64,000 nucleotides of DNA, from positions 3,286,001-3,350,000 of the forward strand of contig OZ014424.1 of the NCBI GenBank assembly GCA_963965975.1. The letters are read 5' to 3'. A program made the translations under genes and the position numbers. The number at the start of each line of letters is the position of its first letter. Within the stretch, counting starts at the first letter, position 1. This DNA comes from Xestospongia bergquistia (taxonomy: Eukaryota; Porifera; Demospongiae; Haplosclerida; Petrosiidae). A model generated the notes under the pieces. The model did no database searches. It was not told where the DNA came from and saw only the letters and a program-made list of their open reading frames with translations. Below, one piece after another: positions 1-64,000 of this stretch.

Positions 1-296
1 AGATGTTAATGCAAACCAACTTACTAAACTGTTAATAGGAGTTTTTTTTGTTAGTTTCATAGAGTCCTTTAGACTGTTCTTTTTAATTTATAAACTTCAC
101 TCAATAGTCTAAACCTTCTAAAGTCTTTAATTTAAAGACTTTAGAGTGTTAATGCAAACCAACTTACTAAACTGTTAATAGCAGTTTATTTAGTTAGTTT
201 CATAGAGTCCTTTAGACTGTTTCTTTACTTTATAAACTTCACTCAGTAGTCTAAACTTTCTAAACTCTTTAATTTATAGAGTTTAGAGTGTTAATG
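1..296 (+). repeat. Two to three copies of the 143-bp satellite, left outlier
   Basis: The same monomer as in the main array at 6683-40117, in the same orientation: the markers GTTAATGCAAACCAACTTAC and TAAACTGTTAATAGCAGTTT recur about 143 bp apart. The last copy stops at a TTAA at about 290-293. The copies are separated from the main array by a piggyBac relic and a Kolobok-like element, so they are probably the outer edge of one original array. Confidence 0.93.
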
Positions 297-640
297 AAAC
301 CATTAGATGAAAGTGATGCTCTACTAAGTGTTATCCTTTCCATGCTCTTCCTGATCAATTTTTACAACTAGTCATGCTTTCATTGTGTCAGGAATTACCT
401 GTTCAGAAAGAATCAAGTTCGCATCATTGGATGTAACTTTGGAAGTTTGTCACATTTCAAAGTCGTTGCAAATGACTGAGATAAGTTTTCTTTCTTGTAA
501 TAATATTACTGTTTTACCTGCCATTTCTTTGCTGATAGTATTATAAACTTTATGTGAAACTTGTAATCTTCCTTTTGGATGATTTATAACTTGGTGAATA
601 TAGTATCTTCTATAAAGACCCAATGCTAAACACACCACTA

Positions 641-642
<2 letters not shown>

Positions 643-679
<37 letters not shown>
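643..679. repeat. (AC)n microsatellite
   Basis: An uninterrupted run of AC dinucleotides over about 37 bp. It creates several false open frames rich in Cys-Val on the other strand. Confidence 0.97.
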
Positions 680-685
<6 letters not shown>

Positions 686-978
686 GAAAGGAAGAGACGT
701 ATGTCCATATAGAGACAACATACAGTCAGGGAATATATTAAAACTGATTGGTAGTGTATGTATAATGTAAGTGCACATACACACAGAGAGGAAAAGAAGT
801 ATGTATGTATAGACACAATACACAGTCAGGCAAAGTGGAGCAATATATTATAATACACATACACAGAGACAGTTAGAGAACCGTGTACACAGACACAACA
901 CACAGTATGACAAAGTGAAACAATACATTATAATTGATTGCTGATGTAAGTATAATGTAAGTGTGTGTGTTTTCTTGT
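680..978. repeat. Degenerate tandem repeat, about 3 copies of 80-100 bp
   Basis: Three diverged units each contain ACACAGA, then a GTATGT or GTGTAC segment, GACACAA.ACACAGT, and an ACAATATATTATAAT-like tail. The last unit ends in a short GT run at about 960-970. Confidence 0.7.
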
Positions 979-1404
979 TATCAGGAATAGATAATATATA
1001 TATATAATATAGTAGATTAACTTAGACTTAACTTAGATTGCCCCCACCCATGTATTGATTGTAGTCCTCTATCATCACAGGTTTAATGATTTCTTCAACA
1101 CCAGTGTGAAGTCTTGTATTTTTCTTCTTAACAATCTTATTGAAATCGTATATGATCAAATTGGACTATCGTAAGGCCATTTGGAACGATTCATGACAAT
1201 GTATATACATATTATTACACAAGCGTACATAAAGTCTAGACACAAAGATTATTATTGATGTATATGAGGATGATTCTTAGTATTCATAATGTAATTTGGT
1301 ATGGTATGGTAATCTTTCAAAAATGGGAGTACATACGAATGATTTTTACAAATGCTACATTGGTACTGTTTTTGTGATCTTTTTTTCCTCGGGCCATGCA
1401 TACT

Positions 1405-3190
1405 TTAGACTGGGACATACTCCATAAGGTGCATCTTTTTGAACAGGTTCTAGAAATCCATGTTCGCTCAATCTCATCGGAAGTACTGTTGTTGAGTCAA
1501 TGTGCCTTCTGTCAACTGGTTATTTATGACCGTCTAGTATCCGGCTGCCAATGTGGGGTAAAGGTTTTCAGCAACTATATTGTGCAAAATATTGGTGTTA
1601 ACAATGGATACTTAAAATAAGTGAAATAATACTTTCTTCCACCACTTGCCTGACCTGCGTACATATCCATAATATAGTAGGAGTTGATTGCACTTGTCGA
1701 CTCCGCCCATATCGTATTTTATTCTTCAACTACTTTTGCCACCTCTACTCCTCCATCTACTGCTCTGGTTCTCCTCCGCTTATCTATCATATTTTCATTA
1801 TGCAAGGTTGATAACATGTGTACCACTAGCTTGTCAGACCACTTCGGACACAAAAATCCATCTGTTGCATAATAAGAATAGACTTAACCTACATCTTACA
1901 TTTTAGGCTAACATAAATACAGTTGATTGTTACTTTTTACCATTTGTTAATTTTGCAAATTGAAATTCTCTACTCAATCTCTTCTGATTCAGCGAAAAGT
2001 GTATGTGAGGTATAGTAATTATTGGTACACACATGATATCCACTCATTGATAAAGGAGACATGAGATCACTTTGTACGCTAGCCCTTGCTCAGAAACGCC
2101 ATCTTCTCTTTTCCTGTATGACTCGTTAACAACCATTATAGTAAGTATAATATCCCATTTAGTGGGCTTCTTGAGCATGTACTAGAACCACGAGAGTCTT
2201 CCTTTGTGTCCAATGATACTCTCATCAACAGCAATTTCTCTATTGGGAACATAAACCAACTAAAATGACTCGTTAAGCTGATCAAGATTTTATCAATAAT
2301 TCAAACCTTCTCCATGATGTGACTGACTATATCACTATGAAATGACCATTTGCTGCTCCTGTATGATCTACAAATAAGTGAGTTGTACAGGAAATTCACA
2401 AATTTTTAGGGCTTCCTAATAAAAATACAATTACAAGTAAGTGTAATAAATAAAACTTGCAATTCATATCAATCTATTTCCTTGGTTATAATGAATACCT
2501 CACAGACAGATATCTAACTAGTCCCTTTGTAATTATTATGGCTAGTAATAGTTCAAATTCCTCATGCTTTATCAGATTTCTACTCCAGTCATGACCAAGA
2601 GCATTGGGATGATCATGCAAGTAAGATTCAATTTGACACAGGATAACTAGCTGTTTCCACAAAGATCAAATCTTTTACTGCTGATGAAAAGAATAGATTG
2701 AAGAAAGCAAGTGGTAGTTTGTTGGTTATATCAAGAGTAAGCCCAGGTGATTCAGTAAATGGATGAACTATAAGGTTACTTTGCTATTATTGGTAGTCTT
2801 TAGTTAACTGTAGGTAGGCTAGCTGTAGCAGTAGTGCTAGTACTGGGCCAAGCCTTTGCTGGAGAGGTGGCAACCAATGGATGAACTACAATAATTATTA
2901 TTATTTTGTACATGTGTGTAAAATCATCTTATAAGTGGGTGTAGGTGGAGCTAGGAAACTGCTTCTTGTTGGTGAAGGTGGAGCTGAAGAGTTACATTTT
3001 AGTACAAAGCTTTCAGAAGTCAGCCTTGCTAGTAAATGGCTTTGCAAAAGATCTGTCAGTGCTTCGTCTTCATCAATGTAGCCGTAGAAATCACTGTCTG
3101 AATAGTCACTTTCAGCACCATCAATACACTGTAAAAGGAGGTCTGGGTCAGAAGGCAAGTGTATAAACCTTCTGCTTGTCAATGCCATGA
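1405..3190 (-). pseudogene. Decayed piggyBac (PGBD4-like) transposase
   Basis: Read on the minus strand, pieces of a piggyBac transposase occur in the right order but in changing frames. An acidic N-terminal region lies at about 3188-2901 (ESDYSDSDFYGYIDEDE). Next comes PFTESPGLTLDI..LPLAFFNLFF at about 2763-2683. The catalytic-core signature VPNREIAVDESIIGHKG, with the Asp of the first DDE motif, is at about 2262-2205. KKPTKW follows, then SEQGLAYKVIS at about 2095-2065, and KRRRTRAVDGG at about 1790-1745. After that comes the region equivalent to the family's YNKYMGGVD..D segment. Many stops and frame changes interrupt it, so no product is possible. The family inserts at TTAA; the TTAA at about 290 in the satellite may be one edge, but I could not define inverted ends. 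Recognition of the family is firm; the element limits are not. Confidence 0.85.
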
Positions 3191-3805
3191 CGCTTTAACC
3201 ATGTCAATAGCTTTACAAACCAGTGATTGCAATCATATTCACGTTCTTGCTTTCGAAAAACAGTCCAGGTGCCTCGGTAATAGTTGCTGTGCAAAATTGC
3301 GATTCCACCCACTCAATAATTGCATCCGCCTGCTCATAATTACGCAACCACCCGTTAAAGGGTTCACATAAAAACCTGTTCCTTTTTTTAGCAAAATGGG
3401 TTTTCAAATATTGGCATTTTGGGGGCCAAAAAAAATTAGCAAAAGGGGTTTAAAACATGTGCAATTTTCACACTAAAATGCTTTTTAAAGAGGCTGTGAC
3501 AACTGACACATTTTGCTGCCAATAAAGTTTTAAACAAGGGTTAAAACACACATTTTTGGCACAAGAAAGTTAGGACATGTATATTTTGGCACCAAAAACA
3601 TAGAAAAAAGTTTTAAAATAACTACAATTTCGACAAAAAATGTACATATTAAAATATACATTTTAGCAAAGACTCTATTCCAGTCCATAGACTAAATGTC
3701 TTTAAGCCTTTATTGCAAATAGTTTGCAGTGCTAAGTATAAACCCATTATTGTAAGTAGTTCGCATTGTTAAGTTTACCAAAATACTGTAAACTCTATCA
3801 ATCCT
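3191..3805. other. AT-rich non-coding stretch before the Kolobok-like element
   Basis: The stretch contains low-complexity lines rich in TTTTGG, CCAAAA and TTTTAAA, with loosely repeated TTTTGGCACCAAAAA-like words at 3400-3660. The last 60 bp before the transposon (GTTAAGTTTACC...TGTAAACTC) vaguely resemble a diverged satellite monomer. No gene seen. Confidence 0.4.
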
Positions 3806-3809
3806 TTAA

Positions 3810-4027
3810 AGGGTAACTGAAATGTGTATTTTGAAATTTTTGAAACTTGGTTATTTGTTAAATAATAATATGATAACATGTAAACCTTACTCCTTTTCTT
3901 GAAATGGAACTTCCTTTTGAAATAAAACGAAGTCAAATCTTGCTCAATCATAAGTCAGCCATCTTCTTCCTGTTTAAGCAGCAAAATCAGCGAAACGCAT
4001 TATGACATCACAAGATGAACGATGAAC
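3810..4027 (+). repeat. Left terminal inverted repeat of the Kolobok-like element
   Basis: About 218 bp, matching the reverse complement of 6462-6678 with few differences. It includes the ATG at 4015 of the plus-strand gene. The family's ends usually hold the promoter; that role is inferred here. Confidence 0.92.
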
Positions 4028-4770
4028 GCATGCAAATCGATAGTTTCGCACCTGTTATAGAGATGGATGCACTTGCTAATGAAGAAACTAGTGGATCTGA
4101 ACAATATTCAAGTCCAATGCAGGATGATTATAGTGAAGATGAAGATTCTTTTGCTGGTATTGTTTTACCTTATTTATATGAATCAAGTGATAGCTAAGCA
4201 TCCAGTAATAGTAGTAGTAGTGAAGACTTGGAGCTGTCCTCAGAAAGACTTTTAAACTTTAATTGGTATAAACATAAATGAGGAATAACGTTAGTAATAA
4301 ATATTATATGTTGATTATAGGTGTGCATGTAGCCACTGTGTAAGTATGAGTAATTCAAAGAAGTGCATTTGCTGCCAAGAAATTATGAAAATGAATGAGA
4401 AAATGGAAGCTGAGATACCTGAACTCCTATGTATTACTGACCTTCCAAGATTTCATGCTGTTTGCTTGAATGTGTGGACATTACAAACTGCGTATTACCA
4501 ATACCAACAAGAATATGGGTCTGCAACTTTACCATCAGCTATTAATGAGTGAGTGTTATTTGTCCAAAGATCATGCTATTATATATACTGGACATTCTTT
4601 TTGCTTCATCTAGACATTACAGGTACATAGCATATCACCAGTTGACCAGATGGGTTATGGGATGGCTAGGCAGACATATTAGAGTGGTATTACTTGCTTG
4701 TGCAGTTAACAAAATAGGAGAAACACTCCCCTCTGCAAACTATGTTGGATTTAAATATCTTAATCTTTAA
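4015..4770 (+). pseudogene. P2X7 ballast-domain-like protein, three exons, one in-frame stop
   Basis: Exons 4015-4265, 4321-4548 and 4614-4770 join in phase across introns of 55 and 65 bp with GT..AG borders, giving about 211 codons. The N-terminus is acidic and Ser-rich. Then come a WCAC..C cluster (spanning the first junction), KKCICCQEI, CITDLPRFHAVCLN, RYIAYHQLTRW..GWLGR, VLLACAV and a final NYVGFK. The order and spacing match the intracellular C-terminal 'ballast' domain of vertebrate P2X7, with its WCQCGSC, LCCRK, CIT, AYR..W and Y.GFK motifs. That domain is zinc-binding and binds guanine nucleotide in P2X7. No channel segments are present, so this is the stand-alone domain. A TAA at 4195-4197 interrupts exon 1, so this copy is probably dead unless translation starts again downstream. 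The start codon lies inside the element's inverted end. Function in the transposon is unknown. Confidence 0.75.
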
Positions 4771-4878
4771 ACTTAATCAATAATAATAAAACATAGTGTA
4801 GTATGCTATGTGATTGTTATATTATTGAGGTATATTGTAGAGCATTGTACAATTTAATACTAACATTAAACAATAAAT

Positions 4879-5058
4879 TTATTTGCCAAATCTGCTTTCG
4901 TGCTGACTAATAGCTTCGCTTTTGTCAGGATAGCACAAAGGTGGTGGGGGTCTGAAAGTGTTAACACATCTTTCAGATGGCTCTTGCATTTTTTCCAATA
5001 TCATTGAGAAAAGATTTTTTACATATTGTATAGTTGTCTGACAGCCTAACATTAACAT
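4879..5058 (-). CDS. Possible last exon of the minus-strand transposon gene
   Basis: An open minus-strand frame reads through MLMLGCQTTIQYVKNLFSM, ILEKMQEPSERCV, a PPPPLCYPDKSEAI segment and ends HESRFGK at a stop at 4879. It lies just inside the hAT insertion, whose upstream side continues at 5695. With the hAT element ignored, the frame is closed a few codons upstream, so it would have to be a separate exon. It ends 108 bp from the convergent plus-strand gene. No domain recognised. Confidence 0.4.
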   Translation of the reverse strand: MLMLGCQTTIQYVKNLFSMILEKMQEPSERCVNTFRPPPPLCYPDKSEAISQHESRFGK

Positions 5059-5066
5059 GTTGTGAC

Positions 5067-5686
5067 CAGACATGGGGCAAGCATTTACTGAAGTGCTTGA
5101 AGCACAACTTAAAGCATTCATAAAAGAGCTTAAGCACAAGCACAAGCATTTATGCTTCTAAAAAATAAGTGCTTGAAGCACAAATTCAAGCACTTAAAAA
5201 ATGCTTGAAGCACAAGCACAAGCATTTTTGACAAAAAATGTCCTTCAAATAAACAATTCTTTTATCTAAGTCAACTTTTAAAATACTTCTTGTTAGATCG
5301 TATAAACATTAGTTATAGAATATAGTATCTACCAGTCCGCATCTCTCTGGCCTAAAGATCTTGCTTGCCACACTAAACAGCTGCTTTACTACATAAAAAG
5401 ATACAGGAACTCCCAACACAATTGTAGTTATAGTTGCTAATGATGATAAACAGACTGATAGCAAAAGAGTATTAATAGATGTGCTAAGTGCACAAAGAAC
5501 TTGCAGCCATTGTGCTTAAAAGTGCTTATAAAGTGCTTTAAAGCACTAATGCTATAAAGTGCTTAAGCACAAGCACAAGCATAAATGCTTATATATAATA
5601 AATGCTTGAAAGCACCTCCAAGCATTCCAAAAAATGTGCTTAAAGTGCTTTCAAGCACAAGCACTCAAGTGCTTGCCCCATGTCTG
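5067..5686. mobile_element. hAT deletion derivative nested in the Kolobok-like element
   Basis: The ends are CAGACATGGGGCAAGCA and its inverted partner TGCTTGCCCCATGTCTG. They are flanked by an identical 8-bp target duplication, GTTGTGAC at 5059-5066 and 5687-5694. The 8-bp duplication and CAG start are standard for hAT. Both flanks inside the ends are packed with AAGCAC/GTGCTT words (5100-5230 and 5505-5670), which look like subterminal binding-site arrays. The middle keeps a scrap of hAT transposase (listed separately). Confidence 0.92.
5335..5440 (-). pseudogene. hAT transposase C-terminal dimerisation fragment
   Basis: The minus strand encodes VLGVPVSFYVVKQLFSVASK followed by IFRPERCGLVDT. 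This is the conserved hAT C-terminal motif (usual form: A..SAPVERLFS.AG.IFRPERC). Only about 35 codons survive. It ties the nested element to autonomous hAT elements of the ZBED type. Confidence 0.82.
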
Positions 5687-5812
5687 GTTGTGACAGCTTT
5701 AACACAACTGAAATCACATACCTTTTGATTTCATTTTTTGCTTTTTCTTACTGCTTGATAGTACTATTGCAATGGAAGTACAATATGAACAAAATCAGTA
5801 TAAGTATACACT

Positions 5813-6422
5813 TCAAAACATGCCTGGTAGAGGATCTGATACAAATGAACATGATTCATATCCAGGCTCTTCAGATAAATTCGAATGTCCCACTCTTAGC
5901 TGAGCTAATTCTTCATCTGTAGCCATACTGGACTCACTCTCATCATCAGCCAAATTGGACTCTTCATCTGATACATCTTCTACTAGCATTTTCACAACCT
6001 AAATCAATTCAAACAGTTATAATCCAGTAGTGATAGCTCTTATATATACCTTCAAATTCTCTCTTCTTTTGTAACGTTCATGTCTACTTGTTGATTTTGA
6101 CTTCTTTAAATGTGATGCCTCCTTAGTTTGATATTCGCTAACTGGTCTCTTGAAGACTGTCGGGATAGCATCAGATTTCAGTTTTATTCTTTTAGATAAC
6201 CCTAGACTAGCAACTACAACTACATCAGGCTGGAAACAGTCTTCAGTAAAGTGGCAACTACACAAAAATGAGTACTTGGTTGGTCCTAACCACTCGTCCC
6301 TGGTTCTCTTTCCTTGCTCAGTCCATTTTTTTACTAAGTACTGGATCTTGAGGGAATGAAAATAGACTCACTCCATCCTTATTAGTATTACCACAACTGA
6401 AAGCAACACATCTCTTAGGCAT
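5813..6422 (-). pseudogene. THAP-domain protein of the Kolobok-like element
   Basis: From the ATG at 6422-6420 the minus strand reads MPKRCVAFSCGNTNKDGVSL, then FSFPQDP.LSKK. After a one-base shift in a run of seven A (about 6332-6326) it continues with WTEQGKRTRDEWLGPTKYSF, LCSCHFTEDCF and KLKSDAIPTVF. This is a complete THAP zinc finger (C-x4-C, invariant Trp, C-x2-H, final AVPTVF-like box), known to bind DNA and common in P-element and Kolobok transposons. A donor at about 6054 (AAG|GTATAT) and an acceptor at about 6004 (TTTAG|GTTGTG) join in phase to an acidic exon (DVSDEESNLADDESESS) that ends in a stop at 5813-5815. The A-run shift breaks the finger in this copy. Confidence 0.8.
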
Positions 6423-6461
6423 TTTCCAATAGTTCACACTTCTTACCAGGTGTTGAATAGT

Positions 6462-6678
6462 GTTCATCGTTCATCTTGTGATGTCATAATGCGTTTCACC
6501 GATTTTGCTGCTTAAACAGGAAGAAGATGGCTGACTTGTGATTGAACAAGTTTTGACTTCGCTTTATTTCAAAAGAAAGTTCCATTTCAAGAAAAGAAGT
6601 AAGGTTTACATGTTATCATATTATTTTTTAACAAATAACCAAGTTTCAAAATTTCAAAATACGCATTTCAGTTACCCT
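6462..6678 (-). repeat. Right terminal inverted repeat of the Kolobok-like element
   Basis: Reverse-complement partner of 3810-4027. Read on the minus strand, its inner edge also contains ATGAACGATGAAC, followed at once by a possible splice donor (CACCTG|GTAAGA). A THAP transcript could therefore begin with the same Met-Asn-Asp-Glu leader as the opposite gene, or use the internal ATG at 6422. Confidence 0.92.
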
Positions 6679-9600
6679 TTAAATTAAAGAGTTTCAAGAT
6701 TTAATGGAAATGAACTTAATAAACTGTCAATTGCAGTTTATTGAGTTATACTCTCTGAGTCCTTTAACCAAGGCAGTTTACATTATGAACTTCTCTCAAT
6801 AATGCAAACATTCTAAATTGCTTAAAATAAAGAGTTTACAGGGTTAACGCAAACGAACTTAACAAACTGTCAATTCCAGTTTATTGAGTTATACTCTCTG
6901 AGTCCTTTAATCTAAGAAGTTTACATTATAAACTTCACTCAATAGTCAAAACCTTCTAAACTCTTTAAGTTAAAGTCTTTAGAGCGTTAATGCTTACCAA
7001 CTTAATAAACTGTCTGTGGGTCCCTTAATCTAAGCAGTTTACATTATAAACTTCTCTCAATAGTCTAAAACTTCTAAATCCTTAAAATAAAGGCTTTGGA
7101 GCGTTAATACAAACAATCTTATTAAACTGTCAGTAGCATATTATTGAGTCAGTCTCTCTCAGGGCTTTTATATAAGCAGTTTACATTATGAACTTCACTC
7201 AATAGTCTAAACATTCTAAATTCTTTAAATTTAACAATTTTGAGCGTTCATGCAAAACAACTTAATCAACAGTCAATAGCAGTTTATTGAGTTAGACTCT
7301 TTGAGTCCTGTCATCTAAGAAGTCTATATTACGAACATCAATCAATTGTTTAACCCTTTTCAACTCTTTAAATTAATGAGTTTACAGGGTTAACGCAAAA
7401 CAACTTAATAAACTATCAATAGCAATTTATTTAGTTAATCCATTTAAGGCATTTAGACTAAGTAGTTTACATTGTAAACTTCACTCAATAGTCTAAACCT
7501 TCTAAACAGTTGAAATTAAAGATTTTAGAGGGTTAATGCAAAGCAGCTTAATAAACTGTTAATTCTAGTTTATTTAGTTAGTCTCCTTCCGTTTTCAGTC
7601 TAAGCAGTGTACATTATAAACTTCACTCAATAGTCTAAACCTTGTAAACTCTTTAAAATAAAGAGTTTAGAGGGTTATTGCAAACCAACTTAATAAACTG
7701 TTAATTACAGTTTAATTAGTTAGTCTCTTTAAGGCCTTTAGTCTAAGCAGTTTATATTATAAACTTCAATCAATGGTCTAAACCTTTTAAACCCTTTAAC
7801 TTAAATAGTTTAGTTCGTTAATGCAAACCAACTTAATAAACTGTTCATTGAAATTTATTCAGTTAGTCTTTTTAAGTCCATTAGTATAAACATTTTACAT
7901 TACAAATTTAATTCAATAGTCTAAACCTTCTACACTTTTTAAATTAAAGGCTTTAGAGCGTTATTGCAAGCCAACCTTTAAAAAAGTTAATAGATGTTTC
8001 TTTAATTAGTCTCTTTGTGTCCTTTAGTCTAAGCATCTTACATTTTCAACTACACAAAGTAGTCTAAACTTTCTAAATTCTTTAAATTAAAGACTTTAGA
8101 GCGTTAATGCAAACCAAATTAAAGAGTTTATAGGGTTAATGCAAAGCAGGTTAATAAACTGTTAATTCTAGTTTAGTTACTTAGTCCCCTTCAGTTTTCA
8201 GTCTAAGTAGTGTACATTATAAACTTCACTCAATAGTCTAAAACTTCTAAACTCTTCAAAATTAATAAACTGTTAATATCAGTTTGTTTAGTTAGTCCCA
8301 TTAAGTCCTATAGACTGAGCAGTTTACTTTGTAAAATTCACTCAATAGTCTAAACCTTCTTAATTCAAAAACTGTAGAGCGTTAATGCAAACCAACTTAC
8401 CGTCTGTTAATGGCAGTTTACTTATTTAGTCCCATTAAGTCCTTTAGACTGAGCAGTTCACTTTAAGAACTTCACTCAATAGTCTAAGACTTCTAAAGTC
8501 TTTAAATTAAAGACTTCAGACCGTTAATGAAAACAAAATTACTAAACTGTTAATAGCAGTTTATTTAGTTAGTCCCATTAAATCCTTCAGCTGAGCAGTT
8601 TACTTTATAAACTTCACTCAATAGTCTAAACCTTCTAAAGTCTTTCAATTAAAGACTTTAGAGTGTTAATGCAAACCAACTTTCTAAACTGTTAATAGCA
8701 GTTTATTTAGTTAGTCCCATTAAGTCCTTTAGACTGAGCAGTTTACTTTATAAACTTCACTCAAAAGCTAAAACCTTCTAAACTCTTTAAATTAAAGATT
8801 TTATGGTGTTAATGCAAACCAACATACTAAACTGTTAATAGCAGTTTATTTAGTTAGTCCCATTAAGTCCTTTAGACTGAGCAGTTTACTTTATTAACTT
8901 CACTTAATAGTCTAAGGCTTTAAAACTCTTTAAATTAAAGAAATTGACAGTTAATGGAAACCAATTTACTAAACTATTAATAGCAGTTTATATACTCAGT
9001 CCCATTAAGTCCTTTAGACTGAGCAGTTTGCTTTATAAACTTCACTCAATAGTCTAAACCTTCTAAAGTCTTTAAATTAAAGAAATTAGACCGTTTATGC
9101 CAACCAACTAACTAAACTGTTAATAGCACTTTATTTAGTTAGTCCCATTAAGTCCTTTAGACTGAGCAGTTTACTTTATAAACTTCACTCAATAGTCTAA
9201 ACCTTCTAAAGTCTTTAAATTAAAGACTTTAGAGTGTTAATGCAAACCAACTTACTAAACTGTTCACAGCAGCTTATTTAGTTAGTCCCACAGAGTCCTT
9301 TAAACTGAGCAGTTTCCTTTATAAAATTCACTCAATAGTCTAAACCTTCTAAACTCTTTAAATTAAAGACTTTAGAGCGTTAATGCAAACCAACATACTA
9401 AACTGTTAATAGCAGTTTATTTAATTAGTCCCATTAAGTCCTTTAGACTGAGCAGTTTACTTTATAAAATTCACTCAATAGTGTAAAACTTACAAAGTCT
9501 TTAAATTAAAGGTTTTAGAGCGTTAATGCAAACCAACTTACTTAACCATTAGTAGCAGCTTGTTTAGTTAGTCCCATTAACTCCTTTAGACTGAGCAGTT

Positions 9601-12600
9601 TACTTTATAAACTTTACTCAATAGTCTAACCCTTCTAACGTCTTTGAATTAAAGACTTTAGAGCGTTAATGCAAACAAACTCACTAAAATGTTAATAGCA
9701 GCTTCTTTAGTTAGTCCCATTAAGTCCTTTAGACTGATCAGTTTACATTATGTACTTCACTCAATAGTCTAAAACTTCTAAAGTCTTTAAATGAAAGACT
9801 TTAGAGCGTTAATGCAAACCACCTTACTAAAGTAGTAATTGCAGTTATTTTAGTTAGTCCCTTTAAGTCATTTAGACTGAGCAGATTACTTTATAAATTT
9901 CACTCAACAGTTAAAAACTTCTAAAGTCTTTAAATTAAAGACTTTAGAGCATTAATGCAAACCAACTTACTAAACTGTTAATAGCAGTTTATTCAGTTAG
10001 TCCCATTAAGTCCTTTAGACTGAGCAGTTTACATTATAAACTTCACTAAACAGTCTAAACCTTCTAACGTCTTTAAATTAAGCACTTTAGAGCGTTAATT
10101 CAAACAAACTCACTAAACTGTTAATAGCTGCTTCTTTGGTTAATCCCATTAAGTCCTTTAGACTGATCAGTTTACTTTATAAACTTCACTCAATAGTCTA
10201 AACCTTCTAATGTCTTTAAATAAAAGACTTTAGAGCATTAATACAAACCAACTTACTAAACTGTTAATAGCACTTTATTTAGTTAGTCCCATTAAGTCCT
10301 TTAGACTGAGCAGTTTACTTTATAAACTTCACTCAACAGTCTAAACCTTCTAAAGTCTTTAAAATAAAGACTTTAGAGTGTTAATGCAAAACAACTTATT
10401 AAACTGTTAAAAGCAGTTTATTTAGTTAGTGCCATTACCTCCTTTAGACTGAGCAGTTTACTTTATAAACTTCATTCAATAGTCTAAACCTTCTAACGTC
10501 TTGAAATTTAAGACTTTAAAGCGTTAATGCAAACCAACTCACTAAACTGTTAATAGTAGCTTCTTTAGTTAGTCCCATTAAGTCCTTTAGACTGAGCAGA
10601 TTACTTTATAAACTTCTCTCAATAGTCTAAACCTTCTAAAGTCTTTAAATTAAAGACTTTAGAGCGTTAATGCAAACCAACTTACTAAACTGTTAAGAGC
10701 AGTTTATTTAGTTAGTCCCATTAAGTCCTTTAGTCTGAGCAGTTTACTTTATAAACTTCACTAAATAATTTAAACCTTCTAAAGTCTTTAAATTAAAGAC
10801 TTTAGAGCGTTAATGCAAACCAAATTTCTAAACTAGTAATTCCATTTTATTTAGTTAGTCCCATTAAGTCCTTTAGACTGAGCAGTTTACTTTATCAAAT
10901 TCACTCAATAGTCTAAACCCTCTAAACTCCTTAAATTAAAGAGTTTATGGCGTTAATGCAAACCAACTTACTAAACTGTTAATAGCAGTTTATTTAAATA
11001 GTCCCTTTAATTCCTTTAGACTCAGTAGTTTAGTTTATAAACTTCGCTCAATAGTCTATACCTTCTAAAGTCTTTAAATTAAAGACTTTATAGTGTTAAT
11101 GCAAACCAACTTACTAAAGTAGTAATTGCAGTTTATTTAGTTAGTCCCATTAAGTCCTTTAGACTGAGCAGTTTACTTTATAAACTTCACTCAACACTCT
11201 AAACCTTCCAATGTCTTTAAATTAAAGACTTTAGAGTGTTAATGCAAACCAACTTATTAAACTGTTAACAGCTGTTTGTTTAAGTAGTCCCATTAAATCC
11301 TTTAGACTGAGCAGTTTACTTTATCAAATTCACTCAAGAGTCTAAACCCTCTAAACTCCTTAAATTAAAGAGTTTATGGCGTTAATGCAAACCAACTTAC
11401 TAAACTGTTAATAGCAATTTATTTAAATAGTCCCTTTAATTCCTTTAGACTCAGTAGTTTAGTTTATAAACTTCACCCAATAGTGTAAACCTTCGAATGT
11501 TTTAAAATTAAAGACTTTAGGGCGTTAATGCAAACCGACATACTAAACTCTTAATAGCAATTTATTTAATTAGTCCCAATAAGTCCTTTAGACTGAACAG
11601 TTTACTTTATGAACTTCTCTCTATAGTCTAAACTTTCTAATGTCTTTAAATTAAAGACTTTGGAACGTTAATGCAAATAAATTTCCTGAACTAGTAATTG
11701 CAGTTTATATAGTCAGTCCTATTAAGTCCTTTAGACTGAGCAGTTTACTTTATAAACTTCACTCAATAGTCTAAACCTTCTAAAGTCATTCAAGTAAAGA
11801 CTTTAGAGCGTTAATGCAAACCATCTTACAAAACTGTTAATATCTGTTTTTTTAATTAGTCCCATTAAGTCCTTTAGACTGACCAGTTTACTTTATAAAC
11901 TTCACTCAATAGTCTAAACCTTCTAAAGTCTTTAAATTAAAGACTTTAGAGCGTTAATGCAAAACAACTTTTAATACTGTTAATAGCAGTTATTTAGTTA
12001 GAGCCATTGAGTCCTTTAGACTGAGCAGTTTACTTTGTAAATTTCACTTAATAGTCTAAGGATTCTAAAGTCTTTAACTTAAAGACTTTAGAACATTAAC
12101 ACAAGCCAACTTACTAAACTGTTAATAGAAGTTTATTTAGTTAGCCCCATTAAATCCTTTAGACTGGAAGTTTGCTTTATAAATTTCACTTAATAGTATA
12201 AGGCTTCTAAAGTCTTTAAATTAAAGAAATTAGACCGTTAATGCAAACCAACTTACTAAACTGTTAATAGCAGCTTATTTCGTTAGTCCCATTAACTCCT
12301 TTAGACTGAGCAGTTTACTTTATAAACATCACTCAATAGTCTAAACCTTCTAAAGTCTTTAAATTAAAGACTTTAGAACGTTAGTGTATAACAACTTACT
12401 AAACTCTTAATAGCTGTTTATTTAGTTAGTCCCATTAAGTCCTTTAGACTGAGCAGTTTACTTTATAAACTTCACTCATTAGTCTAAGCCTTCTAAAGCC
12501 TTTAAATTAAAGACTTTAGAGTGTTAATGCTAACCAACTTACTAAACTGTTAATAGCAGTTTATTTAGTTAGTCCCACATAGTCCTTTCAACTGAGCAGT

Positions 12601-12949
12601 TTACTTTATAAACTTCACTCAATAGTCTAAACCTTCTAAATTCTTTCAATTAAAGACTATATGGTGTTAATGCAAACCAACTTACTAAACTGTTTATAGA
12701 AGTTTATTTAATTAGTCTCATTAAGTCCTTCAAACTGAGCAGTTTTCTTTATAAACTTCACTTAATATTCTAAAACTTCTAAAGTCTTTAAATTAAAGAC
12801 TTTAGAGTGTTAATGCAAACAAACTTACTAAACTGTTAGAAGCAACTTGTTTAGTTAGTCCCATTAATTTCTTTAGACTGAGCAGTTTACTTCATAAACA
12901 TCACTCAATAGTCTAAACCTTCTAAAGTCTTTAAATTAAAGACTTTAGA

Positions 12950-14955
12950 ACGTTAGTGCAAACCAACTTACGAAACTGTTAATAGCTGTTTATTTAGTTA
13001 GTCCCATTAAGTCCTTTAGACTGAGCAGTTTACTTTATAAACTTCAGTCAGTAGTCTAAACCTTCTAAAGCTTTTAAATTAAAGACTTTAGAGTGTTAAT
13101 GCAAACCAACTTACTAAACTGTTTATAGCAGTTTATTTAATTAGTCCCATTAAGTTCTTTAGACTGAGTAGTTCATTTTGTAAAATTCACTCAATATTCT
13201 AAAACTTGTAAAGACTTTAAATTAAAGACTTTAGAGCGTTAATGGAAAACAACTTATTAAACCATTAGTAGCAGCTTGTTTAGTTCGTCCCATTAACTCC
13301 TTTACACTGAGCAGTTTACTTTATAAACATCACTCAACAGTCTAGACCTTCTAAACTCTTCAAATTAAAGACATTAGAGCGTTAATGCAAACCAACTTAT
13401 TAAACTCTTAATAGCAGTTTATTTAGTTCATGCCATTAAGTCCTTTAGACTGAGCAGTTTACTTTATAAACTTCATTCAATAGTCTAAACCTTCTAAAGT
13501 CTTTAAATTAAAGACTTGAGAGCGTTAATGCAAACCAGCTTGTTATACTGTTAATAGCAGTTATTTAGTTAGAGCCATTAAGTCCTTTAGACTGAGCAGT
13601 TTACTTTGTAAATTTCACTTAATAGTCTAAGGATTCTAAAGTCTTTAACTTAAAGACTTTAGACCATTAACACAAGCCAACTTAATAAACTGTTAATAGA
13701 AGTTTATTTAGTCAGTCCCATTAAGTCCGTTATACTCAGCATTTTACTTTATAAATTTCACTTAATAGTATAAGGCTTCAAAAGTTTTTAAATTAAAGAA
13801 ATTAGCCCGTTAATTCAAACCAACTTACTAAACTGTTAATAGCAGTTTATTTAGTTAGCCCCATTCAGTCCTTTAGACTGAGCAGTTTACTTTATAACTT
13901 CACTCCATAGTCTAAAACTTCTAAAGTTATTAAATTAAAGACTTTAGAACATTAGTGCAAACCAACTTACGAAACTGTTAATAGCTGTTTATTTAGTTAG
14001 TCCCATTAAGTCCTTTAGACTGAGCAGTTTACTTTATAAACTTCAGTCAATAGTCTAAACCTTCTAAAGCTTTTAAATTAAAGACTTTAGAGTGTTAATG
14101 CAAACCAACTTACTAAACTGTTTATAGCAGTTTATTTAATTAGTCCCATTAAGTTCTTTAGACTGAGCAGTTCATTTTGTAAAATTCACTCAATATTCTA
14201 AAACTTGTAAAGTCTTTCAATTAAAGACTTTAGAGCGTTAATGGAAAACAACTTATTAAACCATTAGTAGCAGCTTGTTTAGTTCGTCCCATTAACTCCT
14301 TTACACTGAGCAGTTTACTTTATAAACATCACTCAACAGTCTAGACCTTCTAAACTCTTCAAATTAAAGACATTAGAGCGTTAATGCAAACCAACTTATT
14401 AAACTCTTAATAGCAGTTTATTTAGTTCATGCCATTAAGTCCTTTAGACTGACCAGTTTACTTTATAAACTTCATTCAATAGTCTAAACCTTCTAAAGTC
14501 TTTAAATTAAAGACTTGAGAGCGTTAATGCAAACCAGCTTGTTATACTGTTAATAGCAGTTATTTAGTTAGAGCCATTAAGTCCTTTAGACTGAGCAGTT
14601 TACTTTGTAAATTTCACTTAATAGTCTAAGGATTCTAAAGTCTTTAACTTAAAGACTTTAGACCATTAACACAAGCCAACTTAATAATCTGTTAATAGAA
14701 GTTTATTTAGTTAGTCCCATTAAGTCCGTTATACTCAGCATTTTACTTTATAAATTTCACTTAATAGTATAAGGCTTCAAAAGTTTTTAAATTAAAGAAA
14801 TTAGCCCGTCAATTCAAACCAACTTACTAAACTGTTAATAGCAGTTTATTTAGTTAGCCCCATTCAGTCCTTTAGACTGAGCAGTTTACTTTATAACTTC
14901 ACTCCATAGTCTAAAACTTCTAAAGTTATTAAATTAAAGACTTTAGAACGTTAGT
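12950..14955 (+). repeat. Seven-monomer higher-order repeat, about 998 bp, two copies
   Basis: The private variant CAAACCAACTTACGAAACTG recurs at about 12959, 13957 and 14955. The variants between (AGTAGCAGCTTGTTTAGTTC, CTTGTTATACTGTTAATAGC, ATTAGCCCGT) recur at the same spacing with near-identical sequence. 998 bp is seven monomers. Confidence 0.88.
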
Positions 14956-17900
14956 GCAAACCAACTTACGAAACTGTTAATAGCTGTTTATTTAGTTAGT
15001 CCCATTAAGTCCTTTAGACTGAGCAGTTTACTTTATTAATTTCACTTAATAGTCTAAAGCTTCTAAAGAATTTATATCAAGGACTTTAGACCATTAACAC
15101 AAACCGACTTACTAAACTGTTAACAGCAGTTTATTTTGTTAGTCCCATTAAATCCTTTAGACTGAGAAGTTTACTTTATAACTTTCACTTAATAGTATAA
15201 GGCTCCTAAAGTCTTTAAATTAAAGAAATTAGAACGTTAATGCAAACCAACTTACTAAACTGTTAATAGCAGCTTATTTAGTTAGTCCCATTAACTCCTT
15301 TAGACTGAGCAGTTTACTTTATAAACATCACTCAATAGTCTAAACCTTCTAAAGTCTTTAAATTAAAGACTTTAGAACGTTAGTGCAAACAAACTTACTA
15401 AACTGTTAATAGCTGTTTATTTAGTTATTCCTATTAAGTCCTTTAGACTGAGCAGTTTACTTTATAAACTTCTCTCAATAGTCTAAACCTTCTAAAGCCT
15501 TTAAATTAAAGACTATATGGTGTTAATTCAAACCAACTTACTAAACTGTTAATAGCAGTTTATTTAGTTAGTCCCACAGAGTCCTTTAAACTGAGCAGTT
15601 TAGTTTATAAACTTTACTCAATAGTCTAAACCTTCTAAATTCTTTAAATTAAAGACTATATGGTGTTAATGCAAACCAACTTACTAAACTGTTAATAGCA
15701 GTTGATTTAATTAGTCCCATTAAGTCCTTTAAACTGAGCAGTTTACTTTATAAACTTCACTCAATAGTCTAAAACTTCTAAAGTCTTTAAATTAAAGACT
15801 TTAGGCGTTAATGCAAACGAACTTACTAAACCGTTAGAAGCAACTTGTTTACTTAGTCCCATTAATTCCTTTAGAGTTAGCAGTTTACCTTATAAACATT
15901 ACTCAATAGTCTAAACCTTCTAAAGTCTTTAAATTAAAGACTTTAGAACGTTAGTGCAAACCAACTTACTAAACTGTTAATAGCTGTTTATTTAGTTAGC
16001 CCCACAGAGTCCTTTAAACTGAGCAGTTTACTTTATAAACTTCACGCAATAGTCTAAACCTTCTAAACTCTTTAAATTGAAGAGTATATGGTGTTAATGC
16101 AAACCAACTTACTAAACTGTTAATAGCAGTTTATTTAATTAGTCCCATTAAGTCCTTTAGACTGAGCAGTTCACTTTGTAAACTTCACTCAATATTCGGA
16201 AACTTCTAAAGTCTATAAATTAAAGATTTTAGAGCGTTAATGCAAACCAACTTATTAAACCGTTTGTAGCGGCTTGTTTAGTTAGTCCCATTAACTCCTT
16301 TACACTGAGCAGTTTACTTTCTAAACATCACTCAATAGTCTAGACCTTCTAAATGCTTTAAATTAAAGACATTAGAGCGTTAATGCAAAACAACTTATTA
16401 AACTGTTAATAGCAGTTTATTTAGTTCTTGCCATTAAGTCCTTTAGACTGAGCTGTTTACTTTATAACTTTCACTTATTAGTATAAACCTTCTAAAGTCT
16501 TTACATTAAAGACTTTTGACCGTTAATGCAAACGAACTTACTAAACTGTTAATTGCAGTTTATTTAGTTAGTCCCATTAAGTCCTTTAGACTGGGTAGTT
16601 TACTTTATAAACATTACTCAATAATCTAAAGCTTGTAAAGTGTGTAAATTAAAGACTTTAGAGTATTAATGCAAACCAAATTACTAAACTGTTAATTGTA
16701 GCTTATTTAGTTAGTCCCATTGAGTCCTTTAGAATGAGCAGTTTACTTTATAAACTTTACTCAATAGTCTAAACCTTCTAAAGTCTTTAAATTAAAGACT
16801 TTAGACCGATAATGCAAACCAACTTACTAAACTGTTAATAACAGTTTATTTAGTTAGTCCCTTTAAGTCCTTTAGTCTGAGCAGTTTACTTTATAAACTT
16901 CACTCAATAGTCTAAGCCTTCTATAGTCTTTAAATTAAAGACTTTAGAGCGTTAATGCAAACCAACTTGTTATACTGTGAATAGCATTTTATTTAGTTAG
17001 TGCCATTTAGTCCTTTAGACTGAGCAGTTGACTTTACAAATTTCCCTTAATGGTCTAAGGCTTCTAAAGTCTTTAAATTAAAGACTTTAGACCGTTAATG
17101 CAAACTAACTTACTAAACTGTTAATAGCAGTTTATTTAGTTAGTCCCATTAAATCCTTTATACTAAGCAGTTTACTTTATAAACTTTACTAAACACTCTA
17201 TACCTTCTAAAGTCATTAAATTAAAGACTTTAGACCGTTAATGCAAACCAACTTACTAAACTGTTAATAGCAGTTTATTTAGTTAGTCCCATTAAGTCCT
17301 TTAGTCTGAGCAGTTTACTTTAAAAACTTCACTCAATTGTCTAAACCTTCTAAAGTCTTTAAATTAAAGACTTTAGAGCGTTAATGCAAACCAACTTATT
17401 ATACTGTTAATGCCATTTTATTTAGTTAGTGCCATTAAGTCCTTTAGACTGAGCAGTTTACTTTACAAATTTCACTTATTAGTCTAAGGCTTCTAAAGTC
17501 TTTAAATTAAAGACTTTAGAGTGTTAATGCAAACGAACTTACTAAACTGTTAATAGCAGTTTATTTAGTTAGTCCCATAGTTCTTTAGACTGAGCAGTTT
17601 ACACTACAAACTTCAGTCAATAGTCTAAACCTTCTAAAGTCTTTAAATTAAAGACTTTAGAGCGTTAATGCAAACTAACTTATTATACTGTTAATAGCAT
17701 TTTATTGTGTTAATGCCATCAAGTCCTTTAGACTGAGCTGTTTACTTTATAAATTTCACTTAATAGTCTAAGGCTTCAAAAGTTTTGAAATTAAAGACTT
17801 TACACCATTAATGCAAACCCACACACTAAACTGTTAATAGCAGTTTAATAGTTTAATAACTTTACTCAATAGTCTAAAACTTCTAAAGTCTTTAAATTAA

Positions 17901-18660
17901 AGACTTTAGAGTTTTAATGCAAACAAACTTACTAAACTGTTAATAGCTGTTTATTTAATTAGACCCATTAAGTCCTTTAGACTGAGAAGTTTACTTTATT
18001 AACTTCACTCAATAGTCTAAACCTTCTAATGTCTTTAAATTAAAGACTTTAGAGCGTTAATGCAAACCAACTTACTATACTCTTAATAGCAGTTTATTTA
18101 GTTAGTGCCATTAAGTCCTTTAGACTGAGCTGTTTACTTTATAAACTTCACCTAATAATATAAACCTTCTAAAGTCTTTAAATTAAAGACTTTAGACCGT
18201 TAACTGCAAACACACTTACTAAACTGTTAACAGCAGTTTATTTAGTTAGTCCCATTAACTCCTTTAGACTGATCAGTTTACTTTATAAACTTTACTCAAT
18301 AGTCTAAACATTCTAAAGTCTTTAAATTAAAGACTTTAGAGTGTTAAAGCAAACCAACTTACTAAGCTGTTAATAGCAGTTTATTTAGTTAGTCCCACAG
18401 AGTTCTTTAGACTGAGCTCCTTACTTTATAAAATTTAATCAATAGTCTAAACTTCTAAAGTCTTTGAATTAAAGACTTTAGAGTGTCAATGCAAACCAAC
18501 ATACTAAACTGTTAGTAGCAGTTTACTTAGTTAGTCCAATAGAGTCCTTTAGAATGAGCAGTTTACTTTAAAAAATTCACTCAATAGTCTAAACCTTCTA
18601 AAGTCTTTAAATTAAAGACTTCAGAGCATTAATGCAAACCAACTTACTAGACTGTTAATA

Positions 18661-21600
18661 ACTGTTTCTTTAATTAGTCCCAATAAGTCTTTTACACAGA
18701 GCAGTCTACTTTATAAACTTCACTCAATAGTCTGAACCTTCTAAAGTCTTTAAATTAAAGACTTTAGAGCGTTAATGCAAACAAATTTATTATACTGCTA
18801 ATAGCAGTTACTTTAGTTAGTGGCATTAAGACCTTCTAAAGTCTTTAAATTAAAGACTTTGGAGAGTTAATGCAAACCAACTTACTAAACTGTTAATAGC
18901 ATTTTATTTAGTTAGTCCTATAGAGTCCTTTAGACTGTGCAATTTACTTTATAAAATTCACTCAATAATCTAAACCTTCTAAAGGCTTTAAATTAAAGAC
19001 TTTAGAGCGTTAATGCAAACCAACTTACTAAACTGTTAATATCAGTTTATTTCGTTAGTTCGATTAAGTCCTTTAGTCTGAGCAGTTTACTTTATAAACT
19101 TTACTCAATAGTCTAAACCTTCTATAGTCTTTAAATTAAAGACTTTAGAGCCTTCATGCAAACTTACTTTTTATACTGTTAATAGCACTTTAATTAGTTA
19201 GAGCCATTAAGTCCCTTAAACAGAGCTGTTTACTTTTTAAATTTCACTTAATGGTGTAAGGCTGATAAAGTCTTCAAATTAAAGATTTTAGACTGTTAAT
19301 GCAAACAAACTTACTAAGCTGTTAATAGCAGTTTATTTAGTTAGTCCCATTAAATGCTTTAGACTGAGCAGTTTACCTTACAAACTTGCCTCAATAGTCT
19401 AAAACTTCTAAAGTCTTTAAATTAAACACTTTAATGTTTTAATGCAAACCAACTTATTAAACTGTTAATTGCAGTTTATTTCATTAGTCCCATTAAGTCC
19501 TTTAGACTGAGCAGTTTACTTTATAAACTTCACTCAATAGTCTAAAACATCTAAAGTCCTTAAATTAAAGACTTTATAGCGTTAATGCAAACCAACTTAG
19601 CAACTGTTAATAAGAGTTTATTTATTTAGTGCCATTAAGTCCTTTAGACTGAGCAGTTTATTTTATAAAGTTCACTGAATAGTCAAAACCTTCTGAAGTC
19701 TTTAAATTAAAGACTTTAGAGTGTTATTGCAAACAAACTTATTATACTGTTAATAGAAGTTTATTTAGTTAGTGCCGTTAAGTCCTTTAGACTGAGCAGT
19801 TTACTTTATAAATTTAACTTAATAGACTAAGGGTTCTAAAGTCTTTAAATTAAAGACTTTAGAGAGTTAATGCAAACCATCAAACTAAACTGTTAATAGC
19901 AGTTTATTTAGTTAGTCCCATAGAGTCCTTTAGACTGAGCAGTTTACTTTATAAAGTTTACTCAATACTCTAAACCTTCTAAAGTCTTTAAATTAAAGAC
20001 TTTATGGCGTTAATGCAAACCAACTTACTAAACTGTTAATAGCAGTTTTTTTATTAGTACCATTAAGGCCTTTACACTGAGCTGTTCACTCAATAGACGA
20101 AAACTTCTAAAGTCTTTAACTTAAAGACTTTAGAGCGTTAATGCTGAACAACTTACTATACCGTTAATAGCAGTTTCTTTAGTCAGTCCCATTAAGTCCT
20201 TTAGATTGAGCAGTTTACTTTCTAAACTTCACTCAATAGTCTAAACCTTCTAATGTTTTTAAAATAAAGACTTTAGGGCGTTAATGCAAATCAACTTACT
20301 AAACTTTTAATTGCAGCTTATATAGTTAGTCCCATTAAGTACTTCAGACTGAGCAGTTTACTTTAAAAAATTTACTCAATAGTCTAAAGCTTCTAAGGTC
20401 TTTAAATTAAAGACTTATACAGTTAATGCAAACCAACTTACTAAACTGTTAATAGCAGTTTATTTAGTTAGTCCCATTAAATGCTTTAGAATGAGTAGTT
20501 ACTTTTTAAACTTCACTCAATAGTCTAAAACTTCTAAAGTCTTTAAATTAAAGACTTTAGAGTTTTAATGCAAACCAACTTACTAAACTGTTAATAGAGT
20601 TTATTTAGTTAGTCCCAGAGAGTCCTTTAGACTGAGCTGTTTACTTTAATATCTTAACTCAATACTCTAAACCTTCTAAAGTTTTTAAATTGAAGACTTT
20701 AGAGTGTTAATGCAAACCAACTTACTAAACTGCTAATAGCAGTTTATTTAGTTAGTCCCATAGAGTCCTTTGGAATGAGCAGTTTACTTTGTAAAATTCA
20801 CTCAATAGTCTAAACATTCTAAAGCCTTTAAATTAAAGACTTTAGAGCGTTAATACAAAAAAACTTACTAAACTGTTAATAACTGTTTATTTAATTAGTC
20901 CCATTAAGTCTTTTACACAGAGCAGTCTACTTTATAAACTTCACTCAATAGTCTGAACCTTCTAAAGTCTTTAAATTAAAGACTTTAGAGCGTTAATGCA
21001 AACAAAGTTATTATACTGCTAATAGCAGTTACTTTAGTTAGTGGCATTAAGACCTTCTAAAGTCTTTAAATGAAAGACATTGGAGAGTTAATGCAAACCA
21101 ACTTACTAAACTGTTAATAGCATTTTATTTAGTTAGTCCTATAGAGTCCTTTAGACTGTGCAATTTACTTTATAAAATTCACTCAATAGTCTAAACCTTC
21201 TAAAGGCTTTAAATTAAAGACTTTAGAGCGTTAATGCAAACCAACTTACTAAACTGTTAATATCAGTTTATTTCGTTAGTCCGATTAAGTCCTTTAGTCT
21301 GAGCAGTTTACTTTATAAACTTTACTCAATAGTCTAAACCTTCTATAGTCTTTAAATTAAAGACTTTAGAGCCTTCATGCAAACTTACTTTTTATACTGT
21401 TAATAGCACTTTAATTAGTTAGAGCCATTAAGTCCCTTAAACAGAGCTGTTTACTTTTTAAATTTCACTTAATAGTCTAAGGCTTATAAAGTCTTCAAAT
21501 TAAAGACTTTAGACTGTTAATGCAAACAAACTTACTAAGCTGTTAATAGCAGTTTATTTCATTTGTCCCATTAAGTCCTTTAGACTGAGCAGTTTACTTT

Positions 21601-22840
21601 ATAAACTTCACTCAATAGTCTAAAACATCTAAAGTCCTTAAATTAAAGACTTTATAGCGTTAATGCAAACCAACTTAACAACTGTTAATAAGAGTTTATT
21701 TATTTAGTGCCATTAAGTCCTTTAGACTGAGCAGTTTATTTTATAAAGTTCACTGAATAGTCAAAACCTTCTAAAGTCTTTAAATTAAAGACTTTAGAGT
21801 GTTATTGCAAACAAACTTATTATACTGTTAATAGAAGTTTATTTAGTTAGTGCCGTTAAGTCCTTTAGACTGAGCAGTTTACTTTATAAATTTAACTTAA
21901 TAGACTAAGGGTTCTAAAGTCTTTAAATTAAAGACTTTAGAGAGTTAATGCAAACCATCAAACTAAACTGTTAATAGCAGTTTATTTAGTTAGTCCCATA
22001 GAGTCCTTTAGACTGAGCAGTTTACTTTATAAAGTTTACTCAATACTCTAAACCTTCTAAAGTCTTTAAATTAAAGACTTTATGGCGTTAATGCAAACCA
22101 ACTTACTAAACTGTTAATAGCAGTTTTTTTATTAGTACCATTAAGGCCTTTACACTGAGCTGTTCACTCAATAGTCGAAAACTTCTAAAGTCTTTAACTT
22201 AAAGACTTTAGAGCATTAATGCTGAACAACTTACTATACCATTAATAGCAGTTTCTTTAGTCAGTCCCATTAAGTCCTTTAGATTGAGCAGTTTACTTTC
22301 TAAACTTCACTCAATAGTCTAAACCTTCTAATGTCTTTAAAATAAAGACTTATACCATTAATGCAAACCAACTTACTAAACTGTTAATAGCAGTTTATTT
22401 AGTTAGTCCCATTAAATGCTTTAGAATGAGTAGTTACTTTTTAAACTTCACTCAATAGTCTAAAACTTCTAAAGTCTTTAAATTAAAGACTTTAGAGTTT
22501 TAATGCAAACCAACTTACTAAACTGTTAATAGAGTTTATTTAGTTAGTCCCAGAGAGTCCTTTAGACTGAGCTGTTTACTTTAATATCTTAACTCAATAC
22601 TCTAAACCTTCTAAAGTTTTTAAATTGAAGACTTTAGAGTGTTAATGCAAACCAACTTACTAAACTGCTAATAGCAGTTTATTTAGTTAGTCCCATAGAG
22701 TCCTTTGGAATGAGCAGTTTACTTTGTAAAATTCACTCAATAGTCTAAACCTTCTAAAGCCTTTAAATTAAAGACTTTAGAGCGTTAATACAAAAAAACT
22801 TACTAAACTGTTAATAACTGTTTATTTAATTAGTCCCATT
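18661..22840 (+). repeat. Long duplicated blocks of about 2.2 kb in the array
   Basis: The block from 18661 repeats at 20882 (offset 2,221 bp). The match includes a distinctive truncated monomer whose junction GGCATTAAGACCTTCTAAAG lies just before 18831 and again just before 21052. The block around 20046, with its shortened TTTTTTATTAGTACCATTAA monomer, repeats at about 22126, and again near 27824 and 37394. These are signs of unequal exchange on a several-kb scale. Confidence 0.8.
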
Positions 22841-25800
22841 AAGTCCTTTACAACAGAGCAGTCTACTTTATAAACTTCACTCAATAGTCTAAATCTTCTA
22901 AAGTCTTTAAATTAAAGACTTTAGAACGTTAATGCAAACGAACTTATAATACTGTTAATAGCAGTTTATTTAGTTAGTGGCATTAAGACCTTTAGACTGA
23001 GCAGTTTACTTTATAAAATTCACTCAATAGTCTAAACCTTCTAAAGTCTTTAAATTAAAGACTTTAGAGCCTTAATGCTAACCAATTTACTAAACTGTTA
23101 ATAGCTGTTTATTTAATTGGTCCCATCAAGTCCTTTAGACTGAGCATTTTACTTTGTTAACTTCACTCAATAGTATAAATCTTCTAAAGTCTTTAAATTA
23201 AAGACTTTATAGCGTTAATGCAAACCAACTTATTATACGCTTAATAGCAGTTATATTTAGTTAGTGCCATTAAGTCCTTTAGACTGAGCTCTTTACTTTA
23301 TAAAATTCACCTAGTTGTATAAACCTTCTAAAGTCTTTAAATTAAAGACTTTAGACCGTTAACGCAAACCAACTTACTAAACTGTTAACAGCAGTTTATT
23401 TCGTTACTCCCATTAAGTCCTTTAGACTGATCAGTTTACTTATAAACTTTAGTCAGTAGCCTAAACATTCTAAAGTCTTTAAATTAAAGACTTTAGAGTG
23501 CTAATGCAAACCAACTTACTAAACTGTTAATAGCAGTTTACTTCGTTAGTCCCATAGAGTCCCTTATACCTATCAGTTTACTTTATAAATTTCACTCAAT
23601 AGTGTAAACCTTCTAAAGTTTTTAAATTAAAGACTTTAGATATTTAATGCAGACCAACTTACTAAACTGTTAAAAGCATTTTATTTAGTTAGTTCCATAG
23701 AGTCTTTAGACTGAGCTGTTTACTTTAAAAACTTCACTCAATAGTCTAAACATTCTAATCTCTTTAAATTAAAGACTTTATGGCGTTAATTCAAACCAAC
23801 TTACTAAACTGTTAATAGCAGTTTATTTAGTTAGTCCCATTAAGTCCTATATTCTGAGCAATTTACTTTATAAACTTCACTCAATAGTCTAAACCTTCTA
23901 AAGTCTTTAAATTAAAGACTTTATAGCGTTAATGCAAACCAACTTATTATACTGTTAATACCATTTTATTTAGTTACTCCCATTAAGTCCTTTAGACTGA
24001 GCTGTTTACTTTACAAATTTCACTTATTAGTCTAAATCTTCTAAAGTCTTTAAACTAAAGACTTTATAGCGTTAATGCAAACCAACTTATTATACGCTTA
24101 ATAGCAGTTTATTTAGTTAGTGCCATTAAGTCCTTTAGACTGAGCTGTTTACTTTATAAAATTCGCATAATAGTATAAACCTTCTAAAGTCTTTAAATTA
24201 AAGACTTTAGACCGTTAACGTAAACCAACTTTCTAAACTGTTAACAGCAGTTTATTTCGTTACTCCCATTAAGTCCTTTAGACTGATCAGTTTACTTATA
24301 AACTTTACTCAGTAGTCTAAACATTCTAAAGTCTTTAAATTAAAGACTTTAGAGTGCTAATGCAAACCAACTTACTAAACTGTTAATAGCAGTTTATTTC
24401 GTTAGTCCCATAGAGTCCTTTATACCTATCAGTTTACTTTATAAATTTCACTCAATAGTCTAAACCTTCTAAAGTTTTTAAATTAAAGACTTTAGAGATT
24501 TAATGCAAACCAACTTACTAAACTCTTGAAAGCAGTTTATTTAGTTAGTTCCATAGAGTCCTTTAGACTGAGCTGTTACTTTATAAACTTCACTCAATAG
24601 TCTAAACCTTCTAAAGTCTTTAAATTAAAGACTTTAGAGTTTTAATGCAAACCAACTTATTAAACTGTTAATAGCAGGTTATTTCGTTAGTCCCATAGAG
24701 TCTTTTAGACTGAGCAGTTTACTTTATAAACATCACTCAATAATCTAAACCTTCTAATCTCTTTAAATTAAAGACTTTATAGCGTTAATTCAAACCAACT
24801 TACTAAACTGTTAATAGCATTTTATTTAGTTAGTCCCATTAAGTCCTTTAGACGGAGCAGTTTGCTCTATTAACTTCACTCAATAGTCTAAACCTTCTAA
24901 AGTCTTTAAATTAAAGACTTTAGAGCGTTAATGCAAACCAACTTATTATACTGTTAATACCATTTTATTTAGTTAGTGCCATTAAGTCCTTTAGACTGAG
25001 CAGTTTACTTTACAAATTTCACTTATTAGTCCAAGGCTTCTAAAGTGTTTAAATTAAAGACTTTAGAGTGTTAATGCAAACCAACTTACTAAACTGTTAA
25101 TAGCAGTTTATTTAGTAAGTCCCATACATTCCTTTAGACTGAGCAGTTTACACTACAAACTTCACTCAATAGTCTAAACCTTCTAAAGTCTTTAAATTAA
25201 AGACTTTAGAACGTTAATGCAAACCAACTTAATAAACTGTTAATAACAATTTATTTAGTTAGTCCAATTATGTTTTTTAGTAACTCTGCACTTTACTTTA
25301 TAAAGTTCACTCAATAGTCTAAACCTTCTAAAGACTTTAAATTAAAGACTTTAGAGCATTAATGCAAACTAACTTATTATACGGTTAATAGCATTTTATT
25401 TAGTTAGTGCCATTAAGTCCTTTAGACTGAGCTGTTTACTTTATAAATTTCACTTAATAGTCTAAGGCTTCTAAAGTTTTTAAATTAAAGACTTTAGATC
25501 ATTAATGCAAACCCACATACTAAACTTTTAATAGCAGTTTATTTAGTTAGTGCCATTAAATGCTTTAGACTGAGCAGTTTACTTTATAAACTTCACTCAT
25601 TTGTCTAAAACTTCTAAAGTCTTTAAATTAAAGACTTTAGAGTTTTAATGCAAACCAACTTACTAAACTGTTAATAGAGTTTATTTAGTTAGTCCCAGAG
25701 AGTCCTTTAGACTGAGCTGTTTACTTTAAAATCTTCACTCAATAGTTTAAACCTTCTAAAGTTTTTAAATTAAAGACTTTAGAGTGTTAATGCAAACTAA

Positions 25801-28800
25801 CTTAATAAACTGTTCATAGAAGTTTATTTAGTTAGTCCCATAGAGTCCTTTGGAATGAGCAGTTTACTTTATAAAATTCACTCAATAGTCTAAACCTTCT
25901 AAAGCCTTTAAATTAAAGACTTTAGAGCGTTAATGCAAACCAACTTACTAAACTGTTAATAACTGTTTATTTAATTAGTCCCATTATGTCCTTCACAAAG
26001 AGCAGTCTACTTTAGAAACTTCACTCAATAGTCTAAACCTTCTAAAGTCTTTCAATTAGAGACTATAGAGGTTTAATACAAAGGAACTTATTATACTCTT
26101 AATAGAACTTTATTTAGTTAGTCTCGTAGAGTCCTTTAGAATGAGCAGTTTACTTTGTAAAATTCAGTCAATGTCTAAACCTTGTAAAGTCTTTAAATTA
26201 AAGACTTTAGAGCCTTAATGCCAACCATCTTACTAAACTGTTAATAGCTGTTTATTTAATTAGGCCCATTAAGTCCTTTAGACTGAGAAGTTTACTTTAA
26301 TAACTTCACTCAATAGTCTAAACCTTCTAATGTCTTAAAATTAAAGACTTTAGAGCGTTAATGCAAACCAACTTATTATACTCTTAATAGCAGTTTATTT
26401 ATTTAGTGCCATTAAGTCCTTTAGACTGAGCTGTTTACTTTAGAAACTTCACCTAATAGTATAAACCTTCTAAAGTCTTTAAATTAAAGACTTTAGACCG
26501 TTAATGCAAACAAAGTTATAATAATGTTAATAGCAGTTACTTTAGTTAGTGGCATTAAGACCTTTAGGCTGAGCAGTTTACTTTATAAAATTCACTCAAT
26601 AGTCTAAACCTTCTAAAGTCTTTAAATTAAAGACTTTGGAGAGTTAATGCAAACCATCTTACTAAACTGTTAATAGCATTTTATTTAGTTAGTCCTACAG
26701 AGTCCTTTAGACTGAGCAGTTTACTTTATAAAATTCACTAAATAGTCTAAACCTTCTAAAGGCTTTAAATTAAAGACTTTAGAGCGTTAATGCAAACCAA
26801 CTTACTAAACTGTTAATATCAGTTTATTTCGTTAGTCCGATTAAGTCCTTTAGTCTGAGCAGTTTACTTTATAAACTTTACTCAATAGTCTAAACCTTCT
26901 ATAGTCTTTAAATTAAAGACTTTAAAGCCTTCATGCAAACCTACTTATTATACTGTTAATAGCACTTTAATTAGCTAGAGCCATTAAGTCCCTTAAACAG
27001 AGGTGCTTACCTTTTAAATTTCACTTAATAGTCTAAGGCTTCTAAAGTCTTCAAATTAAAGACTTTAGACTGTTAATGCAAACAAACTTACTAAGCTGTT
27101 AATAGCAGTTTATTTAGTTAGTCCCATTAAATGCTTTAGACTGAGCAGTTTACCTTACAAACTTCACTCAATAGTCTAAAACTTCTAAAGTCTTTAAATT
27201 AAAGACTTTAATGTTTTAATGCAAACCAACTTATTAAACTGTTAATTGCAGTTTATTTCATTAGTCCCATTAAGTCCTTTAGACTGAGCAGTTTACTTTA
27301 TAAACTTCACTCAATAGTCTAAAACATTTAAAGTCCTTAAATTAAAGACTTTATAGCGTTAATGCAAACCAACTTAACAACTGTTAATAACAGTTTATTT
27401 ATTTAGTGCCATTAAGTCCTTTAGACTGAGCAGTTTACTTTTTAAAGTTCACTGAATAGTGAAAACCTTCTAAAGTCTTTAAATTAAAGACTTTAGAGTG
27501 TTATTGCAAACAAACTTATTATACTGTTAATAGAAGTTTATTTAGTTAGTGCCGTTAAGTCCTTTAGACTGAGCAGTTTACTTTATAAATTTCACTTAAT
27601 AGACTAAGGGTTCTAAAGTCTTTAAATTAAAGACTTTAGAGTGTTAATGCAAACCAACTAACTAAACTGTTAATAGCAGTTTATTTAGTTTGTCCCATAG
27701 AGTCCTTTAGACTGAGCAGTTTACTTTATAAAGTTTACTCAATACTCTAAACCTTCTAAAGTCTTTAAATTAAAGACTTTATGGCGTTAATGCAAACCAA
27801 CTTACTAAACTGTTAATAGCAGTTTTTTTTATTAGTACCATTAAGGCCTTTACACTGAGCTGTTTACTTTATAAACTTCACTCAATAGTCGAAAACTTCT
27901 AAAGTCTTTAAATTAAAGACTTTAGAGCGTTAATGCAAAACAACTTACTATACCGTTAATAGCAGTTTCTTTAGTCAGTCCCATTAAGTCCTTTAGATTG
28001 AGCAGTTTACTTTCTAAACTTCACTCAATAGTCTAAACCTTCTAATGTCTTTAAAATAAAGACTTTAGGGCGTTAATGCAAACCAATTTACTAAACTTTT
28101 AATTGCAGCTTATATAGTTAGTCCCATTAAGTACTTTAGACTGAGCAGTTTACTTTATAATATTTACTCAATAGTCTAAGGCTTCTAAGGTCTTTAAATT
28201 AAAGACTTATACCGTTAATGCAAACCAACTTACTAAACTGTTAATAGCAGTTTATTTAGTTAGTCCCATTAAATGCTTTAGACCGAGCAGTTTACTTTTT
28301 AAACTTCACTCAATAGTCTAAACCTTCTAAAGTCTTTAAATTAAAGACTTTAGAGCCTTAATGCTAACCAATTTACTAAACTGTTAATAGCTGTTTATTT
28401 GATTGGTCCCATTAAGTCCTATAGACTGAGCAGTTTACTTTGTTAACTTCACTCAATAGTATAAATCTTCTAAAGTCTTTAAATTAAAGACTTTATAGCG
28501 TTAATGCAAACCAACTTATTATACGCTTAATAGCAGTTTATTTAGTTAGTGCCATTAAGTCCTTTAGACTGAGCTGTTTACTTTATAAAATTCACCTAAT
28601 AGTATAAACCTTCTAAAGTCTTTAAATTTAAGACTTTAGACCGTTAACGCAAACCAACTTACTAAAATGTTAACAGCAGTTTATTTCGTTACTCCCATTA
28701 AGTCCTTTAGACTGATCAGTTTACTTATAAACTTTACTCAGTAGTCTAAACATTCTAAAGTCTTCAAATTAAAGACTTTAGACTATTAATGCAAACAAAC

Positions 28801-31800
28801 TTACTAAGCTGTTAATAGCAGTTTATTTAGTTAGTCCCATTAAATGCTTTAGACTGAGCAGGTTACCTTACAAACTTCACTCAATAGTCTAAAACTTCTA
28901 AAGTCTTTAAATTAAAGACTTTAATGTTTTAATGCAAACCAACTTATTAAACTGTTAATTGCAGTTTATTTCATTAGTCCCATTAAGTCCTTTAGACTGA
29001 GCAGTTTACTTTATAAACTTCACTCAATAGTCTAAAACATCTAAAGTCCTTAAATTAAAGACTTTATAGCGTTAATGCAAACCAACTTAACAACTGTTAA
29101 TAACAGTTTATTTATTTAGTGCCATTAAGTCCTTTAGACTGAGCAGTTTACTTTTTAAAGTTCACTGAATAGTCAAAGCCTTCTAAAGTCTTTAAATTAA
29201 AGACTTTAGAGTGTTATTGCAAACAAACTTATTATACTGTTAATAGAAGTTTATTTAGTTAGTGCCGTTAAGTCCTTTAGACTGAGCAGTTTACTTTATA
29301 AATTTCACTTAATAGACTAAGGGTTCTAAAGTCTTTAAATTAAAGACTTTAGAGTGTTAATGCAAACCAACTATCTAAACTGTTAATAGCAGTTTATTTA
29401 GTTAGTCCCATAGAGTCCTTTATACCTCTCAGTTTACTTTATAAATTTCACTCAATAGTCTAAACCTTCTAATGTTTTTAAATTAAAGACTTTAGATATT
29501 TAATGCAGACCAACTTACTAAACTGTTAAAAGCATTTTATTTAGTTAGTTCCATAGAGTCCTTTAGACTGAGCTGTTTACTTTATAAACTTCACTCAATA
29601 GTCTAAACCTTCTAAAGTCTTTAAATTAAAGACTTTAGAGTTTTAATAAAAACCAACTTATTAAACTGTTAATAGTAGTTTATTTCGTTAGTCCCATAGA
29701 GTCTTTTAGACTGAGCAGTTTACTTTATAAACTTCACTCAATAGTCTAAACCTTCTAAAGTCTTCAAATTAAAGACTTTAGAGCGTTAATGCTAACCAAT
29801 TTATTATACTGTTAATAGCAGTTTATTTAGTTAGTCCCATTAAGTCCTTTATTCTGAGCAGTTTACTTTATAAACATCACTCAATAATCTAAACCTTCTA
29901 ATCTCTTTAAATTAAAGACTTTATGGCGTTAATTCAAACCAACTTACTAAACTGTTAATAGCACTTTATTTAGTTAGTCCCATTAAGTCCTTTATTCTGA
30001 GCAGTTTACTTTATAAACTTCACTCAATAGTCTAAACCTTCTAAAGTCTTTAAATTAAAGACTTTAGAGCGTTAATGCAAACCAACTTATTATACTGTTA
30101 ATACCATTTTATTTAGTTAGTGCCATTAAGTCCTTTAGACTGAGCAGTTTACTTTACAAATTTCACTTATTAATCTAAGGCTTCTAAAGTGTTTAATTTA
30201 AAGACTTTAGAGTGTTAATGCAAACAAACTTACTAAACTATTAATAGCAGTTTATTTAGTAAGTCCCATACATTCCTTTAGACTGAGCAGTTTACACTAC
30301 AAACTTCACTCAATAGTCTAACCCTTCTAAAGTCTTTAAATTAAAGACTTTAGAACGTTAATGCAAACCAGCTTAAGAAACTGTTAATAGCAATTTATTT
30401 AGTTAGTCCAATAATGTTTTTTAGTCTGAGCACTTTACTTTATAAAGTTCACTAAATAGTCTAAACCTTCTAAAGACTTTAAATTAAAGACTTTAGAGCG
30501 TTAATGCAAACTAACTTATTATACGGTTAATAGCATTTTATTTAGTTAGTACCATTAAGTCCTTTAGACTCAGCTGTTTACTTTATAAATTTCACTCAAT
30601 AGTCTAAAACTTCTAAAGTCTTTAAATTAAAGACTTTAGAGTGTTAATGCAAACCATCTTACTAAACTGTTAATAGCAGTTTATTTAGTTAGTCCCATAG
30701 AGTCATTTAGAATGAGCAGTTTACTTTATAAAAATCACTCAATAGTCTAAACCTTCTAAAGTCTTTAAATTAAAGACTTTAGAGCGTTAATGCAAACCAA
30801 CTTACTAAACTGTTAATAACTGTTTATTTAATTAGTCCCATGAAGTCCTTTACACAGAGCAGTCTGCTCTATAAACTTCACTCAATAGTCTAAACCTTCT
30901 AAAGTCTTTAAATTAAAGACTTTAGAGTGTTAATGCTAACCAACTTACTAAACTGTTAATAACAGTTTATTTAGTTAGTCCCATAGAGTCCTTTATACTG
31001 AGCTCTTTACTATATAAACTTCACTCAATAGTCTAAACTTTCTAAACTCTTTAATTTAAAGACTTTACAGTGTTAATGCAAACCAACTTACTAAACTGTT
31101 AATAACAGTTTACTTAGTTAGTCCTATAGAGTCCTTTAGACTGAGCTGTTTACTTTATAACCTTCGCTCAATACTCTAAACCTTCTAAACTCTTTAATTT
31201 AAAGATTTTAGAGTGTTAATGCAAACCAACTTACTAAACTGTTAATAGCAGTTTATTTAGTTAGTCCCATAGAGATCTTTAGACTGAGCAGTTTACACTA
31301 CAATCTTCACTGAATAGTCTAAACCTTCTAAAGTCTTTAAATTAAAGACTTTACAGCGTTAATGCAAACCAACTTAATAAACTGTTAATAGCAATTTATT
31401 TAGTTAGTCCAATTATGTTTTTTAGTCTGAGCACTTTACTTTATAAACTTCACTCAATAGTCTAAACCTTCTAAAGTCTTTAAAGAAAAGACTTTAGAGC
31501 GTCAATGCAAAAGTCTTATTATACTGTTAATAGCATTTTATTTAGTTAGTGCCATTAAGTTCTTTAGACTGAGCTGTTTACTTTATAAATTTCACTTAAT
31601 AGTCTAAGGCTTCTAAACTTTTTAAATTAATTACTTTACACCGTTAATTCAAACCCACATACTAAACTGTTAATAGCAGTTTATTTAGTTAGTCCCATTA
31701 AATGCTTTAGATTGAGCAGTTTAACTTTATAAACTTCACTCAATAGTCTAAAACTTCTAAAGTCTTTAAATTAAAGACTTTAGAGTTTTAATGCAAACCA

Positions 31801-34800
31801 ACTTACTAAACTGTTAATAGAGTTTATTTAGTTATTCCAAGAGAGTCCTTTAGACTGAGCTGTTTACTTTAAAATCTTCACTCAATAGTATAAACCTTCT
31901 AAAGTTTTTAAATTAAAGACTTTAGAGTGTTAATGCAAACCAAATTACTAAACTGTTAATAGCAGTTTATTTAGTTAGTCCTATAGAGTCCTTTAGAATG
32001 AGCAGTTTACTTTATAAAATTCACTCAATAGTCTAAACCTTCTAAAGCCTTTAAATTAAAGACTTTAGAGCGTTAATGCAAACCAACTTACTAAACTGTT
32101 AATAACTGCTTAATTAATTAGTCCCATTAAGTCCTTTACAAAGAGCAGTCTACTTTAGAAACTTCACTCAATAGTCTAAACCTTCTAAAGTCTTTAAATT
32201 AGAGACTTTAGAGCGTTAATACAAACGAACTTATTATACTATTAATAGCAGTTTACTTAGTTAGTGGCATTAAGACCTTTAGACTGAGCAGTTTACTTTA
32301 TAAAATTCACTCAATAGTCTAAACCTTCTAAAGTCTTTAAATTAAAGACTTTACAGCCTTAATGCAAACCAAGTTACTAAACTGTTAATAGCTGTTTATT
32401 TAATTAGTCCCATTAAGTCCTTTAGACTGAGCAGTTTACTATATTAACTTCACTCAATACTATAAACCTTCTAAAGTCATTAAATTAAAGACTTTACAGC
32501 GTTAATGGAAACCAACTTATTATACTCTTAATAGCAGTTTATTTAGTTAGTGCCATTAAGTCCTTTAGACTGAGCTGTTTACTTTATAAAATTCACCTAA
32601 TAGTATAAATCTTCTAAAGTCTTACATTAAAGACTTTCGACCGTTAACGCAAACCAACTTACTAAACTGTTAACAGCAGTTTATTTCGTTACTCCAATTA
32701 AGTCCTTAAGACTGATCAGTTTACTTTATAAACTTTACTCAATAGTCTAAACATTCTAAAGTTTTTAAATTAAAGACTTTAGAGTGCTAATGCAAACCAA
32801 CTTACTAAACTGTTAATAGCAGTTTATTTAGTTAGTCCCATAGAGTCCTATATACCTATCACTTTACTTTATAAATTTCACTCAACAGTCTAAACCTACT
32901 AAAGTTTTTAAATTAAAGACTTTAGAGTTTTAATGCAAACCAACTTATTAAACTGTTAATAGCAGTTTATTTCTTTAGTCACATAGAGGCCTTTAGACTG
33001 AGCAGTTTACTTTATAAACATCACTCAATAATCTAAACCTTCTAATCTCTTTAAATTAAAGACTTTATGGCGTTAATTCAAACCAACTTACTAAGCTGTT
33101 AATAGCAGTTTATTTAGTTAGTCCCAATAAGTCCTTTAGTCTGAGCAGTTTACTTTATAAACTTCACTAAATAGTCTAAACCTTCTAAAGTCTTTAAATT
33201 AAAGACTTTAGAGCCTTAATTCAAACCAACTTATTATACTGTGAATACCATCTTATTAAGTTAGTGCCTTTAAGTCCTTTAGACTGAGCAGTTTACTTTA
33301 CAAATTTCACTTATTAATCTAAGGCTTCTAAAGTGTTTAAATTAAAGACTTTAGAGTGTTAATGCAAACCAACTTACTAAACTGTTAATAGCAGTTTATT
33401 TAGTAAGTCCCATACATTCCTTTAGACTGAGCAGTTTACACTACAAACTTCACTCAATAGTCTAAACCTTCTAAAGTCTTTAAATTAAAGACTTTAGAAC
33501 ATTAATGCAAACCAACTTAATAAACTGTTAATAGCTATTTATTTAGTTAGTCCAATTATGTTTTTTAGTCTAAGCACTTTACTTTATAAAGTTCACTCAA
33601 TAGTCTAAACCTTCTAAAGTCTTTAAATTAAAGACTTCAGAGAGTTAATGCAAACTAACTTATTATACTGTTAATAGCATGATATTTAGTTAGTGCCATT
33701 AAGTCCTTTAGACTGAGCTGTTTACTTTATAAATTTCACTTAATAGTCTAAGGCTTCTGAAGTTTTTAAATTAAAGACTTCACACCGTTAATGCAAACCA
33801 ACATACTAAACTGTTAATACCAGTTTATTTAGTGAGTCCCATTAAATGCTTTAGACTGAGCAGTTTACTTTATAAGCTTCACTATATAGTCTAAAACTTC
33901 TAATGTCTTTAAATTAAAGACTTTAGAGATTTAATGCAAACAAACTTACTAAACTGTTAATAGCAGTTTATTTAGTTAGTCCCATAGAGTCCATTAGACT
34001 GAGCTGTTTCCTTTATAAACTTCACTCAATAGTCTAAGCCTTCTAAACTCTTTAAATTAAAGACTTTAGAGTTTTAATGCAAACCAACTTGTTAAACTGT
34101 TAATAGCAGTTTATTTCATTAGTCCCATAGAGTCCTTTAGACTGAGTAGTTTACTTTATAAATATCACTCAATAGTCTAAACATTCTAATCTCTTTAAAT
34201 TAAAGACTTTATGGCGTTAATTCAAATCAACTTACTAAACTGTTAATAGCAGTTTATTTAGTTAGTGCCATTACGTCCTTTAGTCTGAGCAGTTTACTTT
34301 AAAAACTTCACTCAATAGTCTAAACCTTCTAAAGTCTTTAAATTAAAGACTTTAGAGCGTTAATGCAAACCAACTTATTATACTGTTAATACCATTTTAT
34401 TTAGTTAGTGCCATTAAGTCCTTTAGACTGAGCAGTTTACATTACAAATTTCACCTATTAGTGTAAGGCTTCTAAAGTCTTTAAATTAAAGACTTTAGAG
34501 TGATAATGCAAACCAACTTACTAAACTGTTAATGGCAGTTTCTTTAGTTAGTCCCATAGTGTCCTTTAAACTGAGCATTTTACACTACAAACTTCACTCA
34601 ATAGTCTAAACCTTCTTAAGTCTTAAATTAAAGACTTTAGAGCGTTAATGAAAACAAACTTAATAAACTGTTAATAGCAATTTATTTAGTTAGTCCGATT
34701 AAGTTTTTTAGTCTAAGCACTTTACTTTATAAACTTCACTCAATAGTCTAAACCTTCTAAAGTCTTTAAATTAAAGACTTTAGAGCGTTAATGCAAACCA

Positions 34801-37800
34801 ACTTATTATACTGTTAATACCATTTTGTTTAGTTAGTGCCATTAAGTCCTTTAGACTGAGCAGTTTACTTTACAAATTTCACTTATTAGTCTAAGGCTTC
34901 TAAAGTCTTTAAATTAAAGACTTTAGAGTGTTAATGTAAACAAACTTACTAAACAGTTAATAGCAGTTTATTTAGTTAGTCCCATAGAGTTCTTTAGACT
35001 GAGTAGTTTACACTACAAACTTCACTCAATAGTCTAAACCTTCTAAAGTCTTTAAATTAAAGACTTTAGAGCATTAATGCAAACCAACTTAATAAACTGT
35101 TAATAGCAATTTATTTAGTTAGTCTGATTAAGTTTTTTAGTCTAAGCACTTTACTTTATAAACTTCACTCAATAGTCTAAACCTTCTAAAGTCTTTAAAT
35201 TAAAGACTTTAGAGCGTTAATGCAAACTAACTTATCATACTGTTAATAGCATTTTCTTGAGTTAATGCCATGAAGTCCTTTAGACTGAGCTGTTTACTTT
35301 ATAAATTTCACTTAATAGTCTAAGGCTTCTAAAGTTTTTAAATGAAAGACTTTACACCATTAATGCAAACCCACACACTAAACAGTTAATAGCAGTTTAT
35401 TTAGTTAGTGCCATTAAATGCTTTATACTTAGCAGTTTACTTTATAAACTTTACTCAATAGTCTAAACATTCTAAAGTCTTTAAATTAAAGACTTTAGAG
35501 TTTTAATGCAAACAAACTTACTAAACTGTTAATACATTTTATTTAGTTATTCCATGAGAGTCCTTTAGACTGAGCTGTTTACTTTAAAATCTTCACTCAA
35601 TAGTCTAAACCTTCTATAATCTTTAAATTAAAGACTTCAGAGTGTTAATGCAAACCAACTTACTAAACTGTTAATAGCAGGTTATTTAATTAGTCTCGTA
35701 GAGTCCTTTAGAATGAGCAGTTTACTTTGTAAAATTCACTCAATAGTCTAAACCTTAAAAAGTCTTTAAATTAAAGACTTTATAGCGTTAATGCAAACCC
35801 ACACACTAAACTGTTAATAGCAGTTTATTTAGTTAGTCCCATTAAATGCTTTATACTGAGCAGTCTACTTTATAAACTTCACTCAATAGCATAAACCTTC
35901 TAAAGTCTCTAAATTAAAGACTTTAAAGCGATAATGCAAACGAACTTATTATACTGTTAATAGCAGTTTATTTAGTTAGTGGCGTTATGACCTTTAGAAT
36001 AAGCAGTTTACTTTATAAAATTCACTCAATAGTCTAAACCTTCTTAAGTCTTTAAATTAAAGACTATAGAGCCTTAATGCAAACAAACGTACTAAACTGT
36101 TAACAGCAGTTTATTTAGTTAGTCCCATTAAGTCCTTTAGACTGATCAGTTTACTTTATAAACTTTACTCAATAGTCTAAACCTTCTAAAGTCTTTAAAT
36201 TAAAGACTTTAGAGTGCTAATGCAAACCAATTTACTAAACTGTTAATAGCAGTTTATTTAGTTAGTTCCATAGAGTCCTTTAGACTGAGCTGCTTACTTT
36301 ATAAACTTCAATCAATAGTCTAAACCTTCTAAAGTCTTTAAATTAAAGACTTTAGAGTGTTAATGCAAACCAACATACTAAACTGTTACGAGCAGTTTAC
36401 TTAGTTAGTCCCATAGAGTCCTTTAGAATGAGCAGTTTACTTTAAAAAATTCACTCAATAGTCTAAACATTCTAAAGTCTTTAAATTAAAGACTTCAGAG
36501 CGTTAATGCAAACCAACTTACTAAACTGTTAATAACTGTTTCTTTAATTAGTACCATTAAGTCTTTTACACAGAGAAGTCTACTTTATAAACTTCACTCA
36601 ATAGTCTAAACCTTCTAAAGTCTTTAAATTAAAGACTTTGGAGCGTTAATGCAAACAAAGTTATTATACTGTTAATAGCAGTTACTTTAGTTAGAGGCAT
36701 TAAGACCTTTAGACTGAGCAGTTTACTTTATAAAATTCACTCAATAGTCTAAAACTTCTAAAGTCTTTAAATTAAAGACTTTAATGTTTTAATGCAAACC
36801 AACTTATTAAACTGTTAATTGCAGTTTATTTCATTAGTCCCATTAAGTCCTTTAGACTGAGCAGTTTACTTTATAAACTGCACTCAATAGTCTAAAACAT
36901 CTAAAGTCCTTAAATTAAAGACTTTATACGTTAATGCAAACCAACTTAACAACTGTTAATAACAGTTTATTTATTTAGTGCCATTAAGTCCTTTAGACTG
37001 AGCAGTTTATTTTATAAACTTCACTGAATAGTCAAAACTTTCTAAAGTCTTTAAATTAAAGAGTTTAGAGTGTTAATGCAAACAAACTTATTATACTGTT
37101 AATAGAAGTTTATTTAGTTAGTGCCGTTAAGTCCTTTAGACTGAGCAGTTTACCTTATAAATTTCACTTAATAGACTAAGGGTTCTAAGGTCTTTAAATT
37201 AAAGACTTTAGAGTGTTAATGCAAACAAACTAACTAAACTGTTAATAGCAGTTTATTTAGTTAGTCCCATAGAGTCCTTTAGACTGAGCAGTTTACTTTA
37301 TAAAGTTTACTCAATACTCTAAACCTTCTAAAGTCTTTAAATTAAAGACTTTACGGTATTAATGCAAACCAACTTACTAAACTGTTAATAGCATTTTTTT
37401 ATTAGTACCATTAAGGCCTTTACACTGAGCTGTTTACTTTATAAACTTCACTCAATAGTCGAAAACTTCTAAAGTCTTTAAATTAAAGACTTTAGAGCGT
37501 TAATGCAAAACAACTTACTGTACTGTTAATAGCAGTTTCTTTAGTCAGTCCCATTAAGTCCTTTAGATTGAGCAGTTTACTTTCTAAACTTCACTCAATA
37601 GTCTAAACCTTCTAATGTCTTTAAAATAAAGACTTTAGAGCGTTAATGCAAACCAACTAACTAAACTTTTAATTGCAGCTTATATAGTTAGTCCCATTAA
37701 GTACTTTAGACTGAGCAGTTTACTTTATAAAATTTACTCCATAGTCTAAAGCTTCTAAGGTCTTTAAATTAAAGACTTATACCGTTAATGCAAACCAACT

Positions 37801-40117
37801 TACTAAACTGTTAATAGAGTTTATTTCGTTAGTCCCAGAGAGTCCTTTAGACTGAGCTGTTTACTTTAATATCTTAACTCAATACTCTAAACCTTCTAAA
37901 TTTTTTAAATTAAAGACTTTAGAGTGTTAATGCAAACCAACTTATTAAACTGTTAATAGCAGTTTATTTAGTTAGTCCCATAGAGTCCTTTGGAATGAGC
38001 TGTTTACTTTATAAAATTCACTCAATAGTCTAAACCTTCTAAAGCCTTTAAATTAAAGACTTTAGAGTTTTAATGCAAATCAACTTACTAAACTGTTAAT
38101 AGAGTTTATTTCGTTAGTCCCTGAGAGTCCTTTAGACTGAGCTGTTTACTTTAATATCTTAACTCAATACTCTAAACCTTCTAAATTTTTTAAATTAAAG
38201 ACTTTAGAGTGTTAAGGCAAACCAACTTATTAAACTGTTAATAGCAGTTTATTTAGTTAGTCCCATAGAGTCCTTTGGAATGAGCTGTTTACTTTATAAA
38301 TTTCACTCAATAGTCTAAACCTTCTAAAGCCTTTAAATTAAAGACTTTAGAGCGTTAATACAAAAAACTTATTAAACTGTTAATAACTGTTTATTTAATT
38401 AGTCCCATTAAGTCCTTTACGCAGAGCAGTCTACTTTATAAACTTCACTCAATAGTCTAAACCTTCTAAAGTCTTTAAATTAAAGACTTTAGAGCGTTAA
38501 TGCAAACGAACTTATTATACTGTTAATAGCAGTTTATTTATTTAGTGGCATTAAGGCCTTTAGACTGAGCAGTTTACTTTATAAAATTCACTCAATAGTC
38601 TAAACCTTCTAAAGTCTTTGTATTAAAGACTTTAGAGTCTTAATGCTAACCAATTTACTAAACTGTTAATAGCTGTTTATTTAATTGGTCCCATTAAGTC
38701 CTTTAGACTGAGCATTTTACTTTGTTAACTTCACTCAATAGTATAAATCTTCTAAAGTCTTTAAATTAAAGACTTTATAGCGTTAATGCAAAACAACTTA
38801 TTATACGCTTAATAGCAGTTTATTTAGTTAGTGCCATTAAGTCCTTTAGATTGAGCTGTTTACTTTATAAAATTCACCTAATAGTATAAACCTTCTAAAG
38901 TCTTTAAATTAAAGACTTTAGACCATTAACGCAAACCAACTTACTAAACTGTTAACAGCAGTTTATTTCGTTATTCTCATTCAGTCCTTTAGACTGATCA
39001 GTTTACTTATAAACTTTACTCAGTAGTCTAAACATTCTAAAGTCTTTAAATTAAAGACTTTAGAGTGCTAATGCAAACCAACTTACTAAACTGTTAATAG
39101 CAGTTTATTTCGTTAGTCCCATAGAGTCCTTTATACCTATCAGTTTACTTTATAAATTTCACTCAATAGTCTAAACCTTCTAAAGTTTTTAAATTAAAGA
39201 CTTTAGAGATTAAATGCATACCAACTTACTAAACTGTTAAAAGCAGTTTATTTAGTTAGTTCCATAGAGTCCTTTAGACTGAACTGTTTACTTTATAAAC
39301 TTCACTCAATAGTCTAAACCTTCTAAAGTCTTTAAATTAAAGACTTTAGAGTTTTAATGCAAACCAACTTATTAAACTGTTAATAGCAGTTTATTTCGTT
39401 AGTCCCATAGAGTCCTTTAGACTGAGCAGTTTACTTTATAAACATCACTCAATAATCTAAACCTTCTAATCTCTTTAAATTAAAGACTGTATGGCGTTAA
39501 TTCAAACCAACTTACTGCACAGTTAATAGCAGTATATTTAGTTAGTCCCATTAAGTCCTTTATTCTCAGCAGTTTACTTTAAAAACTTCACTCAATAGTC
39601 TAAACCTTCTAAAGTCTTTAAATTAAAGACTTTAGAGCGTTAATGCAAACCAACTTATTATACTGTTAATACCATTTTATTTAGTTAGTGCCATTAAGTC
39701 CTTTAGACTGAGCAGTTTACTTTACAAATTTCACTTATTAATCTAAGGTTTCTAAATTGTTTAAATTAAAGACTTCAGAGTGTTAATGCAAACAAACTTA
39801 CTAAACTGTTAATAGCAGTTTATTTAGTAAGTCCCATACATTCCTTTAGACTGAGCAGTTTACACTACAAACTTCACTCAATAGTCTAAACCTTCTAAAG
39901 TCTTTAAATTAAAGACTTAAGAACGTTAATGCAAACCAACTTAATAAATTGTTAATAGCAAGTTATTTAGTTAGTCCAATTATGTTTTTTAGTCTGAGCA
40001 CTTTACTTTATAAAGTTCACTCAATAGTCTAAACCTTCTAAAGACTTTAAATTAAAGACTTTAGAGCGTTAATGCAAACTAACTTATTATACGGTTAATA
40101 GCATTTTATTTAGTTAA

Positions 40118-40200
40118 TTTAAAAACTTTAGAAGCCTTAGACTATTAAGTGAAATTTATAAAGTGAACAGCTCAGTCTAAAGGACTTAATGGTACTAAGT
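40118..40200 (-). repeat. Inverted partial satellite monomer closing the array
   Basis: After TTTATTTAGTT at 40116 the sequence switches to the reverse complement of the monomer (AATTTAAAAACTTTAGAAGC...CTCAGTCTAAAGGACTTAAT). The array therefore ends with a sudden orientation change about 80 bp before non-satellite DNA. Confidence 0.9.
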
Positions 40201-40202
40201 TA

Positions 40203-40990
40203 TATGATGGAAGACACCCACTTTTTTGAGTCAGCATATGTTGTAGTAAATCAGCTTGGGTTTTGCCATTCCACTATCTCGTTTAGTCTGTTCTTAAAAT
40301 GTCTTACTCTAGCTTCTGAAATGTTATACATCCATAATTCAAACTGGAATACAAAGTGAAATAGTTTATTGTGTATAGCAATAATGATCCCAGGCCCCTC
40401 CCATTAATATCAATTATACAAAGTGGAGTAACTTCCCAGTAACAACTATCTACTATGTTTAAATATTCTTTGTTAACTCTCTTACCTTGCTGGGGTCAAT
40501 CAATCCTATTAAAATTTGATGTTAAGGAACAAATGAATAACAGAACCATACCCTCTTCATCTATTGCACTCTCTTTGGATTCTAGTGGTAGATGGAGAAG
40601 TGTCTGTAAGAGTTTATCAGCAGGTAAGAAAGAATAGATGTTTGTTTGAGTTTGTTTCTTGAAGATACTAATTTAATTTCTTTTAAAGTAGAGACTTAAG
40701 AGAAAAGAGTGTGATAGAGAGGGAGCATCAGTTATGTAGTTAGCAGGTAGTAGGACCAGTTGTGATAAAAATAGTAGGGGACACAGAGTCATTCATAGCT
40801 GTATGGTGACCAGTATTGATTCTTCAAGGGTTAGTAAATCAGAGAGAATTGGAGGAGGGAAAAGACTGGGTAAAGGAGAAAGGACAGACCCCATGGGTTA
40901 AAAAGACTGGCAGATATGAGTACCATACCTATGAATGGATGGGTTAATAGAATGAATGTAAAGATTAATAGAGTGATACATATTGTTGTG
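40203..40990 (+). repeat. Segmental duplication, copy A (internally shortened)
   Basis: Matches 47973-48915 from TATATGATGGAAGACACCCA to GATACATATTGTT, with strong identity on both sides of an internal deletion near 40520-40620. The part equivalent to the minus-strand exon in copy B is present but damaged here. Confidence 0.9.
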
Positions 40991-41059
40991 ATGGACTAGA
41001 AATTTGTTTATTAATGCATAATAAATGGCACAAATATGGATAGGAAGAATAGATGAATG

Positions 41060-41165
41060 ATGAAACAATGGATGGATGGATTGTTAAATGAATGATTGGA
41101 TGGATGGATGATTGAAATGATAGATGGATTGATGAACTCATAAATATCTGAATAGATGGATGAGT
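41060..41165. repeat. GATG-type low-complexity repeat
   Basis: Imperfect GGATGGATGGATTG and TGAATGATTGGATGGATG words. The same kind of repeat recurs at 49850-49942 and 50764-50860. Confidence 0.8.
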
Positions 41166-41167
41166 AA

Positions 41168-41426
41168 ATCAGATCTCGGTGTTAGATCAGGTATCAGTAT
41201 TAAGAACGTGTTGATGTCAGTACAAAGCAGTATCAATTTGATTCATAACACTGACATCTAATCTGATACCAATATCTGAATTAACACTGAGATCTTAATC
41301 ACTAATGTTGATATCGGATCTACACACAGTCATTAACATGATTCTTAATACTGATATCTGATCTAACATTGACTACGATATCTGATCTAACACTGAGATC
41401 TCATTTACTCATGTTGATATCTGATC
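41168..41426 (+). repeat. About 100-bp minisatellite, left part, split by the pogo-like element
   Basis: Repeats of TCAACATGATTCTTAACACT, GATATCTGATCTAACACTGA and GATCTGATTTACTCATGTTG. 41230-41426 is nearly identical to 46018-46205, so these are two copies of one array pattern lying either side of the transposon. Confidence 0.88.
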
Positions 41427-41428
41427 TA

Positions 41429-41851
41429 GAGTATGCAACGGATATTCGGACAACAGGTATATTCGGACACTCGTTTCTGTGAATTCGTGAACGACAGGTG
41501 CTGGTTGTGTCATTGTGCTATAGTCAATGGTCATCTTCTTTATTATTGCAAATGAGAGCCGTCGCTGTTGTGTTTCTCTCGGCCACGAAGAACTTTTGTG
41601 CGACATTTCGGAAACGCCCATATTCGGAAAAATTACTTCATGCTCGTATTTCACCATTATCTTTCCCTTGTCACTCGATTTTAATTAAAAAGTTGCTTTC
41701 TATGTAAACTATAGTTTTTGCACTATCTATAAATCATAATATTATAAGTATAATTATAGTAGAAACTAGAAAGGAGATAAAGTCTGAGTCAGTGCAAGAT
41801 GCATCCTGTTAGCACCTCCACCCACTGGTCATCATCACGTGTTGTGACCTT
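41429..41851 (+). repeat. Left terminal inverted repeat of the pogo-like element
   Basis: Mirror of 45219-45640 over about 422 bp with very few differences. The outer part holds two GGATATTCGGACA-like or GTATATTCGGACA-like words in tandem, a probable transposase binding pair (inference). Confidence 0.94.
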
Positions 41852-41878
41852 GTTGACAAAGGTATAGAAAGTTTTAGT

Positions 41879-42976
41879 TTGATATTTTTAAAATACCTTT
41901 TTGTATATAGAAAGATGCTGTCTTTAAAGGAAAGAGTTTTTTCATCAGCTGTTCTCGCGGCACCTGCTCCTTCTCAGTCTGGACCGTTGAGACCCTCTCA
42001 GTATAAAAACTGGAAAGAAGAGAGACTCTACACGGTGTATGAAGCAGTAAAAAACAATGAAATGTCACTTAGAGAGGCAGTGGAAGTTTATGGTGTGCCA
42101 AAGAGCACAGTGCATGATCGTGTGACTGGTCGTGTATTGTTCGGTGCTCGGAGTGGCCCACCAAGGCTTCTTTCGGACACGGAAGAAGAACTTGTTTCTT
42201 TTCTGAAGCATTGTGCTTTTATTGGTTATCCTAGATCAAAGCAAGATATAATGACACTTGTTCAAAATGCCGTCACTAGAAAAGGTCATACTGGAGTTGT
42301 TAGTCATGGTTGGTGGGATTCCTTTAGAAAAAGGCATTCAGAAATATGCCTCAGGAAACCAGAACCTCTTTCTCATGCCCGTGTTATATGTACCTCCCCT
42401 GATATCCTCAACAAATATTTCGACTTACTTGAACAAACTCTGGAAGATAACAACTTGTTACAAAAACCATGTCAAATCTTTAACTGTGATGAGTCTGGGT
42501 TTCCACTTGACCCAGCACCTCCAAAGGTAGCAGTCATTAAAGGACAGAAGCACCCATACAATGTATCCAGTGGTGACAAAGCACAGATTACTGTACTCGC
42601 CTGCTGTAGTGCTGGACGCTATGTTATTCCACCCTTTATAATCTTCGATCGGAAAACCTTGAAACCAGGAATGACAGAAGGAGAAGTACCCGGTTCAATT
42701 TACGGTCTTTCTGCAAAAGGATGGATTGATGCGGAATTGTTTGACCTTTGGTGTCAACATCACTTTCTATTGCATGCCCCACCAGTACGTCCTCTTTTAC
42801 TTCTTGTCGACGGACATTCATCTCATTATTCTCCAAGTGTCATAAACAGAGCTGTAGAGGAAGGAGTCATAATGTTTTGTCTTCCCCCTCATTCAACCCA
42901 TATTACCCAACCGTTGGACAGGGGGTGTTTTTTAGCATTAAAAAGATCATGGAGAGAAGAGTGCTATAATTATTGA
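41879..42976 (+). CDS. Pogo-like transposase, main open frame, cut by an in-frame stop
   Basis: A 365-codon frame; the start may be the Met at codon 1 or at codon 13 (MLSLKERVFSS). Residues about 40-85 form a psq-type helix-turn-helix (YKNWKEERLYTVYEAV..MSLREAVEVYGVPKST). Residues about 95-165 form a CENP-B/Tc5-like second helix-turn-helix (GWWDSFRKRH). Then comes the DDE core: first Asp in NCDESGFPLD (about 204), second in LLLLVDGHSSHYS (about 311), third in LPPHSTHITQPLDRGCF (about 347). The frame hits TGA at 42974-42976 but goes on in the same frame with the family's C-terminus, so this copy is disabled unless read through. The enzyme family cuts and pastes the element at TA sites in the nucleus. 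Confidence 0.93.
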   Translation: MIFLKYLFVYRKMLSLKERVFSSAVLAAPAPSQSGPLRPSQYKNWKEERLYTVYEAVKNNEMSLREAVEVYGVPKSTVHDRVTGRVLFGARSGPPRLLSDTEEELVSFLKHCAFIGYPRSKQDIMTLVQNAVTRKGHTGVVSHGWWDSFRKRHSEICLRKPEPLSHARVICTSPDILNKYFDLLEQTLEDNNLLQKPCQIFNCDESGFPLDPAPPKVAVIKGQKHPYNVSSGDKAQITVLACCSAGRYVIPPFIIFDRKTLKPGMTEGEVPGSIYGLSAKGWIDAELFDLWCQHHFLLHAPPVRPLLLLVDGHSSHYSPSVINRAVEEGVIMFCLPPHSTHITQPLDRGCFLALKRSWREECYNY

Positions 42977-43575
42977 ATTGAGAATCTGTATAAATCAGTT
43001 AGTCGTTATAGTTTTTGCAGTATTTTTTGTAAGGCGTGGTTAAAATCTATGATAACTCATAACATTACAACAGGATTTCGGATCACTGGAGTTTATCCTG
43101 TCAACCGGGAAGCTATAATACCTGGAGTTGAGCTGTCTCCTAAAATTTAACGTTTAAAGAAAACAGTGGGTATATCATTCATACCACTGTATAGCCCTTT
43201 CAAAAAAAAGACCACCTCTTCTGTAATAGATTTTACTGAAGAAGAGCTATTGCGCTTTCAGAGACGATATGAAGAAGGGTACGACTTGACTACTGATACT
43301 AAATATAATAAATGGTTGGAAATGCACCATTCTGGCTCAAAAGATTCTGCTCAGATTTCTTCAGACGAAGAAGACGACTCCATTAGAGTACTGACACCTA
43401 CTACTGTCTTAGGGAGAGTCATCAGTGAACAGCCAACTGTCAAAATACCTGCCACAGACCCAAAGACACAAGTGAAGAGAATAGTAGAATGTTAATGGAA
43501 AAGGAAGAGAAGAAGAGACAAGAAGCTGAGGAAAAAGCCCAAAGACAAGCTGAAAGACAAAGGAAGATAGGAGGA
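42977..43575 (+). pseudogene. C-terminal continuation of the pogo-like transposase
   Basis: Directly downstream of the TGA the same frame encodes FCKAWLKSMITHNITTGFRI and TGVYPVNREAI, the usual end of pogo/Tigger catalytic domains. It meets a TAA at 43148-43150, then continues in frame through FTEEELLRFQRRYEEGYDL to a TAA at 43493-43495. A one-base shift near there opens a strongly charged coiled-coil-like stretch (EKEEKKRQEAEEKAQRQAER) that ends at a good donor, AAAAA|GTGAGT at about 43579. The copy therefore has two nonsense codons and one frame change. Confidence 0.82.
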
Positions 43576-44001
43576 AAAAGTGAGTCCGCATTTTAGTTTT
43601 TATTGTGTGCATATACATTCACATAATAGATAGTAACAATGCAGTTTCTAAAGGAGCAACAAAAGGAGGAGGAGAAGGTACAGTAACAATAATTTATACC
43701 GTTATACTTATTAATGCATTCTTCCTTTTGATTCTTCCAATACAACCTGTAGTGAATAACATACATATATATGTGGACATACATAATAATATATATATAT
43801 ATATAAGATAGATTAAAAGTAGGTCAAAACAATCATAGGACAATCCAGGGAGCTTCGACCTCTGGACCAAAAATCTCAGTCAAAAAGTATGATTAAGCAC
43901 AATAGTTACCATTGGCACTGGTTTATCATTTCACCCTCTGTCTGATTCCAGGATCTAAGATGTATCATCACAGTAATCATGTTACATGGATTCTTTTGTA
44001 G

Positions 44002-44391
44002 AAAAAACTACCACTACTAAAAAAACATCCACTGAAGTGGGACACTCAAAGAGTAATGATAGTAAGCTTATGTCATAATGTAATTAATTTCATACATTAA
44101 TAGAACAGCCTACAGCTTAACAGGTATCTACTAGAGGACACTCTAAGAGTAATGGTAGTAAGCATATGTCATACTGTAATTAATTTCATACATCAAAAGA
44201 ACAGCCTACAGCTTCACAAGTATCTACTAGAGGACACTCTAAGAGTAATGATAGTAAGCATATGTCATACTGTAATTAATTTCATACATTAATAGAACAG
44301 CCTACAGCTTCATGGGTATCTACTAGAGGACACTCTAAGAGTAATCATAGTAAGCATATGTCATACTGTAATTAATTTTATACATTAATAG
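44002..44391 (+). repeat. Tandem array of duplicated exon-intron units in the pogo-like element
   Basis: Three 54-bp exon-like segments (44104-44157, 44200-44253, 44296-44349) alternate with 42-bp intron-like segments that begin GTAAGC and end in AG, giving an exact 96-bp period. A related 60-bp exon (44002-44061) precedes them. Each 54-bp segment encodes an 18-residue unit close to KQPTASQVSTRGHSKSND, is phase-symmetric and keeps the frame when joined to the next. Splicing is inferred from the sites; an alternative is a plain 96-bp minisatellite that happens to carry splice-like words. Confidence 0.65.
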
Positions 44392-44597
44392 AACAATGTA
44401 CAGGAGTGAGTAGAGGGAATAACGATGGTAAGTAAAGTTTTTGTGAAAATATTTATAGACAACAGGGTTTGAACTTCACTCCATACTTATTCAAGCTGAT
44501 ACTTTAAGAAAAACCAATGGTAAGACTATTAGATGTGAATGTGATGATTACTTGTAATAAATTGATCTGTTTTAAGTGGTGTTATTTGTTTGAATAG

Positions 44598-44911
44598 AAC
44601 ATACACTGCAATTTGTTTTACCAGAAGATTGTGACATAGGACTGGATGACACTGAGATTGATAATGTAGGACTGGATGCCACTGAGATTGATAATGTAGG
44701 ACTGGATGACACTGAGATTGATAATGTAGGACTGGATGACATGAACTCTGATAATGATGACACCGCAGAATGTCCTATATGTGGACTTATTTATGGAGAA
44801 GACAGTAGTCTTTGGGTGTGCTGCAATTCATGCAACAGATGGTTTGACTTTAAATGTACTGAATTAACATTAATTCCTGAATACTATTATTGTTTTTCTT
44901 GTTCTCAATGA
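44598..44911 (+). CDS. PHD-finger terminal exon of the pogo-like element
   Basis: After an acceptor at TTTGAATAG the frame runs through three tandem copies of a 36-bp unit encoding GLDDTEIDNV-like acidic repeats. A PHD-type zinc finger follows: ECPICGLIYGEDSS, then WVCCNSCNRWFDFKC and YYYCFSC, with a stop at 44909-44911. C-terminal PHD fingers are known on pogo-like transposases of marine invertebrates. The position normally held by His (W-F-H-x-x-C) is Asp here, so metal binding by this copy is doubtful. Confidence 0.75.
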
Positions 44912-45029
44912 GACATGTCTGCTAGTGATGTCACAATTTATGTCCTTTAAGTTTCCATACTTCATCTAGATTTGATCACTGCCGTAATTGTACAAAGGCT
45001 GAATGTGCTTAGGCATGCTTTCTTGGAAA

Positions 45030-45191
45030 CTTACAATCTCCAAGTCACAAGCAATCAAGTGTACTGTATTATGTAGAAGGGAACTTGGAGAATATGGACG
45101 AATGGTGGCCTGTGACAATACAAATTGTCACATAAAATGGTTTCATTTTGACTGTATTGTACAAACTGATGAACCAATGTGTTCATGGTAA
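45030..45191 (+). pseudogene. Second, ING-like PHD-finger fragment
   Basis: Downstream of the first finger the plus strand encodes LCRRELGEYGRMVACDN, TNCHIKWFHFDC and DEPMCSW, the pattern of ING-type PHD fingers that read histone H3 tails (C..C, CDN..C...WFHF.C). The first Cys pair (YCI, about 45060) is in another frame, so one frame change breaks it, and the family's last WYCP..C is missing. It stops just before the right inverted end. Confidence 0.68.
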
Positions 45192-45218
45192 TGGCAATGA
45201 TTGTCAAGAATCGGAATA

Positions 45219-45640
45219 AGGTCACAACACGTGATGATGACCAGTGGGTGGAGGTGCTAACAGGATGCATCTTGCACTGACTCAGACTTTATCTCCTTTC
45301 TAGTTTCTACTATAATTATACTTATAATATTATGATTTATAGATAGTGCAAAAACTATAGTTTAATTAGAAAGCAACTTTTTAATTAAAATCGAGTGACA
45401 AGGGAAAGATAATGGTGAAATACGAGCATGAAGTAATTTTTTCGAATATGGGCGTGTCCGAAATGTCGCACAAAAGTTCTTCGTGGCCGAGAGAAACACA
45501 ACAGCGACGGCTCTCATTTGCAATAATAAAGAAGATGACCATTGACTATAGCACGATGACACAACCAGCACCTGTCGTTCACGAATTCACAGAAACGAGC
45601 GTCCGAATATACCTGTTGTCCGAATATCCGTTGCATACTC
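45219..45640 (-). repeat. Right terminal inverted repeat of the pogo-like element
   Basis: Reverse complement of the left end, beginning at GGTCACAACACGTGATGATG and ending CCGTTGCATACTC before the TA. Confidence 0.94.
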
Positions 45641-45642
45641 TA

Positions 45643-46230
45643 ATACACACTGACATCAACACAATTCTTAATACTGATACCTGATCTAACACCTGTTGAT
45701 ATCTGATCTACTAAATGACATCAACATGATTCTTAACATTCATATCTAATCTGACACTGGCTATGATATCTGATCTAACAGTGAGATCTGATTCACTCAT
45801 GTTGATATCTCTAATCTACTGCAGATATCAACATGATTCTTAACACTAACATCTTTTAAACACAAACTGATATCTGATCTAAAGCTGAGATCTGATTTAC
45901 TCATTTTGATATATGATCTACTACACACTGACGTTAACACGATTCTTAACACTGAGACCTGATCTAACATTGAGATCTCATTTACTCATGTTTATATCTG
46001 ATTTTACTACAAAGACATCAATTTGATTCATAACACTGATATCTGATCTGATACCGATATCTGAATTAACACTGAGATCTCAATCACTAATGTTGATATC
46101 GGATCTACACACAGTCATCAACATGATTCTTAACACTGATATCTGATCTAACATTGACTACGATATCTGATCTAACACTGAGATCTGATTTACTCATGTT
46201 AATACAAGATGTACTACACACTGACATTAG
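45643..46230 (+). repeat. About 100-bp minisatellite, right part
   Basis: Five or so units; TCAACATGATTCTTAACA-type words start at about 45722, 45829, 45935, 46018 and 46118, so spacing is 83-107 bp. Continuous with 41168-41426 before the pogo-like insertion. Confidence 0.9.
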
Positions 46231-46234
46231 CACA

Positions 46235-46840
46235 ATATTTGATTGGATGAGTACACCATAACAACTTCAATTTGAGAATCTAGACAAAGGACTGTCAAAT
46301 TAATATATTTTTTATTTGAGAGACTTACCAGTAACTCTCGTAGTAGACTTTATAAAGAAACCATCTCAAATACAACATCCTATTACCTTATCAATGGATG
46401 GGTGTATAGATGAATGAAGCAGTACTATAGAGGTATCTACCATAATAGTGAAGCTTTAAGACCACTTCCATGATACACGATTTGTGTCTGAAAGATGCAA
46501 ATAAACCACACCCTCTATTTGTTGTTTTACATATATATATGTATTTTCTTATTGTTCATTTTAGGAGCCATAAGAGAATGATTGGAGAAAAGCTTATCTG
46601 TAAAAGGAGTAAAGGAAAATGGCTTCTGAAATTTCACAAAAAAGGGTCTATGATAATCTCTTTTTGGAGTCTTTTGTCCTTAAGATCAATACTGAGGTTA
46701 GAACAATAACACATCTACATGTGAATTTAGTAGCATGCACATTAATTAGATACTTAAGCAGTAGCTGTATAATCTATAGTTTGTATTAAATGCAATACAA
46801 AACATTACATATATATGTATGTATAATTTGAAAGTATTAT
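46235..46840 (+). repeat. Dispersed duplicated block, intact copy
   Basis: From TTGGATGAGTACACCATAAC to ACATATATATGTATGTATAA it matches 50911-53020. The other copy is interrupted by a hAT element, by about 580 bp of extra DNA and, at its end, by a Gypsy fossil. No gene is evident in either copy. Confidence 0.9.
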
Positions 46841-47049
46841 AAAGGTGTATCTGTTAGTGTATTATTACATATCCATCATGATCATGTTGTGAATGTTACC
46901 CAATTACAAAAGTTATGCATCTAATTTCTATAAGTACTGTACCTTTTAGAACCATATCCTACAACAAAGAAATGAATCATCAATCAATCCTAATTTGTTA
47001 AACAAAGATGATGAAATGACTGTTTGAAGAATTAGCAGACAATATTCAT

Positions 47050-47290
47050 TAAGAATTTGAAGGTTCAGATGATGAAGGTGATGAGCACAGTCGTCAGCAT
47101 ACTGATTTTAGTATGAAAGGTTACTCTGCTAGATGGATCCTAAAACAGGTGAAACAAGGTATTTGAATTGTACTGTAATGACTGGAATTGTTGAAGATGC
47201 CTCTGACATGGCTAAATTAACTGTTAATAGCCTTCACAAAGACTTTGATTACTTAATGCTCCAATTTGAAATCAATACATCATAAGGGTC
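47050..47290 (+). pseudogene. Unidentified coding-like fragment
   Basis: A frame with an acidic start (EFEGSDDEGDEHSRQHTDFS) ending MKGYSARW is followed, one shift later, by MDPKTGETRYLNCTVMTG, IVEDASDMAKLTVNSLHKDF and DYLMLQFEINTS with a stop at 47284-47286. Composition and the smooth continuation across the shift look like decayed protein-coding sequence. No family recognised. Confidence 0.4.
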
Positions 47291-47531
47291 TTTCTACTTT
47301 CTACCAGCTGACACAATACTATAAAGCCAGTTTTGCTCGTTGTAAGTGTTCAAGATATAGCATAGTTTGATGATGAATCTAAAATACCTTTACATATTTT
47401 ATTTCTTATAAATTAGGAGGGTGTTTATAACGTTGCCAAAACTGGTCCAACAAGTCATGCAGGTTTAGATTTCCATGAGGTTTGTCCTCTCTCATATAAT
47501 ATTCAACACTATTCTGATATTAAAAATATAT

Positions 47532-47600
47532 GGAGAGAGAGAGAGACAGAGACAGAGAGAGAGATAGAGAGAGAAAGAGAGAGACAGAGAGAGGGAGGGA
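47532..47600. repeat. (GA)n-rich microsatellite
   Basis: GAGAGAGACAGAGA-type run, interrupted by C and T, ending GAGGGAGGGA. Confidence 0.95.
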
Positions 47601-47972
47601 ATCATTTATATAACTGTTTGATTTATTAACATTTCTTGAGACTGTTTTCCATTGTGTATAATAGGATCAGGTGATTTGGGAGATATAGAAGAGAGGTTCT
47701 TGATCTCGGTAGAAAGATTCCAAGTCAACTTGTCAACTTGAGTAGTTACTTAAGGTTGTTGGAGCAAAAGATGAGATGATTTCAAATAAGACAAGAAAAA
47801 TACAATAAAAGTCCATCCATTCATTGATCCACCTATCCCTCCATTCAATCCATCTTCCTCATCATTACATTATTTCATGCAGGACCACTCTCATTTATTA
47901 ACATTGAATTATTCTGTAAAGTACTGCAATATTTTACAGTAGCTGGTGCCAAAGATGTCACATCTTTTCCAG

Positions 47973-48915
47973 TTATATGATGGAATACGCCCACTTTTCT
48001 GCGTCAGCAGATGTTGCAGAAAATCAACTCGAGTTTTTTGCCATTCCACTATCTCTGTTCTTAAAATGTTTTACTCTAGCTTCTGAAATGTTATACATCC
48101 ATAATTCAAACTGGAAGACAAAGTGAAATTATTTATTTTGTATAGCAGTAATAATCCCTGGCCCCTCCCAATAATACCAAAGTGGAATAGCTTCCCAGTG
48201 ACAACTAGCTACTATGTATAAATATTCTTGGTTAACTCTCTTACCTTGCCATGACCAATCAATCCTAATAAAAATTGATGTTGAGGAACAAATGAACTAT
48301 GTTTCTTAGCAACAGCTAATAACAGAACCATACCCTCTTCATGCATTACACTCTCTTCAGATTCTTTCCATGATGTTAGTGATACATGGAGAAATGTCTG
48401 TGACTATATCTGGAATAAATTTTTAGTAGGATCATCTGGGTCTTGGATCTCAAGCCATTGGGTGTGGCCACACCCTATTTATAAGTACAAATGAGAAGTG
48501 TTGCAGTAGTTAAAGGTGAGAGTTTATCAGCAGGTAAGAAAGAATAGATGTTTGTTTGAGTTTGTTTCTTTAAAATACTATAATTTCATTTATGTTAAAA
48601 TAGACGTAAGAGAAAAGAGAGTATGATAGAGAGGGAGCATCAGTTGTGTAGTTATTGGGTAGGGGGACCAGTTGTGATAAAAAGTAGTAGGGGATCCAGA
48701 GTCATTCATAGCTGATAGACAAGCTGGTATGGTGACCAGTAGTGATTCTTCAATGGTTGGGAAATCAGAGAGAATTGGAGGAGGGAAAAGACTGGGTAAA
48801 GGAGATAGGACAGACCCCATGGGTTAAAAAAGACTGGCAGATATGAGTACCATACCTATGAATGGGTGGATTAATAGAATGAATGTACAGATTAATAGAG
48901 TGATACATATTGTTA
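47973..48915 (+). repeat. Segmental duplication, copy B (fuller copy)
   Basis: Partner of 40203-40990. It keeps about 150-200 bp that copy A has lost, including the body of a minus-strand exon-like frame. Confidence 0.9.
48251..48475 (-). pseudogene. Unidentified minus-strand exon-like fragment
   Basis: The minus strand reads HTQWLEIQDPDDPTKNLFQ, a TAG, then in the same frame SQTFLHVSLTSWKESEESVM, HEEGMVLLLAVAKKHSSFV and PQHQFLLGLIGHGK. A good donor follows (GGCAAG|GTAAGAG or GGCAA|GGTAAG). The frame is open on both sides of the single stop, which suggests a host gene fragment with one nonsense codon. Copy A at 40455-40640 carries a shortened version. Family not recognised. Confidence 0.5.
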
Positions 48916-48970
48916 TGAATGTTAATCATTGCCAGGTACATCAAATCGTCCTTCAACCCGGCATATTAAC

Positions 48971-49146
48971 TCAAAAACCCTGTAATACATGTATTAATAA
49001 CTGGTCTGTCCAGTTTGGGTCATGCTTGAGATAAAAGATAGCCTCTTCACCTCCATCTAATGCATCATGTGTTACATAAGCATCAATAAAACTATTAATG
49101 GCAATGGCATCTAAAGCATTTTGAGTAATTTGAAGAGCTGTTTTAC
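48971..49146 (-). CDS. Unidentified exon-like frame, minus strand
   Basis: After an acceptor ACAACAG at 49147 the minus strand is open for about 58 codons: TALQITQNALDAIAINSFID, AYVTHDALDGGEEAIFYLKH and DPNWTDQLLIHVLQGF, with a stop at 48971-48973. A second frame just beyond (VEGRFDVPGND) also looks coding, so the real reading may shift there. It lies upstream, on the same strand, of the fragment at 48251-48475 and may belong to the same broken gene. No family recognised. Confidence 0.45.
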
Positions 49147-49149
49147 CTG

Positions 49150-50600
49150 TTGTATGTACATTGTATAATGAACAATAGAGAAAGACAAAGAGGAAGTAAA
49201 TAATAAATGGATGGATTGATGGATGGGTAGAAAATTGCTAAAAACGTGCACAAATATAATAATTACTTTTCATATTTCTTAGTTTCCAATGTTGTGGTGT
49301 GATATGTTTATAACAGGTTGATTGACATTCTAATTGTTGGGGACCAAATCACTCACTAGTTTGAATATTTTCACTTTGATTTCCTATAATTCCCTCTACC
49401 CACTTATCAGAACAAGACTGAGGGAGCAACAAGGGAATACACACATGACAAGTAGATCATTTAACAAAAATACTAAAAAGAGAACAGAACAATCATTAAC
49501 AAAGCACTCATTAATAAATATTCATTAATAAAACCATTTATCTGTTTGTGAATCCATATGTTCACCTGTCTTTCCATTAGTCTATCTACTCATCTGTCCA
49601 TTGATTTCATTGATATGTCCATCACTCTATCTCATTCATTTGTAATAAACAATAGCCACAATTATGTTATAATTGCAATGAGTGTTTTCATTGTTCTCTA
49701 CATATTGCATACTTTAGTGTAAAAATTGGGGTGGGGGGGGGCACAATAAGCATGTTGTAACTTTTTGGGGGGGCATGTGGCCCTGGTGATCATTATTTGC
49801 TTTGTTTATGTTGTAGTTAGTAATAGACATTGCTTTTTATAAGTGCTGTAATGGATGGATGAATGGATAAATGGACGAATGAATGAATGGATGGATGAAT
49901 AGATGAGTGGACGAATGAATGAATGGATGGATGAATGAATGACAAGGCTGACATTAAACTAACCAATAGAATTTGATGCATACAATCTTGAGCATTTAAC
50001 ACAAAGTTGATTTGTTCTTGGTTGAAATTACAATTTGCAAACTTTCCAGAACATCCTTGTACATGAGATGCTATGGATTATAAACGACATGAAAGGATGG
50101 GTTCTCCTATGACAAGAAGTTCTCTACACAAAAGAGCAACTCATCTTGTACTAACAACTCTATCTAGGGGAAAGAGAAGTGATCAGAAAGATAGAGAAGG
50201 AAATAGAGTAGGTATTGAACCAGCAGAATATTGTTCTAGAAAACTTGTTAGGACCCCAATATCAACTTAATTGATCTACAGAAGAAGAGGAAAAATGGTT
50301 AAATAAATGAATGGCCTGTTGATGTATTGAAGAGGTGAATGGATGCATGGATACAAGAGAGGTGGAGGAATTCCTGGTTTACCTTATAAGGAATGTCCAA
50401 TACTTTTTCTACAACAAGATATTGAAGACCAGATAGTGCACCAAGAACAGTTTATATTGTGGCTCCACCCACAATATCAGACCAACCTATGCTAAAATAC
50501 AACATAATTTTTTGATTCAAATTTTGAATGGACAAATAGCAAAAATAAATTAGTGTGTTAATGGTTGCTAGGTAACAAATACCTTTAATATTATTATTAT
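49150..50600. other. Non-coding stretch with GATG/AATG repeats and poly-G
   Basis: Contains a GTGGGGGGGGG run (about 49729-49740) and a second G7 at about 49766, plus the minisatellite at 49850-49942. A plus-strand frame at 50073-50270 is open but has no recognisable features. Nothing else supported. Confidence 0.4.
49850..49942. repeat. ATGGATGAATGA-type tandem repeat
   Basis: Repeats of ATGGATGGATGAATGAATGA-like words; related simple repeats at 50764-50860 and 41060-41165. Confidence 0.93.
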
Positions 50601-50604
50601 TGAG

Positions 50605-50757
50605 TCATTTCAGAGCAGTTGTGCAATATAAAATTAATAATAATGTGACATCTGTTGCGATGGTAAGAGTAGACTGATTAAGGCCCTGAAAGTTTTTGAT
50701 CTCTCTAACAAATGGATAAGAAGCTTCAAATGAGAATGTCACCACCAGTGAACAGGT
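50605..50757 (-). CDS. Possible small exon, minus strand, unidentified
   Basis: The frame CSLVVTFSFEASYPFVREIK, NFQGLNQSTLTIATD, VTLLLILYCTTALK ends in a stop at 50605. It has a hydrophobic segment near its end. Its upstream part runs into the AATG repeat, so only this portion could be coding. Weak support. Confidence 0.25.
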   Translation of the reverse strand, partial: TCSLVVTFSFEASYPFVREIKNFQGLNQSTLTIATDVTLLLILYCTTALK

Positions 50758-50981
50758 ATTGCATTGATTAAATAAATGAATAAATGAGTGAATGAATGGA
50801 TTAATAGACTGATGAATGGATACATGAAATAGAAAATGGATGGATAGATTCATGGAAGGGACATTAAACACTTACGGGTAGAATATTGCATTCAATAGTA
50901 ATATTTCATTGGATGGGTACCACCATAACCACTTCAATTTGAGAATCTAGACAAAGGACTGTCAAATTGATATATTTTTAA

Positions 50982-51889
50982 TAGTGTTGTTTTAGTAAGT
51001 AGGTACAGTTTTAGTTTTAGTTATAGTAATTTTACTAAATTGATCATGATTTAAGTTAAAGTTTTAGTAAATTTACAAAATGTAAATGAATTTTAGTTTA
51101 GTTATAGTTAGCATAATCGTTTTAGTTTTAGTTTTAGTTATGGTTTAATTGTTTGCTCAAAGCTTATCGACTTGGGACTTTGTACAGCATGTCTAGCTCA
51201 TGCACTAAATCCTTGAACTCCTGGCTTTCAACAATGCTATGTGGCACACTTGTGCTTTCAATGAAAATTGTCAATTTTTTGGTAATCTTCTTATATTTTT
51301 CACTCTTCACATCATACCCAACACATTCTGTCAAAGACAGTTGTCTTTCAGACTCAGAGCATTTGTAAAGATGCTGCTGCTTCTTTTCTCTTTTTTCTCC
51401 TTCTCCTTTCTTTCCAGTTCCTTTAAAATATCAGGGTGGTGTTTTCACAAATGTTTTTTCAGATTAGTCATGAACTTTCCGTTTACTTTGGCTCCACACT
51501 CGTGACTTTTTCCATCAACATTAAAAATACACCTGCTATAGCATTCAGCTTTATCAAAATGAAAGTAGCCCCAAATCAATCGTTTAGGACGACCTATTGT
51601 TAATTTAGAAGCACTAGCACTAGCCATTTTGACATAATGGAAACCGAAGCATGTGCTGAATCAATCAAGTGTGGCTATCAACTATTCAACCTCAAAGAAG
51701 TATTAAATTGCTCATATCCATTCTGTAAAATTTAATGTTCACTAAAATGTCTGAGAATATTAGTTATAGTTATAGTTGAAGTAAGTTTGTGCGAAATAGT
51801 TTTAGTTATTTTAGTTATAGTTAACTAAAAAGATTTAGGCTTACTAAAATGCATTTTAATTTTAGTTATAGCTAACTAAAACAACACTA
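50982..51889. mobile_element. hAT deletion derivative with BED-finger relic
   Basis: The 908-bp element starts TAGTGTTGTTTTAGT and ends ACTAAAACAACACTA, with an exact 8-bp target duplication ATTTTTAA at 50974-50981 and 51890-51897. Subterminal sequence is dense in TTTAGTT/TAGTTATAG words at both ends. It keeps the N-terminal part of a minus-strand hAT transposase and lacks the rest. The empty site is preserved in the sister block at 46235-46840. Confidence 0.94.
51150..51627 (-). pseudogene. N-terminal fragment of a hAT (ZBED-type) transposase
   Basis: From the ATG at 51627 the minus strand encodes a BED zinc finger: RLIWGYFHFDKAE, CGAKVNGKFMTNLKKHL. A TGA then replaces the usual Arg or Lys codon, followed by KHHPDILKELERKEKEKKEK in the same frame. 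Further on, in another frame, LTECVGYDVKSEKYKKITKK, LTIFIESTSVPHSIVESQEF and KDLVHELDMLYKVPSR match the segment that follows the BED finger in hAT proteins. The rest of the protein, including the catalytic core, has been deleted. Confidence 0.85.
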
Positions 51890-53020
51890 ATTTTTAAAGA
51901 AACCATCTTGAATACAACATCCTATTACCTTATCAATGGATGGGTGGATAGATGAATGAAGCAGTACTATAGAGGTATCTACCATAATAGTGAAGCTTTA
52001 AGACCCCTTCCATGATACATGATTTGTGTCTGAGGAACAAAAGGATCCTTGTATGAAAGATGCAAATAAACCACACACCCTATTTGTTGTTTCCAATCTG
52101 ATTGTTTAAATGACCAGAGTAGGATACATATAGACATGAATACACATATATATAGATGTATTTTCTTATTGTTCATTTTAGGAACCATAAGAGAATGATC
52201 GGAGAAAAGCTTATTTGTAAAATCAGTAAAGGAAACTGGCTTCTGAAATTTCACAAAAAAGGGTCTATGATAATCTATTTCTGGAGTGTTTTGTCCTTAA
52301 AATCTATACTGAGGTTAGAACAATAACACATCTACATGTTAATTTAGTAGGATGCACATTAATTAGATACTTACAAGCTATCAAAGGGCAGATGGACTAA
52401 TGTCAGATGTATGCGATGGCAAGTCTTACAAAGAGCATCCTTTGTTCTGTATTATTTCCACTGTTTTGGAAATTATGTTATATTATGATGACCTTGAAGT
52501 ATGCAATCCTCTTTCCTCCAGAACCAAAATTCATAAACTATTTACTTATTTAATCTCTTGATCAATGTAATATTGACATTCACAAACCATTGTTATTGTA
52601 CTGTAGCTATATTCTTGGTAATATACCTTCAATATATCATTCAACCATGTCATCAATACAACTGTTTTCTATCACTAAGTCTTCAATACTGTCAAGTATA
52701 GCCTACAGAAGGTATTGCACTATTGTGAGCACTATTTAGATGGTAGAAAGGGTACAATATTCCGAAAAGTCTTGCTAAACGCCATTAGACATGCATGTGA
52801 TATTACTCACAAACAAAGAGCAACATTTTAACTACTACAAGGAACTGGTAAATATATATTTCATGTAATTATGTACTTTGTCTGTTCATCTTCTAGCTAC
52901 TTCAGTTCACTTGCTTGACTGAGTCTATAGTTCTCAATTTCAAGAAGAGATTACATTAAGCAGTAGCTGTATAATTGTATTAAATGCAATACAAAACATT
53001 ACATATATATGTATGTATAA

Positions 53021-54210
53021 GAATCCAGAGACGATTACTACAAGAGAACTCTCTTACTTTCCAAACCGCATTTGAAACAGCGCAAGCTATGGAAATAGTA
53101 GCACGAGACATCAACGATATTAGGCAAGACCTTACAACCGACCATCATCATCGTCACTACAGGAACCAGTTCATTTGGTTAGGAAACATACTAAAACCCC
53201 AACATGTCATCGTTGTGGACAATATTTGGGTCATGTTATTGACGCCCAAGGTCTACATCCAGCCACTTCTAAAATAAAAGCCATTAGTCAAGCCCCAGCT
53301 CCCTCAAACGCTACTGAGCTGAAATCATTCTTGGGACTCTTAAACTACTATCACAAGTTTCTCCCAAACCTCTCTACTACTTTAGCTCCGTTACATAAAC
53401 TGTTACACAAAAACATGCCTTGGACATGGTCAGAAGAACAAGACACTGCATTTAAGGAAGCTAAATCACTCCTTCAGTCTTCATCCTTATTAGTACACTA
53501 CGATCGTAACAAACCATTACTACTGTCATGTGACGCTTCACCTTACGGTCTAGGCGCAGTCCTAAGTCACCAAATGCCTGACGGAACCGAGAAACCCATT
53601 ACGTTCATTTCTCGCACTTTAAACGTAGCTGAAAAGAAGTATTCACAGCTAGAAAAAGAAGCTCTTGCTATTGTATTCGCTGTGCGAAAGTTACATCACT
53701 ATCTCTATGGACTACATTTCACTCTCTACTCTGATACCTACTGGATGAATCACGTCAAATTCCAATTCTCGCATCATCCCGAATTCAGAGATGGGCACTT
53801 ACACTTGCAGCATATTCCTACACTATTAAACACAAACCAGGCACTCAATTGGCCAATGCAGATGCTTTAAGTAGATTACCCCTACTGGTAACACTACCAT
53901 ACGTACCCATCCCAGGTGATATTATATTATTGCTTAACCATTTGTCTGAATCAGTCATACAGGCTAATCACATCGAGACTTGGATAGACAAAGATCCACT
54001 ACTTTCATGTATTCGACATTCAATTCAAACAGCTTCGACATTATCCGATTCAGAGACTGATCTTACTATTCGCCCGTACATGCAACGTCACTCTGAACTC
54101 AGTGTGATTGACGGATGGATTCTCTGGGGATCGAGAGTTGTCATTCCCTCTGAAGGTACTATTCCACTTTCTATTCTACTTGAGTTCGGTCTTTCTCAAT
54201 TCTTCTATTC
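53021..54210 (+). mobile_element. Ty3/Gypsy retrotransposon fossil, partial
   Basis: A fragment of a Ty3/Gypsy-family LTR element inserted at the end of the duplicated block. Recognisable parts in order are the tail of Gag with a zinc-knuckle remnant (about 53030-53230), the end of reverse transcriptase with the RNase H domain (about 53230-53730), and the connection towards the integrase (about 53840-54200). Most of the reverse transcriptase and integrase are absent, and no LTR was found on either side. It is broken, with several breaks; the parts are still easily read, so it is not among the oldest sequences here. Confidence 0.9.
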
Positions 54211-55400
54211 TAAGCTGGGCCACGAACACAACATGGTCTATTACTTCATTATTAATGTAGTGAAATTGTAATGCATATATACATTAGTCTTGTACCATTA
54301 TAATAAAAATATTAATGCTATATCTATAAATAAAACACTTATTCTCGTGATTTTAATTACCTCTGTAACTACATCAGCACCAAGTCTAATACTTAACAAC
54401 ATCTGTACATCCTTCATAATTTGCATAATGAAGAACTGCCCACACTCTCTATTGTAATGACAAACAAAAATCAACTGTCAGATTATACCACCAACACATA
54501 AAAATAATTCTACAAACATATACAAACCACATAAAAGTTATATTGTCTAAAATTAAGCTCCCATATATCTATTGCTTAGCTAATACTGGAAAATAACTTA
54601 TAATATTAGTATGGATACTTGTCACAAGCTCTGTGATTTGGATCTTTATTTAACCAAAGTGGAACTAAAGTTACTATAGAAACAATAACTTTGTGGTCTC
54701 AATCACTAAGAAACCTGTGGCAAGAATTTAAATCTCTTAAGGCATAAGTAGTGCCAGATCATTTTACAGTTTTATTTTTATGACACTTTTCCTTATATTT
54801 TTAGTATAGCTTAGGACCTAAACTTATCCAACAAATTGAATTCTAATTGAATTGTATGTTAATTAATTTTAATATCTTTGAAGTAAAGTTAAGATTGACT
54901 TTCAAAAATATTTTTTTCAATTTATATAATATATTTTGCTGCCAAAAGTGGACCTATCTCTGGGAACAAATTTTGCAGTATAGGTCCAAATTAAGCAGCG
55001 AAATTGGGTCCTAGGTCAAAATTTAACTTGCATAAATTGGACCTAGGTCCAACTTTAATTAGGAACAAATTTGCCATGACAGCTACTTATTACACTGCCA
55101 CCAAGAAGAAAAATTAGAGAAAAGGAAGAGGATACAAACTATCTTTGAGTGTTTCAACAATGGAAAATGTAGCTTAAATGACTATCTTGAAGTTATGAAA
55201 CATTTACATGGACTTCAAATTATGCCAGTAGAATGAATTATATATTAATAGTTGTTACTTACTAACAGGAATGTTAATAATAGTTAATTTATAACTATTA
55301 ACAACAAGAGTTGATCTCACGAGATTGATCAAAAAAGAGTTGATTTTGTGGGAGTTGATCTCATGGGAATTGATCGCATGGTACCAAATCGTTTATTCGA
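54211..55400. other. AT-rich stretch, no gene seen
   Basis: Short words related to GGACCTAGGTCC recur at 54946-55052 in both orientations. A GAGTTGATCTCATGGGA-type repeat begins at 55309. Otherwise nothing recognisable. Confidence 0.4.
55309..55390. repeat. GTTGATCTCATGGGA-type repeat, first copy
   Basis: GAGTTGATCTCACGAGATTG, ATCAAAAAAGAGTTGAT and GAGTTGATCTCATGGGAATT lie in series. A similar 55-bp series occurs at 56150-56205. The two flank the first exons of the spliced fragment at 55404-56432. Confidence 0.75.
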
Positions 55401-55403
55401 GTG

Positions 55404-56211
55404 ATGTTCTCAGCTGTTGATGATACAGCTGGTGGTACACTCTCTCACAAGGCTTATAGTCCTAACATTTTGTTACAATTACCAGTGAAGAGATTGTTAC
55501 AACATGTATCAGGTCACCAGGTAAGTATGGTTGCTATGACAACACTATATTGCCTCAAGACATGGAATAACTTCTACTATTATCTTTCTCTTAAATGCAC
55601 ACTCACAATCAGGAAGCTTATCTGAATCATCTCCAATTTTCCATACCTTTGTCTTCCAGAGGACTGGATAAAACAAGACACACTCTTCATCAAGGTACCT
55701 AAATTATTTACCACACCCATAAATTAATATCTGTCCATTTTGGTCATTATTATAAAGATGTATTTGCACATGTTCATGTATTTGTACATGTATAGGATTC
55801 AATTTCTTTTCAAACTAACATTTTAAAAGTGCAATACATGTTTAATTGAAACTATAATACTTGCTGGCTTTTATAATACCTTATCTTTAATATAACTTCT
55901 TTAATAAGTAACTACAATGAGTTTAGTTACCAAGCTAGAGCCAACCAGGGGTGGGGGGTGATAAAGGTACAAATTCAGACATATTAACATATAATTGGCA
56001 CATGTAACTGTTCTTGCAATAGAGAAGTTTTACACTTGTGAAGCTATGACTAGATTTTGATAAGTTAAAGGTTAAAGTTGATTCCTCAAAGAAGTTAGGT
56101 CTTTGATGAAGTTAAGCATGTGAATTTAATTTTTGTACAAATGAGTTGATCTCATTGAATTGATCAAAAAAGAGTTGATAACGAGAGAGTTGATCTCATG
56201 GGATGATCCTT

Positions 56212-56251
<40 letters not shown>

Positions 56252-56432
56252 CACACACACACACATATAATTTTATTTTTAACTCTGACAAACCTTACAC
56301 TTTAGAAGAACGTGCCTCAAACTCCTATTTCTTGTGTGTGCCTTTCTGTATATCTCGAAGGTGAGGTGGTTGTTTTTCCTCAGTTTATTGGAAATTTATG
56401 GTGAAAGTGAAGTGTTAGAGTTTGTATCAGAA
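55404..56432 (+). CDS. Unidentified spliced coding fragment, four exon-like segments
   Basis: The segments 55404-55520, 55613-55694, 56306-56360 and 56384-56432 stay open and in phase when joined at GT..AG borders (GTAAGTATGG; CAATCAG|GAAG; CAAG|GTACC; TTTAG|AAG; GAAG|GTGAGG; TCCTCAG|TTT; GAA|GTAAGT). They read AVDDTAGGTLSHKAYSPNIL, LQLPVKRLLQHVSGHQ, EAYLNHLQFSIPLSSRGLDK, TRHTLHQEERASNSYFLCV and LLEIYGESEVLEFVSE. The agreement of phase over four segments argues for a real gene. Against a working copy, the third intron would be only 23 bp, and the second (611 bp) holds a repeat and a CA microsatellite. No start or end is defined and no family is recognised. Confidence 0.45.
56150..56205. repeat. 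GTTGATCTCATGGGA-type repeat, second copy
   Basis: GAGTTGATCTCATTGAATTG, ATCAAAAAAGAGTTGATAAC and GAGTTGATCTCATGGGATGA match the series at 55309-55390. Confidence 0.75.
56216..56270. repeat. (AC)n and (AT)n microsatellite
   Basis: ACACAC run, ATATATAT, then a second ACACAC run. Confidence 0.95.
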
Positions 56433-56779
56433 GTAAGTTTATTATAATAGTAGATAAAGGTGTAATAAAGAAAGATATCAAATGTTTTAGGGAGAAACTT
56501 TAGTGTTTTTTTGTTTCAAAGATATTTAGGATGTGTGGATCAGTGTAATACTAAACAAAGTATATAGACTTCTTGCTGGACATATAAATACTGTTTTTTT
56601 GATGTTGTCTATCCAGTGTTCAATTTTATACATACACTGTTACTCTTATATGTTCGGATGTACAGGAAAAGTACATTTGGTGAAACTGCTTGAGACCAGG
56701 TTAGAATGTAGCAAAAGTGACATGAAGGAAACCGTGTCATTAATTTTCATATTTTGCCAATCTTGGCTAAAAAATAAAA

Positions 56780-58420
56780 TGTGGAAGCGATAATGTGGAA
56801 GCAGTGAAGGACAAGCTGGTGATGGAGCAATTAATTGAGACACTCCCTTGTTATGTACATATATGGGTGAAGGAGTGTAAGCCTAAGACAAGTAAGGAGG
56901 CTGGAGAGTATGCTGATGATTACCTCCAGGCCAGAGAACCCTGACTGGACTCATCAAATGGAAAGCAATCTTATGGCACATCTGGAGGAGTACATGGACT
57001 GTGTCATGGATGTGGTAAACCTGGACATAAGGTGAAGAATTGTCCTACTACCAAAATAGCTGGCATGTTGGCAACGACTAGTACTGGAAATGGAGGCTCA
57101 GGTAGTAGAAGGACAGAAAGAGGAAAGAAGGATATTGAATGCTACAACTGTGATGAGAAAGGACATTACTCTTCACATTGTCCTCATATAATGCCATGTT
57201 CTGTGGGCAGAACAACACTCAGCAGGAGTCTGGAATAATGCGATTTGGAACAGTAGAGGGTAAATATGTGAAAAATATTCTATTAGACACAAGTTGCTCA
57301 AGGACTCTAGTGCATTGGAAGCTAGTACCTGAAGAGGTGTTCCTTTGATAGAAGAGCTACTACAGTGTGTTGTCCACATGGAGACACAGTGTTGTATCCC
57401 TTGGCAAAGGTGCACATGGGAGTTGAGGGAAAAACAATAGAAGTTGAGGCTGCTGTGTCAGATCGCTTACCTGTGGGAGTACTGTTGGGTACGGATGTGT
57501 CCCAACTACCCGGGGTATTAACTCAACAGAACTCTGGAGTAGGGGAACCGGAGAAGGCCATGGGAATAATGACAAGAGCTGCAGTACGGAAACAGAGGGA
57601 ACAAAAGGTTGAGAAGAAACAATTAGAGGAGAAATACGGAATGACATCAAACCCATTAATGAAAGAGAAGCAGAGAACTGAAGCAAAGGGCGATGATCAT
57701 GATAAGGAGGAAGAAGACAAGAGTGAAGAGACAGATTGGATGACGATGATAGATGATGACTTGTTTGGGAAATCTTGAGAGAAGAGAAGATTAAGCAGAA
57801 ACATGAAGAGAGCAAACAATGAACAGCACAACAGAAGTGGAGGATCAGGTGACAACCATATTCGAAGGATTGAAGACACTACATAAGACTGACCCATCAT
57901 TGGAATCAGTCAGGAATAAAGCTTATGCAAATCATACAACTGCTAGTGGAATACGATTCTACTGGAAAGATTGTCTACTGTGAAGATATTGGATGCCACC
58001 TGGTAGAGATGGTGAAGACATGGCTGTAGAACAACTCGTGCTTCTAAAGGAATGTCGTGACAGAGTTATAAGTCTGGCACATTCCATTCCCCTAACTGGT
58101 CATTTGGGCCGAGACAAGACAACTCAACATATCTTACAGCGGTTCTATTGGCCAACTATATACAGAGATGTTGTGGAGTACTGCCGGACACGTGGATGGC
58201 CAACCCAAGACAGTATTTGTGACGCCCTTCAGGCTATTTCAGTTCAATGTTATGCTATTTGGTCTCCAAGGTGCTCCGGCAACATTTCAACGATTAATGG
58301 ATAAGGTTTTACAATTTACATGGTATGGAAGAATTTGAAGCAGCCTACTTGGATGATGTAGTGATTTTCAGTGACAGCTGGAGTGAGAACTTGGAACATC
58401 TCACTCGAGTTTTTAACAGT
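56780..58420 (+). mobile_element. Second Ty3/Gypsy retrotransposon fossil, rearranged
   Basis: Parts seen on the plus strand are a Gag tail with two zinc-knuckle (CCHC) motifs (about 56990-57050 and 57140-57185), an aspartic-protease-like region (about 57240-57530), a charged linker (about 57560-57780), an integrase zinc-binding (HHCC-type) region (about 57990-58190), and a reverse-transcriptase palm piece with a YLDD-type active-site box (about 58195-58405). The usual Ty3/Gypsy order puts reverse transcriptase before integrase; here the integrase piece comes first, so the copy is rearranged as well as incomplete. No LTRs recognised. It is broken, with many breaks, and looks older than the fossil at 53021. 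Confidence 0.85.
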
Positions 58421-58607
58421 ATCAGAAGCAGTCTTATCAATATCTATGCCAATTAATATATTTTGTGAATTACCATGATGTAAGTAGATGTCTATGGGTA
58501 TGAACATGTAAGATGTCTCATTAATGGATCTTTGACTTTGTCGTCAATAATAAATATATCTCCAGTCCATGTCATTCTTAGTCTCACGACTGCCTTTGAG
58601 AGAAAAG
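58405..58607 (-). pseudogene. Unidentified minus-strand gene fragment
   Basis: After a pyrimidine-rich acceptor (TTTTCTCTCAAAG) at about 58594 the minus strand encodes AVVRLRMTWTGDIFIIDDKV, KDPLMRHL. One shift later it reads MFIPIDIYLHHGNSQNILIG, IDIDKTASDTV. Composition suggests a decayed host exon with one frame change. It overlaps the end of the Gypsy fossil, which may have inserted into it. Not identified. Confidence 0.4.
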
Positions 58608-58673
58608 TATACATGTCAATTAATTTATGCAATGTTTATGAATTTCATTTCAAAAGTCTTTGTCTCAAATTAG

Positions 58674-60820
58674 GTATTCCGACATGGTGATCAAAGCCCT
58701 GCTGAAACTTATCCTAATGACCCATAACAGGAAGATGCATGACCTCAAGGATTTGGACAACTAACAATTGTAAGTTGAATACATTGCCTTCTGTCTATTC
58801 TCATATTTCATAGCTTGGAATGAAAGAAGCTTATAATCTTGGACTTATATTGAAGTCGAAATACATTAAATTTGGTTACATGGATAAAAAATATTCCAGA
58901 AACCAGGTGAATTTTGTTTATGAGGGATTTTTTCATGCATAAAAATATACATTTAGGTATATATCCGGAGCACAGATTTAGATAGAACATTAATAAGTGC
59001 AGAGAGTCTGCTAGCTGGATTGTACCCACCTCATGAATCACAAGTATACAGTTTTATTGTAACATCCATAATTAGTATTTTTTATTATAGAAATTTAAGA
59101 CTGATTTATACTGGTACCCTATTCCTGTCCATATTGTACTAATTTATCTGTTGGTTAGATGTTAAATCTATATTCAGTATTTGGTGTAAGCATCCTCTTT
59201 ATGTTCTACATAATGCAATTAATACAAATTGCCTTCCTTTCAGATTGGAAAATGATGTGGGATGCAAAAAATATGAATTTAGAATTAATGTTTTTGTAAC
59301 AATTAACAAGTTAATTATCATAAACAAATCATATGGGAAGTTGATTTCTGAATAAAAAGTCTCTTACCATAAACTAAAGCTAATGTCTTGAAACCTTTAT
59401 ATTTAGAATTGGCAAATTTATTAAAATAAAAGTGATGTGTCCAAAGTTAAATTTCCATTATGATAGCTAATTTTAAGCCTCCTCCAAATGACATCAACCC
59501 CTACTAAGTCCACTTTGATTAATATATTAATGCTATTACTGAGTCAAGGTTGGTGTAAGGTTAATTTAATAGTTTTTTTCTTTCTATTGACAAATAAAAT
59601 TAGCTGTAGACTGTAAGACAAGATTATAATAGTGAAATACTATATGCATTACTGATAAAATTGATTGCTTCTTTTAATCAAATCATTGTCACTAGGTATT
59701 ATAAATTGCATTGGGCATTATATACTGCATTGAAATGTATTAACAATATATGATAATCTTATTACTAATACTATGGAATTGACAGTTCATTTACTTCAAG
59801 AAACAACTTCTCAGAAAGGACAAGTATGTGATATATAAGACTGTCCTGTTATAAATTCCATAGTGACAGCCCTCACACATAGCCAAGCATTCGTGAAAGT
59901 TCTTGCATCTAATTAATGAGACATTAAATAGAATATTCATAGCTCTTACAACATGGCTACAAAGTGCCATCCCTGTATTCCATGCATTTTTATGTATTGT
60001 TGTATTATATTTTATGTGAAAACTAAGTTATTTTATTGCAGTTATTAAAGGCATGTCTATATATTGTCCCGAGTATACAAAATTACGAGATAATGATAAA
60101 AACACTACAAAATACAAAGAAATTGAGCAACAACATCAAGTAAACCATCACATTTATTGACAATTATAGTAATTAGGTTTATTTAGCATTTGTATGAAGA
60201 GCTTGGACAGTACACTGGGAAAAAGATTGACACTTCAAATGCCTGGAGTATTAGAGATGGCTTATTTATAGAGGTGAATGTTAAACACATTACAATTGTA
60301 TTTAAATAGATACTTTGCTTTTAGTATATTTATAATCTGACAATGCCACCTTGGCTCTAAGTAGATTTGTTAATGTCTCTTAAGCCTATATCCAACTTTT
60401 CATTAAGTTTATTCTCTGATACCTTCACCAAGAAACAAATAATGGGACGTAATAACTGTTTTGATAGGATGATGTGACTGATGTCGTAGGTTTATGGACT
60501 GATAAAGTATTGTCTGATATGGAAATGAAAGCTATTAATAATGACTGTGTGAGAGATCTAAAATTGGCCTTGTACTCTACTGTAAGTCTACGTTTTCTTA
60601 ACTAATCTGACATTGTTTTCAACATAATACAACAGTATCAGCATTTTAAAGTACATTTGATGGTATTCAACCATTCTATGCTGCAGACACTAACAGCTTA
60701 TCTCATTGCAACAAACTGCAGTGCATGGTTCATACAGAATATGTAGTTCTATGCACAGATATAGGTGGAAAATAATACATTAACTGCATATATTATGATG
60801 ATGTGACTCACTCTGTTAGT
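58674..60820 (+). pseudogene. Histidine acid phosphatase (ACP2/ACPP-like), eight exons, decayed
   Basis: Exons: 58674-58769, 58814-58906, 58957-59043, 59091-59160, 60042-60139, 60187-60273, 60468-60581 and about 60623-60819. Phases agree throughout, and most introns are 41-50 bp. Landmarks are VFRHGDQSPAETYPNDP (phosphohistidine motif RHGxRxP), [61 protein letters not shown] joined to HNTTVSAF (the HDT motif), and FDGIQPFYAADTN. The family hydrolyses phosphomonoesters in lysosomes or outside the cell. Signs of death are TAA at 58725-58727, TGA at 58740-58742 and TAA at 60647-60649. There is another TAA in the GGK..YINCIYY stretch near 60770, the last acceptor has AA in place of AG at 60621-60622, and the second Arg of RHGxR is Gln. 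The acid/base Asp of HD is Asn. The signal peptide exon is not visible and intron 4 is 881 bp. Family call firm. Confidence 0.92.
59161..60041 (+). other. Long fourth intron of the acid phosphatase pseudogene
   Basis: 881 bp, against 41-50 bp for most of the other introns. AT-rich; I see no transposon ends or coding matches. Either an old insertion or, less likely, a missed exon. Confidence 0.5.
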
Positions 60821-61604
60821 TGAACCAGAGGCAAATTGTGCTAGCAAAGTTGCTTTAGAAAGATCATAAATCAATTAGAGTGACAAAAGTGATCGTACTT
60901 ATGACATAGTATAAGTATTATGATACAGCTGTCATCATTCCCAGCACTCAACTAGAAAATCAACTAGAGAATAGAAATGGGCAGTTTGATTTTTGATTTT
61001 TACATATTATTAATTCTATCTTACATAGAGTAGTTATTAGAGAACTTCGCTACATCTCCAGTCTAGTCATATATAGTATATCATAGGACTATACTAGATC
61101 TAGATCATCACATGTTGATGTAATATAAATTACTATTATAATAGAAGAGAACAAACAGTAAAAACATTTTTAAAAATTGTTTCTATTAACTTACTAGAAG
61201 TAGGACAATCATCTCCAATAGATCAGTCAGTAAGCAGACCTATTCTACTCTATCCTAAAAGAAGGTATCGTTTAAATTGTTTAGTTTATAACTCTCAATT
61301 AGTTGATGATCATCTCCAGTAGAAAACAGTCCTACTATAAAATGAAAAATACTTATCACAACAGAGCAATAATAATTATTATAAATTGACAAGAGCCTGT
61401 TGTATATTAAATTAATTAATAATTCTAAGGGTACAACAGTCCAAGTCACTTATTAGGGATAAAGAGAAGAGCCTGGACTTCACAAAGACTAGCTAATAAA
61501 ATGTAACCCTTACAGACCACCAAAAACCTTACATTCAAAACCTATCCACATACCAGTAATACAATGACAATGAGATGTCAGAATTAATTTACAAAAAATA
61601 TAAA

Positions 61605-61850
61605 GGGAGTTAAATAATTCAGGATTATACAGCACACATAAAGGGATAAATATGCAACACAATGGTAACAATTATGAAATGGAGGGTTAAATAATTCAAG
61701 ATTATATGACATACACAAAGGGTTATTACACAACACACTCAATGGTCAAGAATTACGAAACAGAAGGGGTTAAATTATTCTGAATTTTATGACACGCACA
61801 AGGGTTAAATAATTCAGGATTACACAACACAAAGGGAGTTAATATGGCAG
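61605..61850. repeat. Irregular minisatellite, GGGTTAAATAATTCAGGATT units
   Basis: The unit starts at about 61609, 61685, 61769 and 61804, each followed by a RACACACAYAAAGGG segment. Spacing is irregular (76, 84, 35 bp). Confidence 0.8.
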
Positions 61851-62374
61851 ACATAAGTTATAGAACGTTATGACACAGTAACAGACGCACACAAAGGGAT
61901 TAAAATAAATATGGAAGGGTCTCACATCAGGTTCAATATCAAGAGAAAGGGTCACAGTTATACATCAATAACACCTAGAAGGTTATATAGGGATAGTTTA
62001 TATATAGATACACAAAAGACAAAGATGAATGAGATGTGAGGTACCTACCACAAGACAAGAAGGAGGATAAAATATTAGAAAGTATTGATAAAATAACATA
62101 CAAGCAGTTCTTCCATGTCCAAATCCACCTATTAATACCCCTGACTCATCAACCACCTATAATCACATTATGATGTCCATATACACGACCCACAAACTGA
62201 TCCCTGACCATACTTAACACATAAAGACTGTCAACCTCAAGAACGAAGATAAAGAGCCACAACCAGGCCCATAAACAATTATTGATGTCCACACAGTGTT
62301 AGTAGTAGATAAATCAATTAAATGAGACCAAAACAGTTTATAATTGTACAATATATATAGCGTAACAATTAATA

Positions 62375-62500
62375 TACAACCATTATCTCCATCACCATCT
62401 CAATCATCATCATCACCATCACCACCATCTCCATCTACATCATCATCTCCATCACCATCTCAATCATCGTCTCTATCATCATCTCCACCATCTCAGTAGA
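62375..62500. repeat. (ATC/CCATCT)n trinucleotide-type repeat
   Basis: ATCTCCATCACCATCTCAAT, CATCATCATC and CCACCATCTC words in a mixed ATC/ACC run. Confidence 0.95.
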
Positions 62501-63212
62501 TCACTAGAAATTGAAAAAGGTATATAAACGTCAATCTTACATAGAGTGATTATTAGAGAACATCACTGCATCACCTCCAGTCCAGTATAGTCATCAAAAG
62601 TTGCAAAGAGGTATTGATACATCAAAAATACAGTCAACTTATCAGAGAACCATACACCTATATAATAGACTAAAGCCATCAAAAAATTATAAACATACAT
62701 GTTTAGTAAAGATATGTCCATATTGTTATAACAGATAACTTACATTAGTCATCAGTTAATGTACATAAGGTCATCATTACCAGTAACATTAACATTTCTA
62801 TCCTATTATAGAACATTGAGGTTCATTTAGTAGATATTGTACTAATTAATAATTCAACTTACAGTAGGTATATTAACAATTGTTATCAGATCATCTCTTA
62901 TTAATTTATTGATAGACCTACTAAATGTAACAGAATTTGTTTTGTTCTAACATTATAGTTACTATACAACACACAACCATTAGAACATTATATCATTACA
63001 CTACAGAACAAGTATAAAATGAAAATAGTTATTACAACAGAGCACAAATAATAATAATAATAAAAGTTACTTGTAATTCTAGTGTACAACAGTCACATGT
63101 CAGTTATTAGGGATAAAAATCTACTATAAAAACTAACCTTCAAACCCTCCAGGCCCATACAAACCATGAATCAAGACTTACCAAAAGCTTTAATGCCAAT
63201 GAACAGGATATG

Positions 63213-63360
63213 AAAAATTCTAGATGCCATACTGAAGTAAATTTTTAGATGCCAGTAAAAATTACTGTAGTGAATTTCTAGATGCCTGTAAAAGTACTGT
63301 AGTAAATTTTGAGATGCTAGCAAAAAAGTAAATGTTTAGATGCTAGTAATAAAGTAATTC
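63213..63360. repeat. About 38-bp tandem repeat
   Basis: Four to five copies of a TAGATGCYAGTAAAAA..AGTAAATTTT unit. Confidence 0.85.
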
Positions 63361-64000
63361 TTATCTTTCCGGATAATAACAAAAGCTTAAAACAAATTCT
63401 TTAGTAGAAAATTGTACTATTTAATAAGTCAACTTACAGTAGTCATCAGTTAGATTAGATCATAAATCTATCAGATTGACAAAAGGGTCAGTAGTATCAT
63501 ACTTATAACGTAGTATAAGTATTATGATACAGCTGTCATCATTCCCAGCACTCAAGTAGAACATGTTGCAACTAGAGAATAAAAACAACCAGAGAATAAA
63601 AGTGGACAGTTAGAATTAATGATGTATGAAAACTTCACTACATCATCTCCAGTCTAGTCATATATAGTATCATAGGACTATATTAGATCTAGATCATCAC
63701 GTGTTGATGTAGAATAAATTACTATTATAATAGAAGAGAACAAACAGTAAAAACATTTATTTAATAATTGTTTCTATTAACTTACTAGAAGTATGGACAA
63801 TCATCTCCAATAGATCAGTCATTAAATGAACCTATTATACTCTATCCTAAAAGAAGGTATCATTTAAATTGTTGAGTTTATAACTCTCAATTAGTTGATG
63901 ACCATCTCTAGTAGAAAACAGTCCTACTAAAAATTGAAAAATACTTATTACAACAGAGTAGCAATAATAATTATTATAAATTGACAAGAGTCTGTTGTAT

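Follow-up and report, generated by a model that had tools for sequence, protein, structure and literature searches.

A damaged nonautonomous Kolobok element, very probably of the Kol0 type, with a relic of a P2X7 ballast-like gene in Xestospongia bergquistia

The window analysed here, a stretch of 64,000 nucleotides from the genome of the sponge Xestospongia bergquistia, contains an element in which a gene resembling the ballast domain of the P2X7 receptor lies opposite a THAP gene. The locus raises the question of whether ballast-like domains are a regular part of DNA transposons, and whether such an element could have been the source of the receptor domain, as a first-pass annotation of the sequence proposed. 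Very probably the element descends from a Kolobok DNA transposon of the Kol0 type, of which it is an old, nonautonomous copy; the Kol0 label is taken from its ballast-like gene, KolX. The family is a new nonautonomous Kol0-type Kolobok family, the inference on P2X7 was already in print in 2022, and the window copy itself is ordinary, damaged and internally deleted.

Boundaries, target site and copies of the element

The element is flanked by TTAA at positions 3806–3809 (left) and 6679–6682 (right) and has inverted ends of about 218 bp, which are 94–95% complementary. The two TTAA duplications set the element body at 3810–6678, exactly as in the first-pass annotation, the TTAA duplications and 218-bp ends of which were likewise recovered. 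The left terminal inverted repeat (3810–4027, plus strand) starts with AGGGTAACTG, and the right one occupies 6462–6678 on the minus strand. All 11 two-ended copies of the family had TTAA on both sides and AG..CT termini, and AGGGTAACTG was the left end of every one of them. The right end CAGTTACCCT was present in nine of the 11, C1c having one base changed and C7c one base missing. Elements of the piggyBac group also duplicate TTAA and have CCC..GGG termini; they were ruled out by the termini found here (AGGG..CCCT). The TTAA duplication and the AG..CT termini (11/11) are instead those of Kolobok, defined in the accessible part of PMC9587614 by 5'-RR and YY-3' termini. An empty site was reconstructed for the sister copy C2b: when its flanks were joined with one TTAA they aligned to a 143-bp satellite without gaps over 304 of 304 columns, while joining them with two TTAA required a 4-bp gap. 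A search of the window against Rfam gave no match.

The genome searched comprised 146 Mb in 21 contigs. Twelve loci were read, the 11 two-ended copies and a relative, C10 (C10:3074319–3077724). The 28 terminal-repeat matches include five further partial copies outside these 12, two of which adjoin coding matches, KolX at C3:6223328 and THAP at C1:17006053. The search for other TTAA-flanked elements with both genes, which had been suggested for this locus, thus returned such copies and also further families. Two copies, C7:1903389–1905381 (C7a) and C7:1908244–1910236 (C7b), are inverted relative to each other and identical at 2001 of 2001 bases, and their flanks differ, which points to recent mobility or homogenisation.

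The window copy is interrupted by a nested 620-bp hAT-like nonautonomous element (5067–5686), absent from the first-pass annotation. It is bordered by the 8-bp duplication GTTGTGAC at 5059–5066 on the left and 5687–5694 on the right, and it has at least 31 other matching places in the genome.

The KolX relic and the P2X7 ballast domain

The ballast-like gene lies on the plus strand in three exons, with splice sites placed by eye. Exon 1 (4015–4265) has its start, also inferred by eye, inside the inverted repeat, and in the window copy it contains a stop codon at 4195–4197. Exon 2 (4321–4548) carries the cysteines of the WC.C..C, CC and CIT motifs, and exon 3 (4614–4770) the AY pair, a C572-like cysteine and YVGFK. 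When exons 2 and 3 were joined with their letters unaltered, they matched PF20478 (P2RX7_C) at 31.5 bits against a cut-off of 23.5. Of the exons taken singly, exon 2 gave nothing and exon 3 gave 19.0 bits, below the same cut-off. The three-exon ballast-like gene claimed from the letters alone was therefore confirmed once spliced, and the profile comparison recommended for it led to PF20478 and, in the PDB, to P2X7 only.

It is highly improbable that the likeness is a convergent spacing of cysteines and not homology. In favour of convergence are the single exons below the Pfam cut-off, a phmmer search of the PDB with the single window KolX protein that found nothing at E up to 10, and the outcome of fold prediction: AlphaFold modelled KolX twice, each time at low confidence (pLDDT 57 and 42) and from an alignment with misplaced exon-2 tails, and Foldseek, run with the first of these models, found no P2X7. 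Against it, all five unaltered KolX proteins of the same genome matched PF20478 (best E 4.9e-14), and a profile built of these five spliced proteins had four matches among 177,635 PDB sequences, all four of them P2X7 (best E 2.8e-6). These matches led to the rejection of convergence. An eight-row profile, three rows of which had edited letters, reached E 2.9e-7 over chain residues 476–594. Compared by eye with the P2X7 ballast (PF20478; PDB 6u9v), the seven zinc-binding cysteine positions are all cysteine in the window KolX, and the match also extends beyond the cysteines to R546-, A549- and Y550-like residues and the YxGFK end. Several P2X7 positions in contact with GDP differ in KolX; in the window copy the R578-like position is among them (by eye).

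Unlike P2X7, KolX has no P2X channel part. The sole P2X (PF00864) locus detected in the genome, C7:8116584–8118439, had no KolX match near it, and a P2X channel domain joined to a ballast was not found in this genome. The window copy cannot be the source of P2X7, because it is a decayed, nonautonomous relic. Among viral contigs, 143 stretches fitted a KolX pattern and none was confirmed. At C5:6893240–6893683 a KolX match with an open frame of 163 aa may represent a KolX that is still intact or has been domesticated.

In the accessible part of Kojima and Bao 2022 (PMC9587614), KolX is described as a second protein of Kol0-lineage Kolobok elements with the P2X7 ballast fold, resembling P2X7 residues 476–595; P2X7 is proposed to derive from a KolX fusion, and Nanor is regarded as a likely domesticated KolX. 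This proposal supersedes the earlier statement that the origin of the P2X7 ballast is unclear. The claim that ballast-like domains ride on DNA transposons is supported for TTAA (Kolobok) elements of several families.

The transposase strand, its deletions and gene order

The remains of the transposase are on the minus strand. The THAP-domain exon (6044–6467) has a frameshift in the window copy and is followed by a second exon with an acidic stretch (5816–6010) and by the C-terminal tail (4879–5066), the DDE core being deleted at about 5025/5026. The unaltered frame 6020–6367 matched PF05485 at 35.1 bits (cut-off 23.9), and a query spanning the frameshift gave E 2e-15. The THAP finger noticed on the opposite strand is thus present as a relic; that both genes of the element, KolX and THAP, are broken in this copy had gone unmentioned. 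A THAP domain is part of Kolobok transposases, and here THAP and DDE stand on the same strand in C10, in the element at C1:21456035–21458926 and in element L042, the DDE core missing from the window copy.

In C10, THAP, DDE pieces and the C-terminus lie on one strand and a partial KolX on the other. C10 is itself incomplete: little of either terminal repeat remains, KolX lacks a part, and there are stops. In each of the other 11 copies an internal deletion has taken away the DDE core, and at least three such deletions can be told apart relative to C10. The window copy and C2a share one join (about 1.95 kb lost), and C7a, C7b, C7c, C1a, C1b, C1c, C3 and C4 a second (about 2.04 kb lost, including KolX exon 3); C2b has a third, with about 2.7 kb lost.

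A 170-aa frame of L042 led to two further loci, C10 and C1:21456035–21458926. In L042 a single TTAA-flanked 207-bp inverted repeat encloses KolX, THAP and the beginning of the DDE region. The C1 element, which belongs to a second family, has THAP and DDE and no significant KolX match. Kolobok elements encode a DDE transposase with a C/DxxH signature; pieces with GDG..DSPG, TDR and TSSxE were found in both C10 and the C1 element, and DIWH in the latter, the candidate catalytic residues being assigned by eye. Singly, the transposase pieces had no Pfam match over the cut-off; those of the C1 element, when joined, matched PF20700 at 30.3 bits (cut-off 26.5, E 2.8e-7). In the same second family, elements L012 and L022 contain THAP, KolX and, between them, only C-terminal transposase pieces, and their start letters TTAAAGGGTAACAGA are common to them and the C1 element. 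Among five other elements with KolX and THAP, transposase pieces were found in L012, L021 (a C-terminal piece) and L022, and none in L015 and L024. The contents of C10, L042, the C1 element and L012/L022 suggest that all three parts were present in the ancestor; loss of the DDE core occurred more than once. None of the copies and relatives examined was both intact and autonomous. Searching directly for the Kol0 transposase with PF20700 was discarded as an approach: it gave two adjacent matches, at C1:24686923–24687899, a transposase relic in which tblastn with KolX and THAP queries found nothing.

For the gene order, 92 KolX rows were collapsed by hand to 59 places and 64 THAP rows to 47; the weak KolX row C13:2999464 was omitted, and the partial copies C3:6223328 and C1:17006053 were counted outside the family. 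THAP lies within 4.5 kb of KolX at 26 places, and at all 26 the nearest pair is arranged tail to tail. Twelve of these are in the element's own family and 14 elsewhere, where 0.1 would be expected by chance. Two further KolX/THAP pairings, both spanning C7a and C7b, are not convergent. Eight of the 14 non-family pairs were examined at least partly, and TTAA-flanked inverted repeats were present in L012, L015, L022, L024 and L042 and not seen in L011, L013 and L021. Together with L009, L010, L016 and L017, in which KolX lies in such repeats and no THAP was detected, this makes nine of the only 16 KolX loci examined outside the family.

These counts bear on the idea that a single transposon copy accidentally picked up the KolX-like gene from the host, the gene being otherwise unconnected with the family. 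The idea could draw on the broken state of KolX in the 12 copies read and on the C1 element, where THAP and DDE occur without a significant KolX match; it is scarcely credible beside the 12 family copies, the 14 further convergent pairs and the nine loci within repeats, and it was refuted by the further KolX/THAP families.

State of the genes and relation to known systems

None of the 12 copies read has an unbroken KolX: stops, frameshifts or the absence of exon 3 disrupt it in every one. Eight of the 12 have an open THAP exon, among them C2b, which is matched only to residue 121 and has a stop in its longer match. Between families, six KolX pairs had dN of 0.29–0.43; two of them had dS of 2.2 and 2.9, giving dN/dS of 0.15 and 0.14, and the other four were past saturation. 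Within other families dN/dS was 0.39–0.80 in seven pairs, indicating little constraint, and undefined in one more. The between-family comparison, at dS near saturation, supports the view that KolX would have been under purifying selection over long times. Most likely KolX served as an accessory of transposition, a putative biochemical role that it no longer serves in the family of the window copy.

In the autonomous ancestor, long inverted repeats would have enclosed two genes arranged tail to tail: KolX, presumably a ballast-like zinc-cysteine protein, read from one end, and a THAP and DDE transposase from the other. As the alignment to C10 shows, an internal deletion of about 2 kb removed the DDE core and kept both ends and both gene starts. 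The derivative would then have moved by cut-and-paste into TTAA sites by means of a transposase made elsewhere, with the THAP domain presumably serving to bind it to the repeats. The hAT-like insertion and point mutations are later damage to the window copy.

KP elements damp P elements by way of a shortened protein, and the deletion derivatives could similarly have been kept for a short DDE-less THAP protein which, by occupying the repeats, holds the full transposase in check. The THAP exon open in eight of 12 copies against KolX broken in 12 of 12 would fit this, as would the deletion of the window copy and C2a, after which the C-terminal tail is in frame with the THAP-side sequence. We nevertheless consider it decidedly unlikely: in the element's family the pooled pN/pS of THAP (0.52) is barely below that of the dead KolX (0.55), which gives no hint that the short THAP protein is under selection, and the THAP of the window copy is frameshifted. 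An old nonautonomous Kol0-type copy remains the preferred reading. In a more general scenario, which we regard as unlikely, separate deletions would have made several Kolobok families of this genome DDE-less with both gene starts kept, and a short THAP protein, alone or together with KolX, could influence the remaining transposase in trans, as a brake or a helper encoded by the elements themselves.

Kapitonov and Jurka are reportedly to be credited alongside Kojima and Bao 2022 for Kol0-lineage Kolobok transposons with KolX. The family resembles these in its TTAA, its 5'-RR..YY-3' termini, the DDE transposase of its relatives and its ballast-like KolX, and differs in being nonautonomous, in the dead KolX of the 12 copies read and in the nested element of the window copy. 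In the literature searched, the word KolX occurred only in PMC9587614, and in the accessible part of that paper no statement of the tail-to-tail gene order shown here was seen. THAP and DDE have been described from Xenopus Kolobok transposases in the accessible part of PMC6004289, the main text of which does not contain the word KolX. The Xenopus elements share with the present one a THAP with an AVPTIF-type box (here AIPTVF), TTAA and AG termini, but they have long intact transposase genes and measure 6.8–13.9 kb (PMC6004289).

With this genome there is further confirmation that Kolobok elements carry P2X7-like ballast domains, in several families and with one gene order. The results are also a warning that many of the 'P2X7-like' or ZCD genes of animals could in fact belong to transposons. 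In the accessible part of Rump et al. 2020 (PMC7016195), ballast (ZCD) proteins are reported across animals and treated as genes, one or few (<10) per species without large expansion; words starting with 'transpos' are absent from its main text. The ZCD/NANOR-like proteins described there are similarly short and have the same cysteine domain, while this genome has 59 KolX-match places, many inside transposons, and it is this difference in number that prompts the warning. The same source (PMC7016195) reports an Ixodes protein that combines a ZCD with a 'TAHP' domain; if TAHP stands for THAP, this protein would fit a mispredicted Kolobok.

The 143-bp satellite is present in about 231 copies at window positions 7033–40116 and forms the right flank of the element; it also adjoins C2b, which is inserted within it, and C10, thus three of the 12 loci. 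At 41813–42976 the window has a 387-aa open frame with DDE_1 and HTH_psq, the pairing of a pogo/Tigger-like transposase, and at 53124–53867 RT_RNaseH domains in an open frame mark a piece of a retrotransposon, probably a Gypsy-like one.
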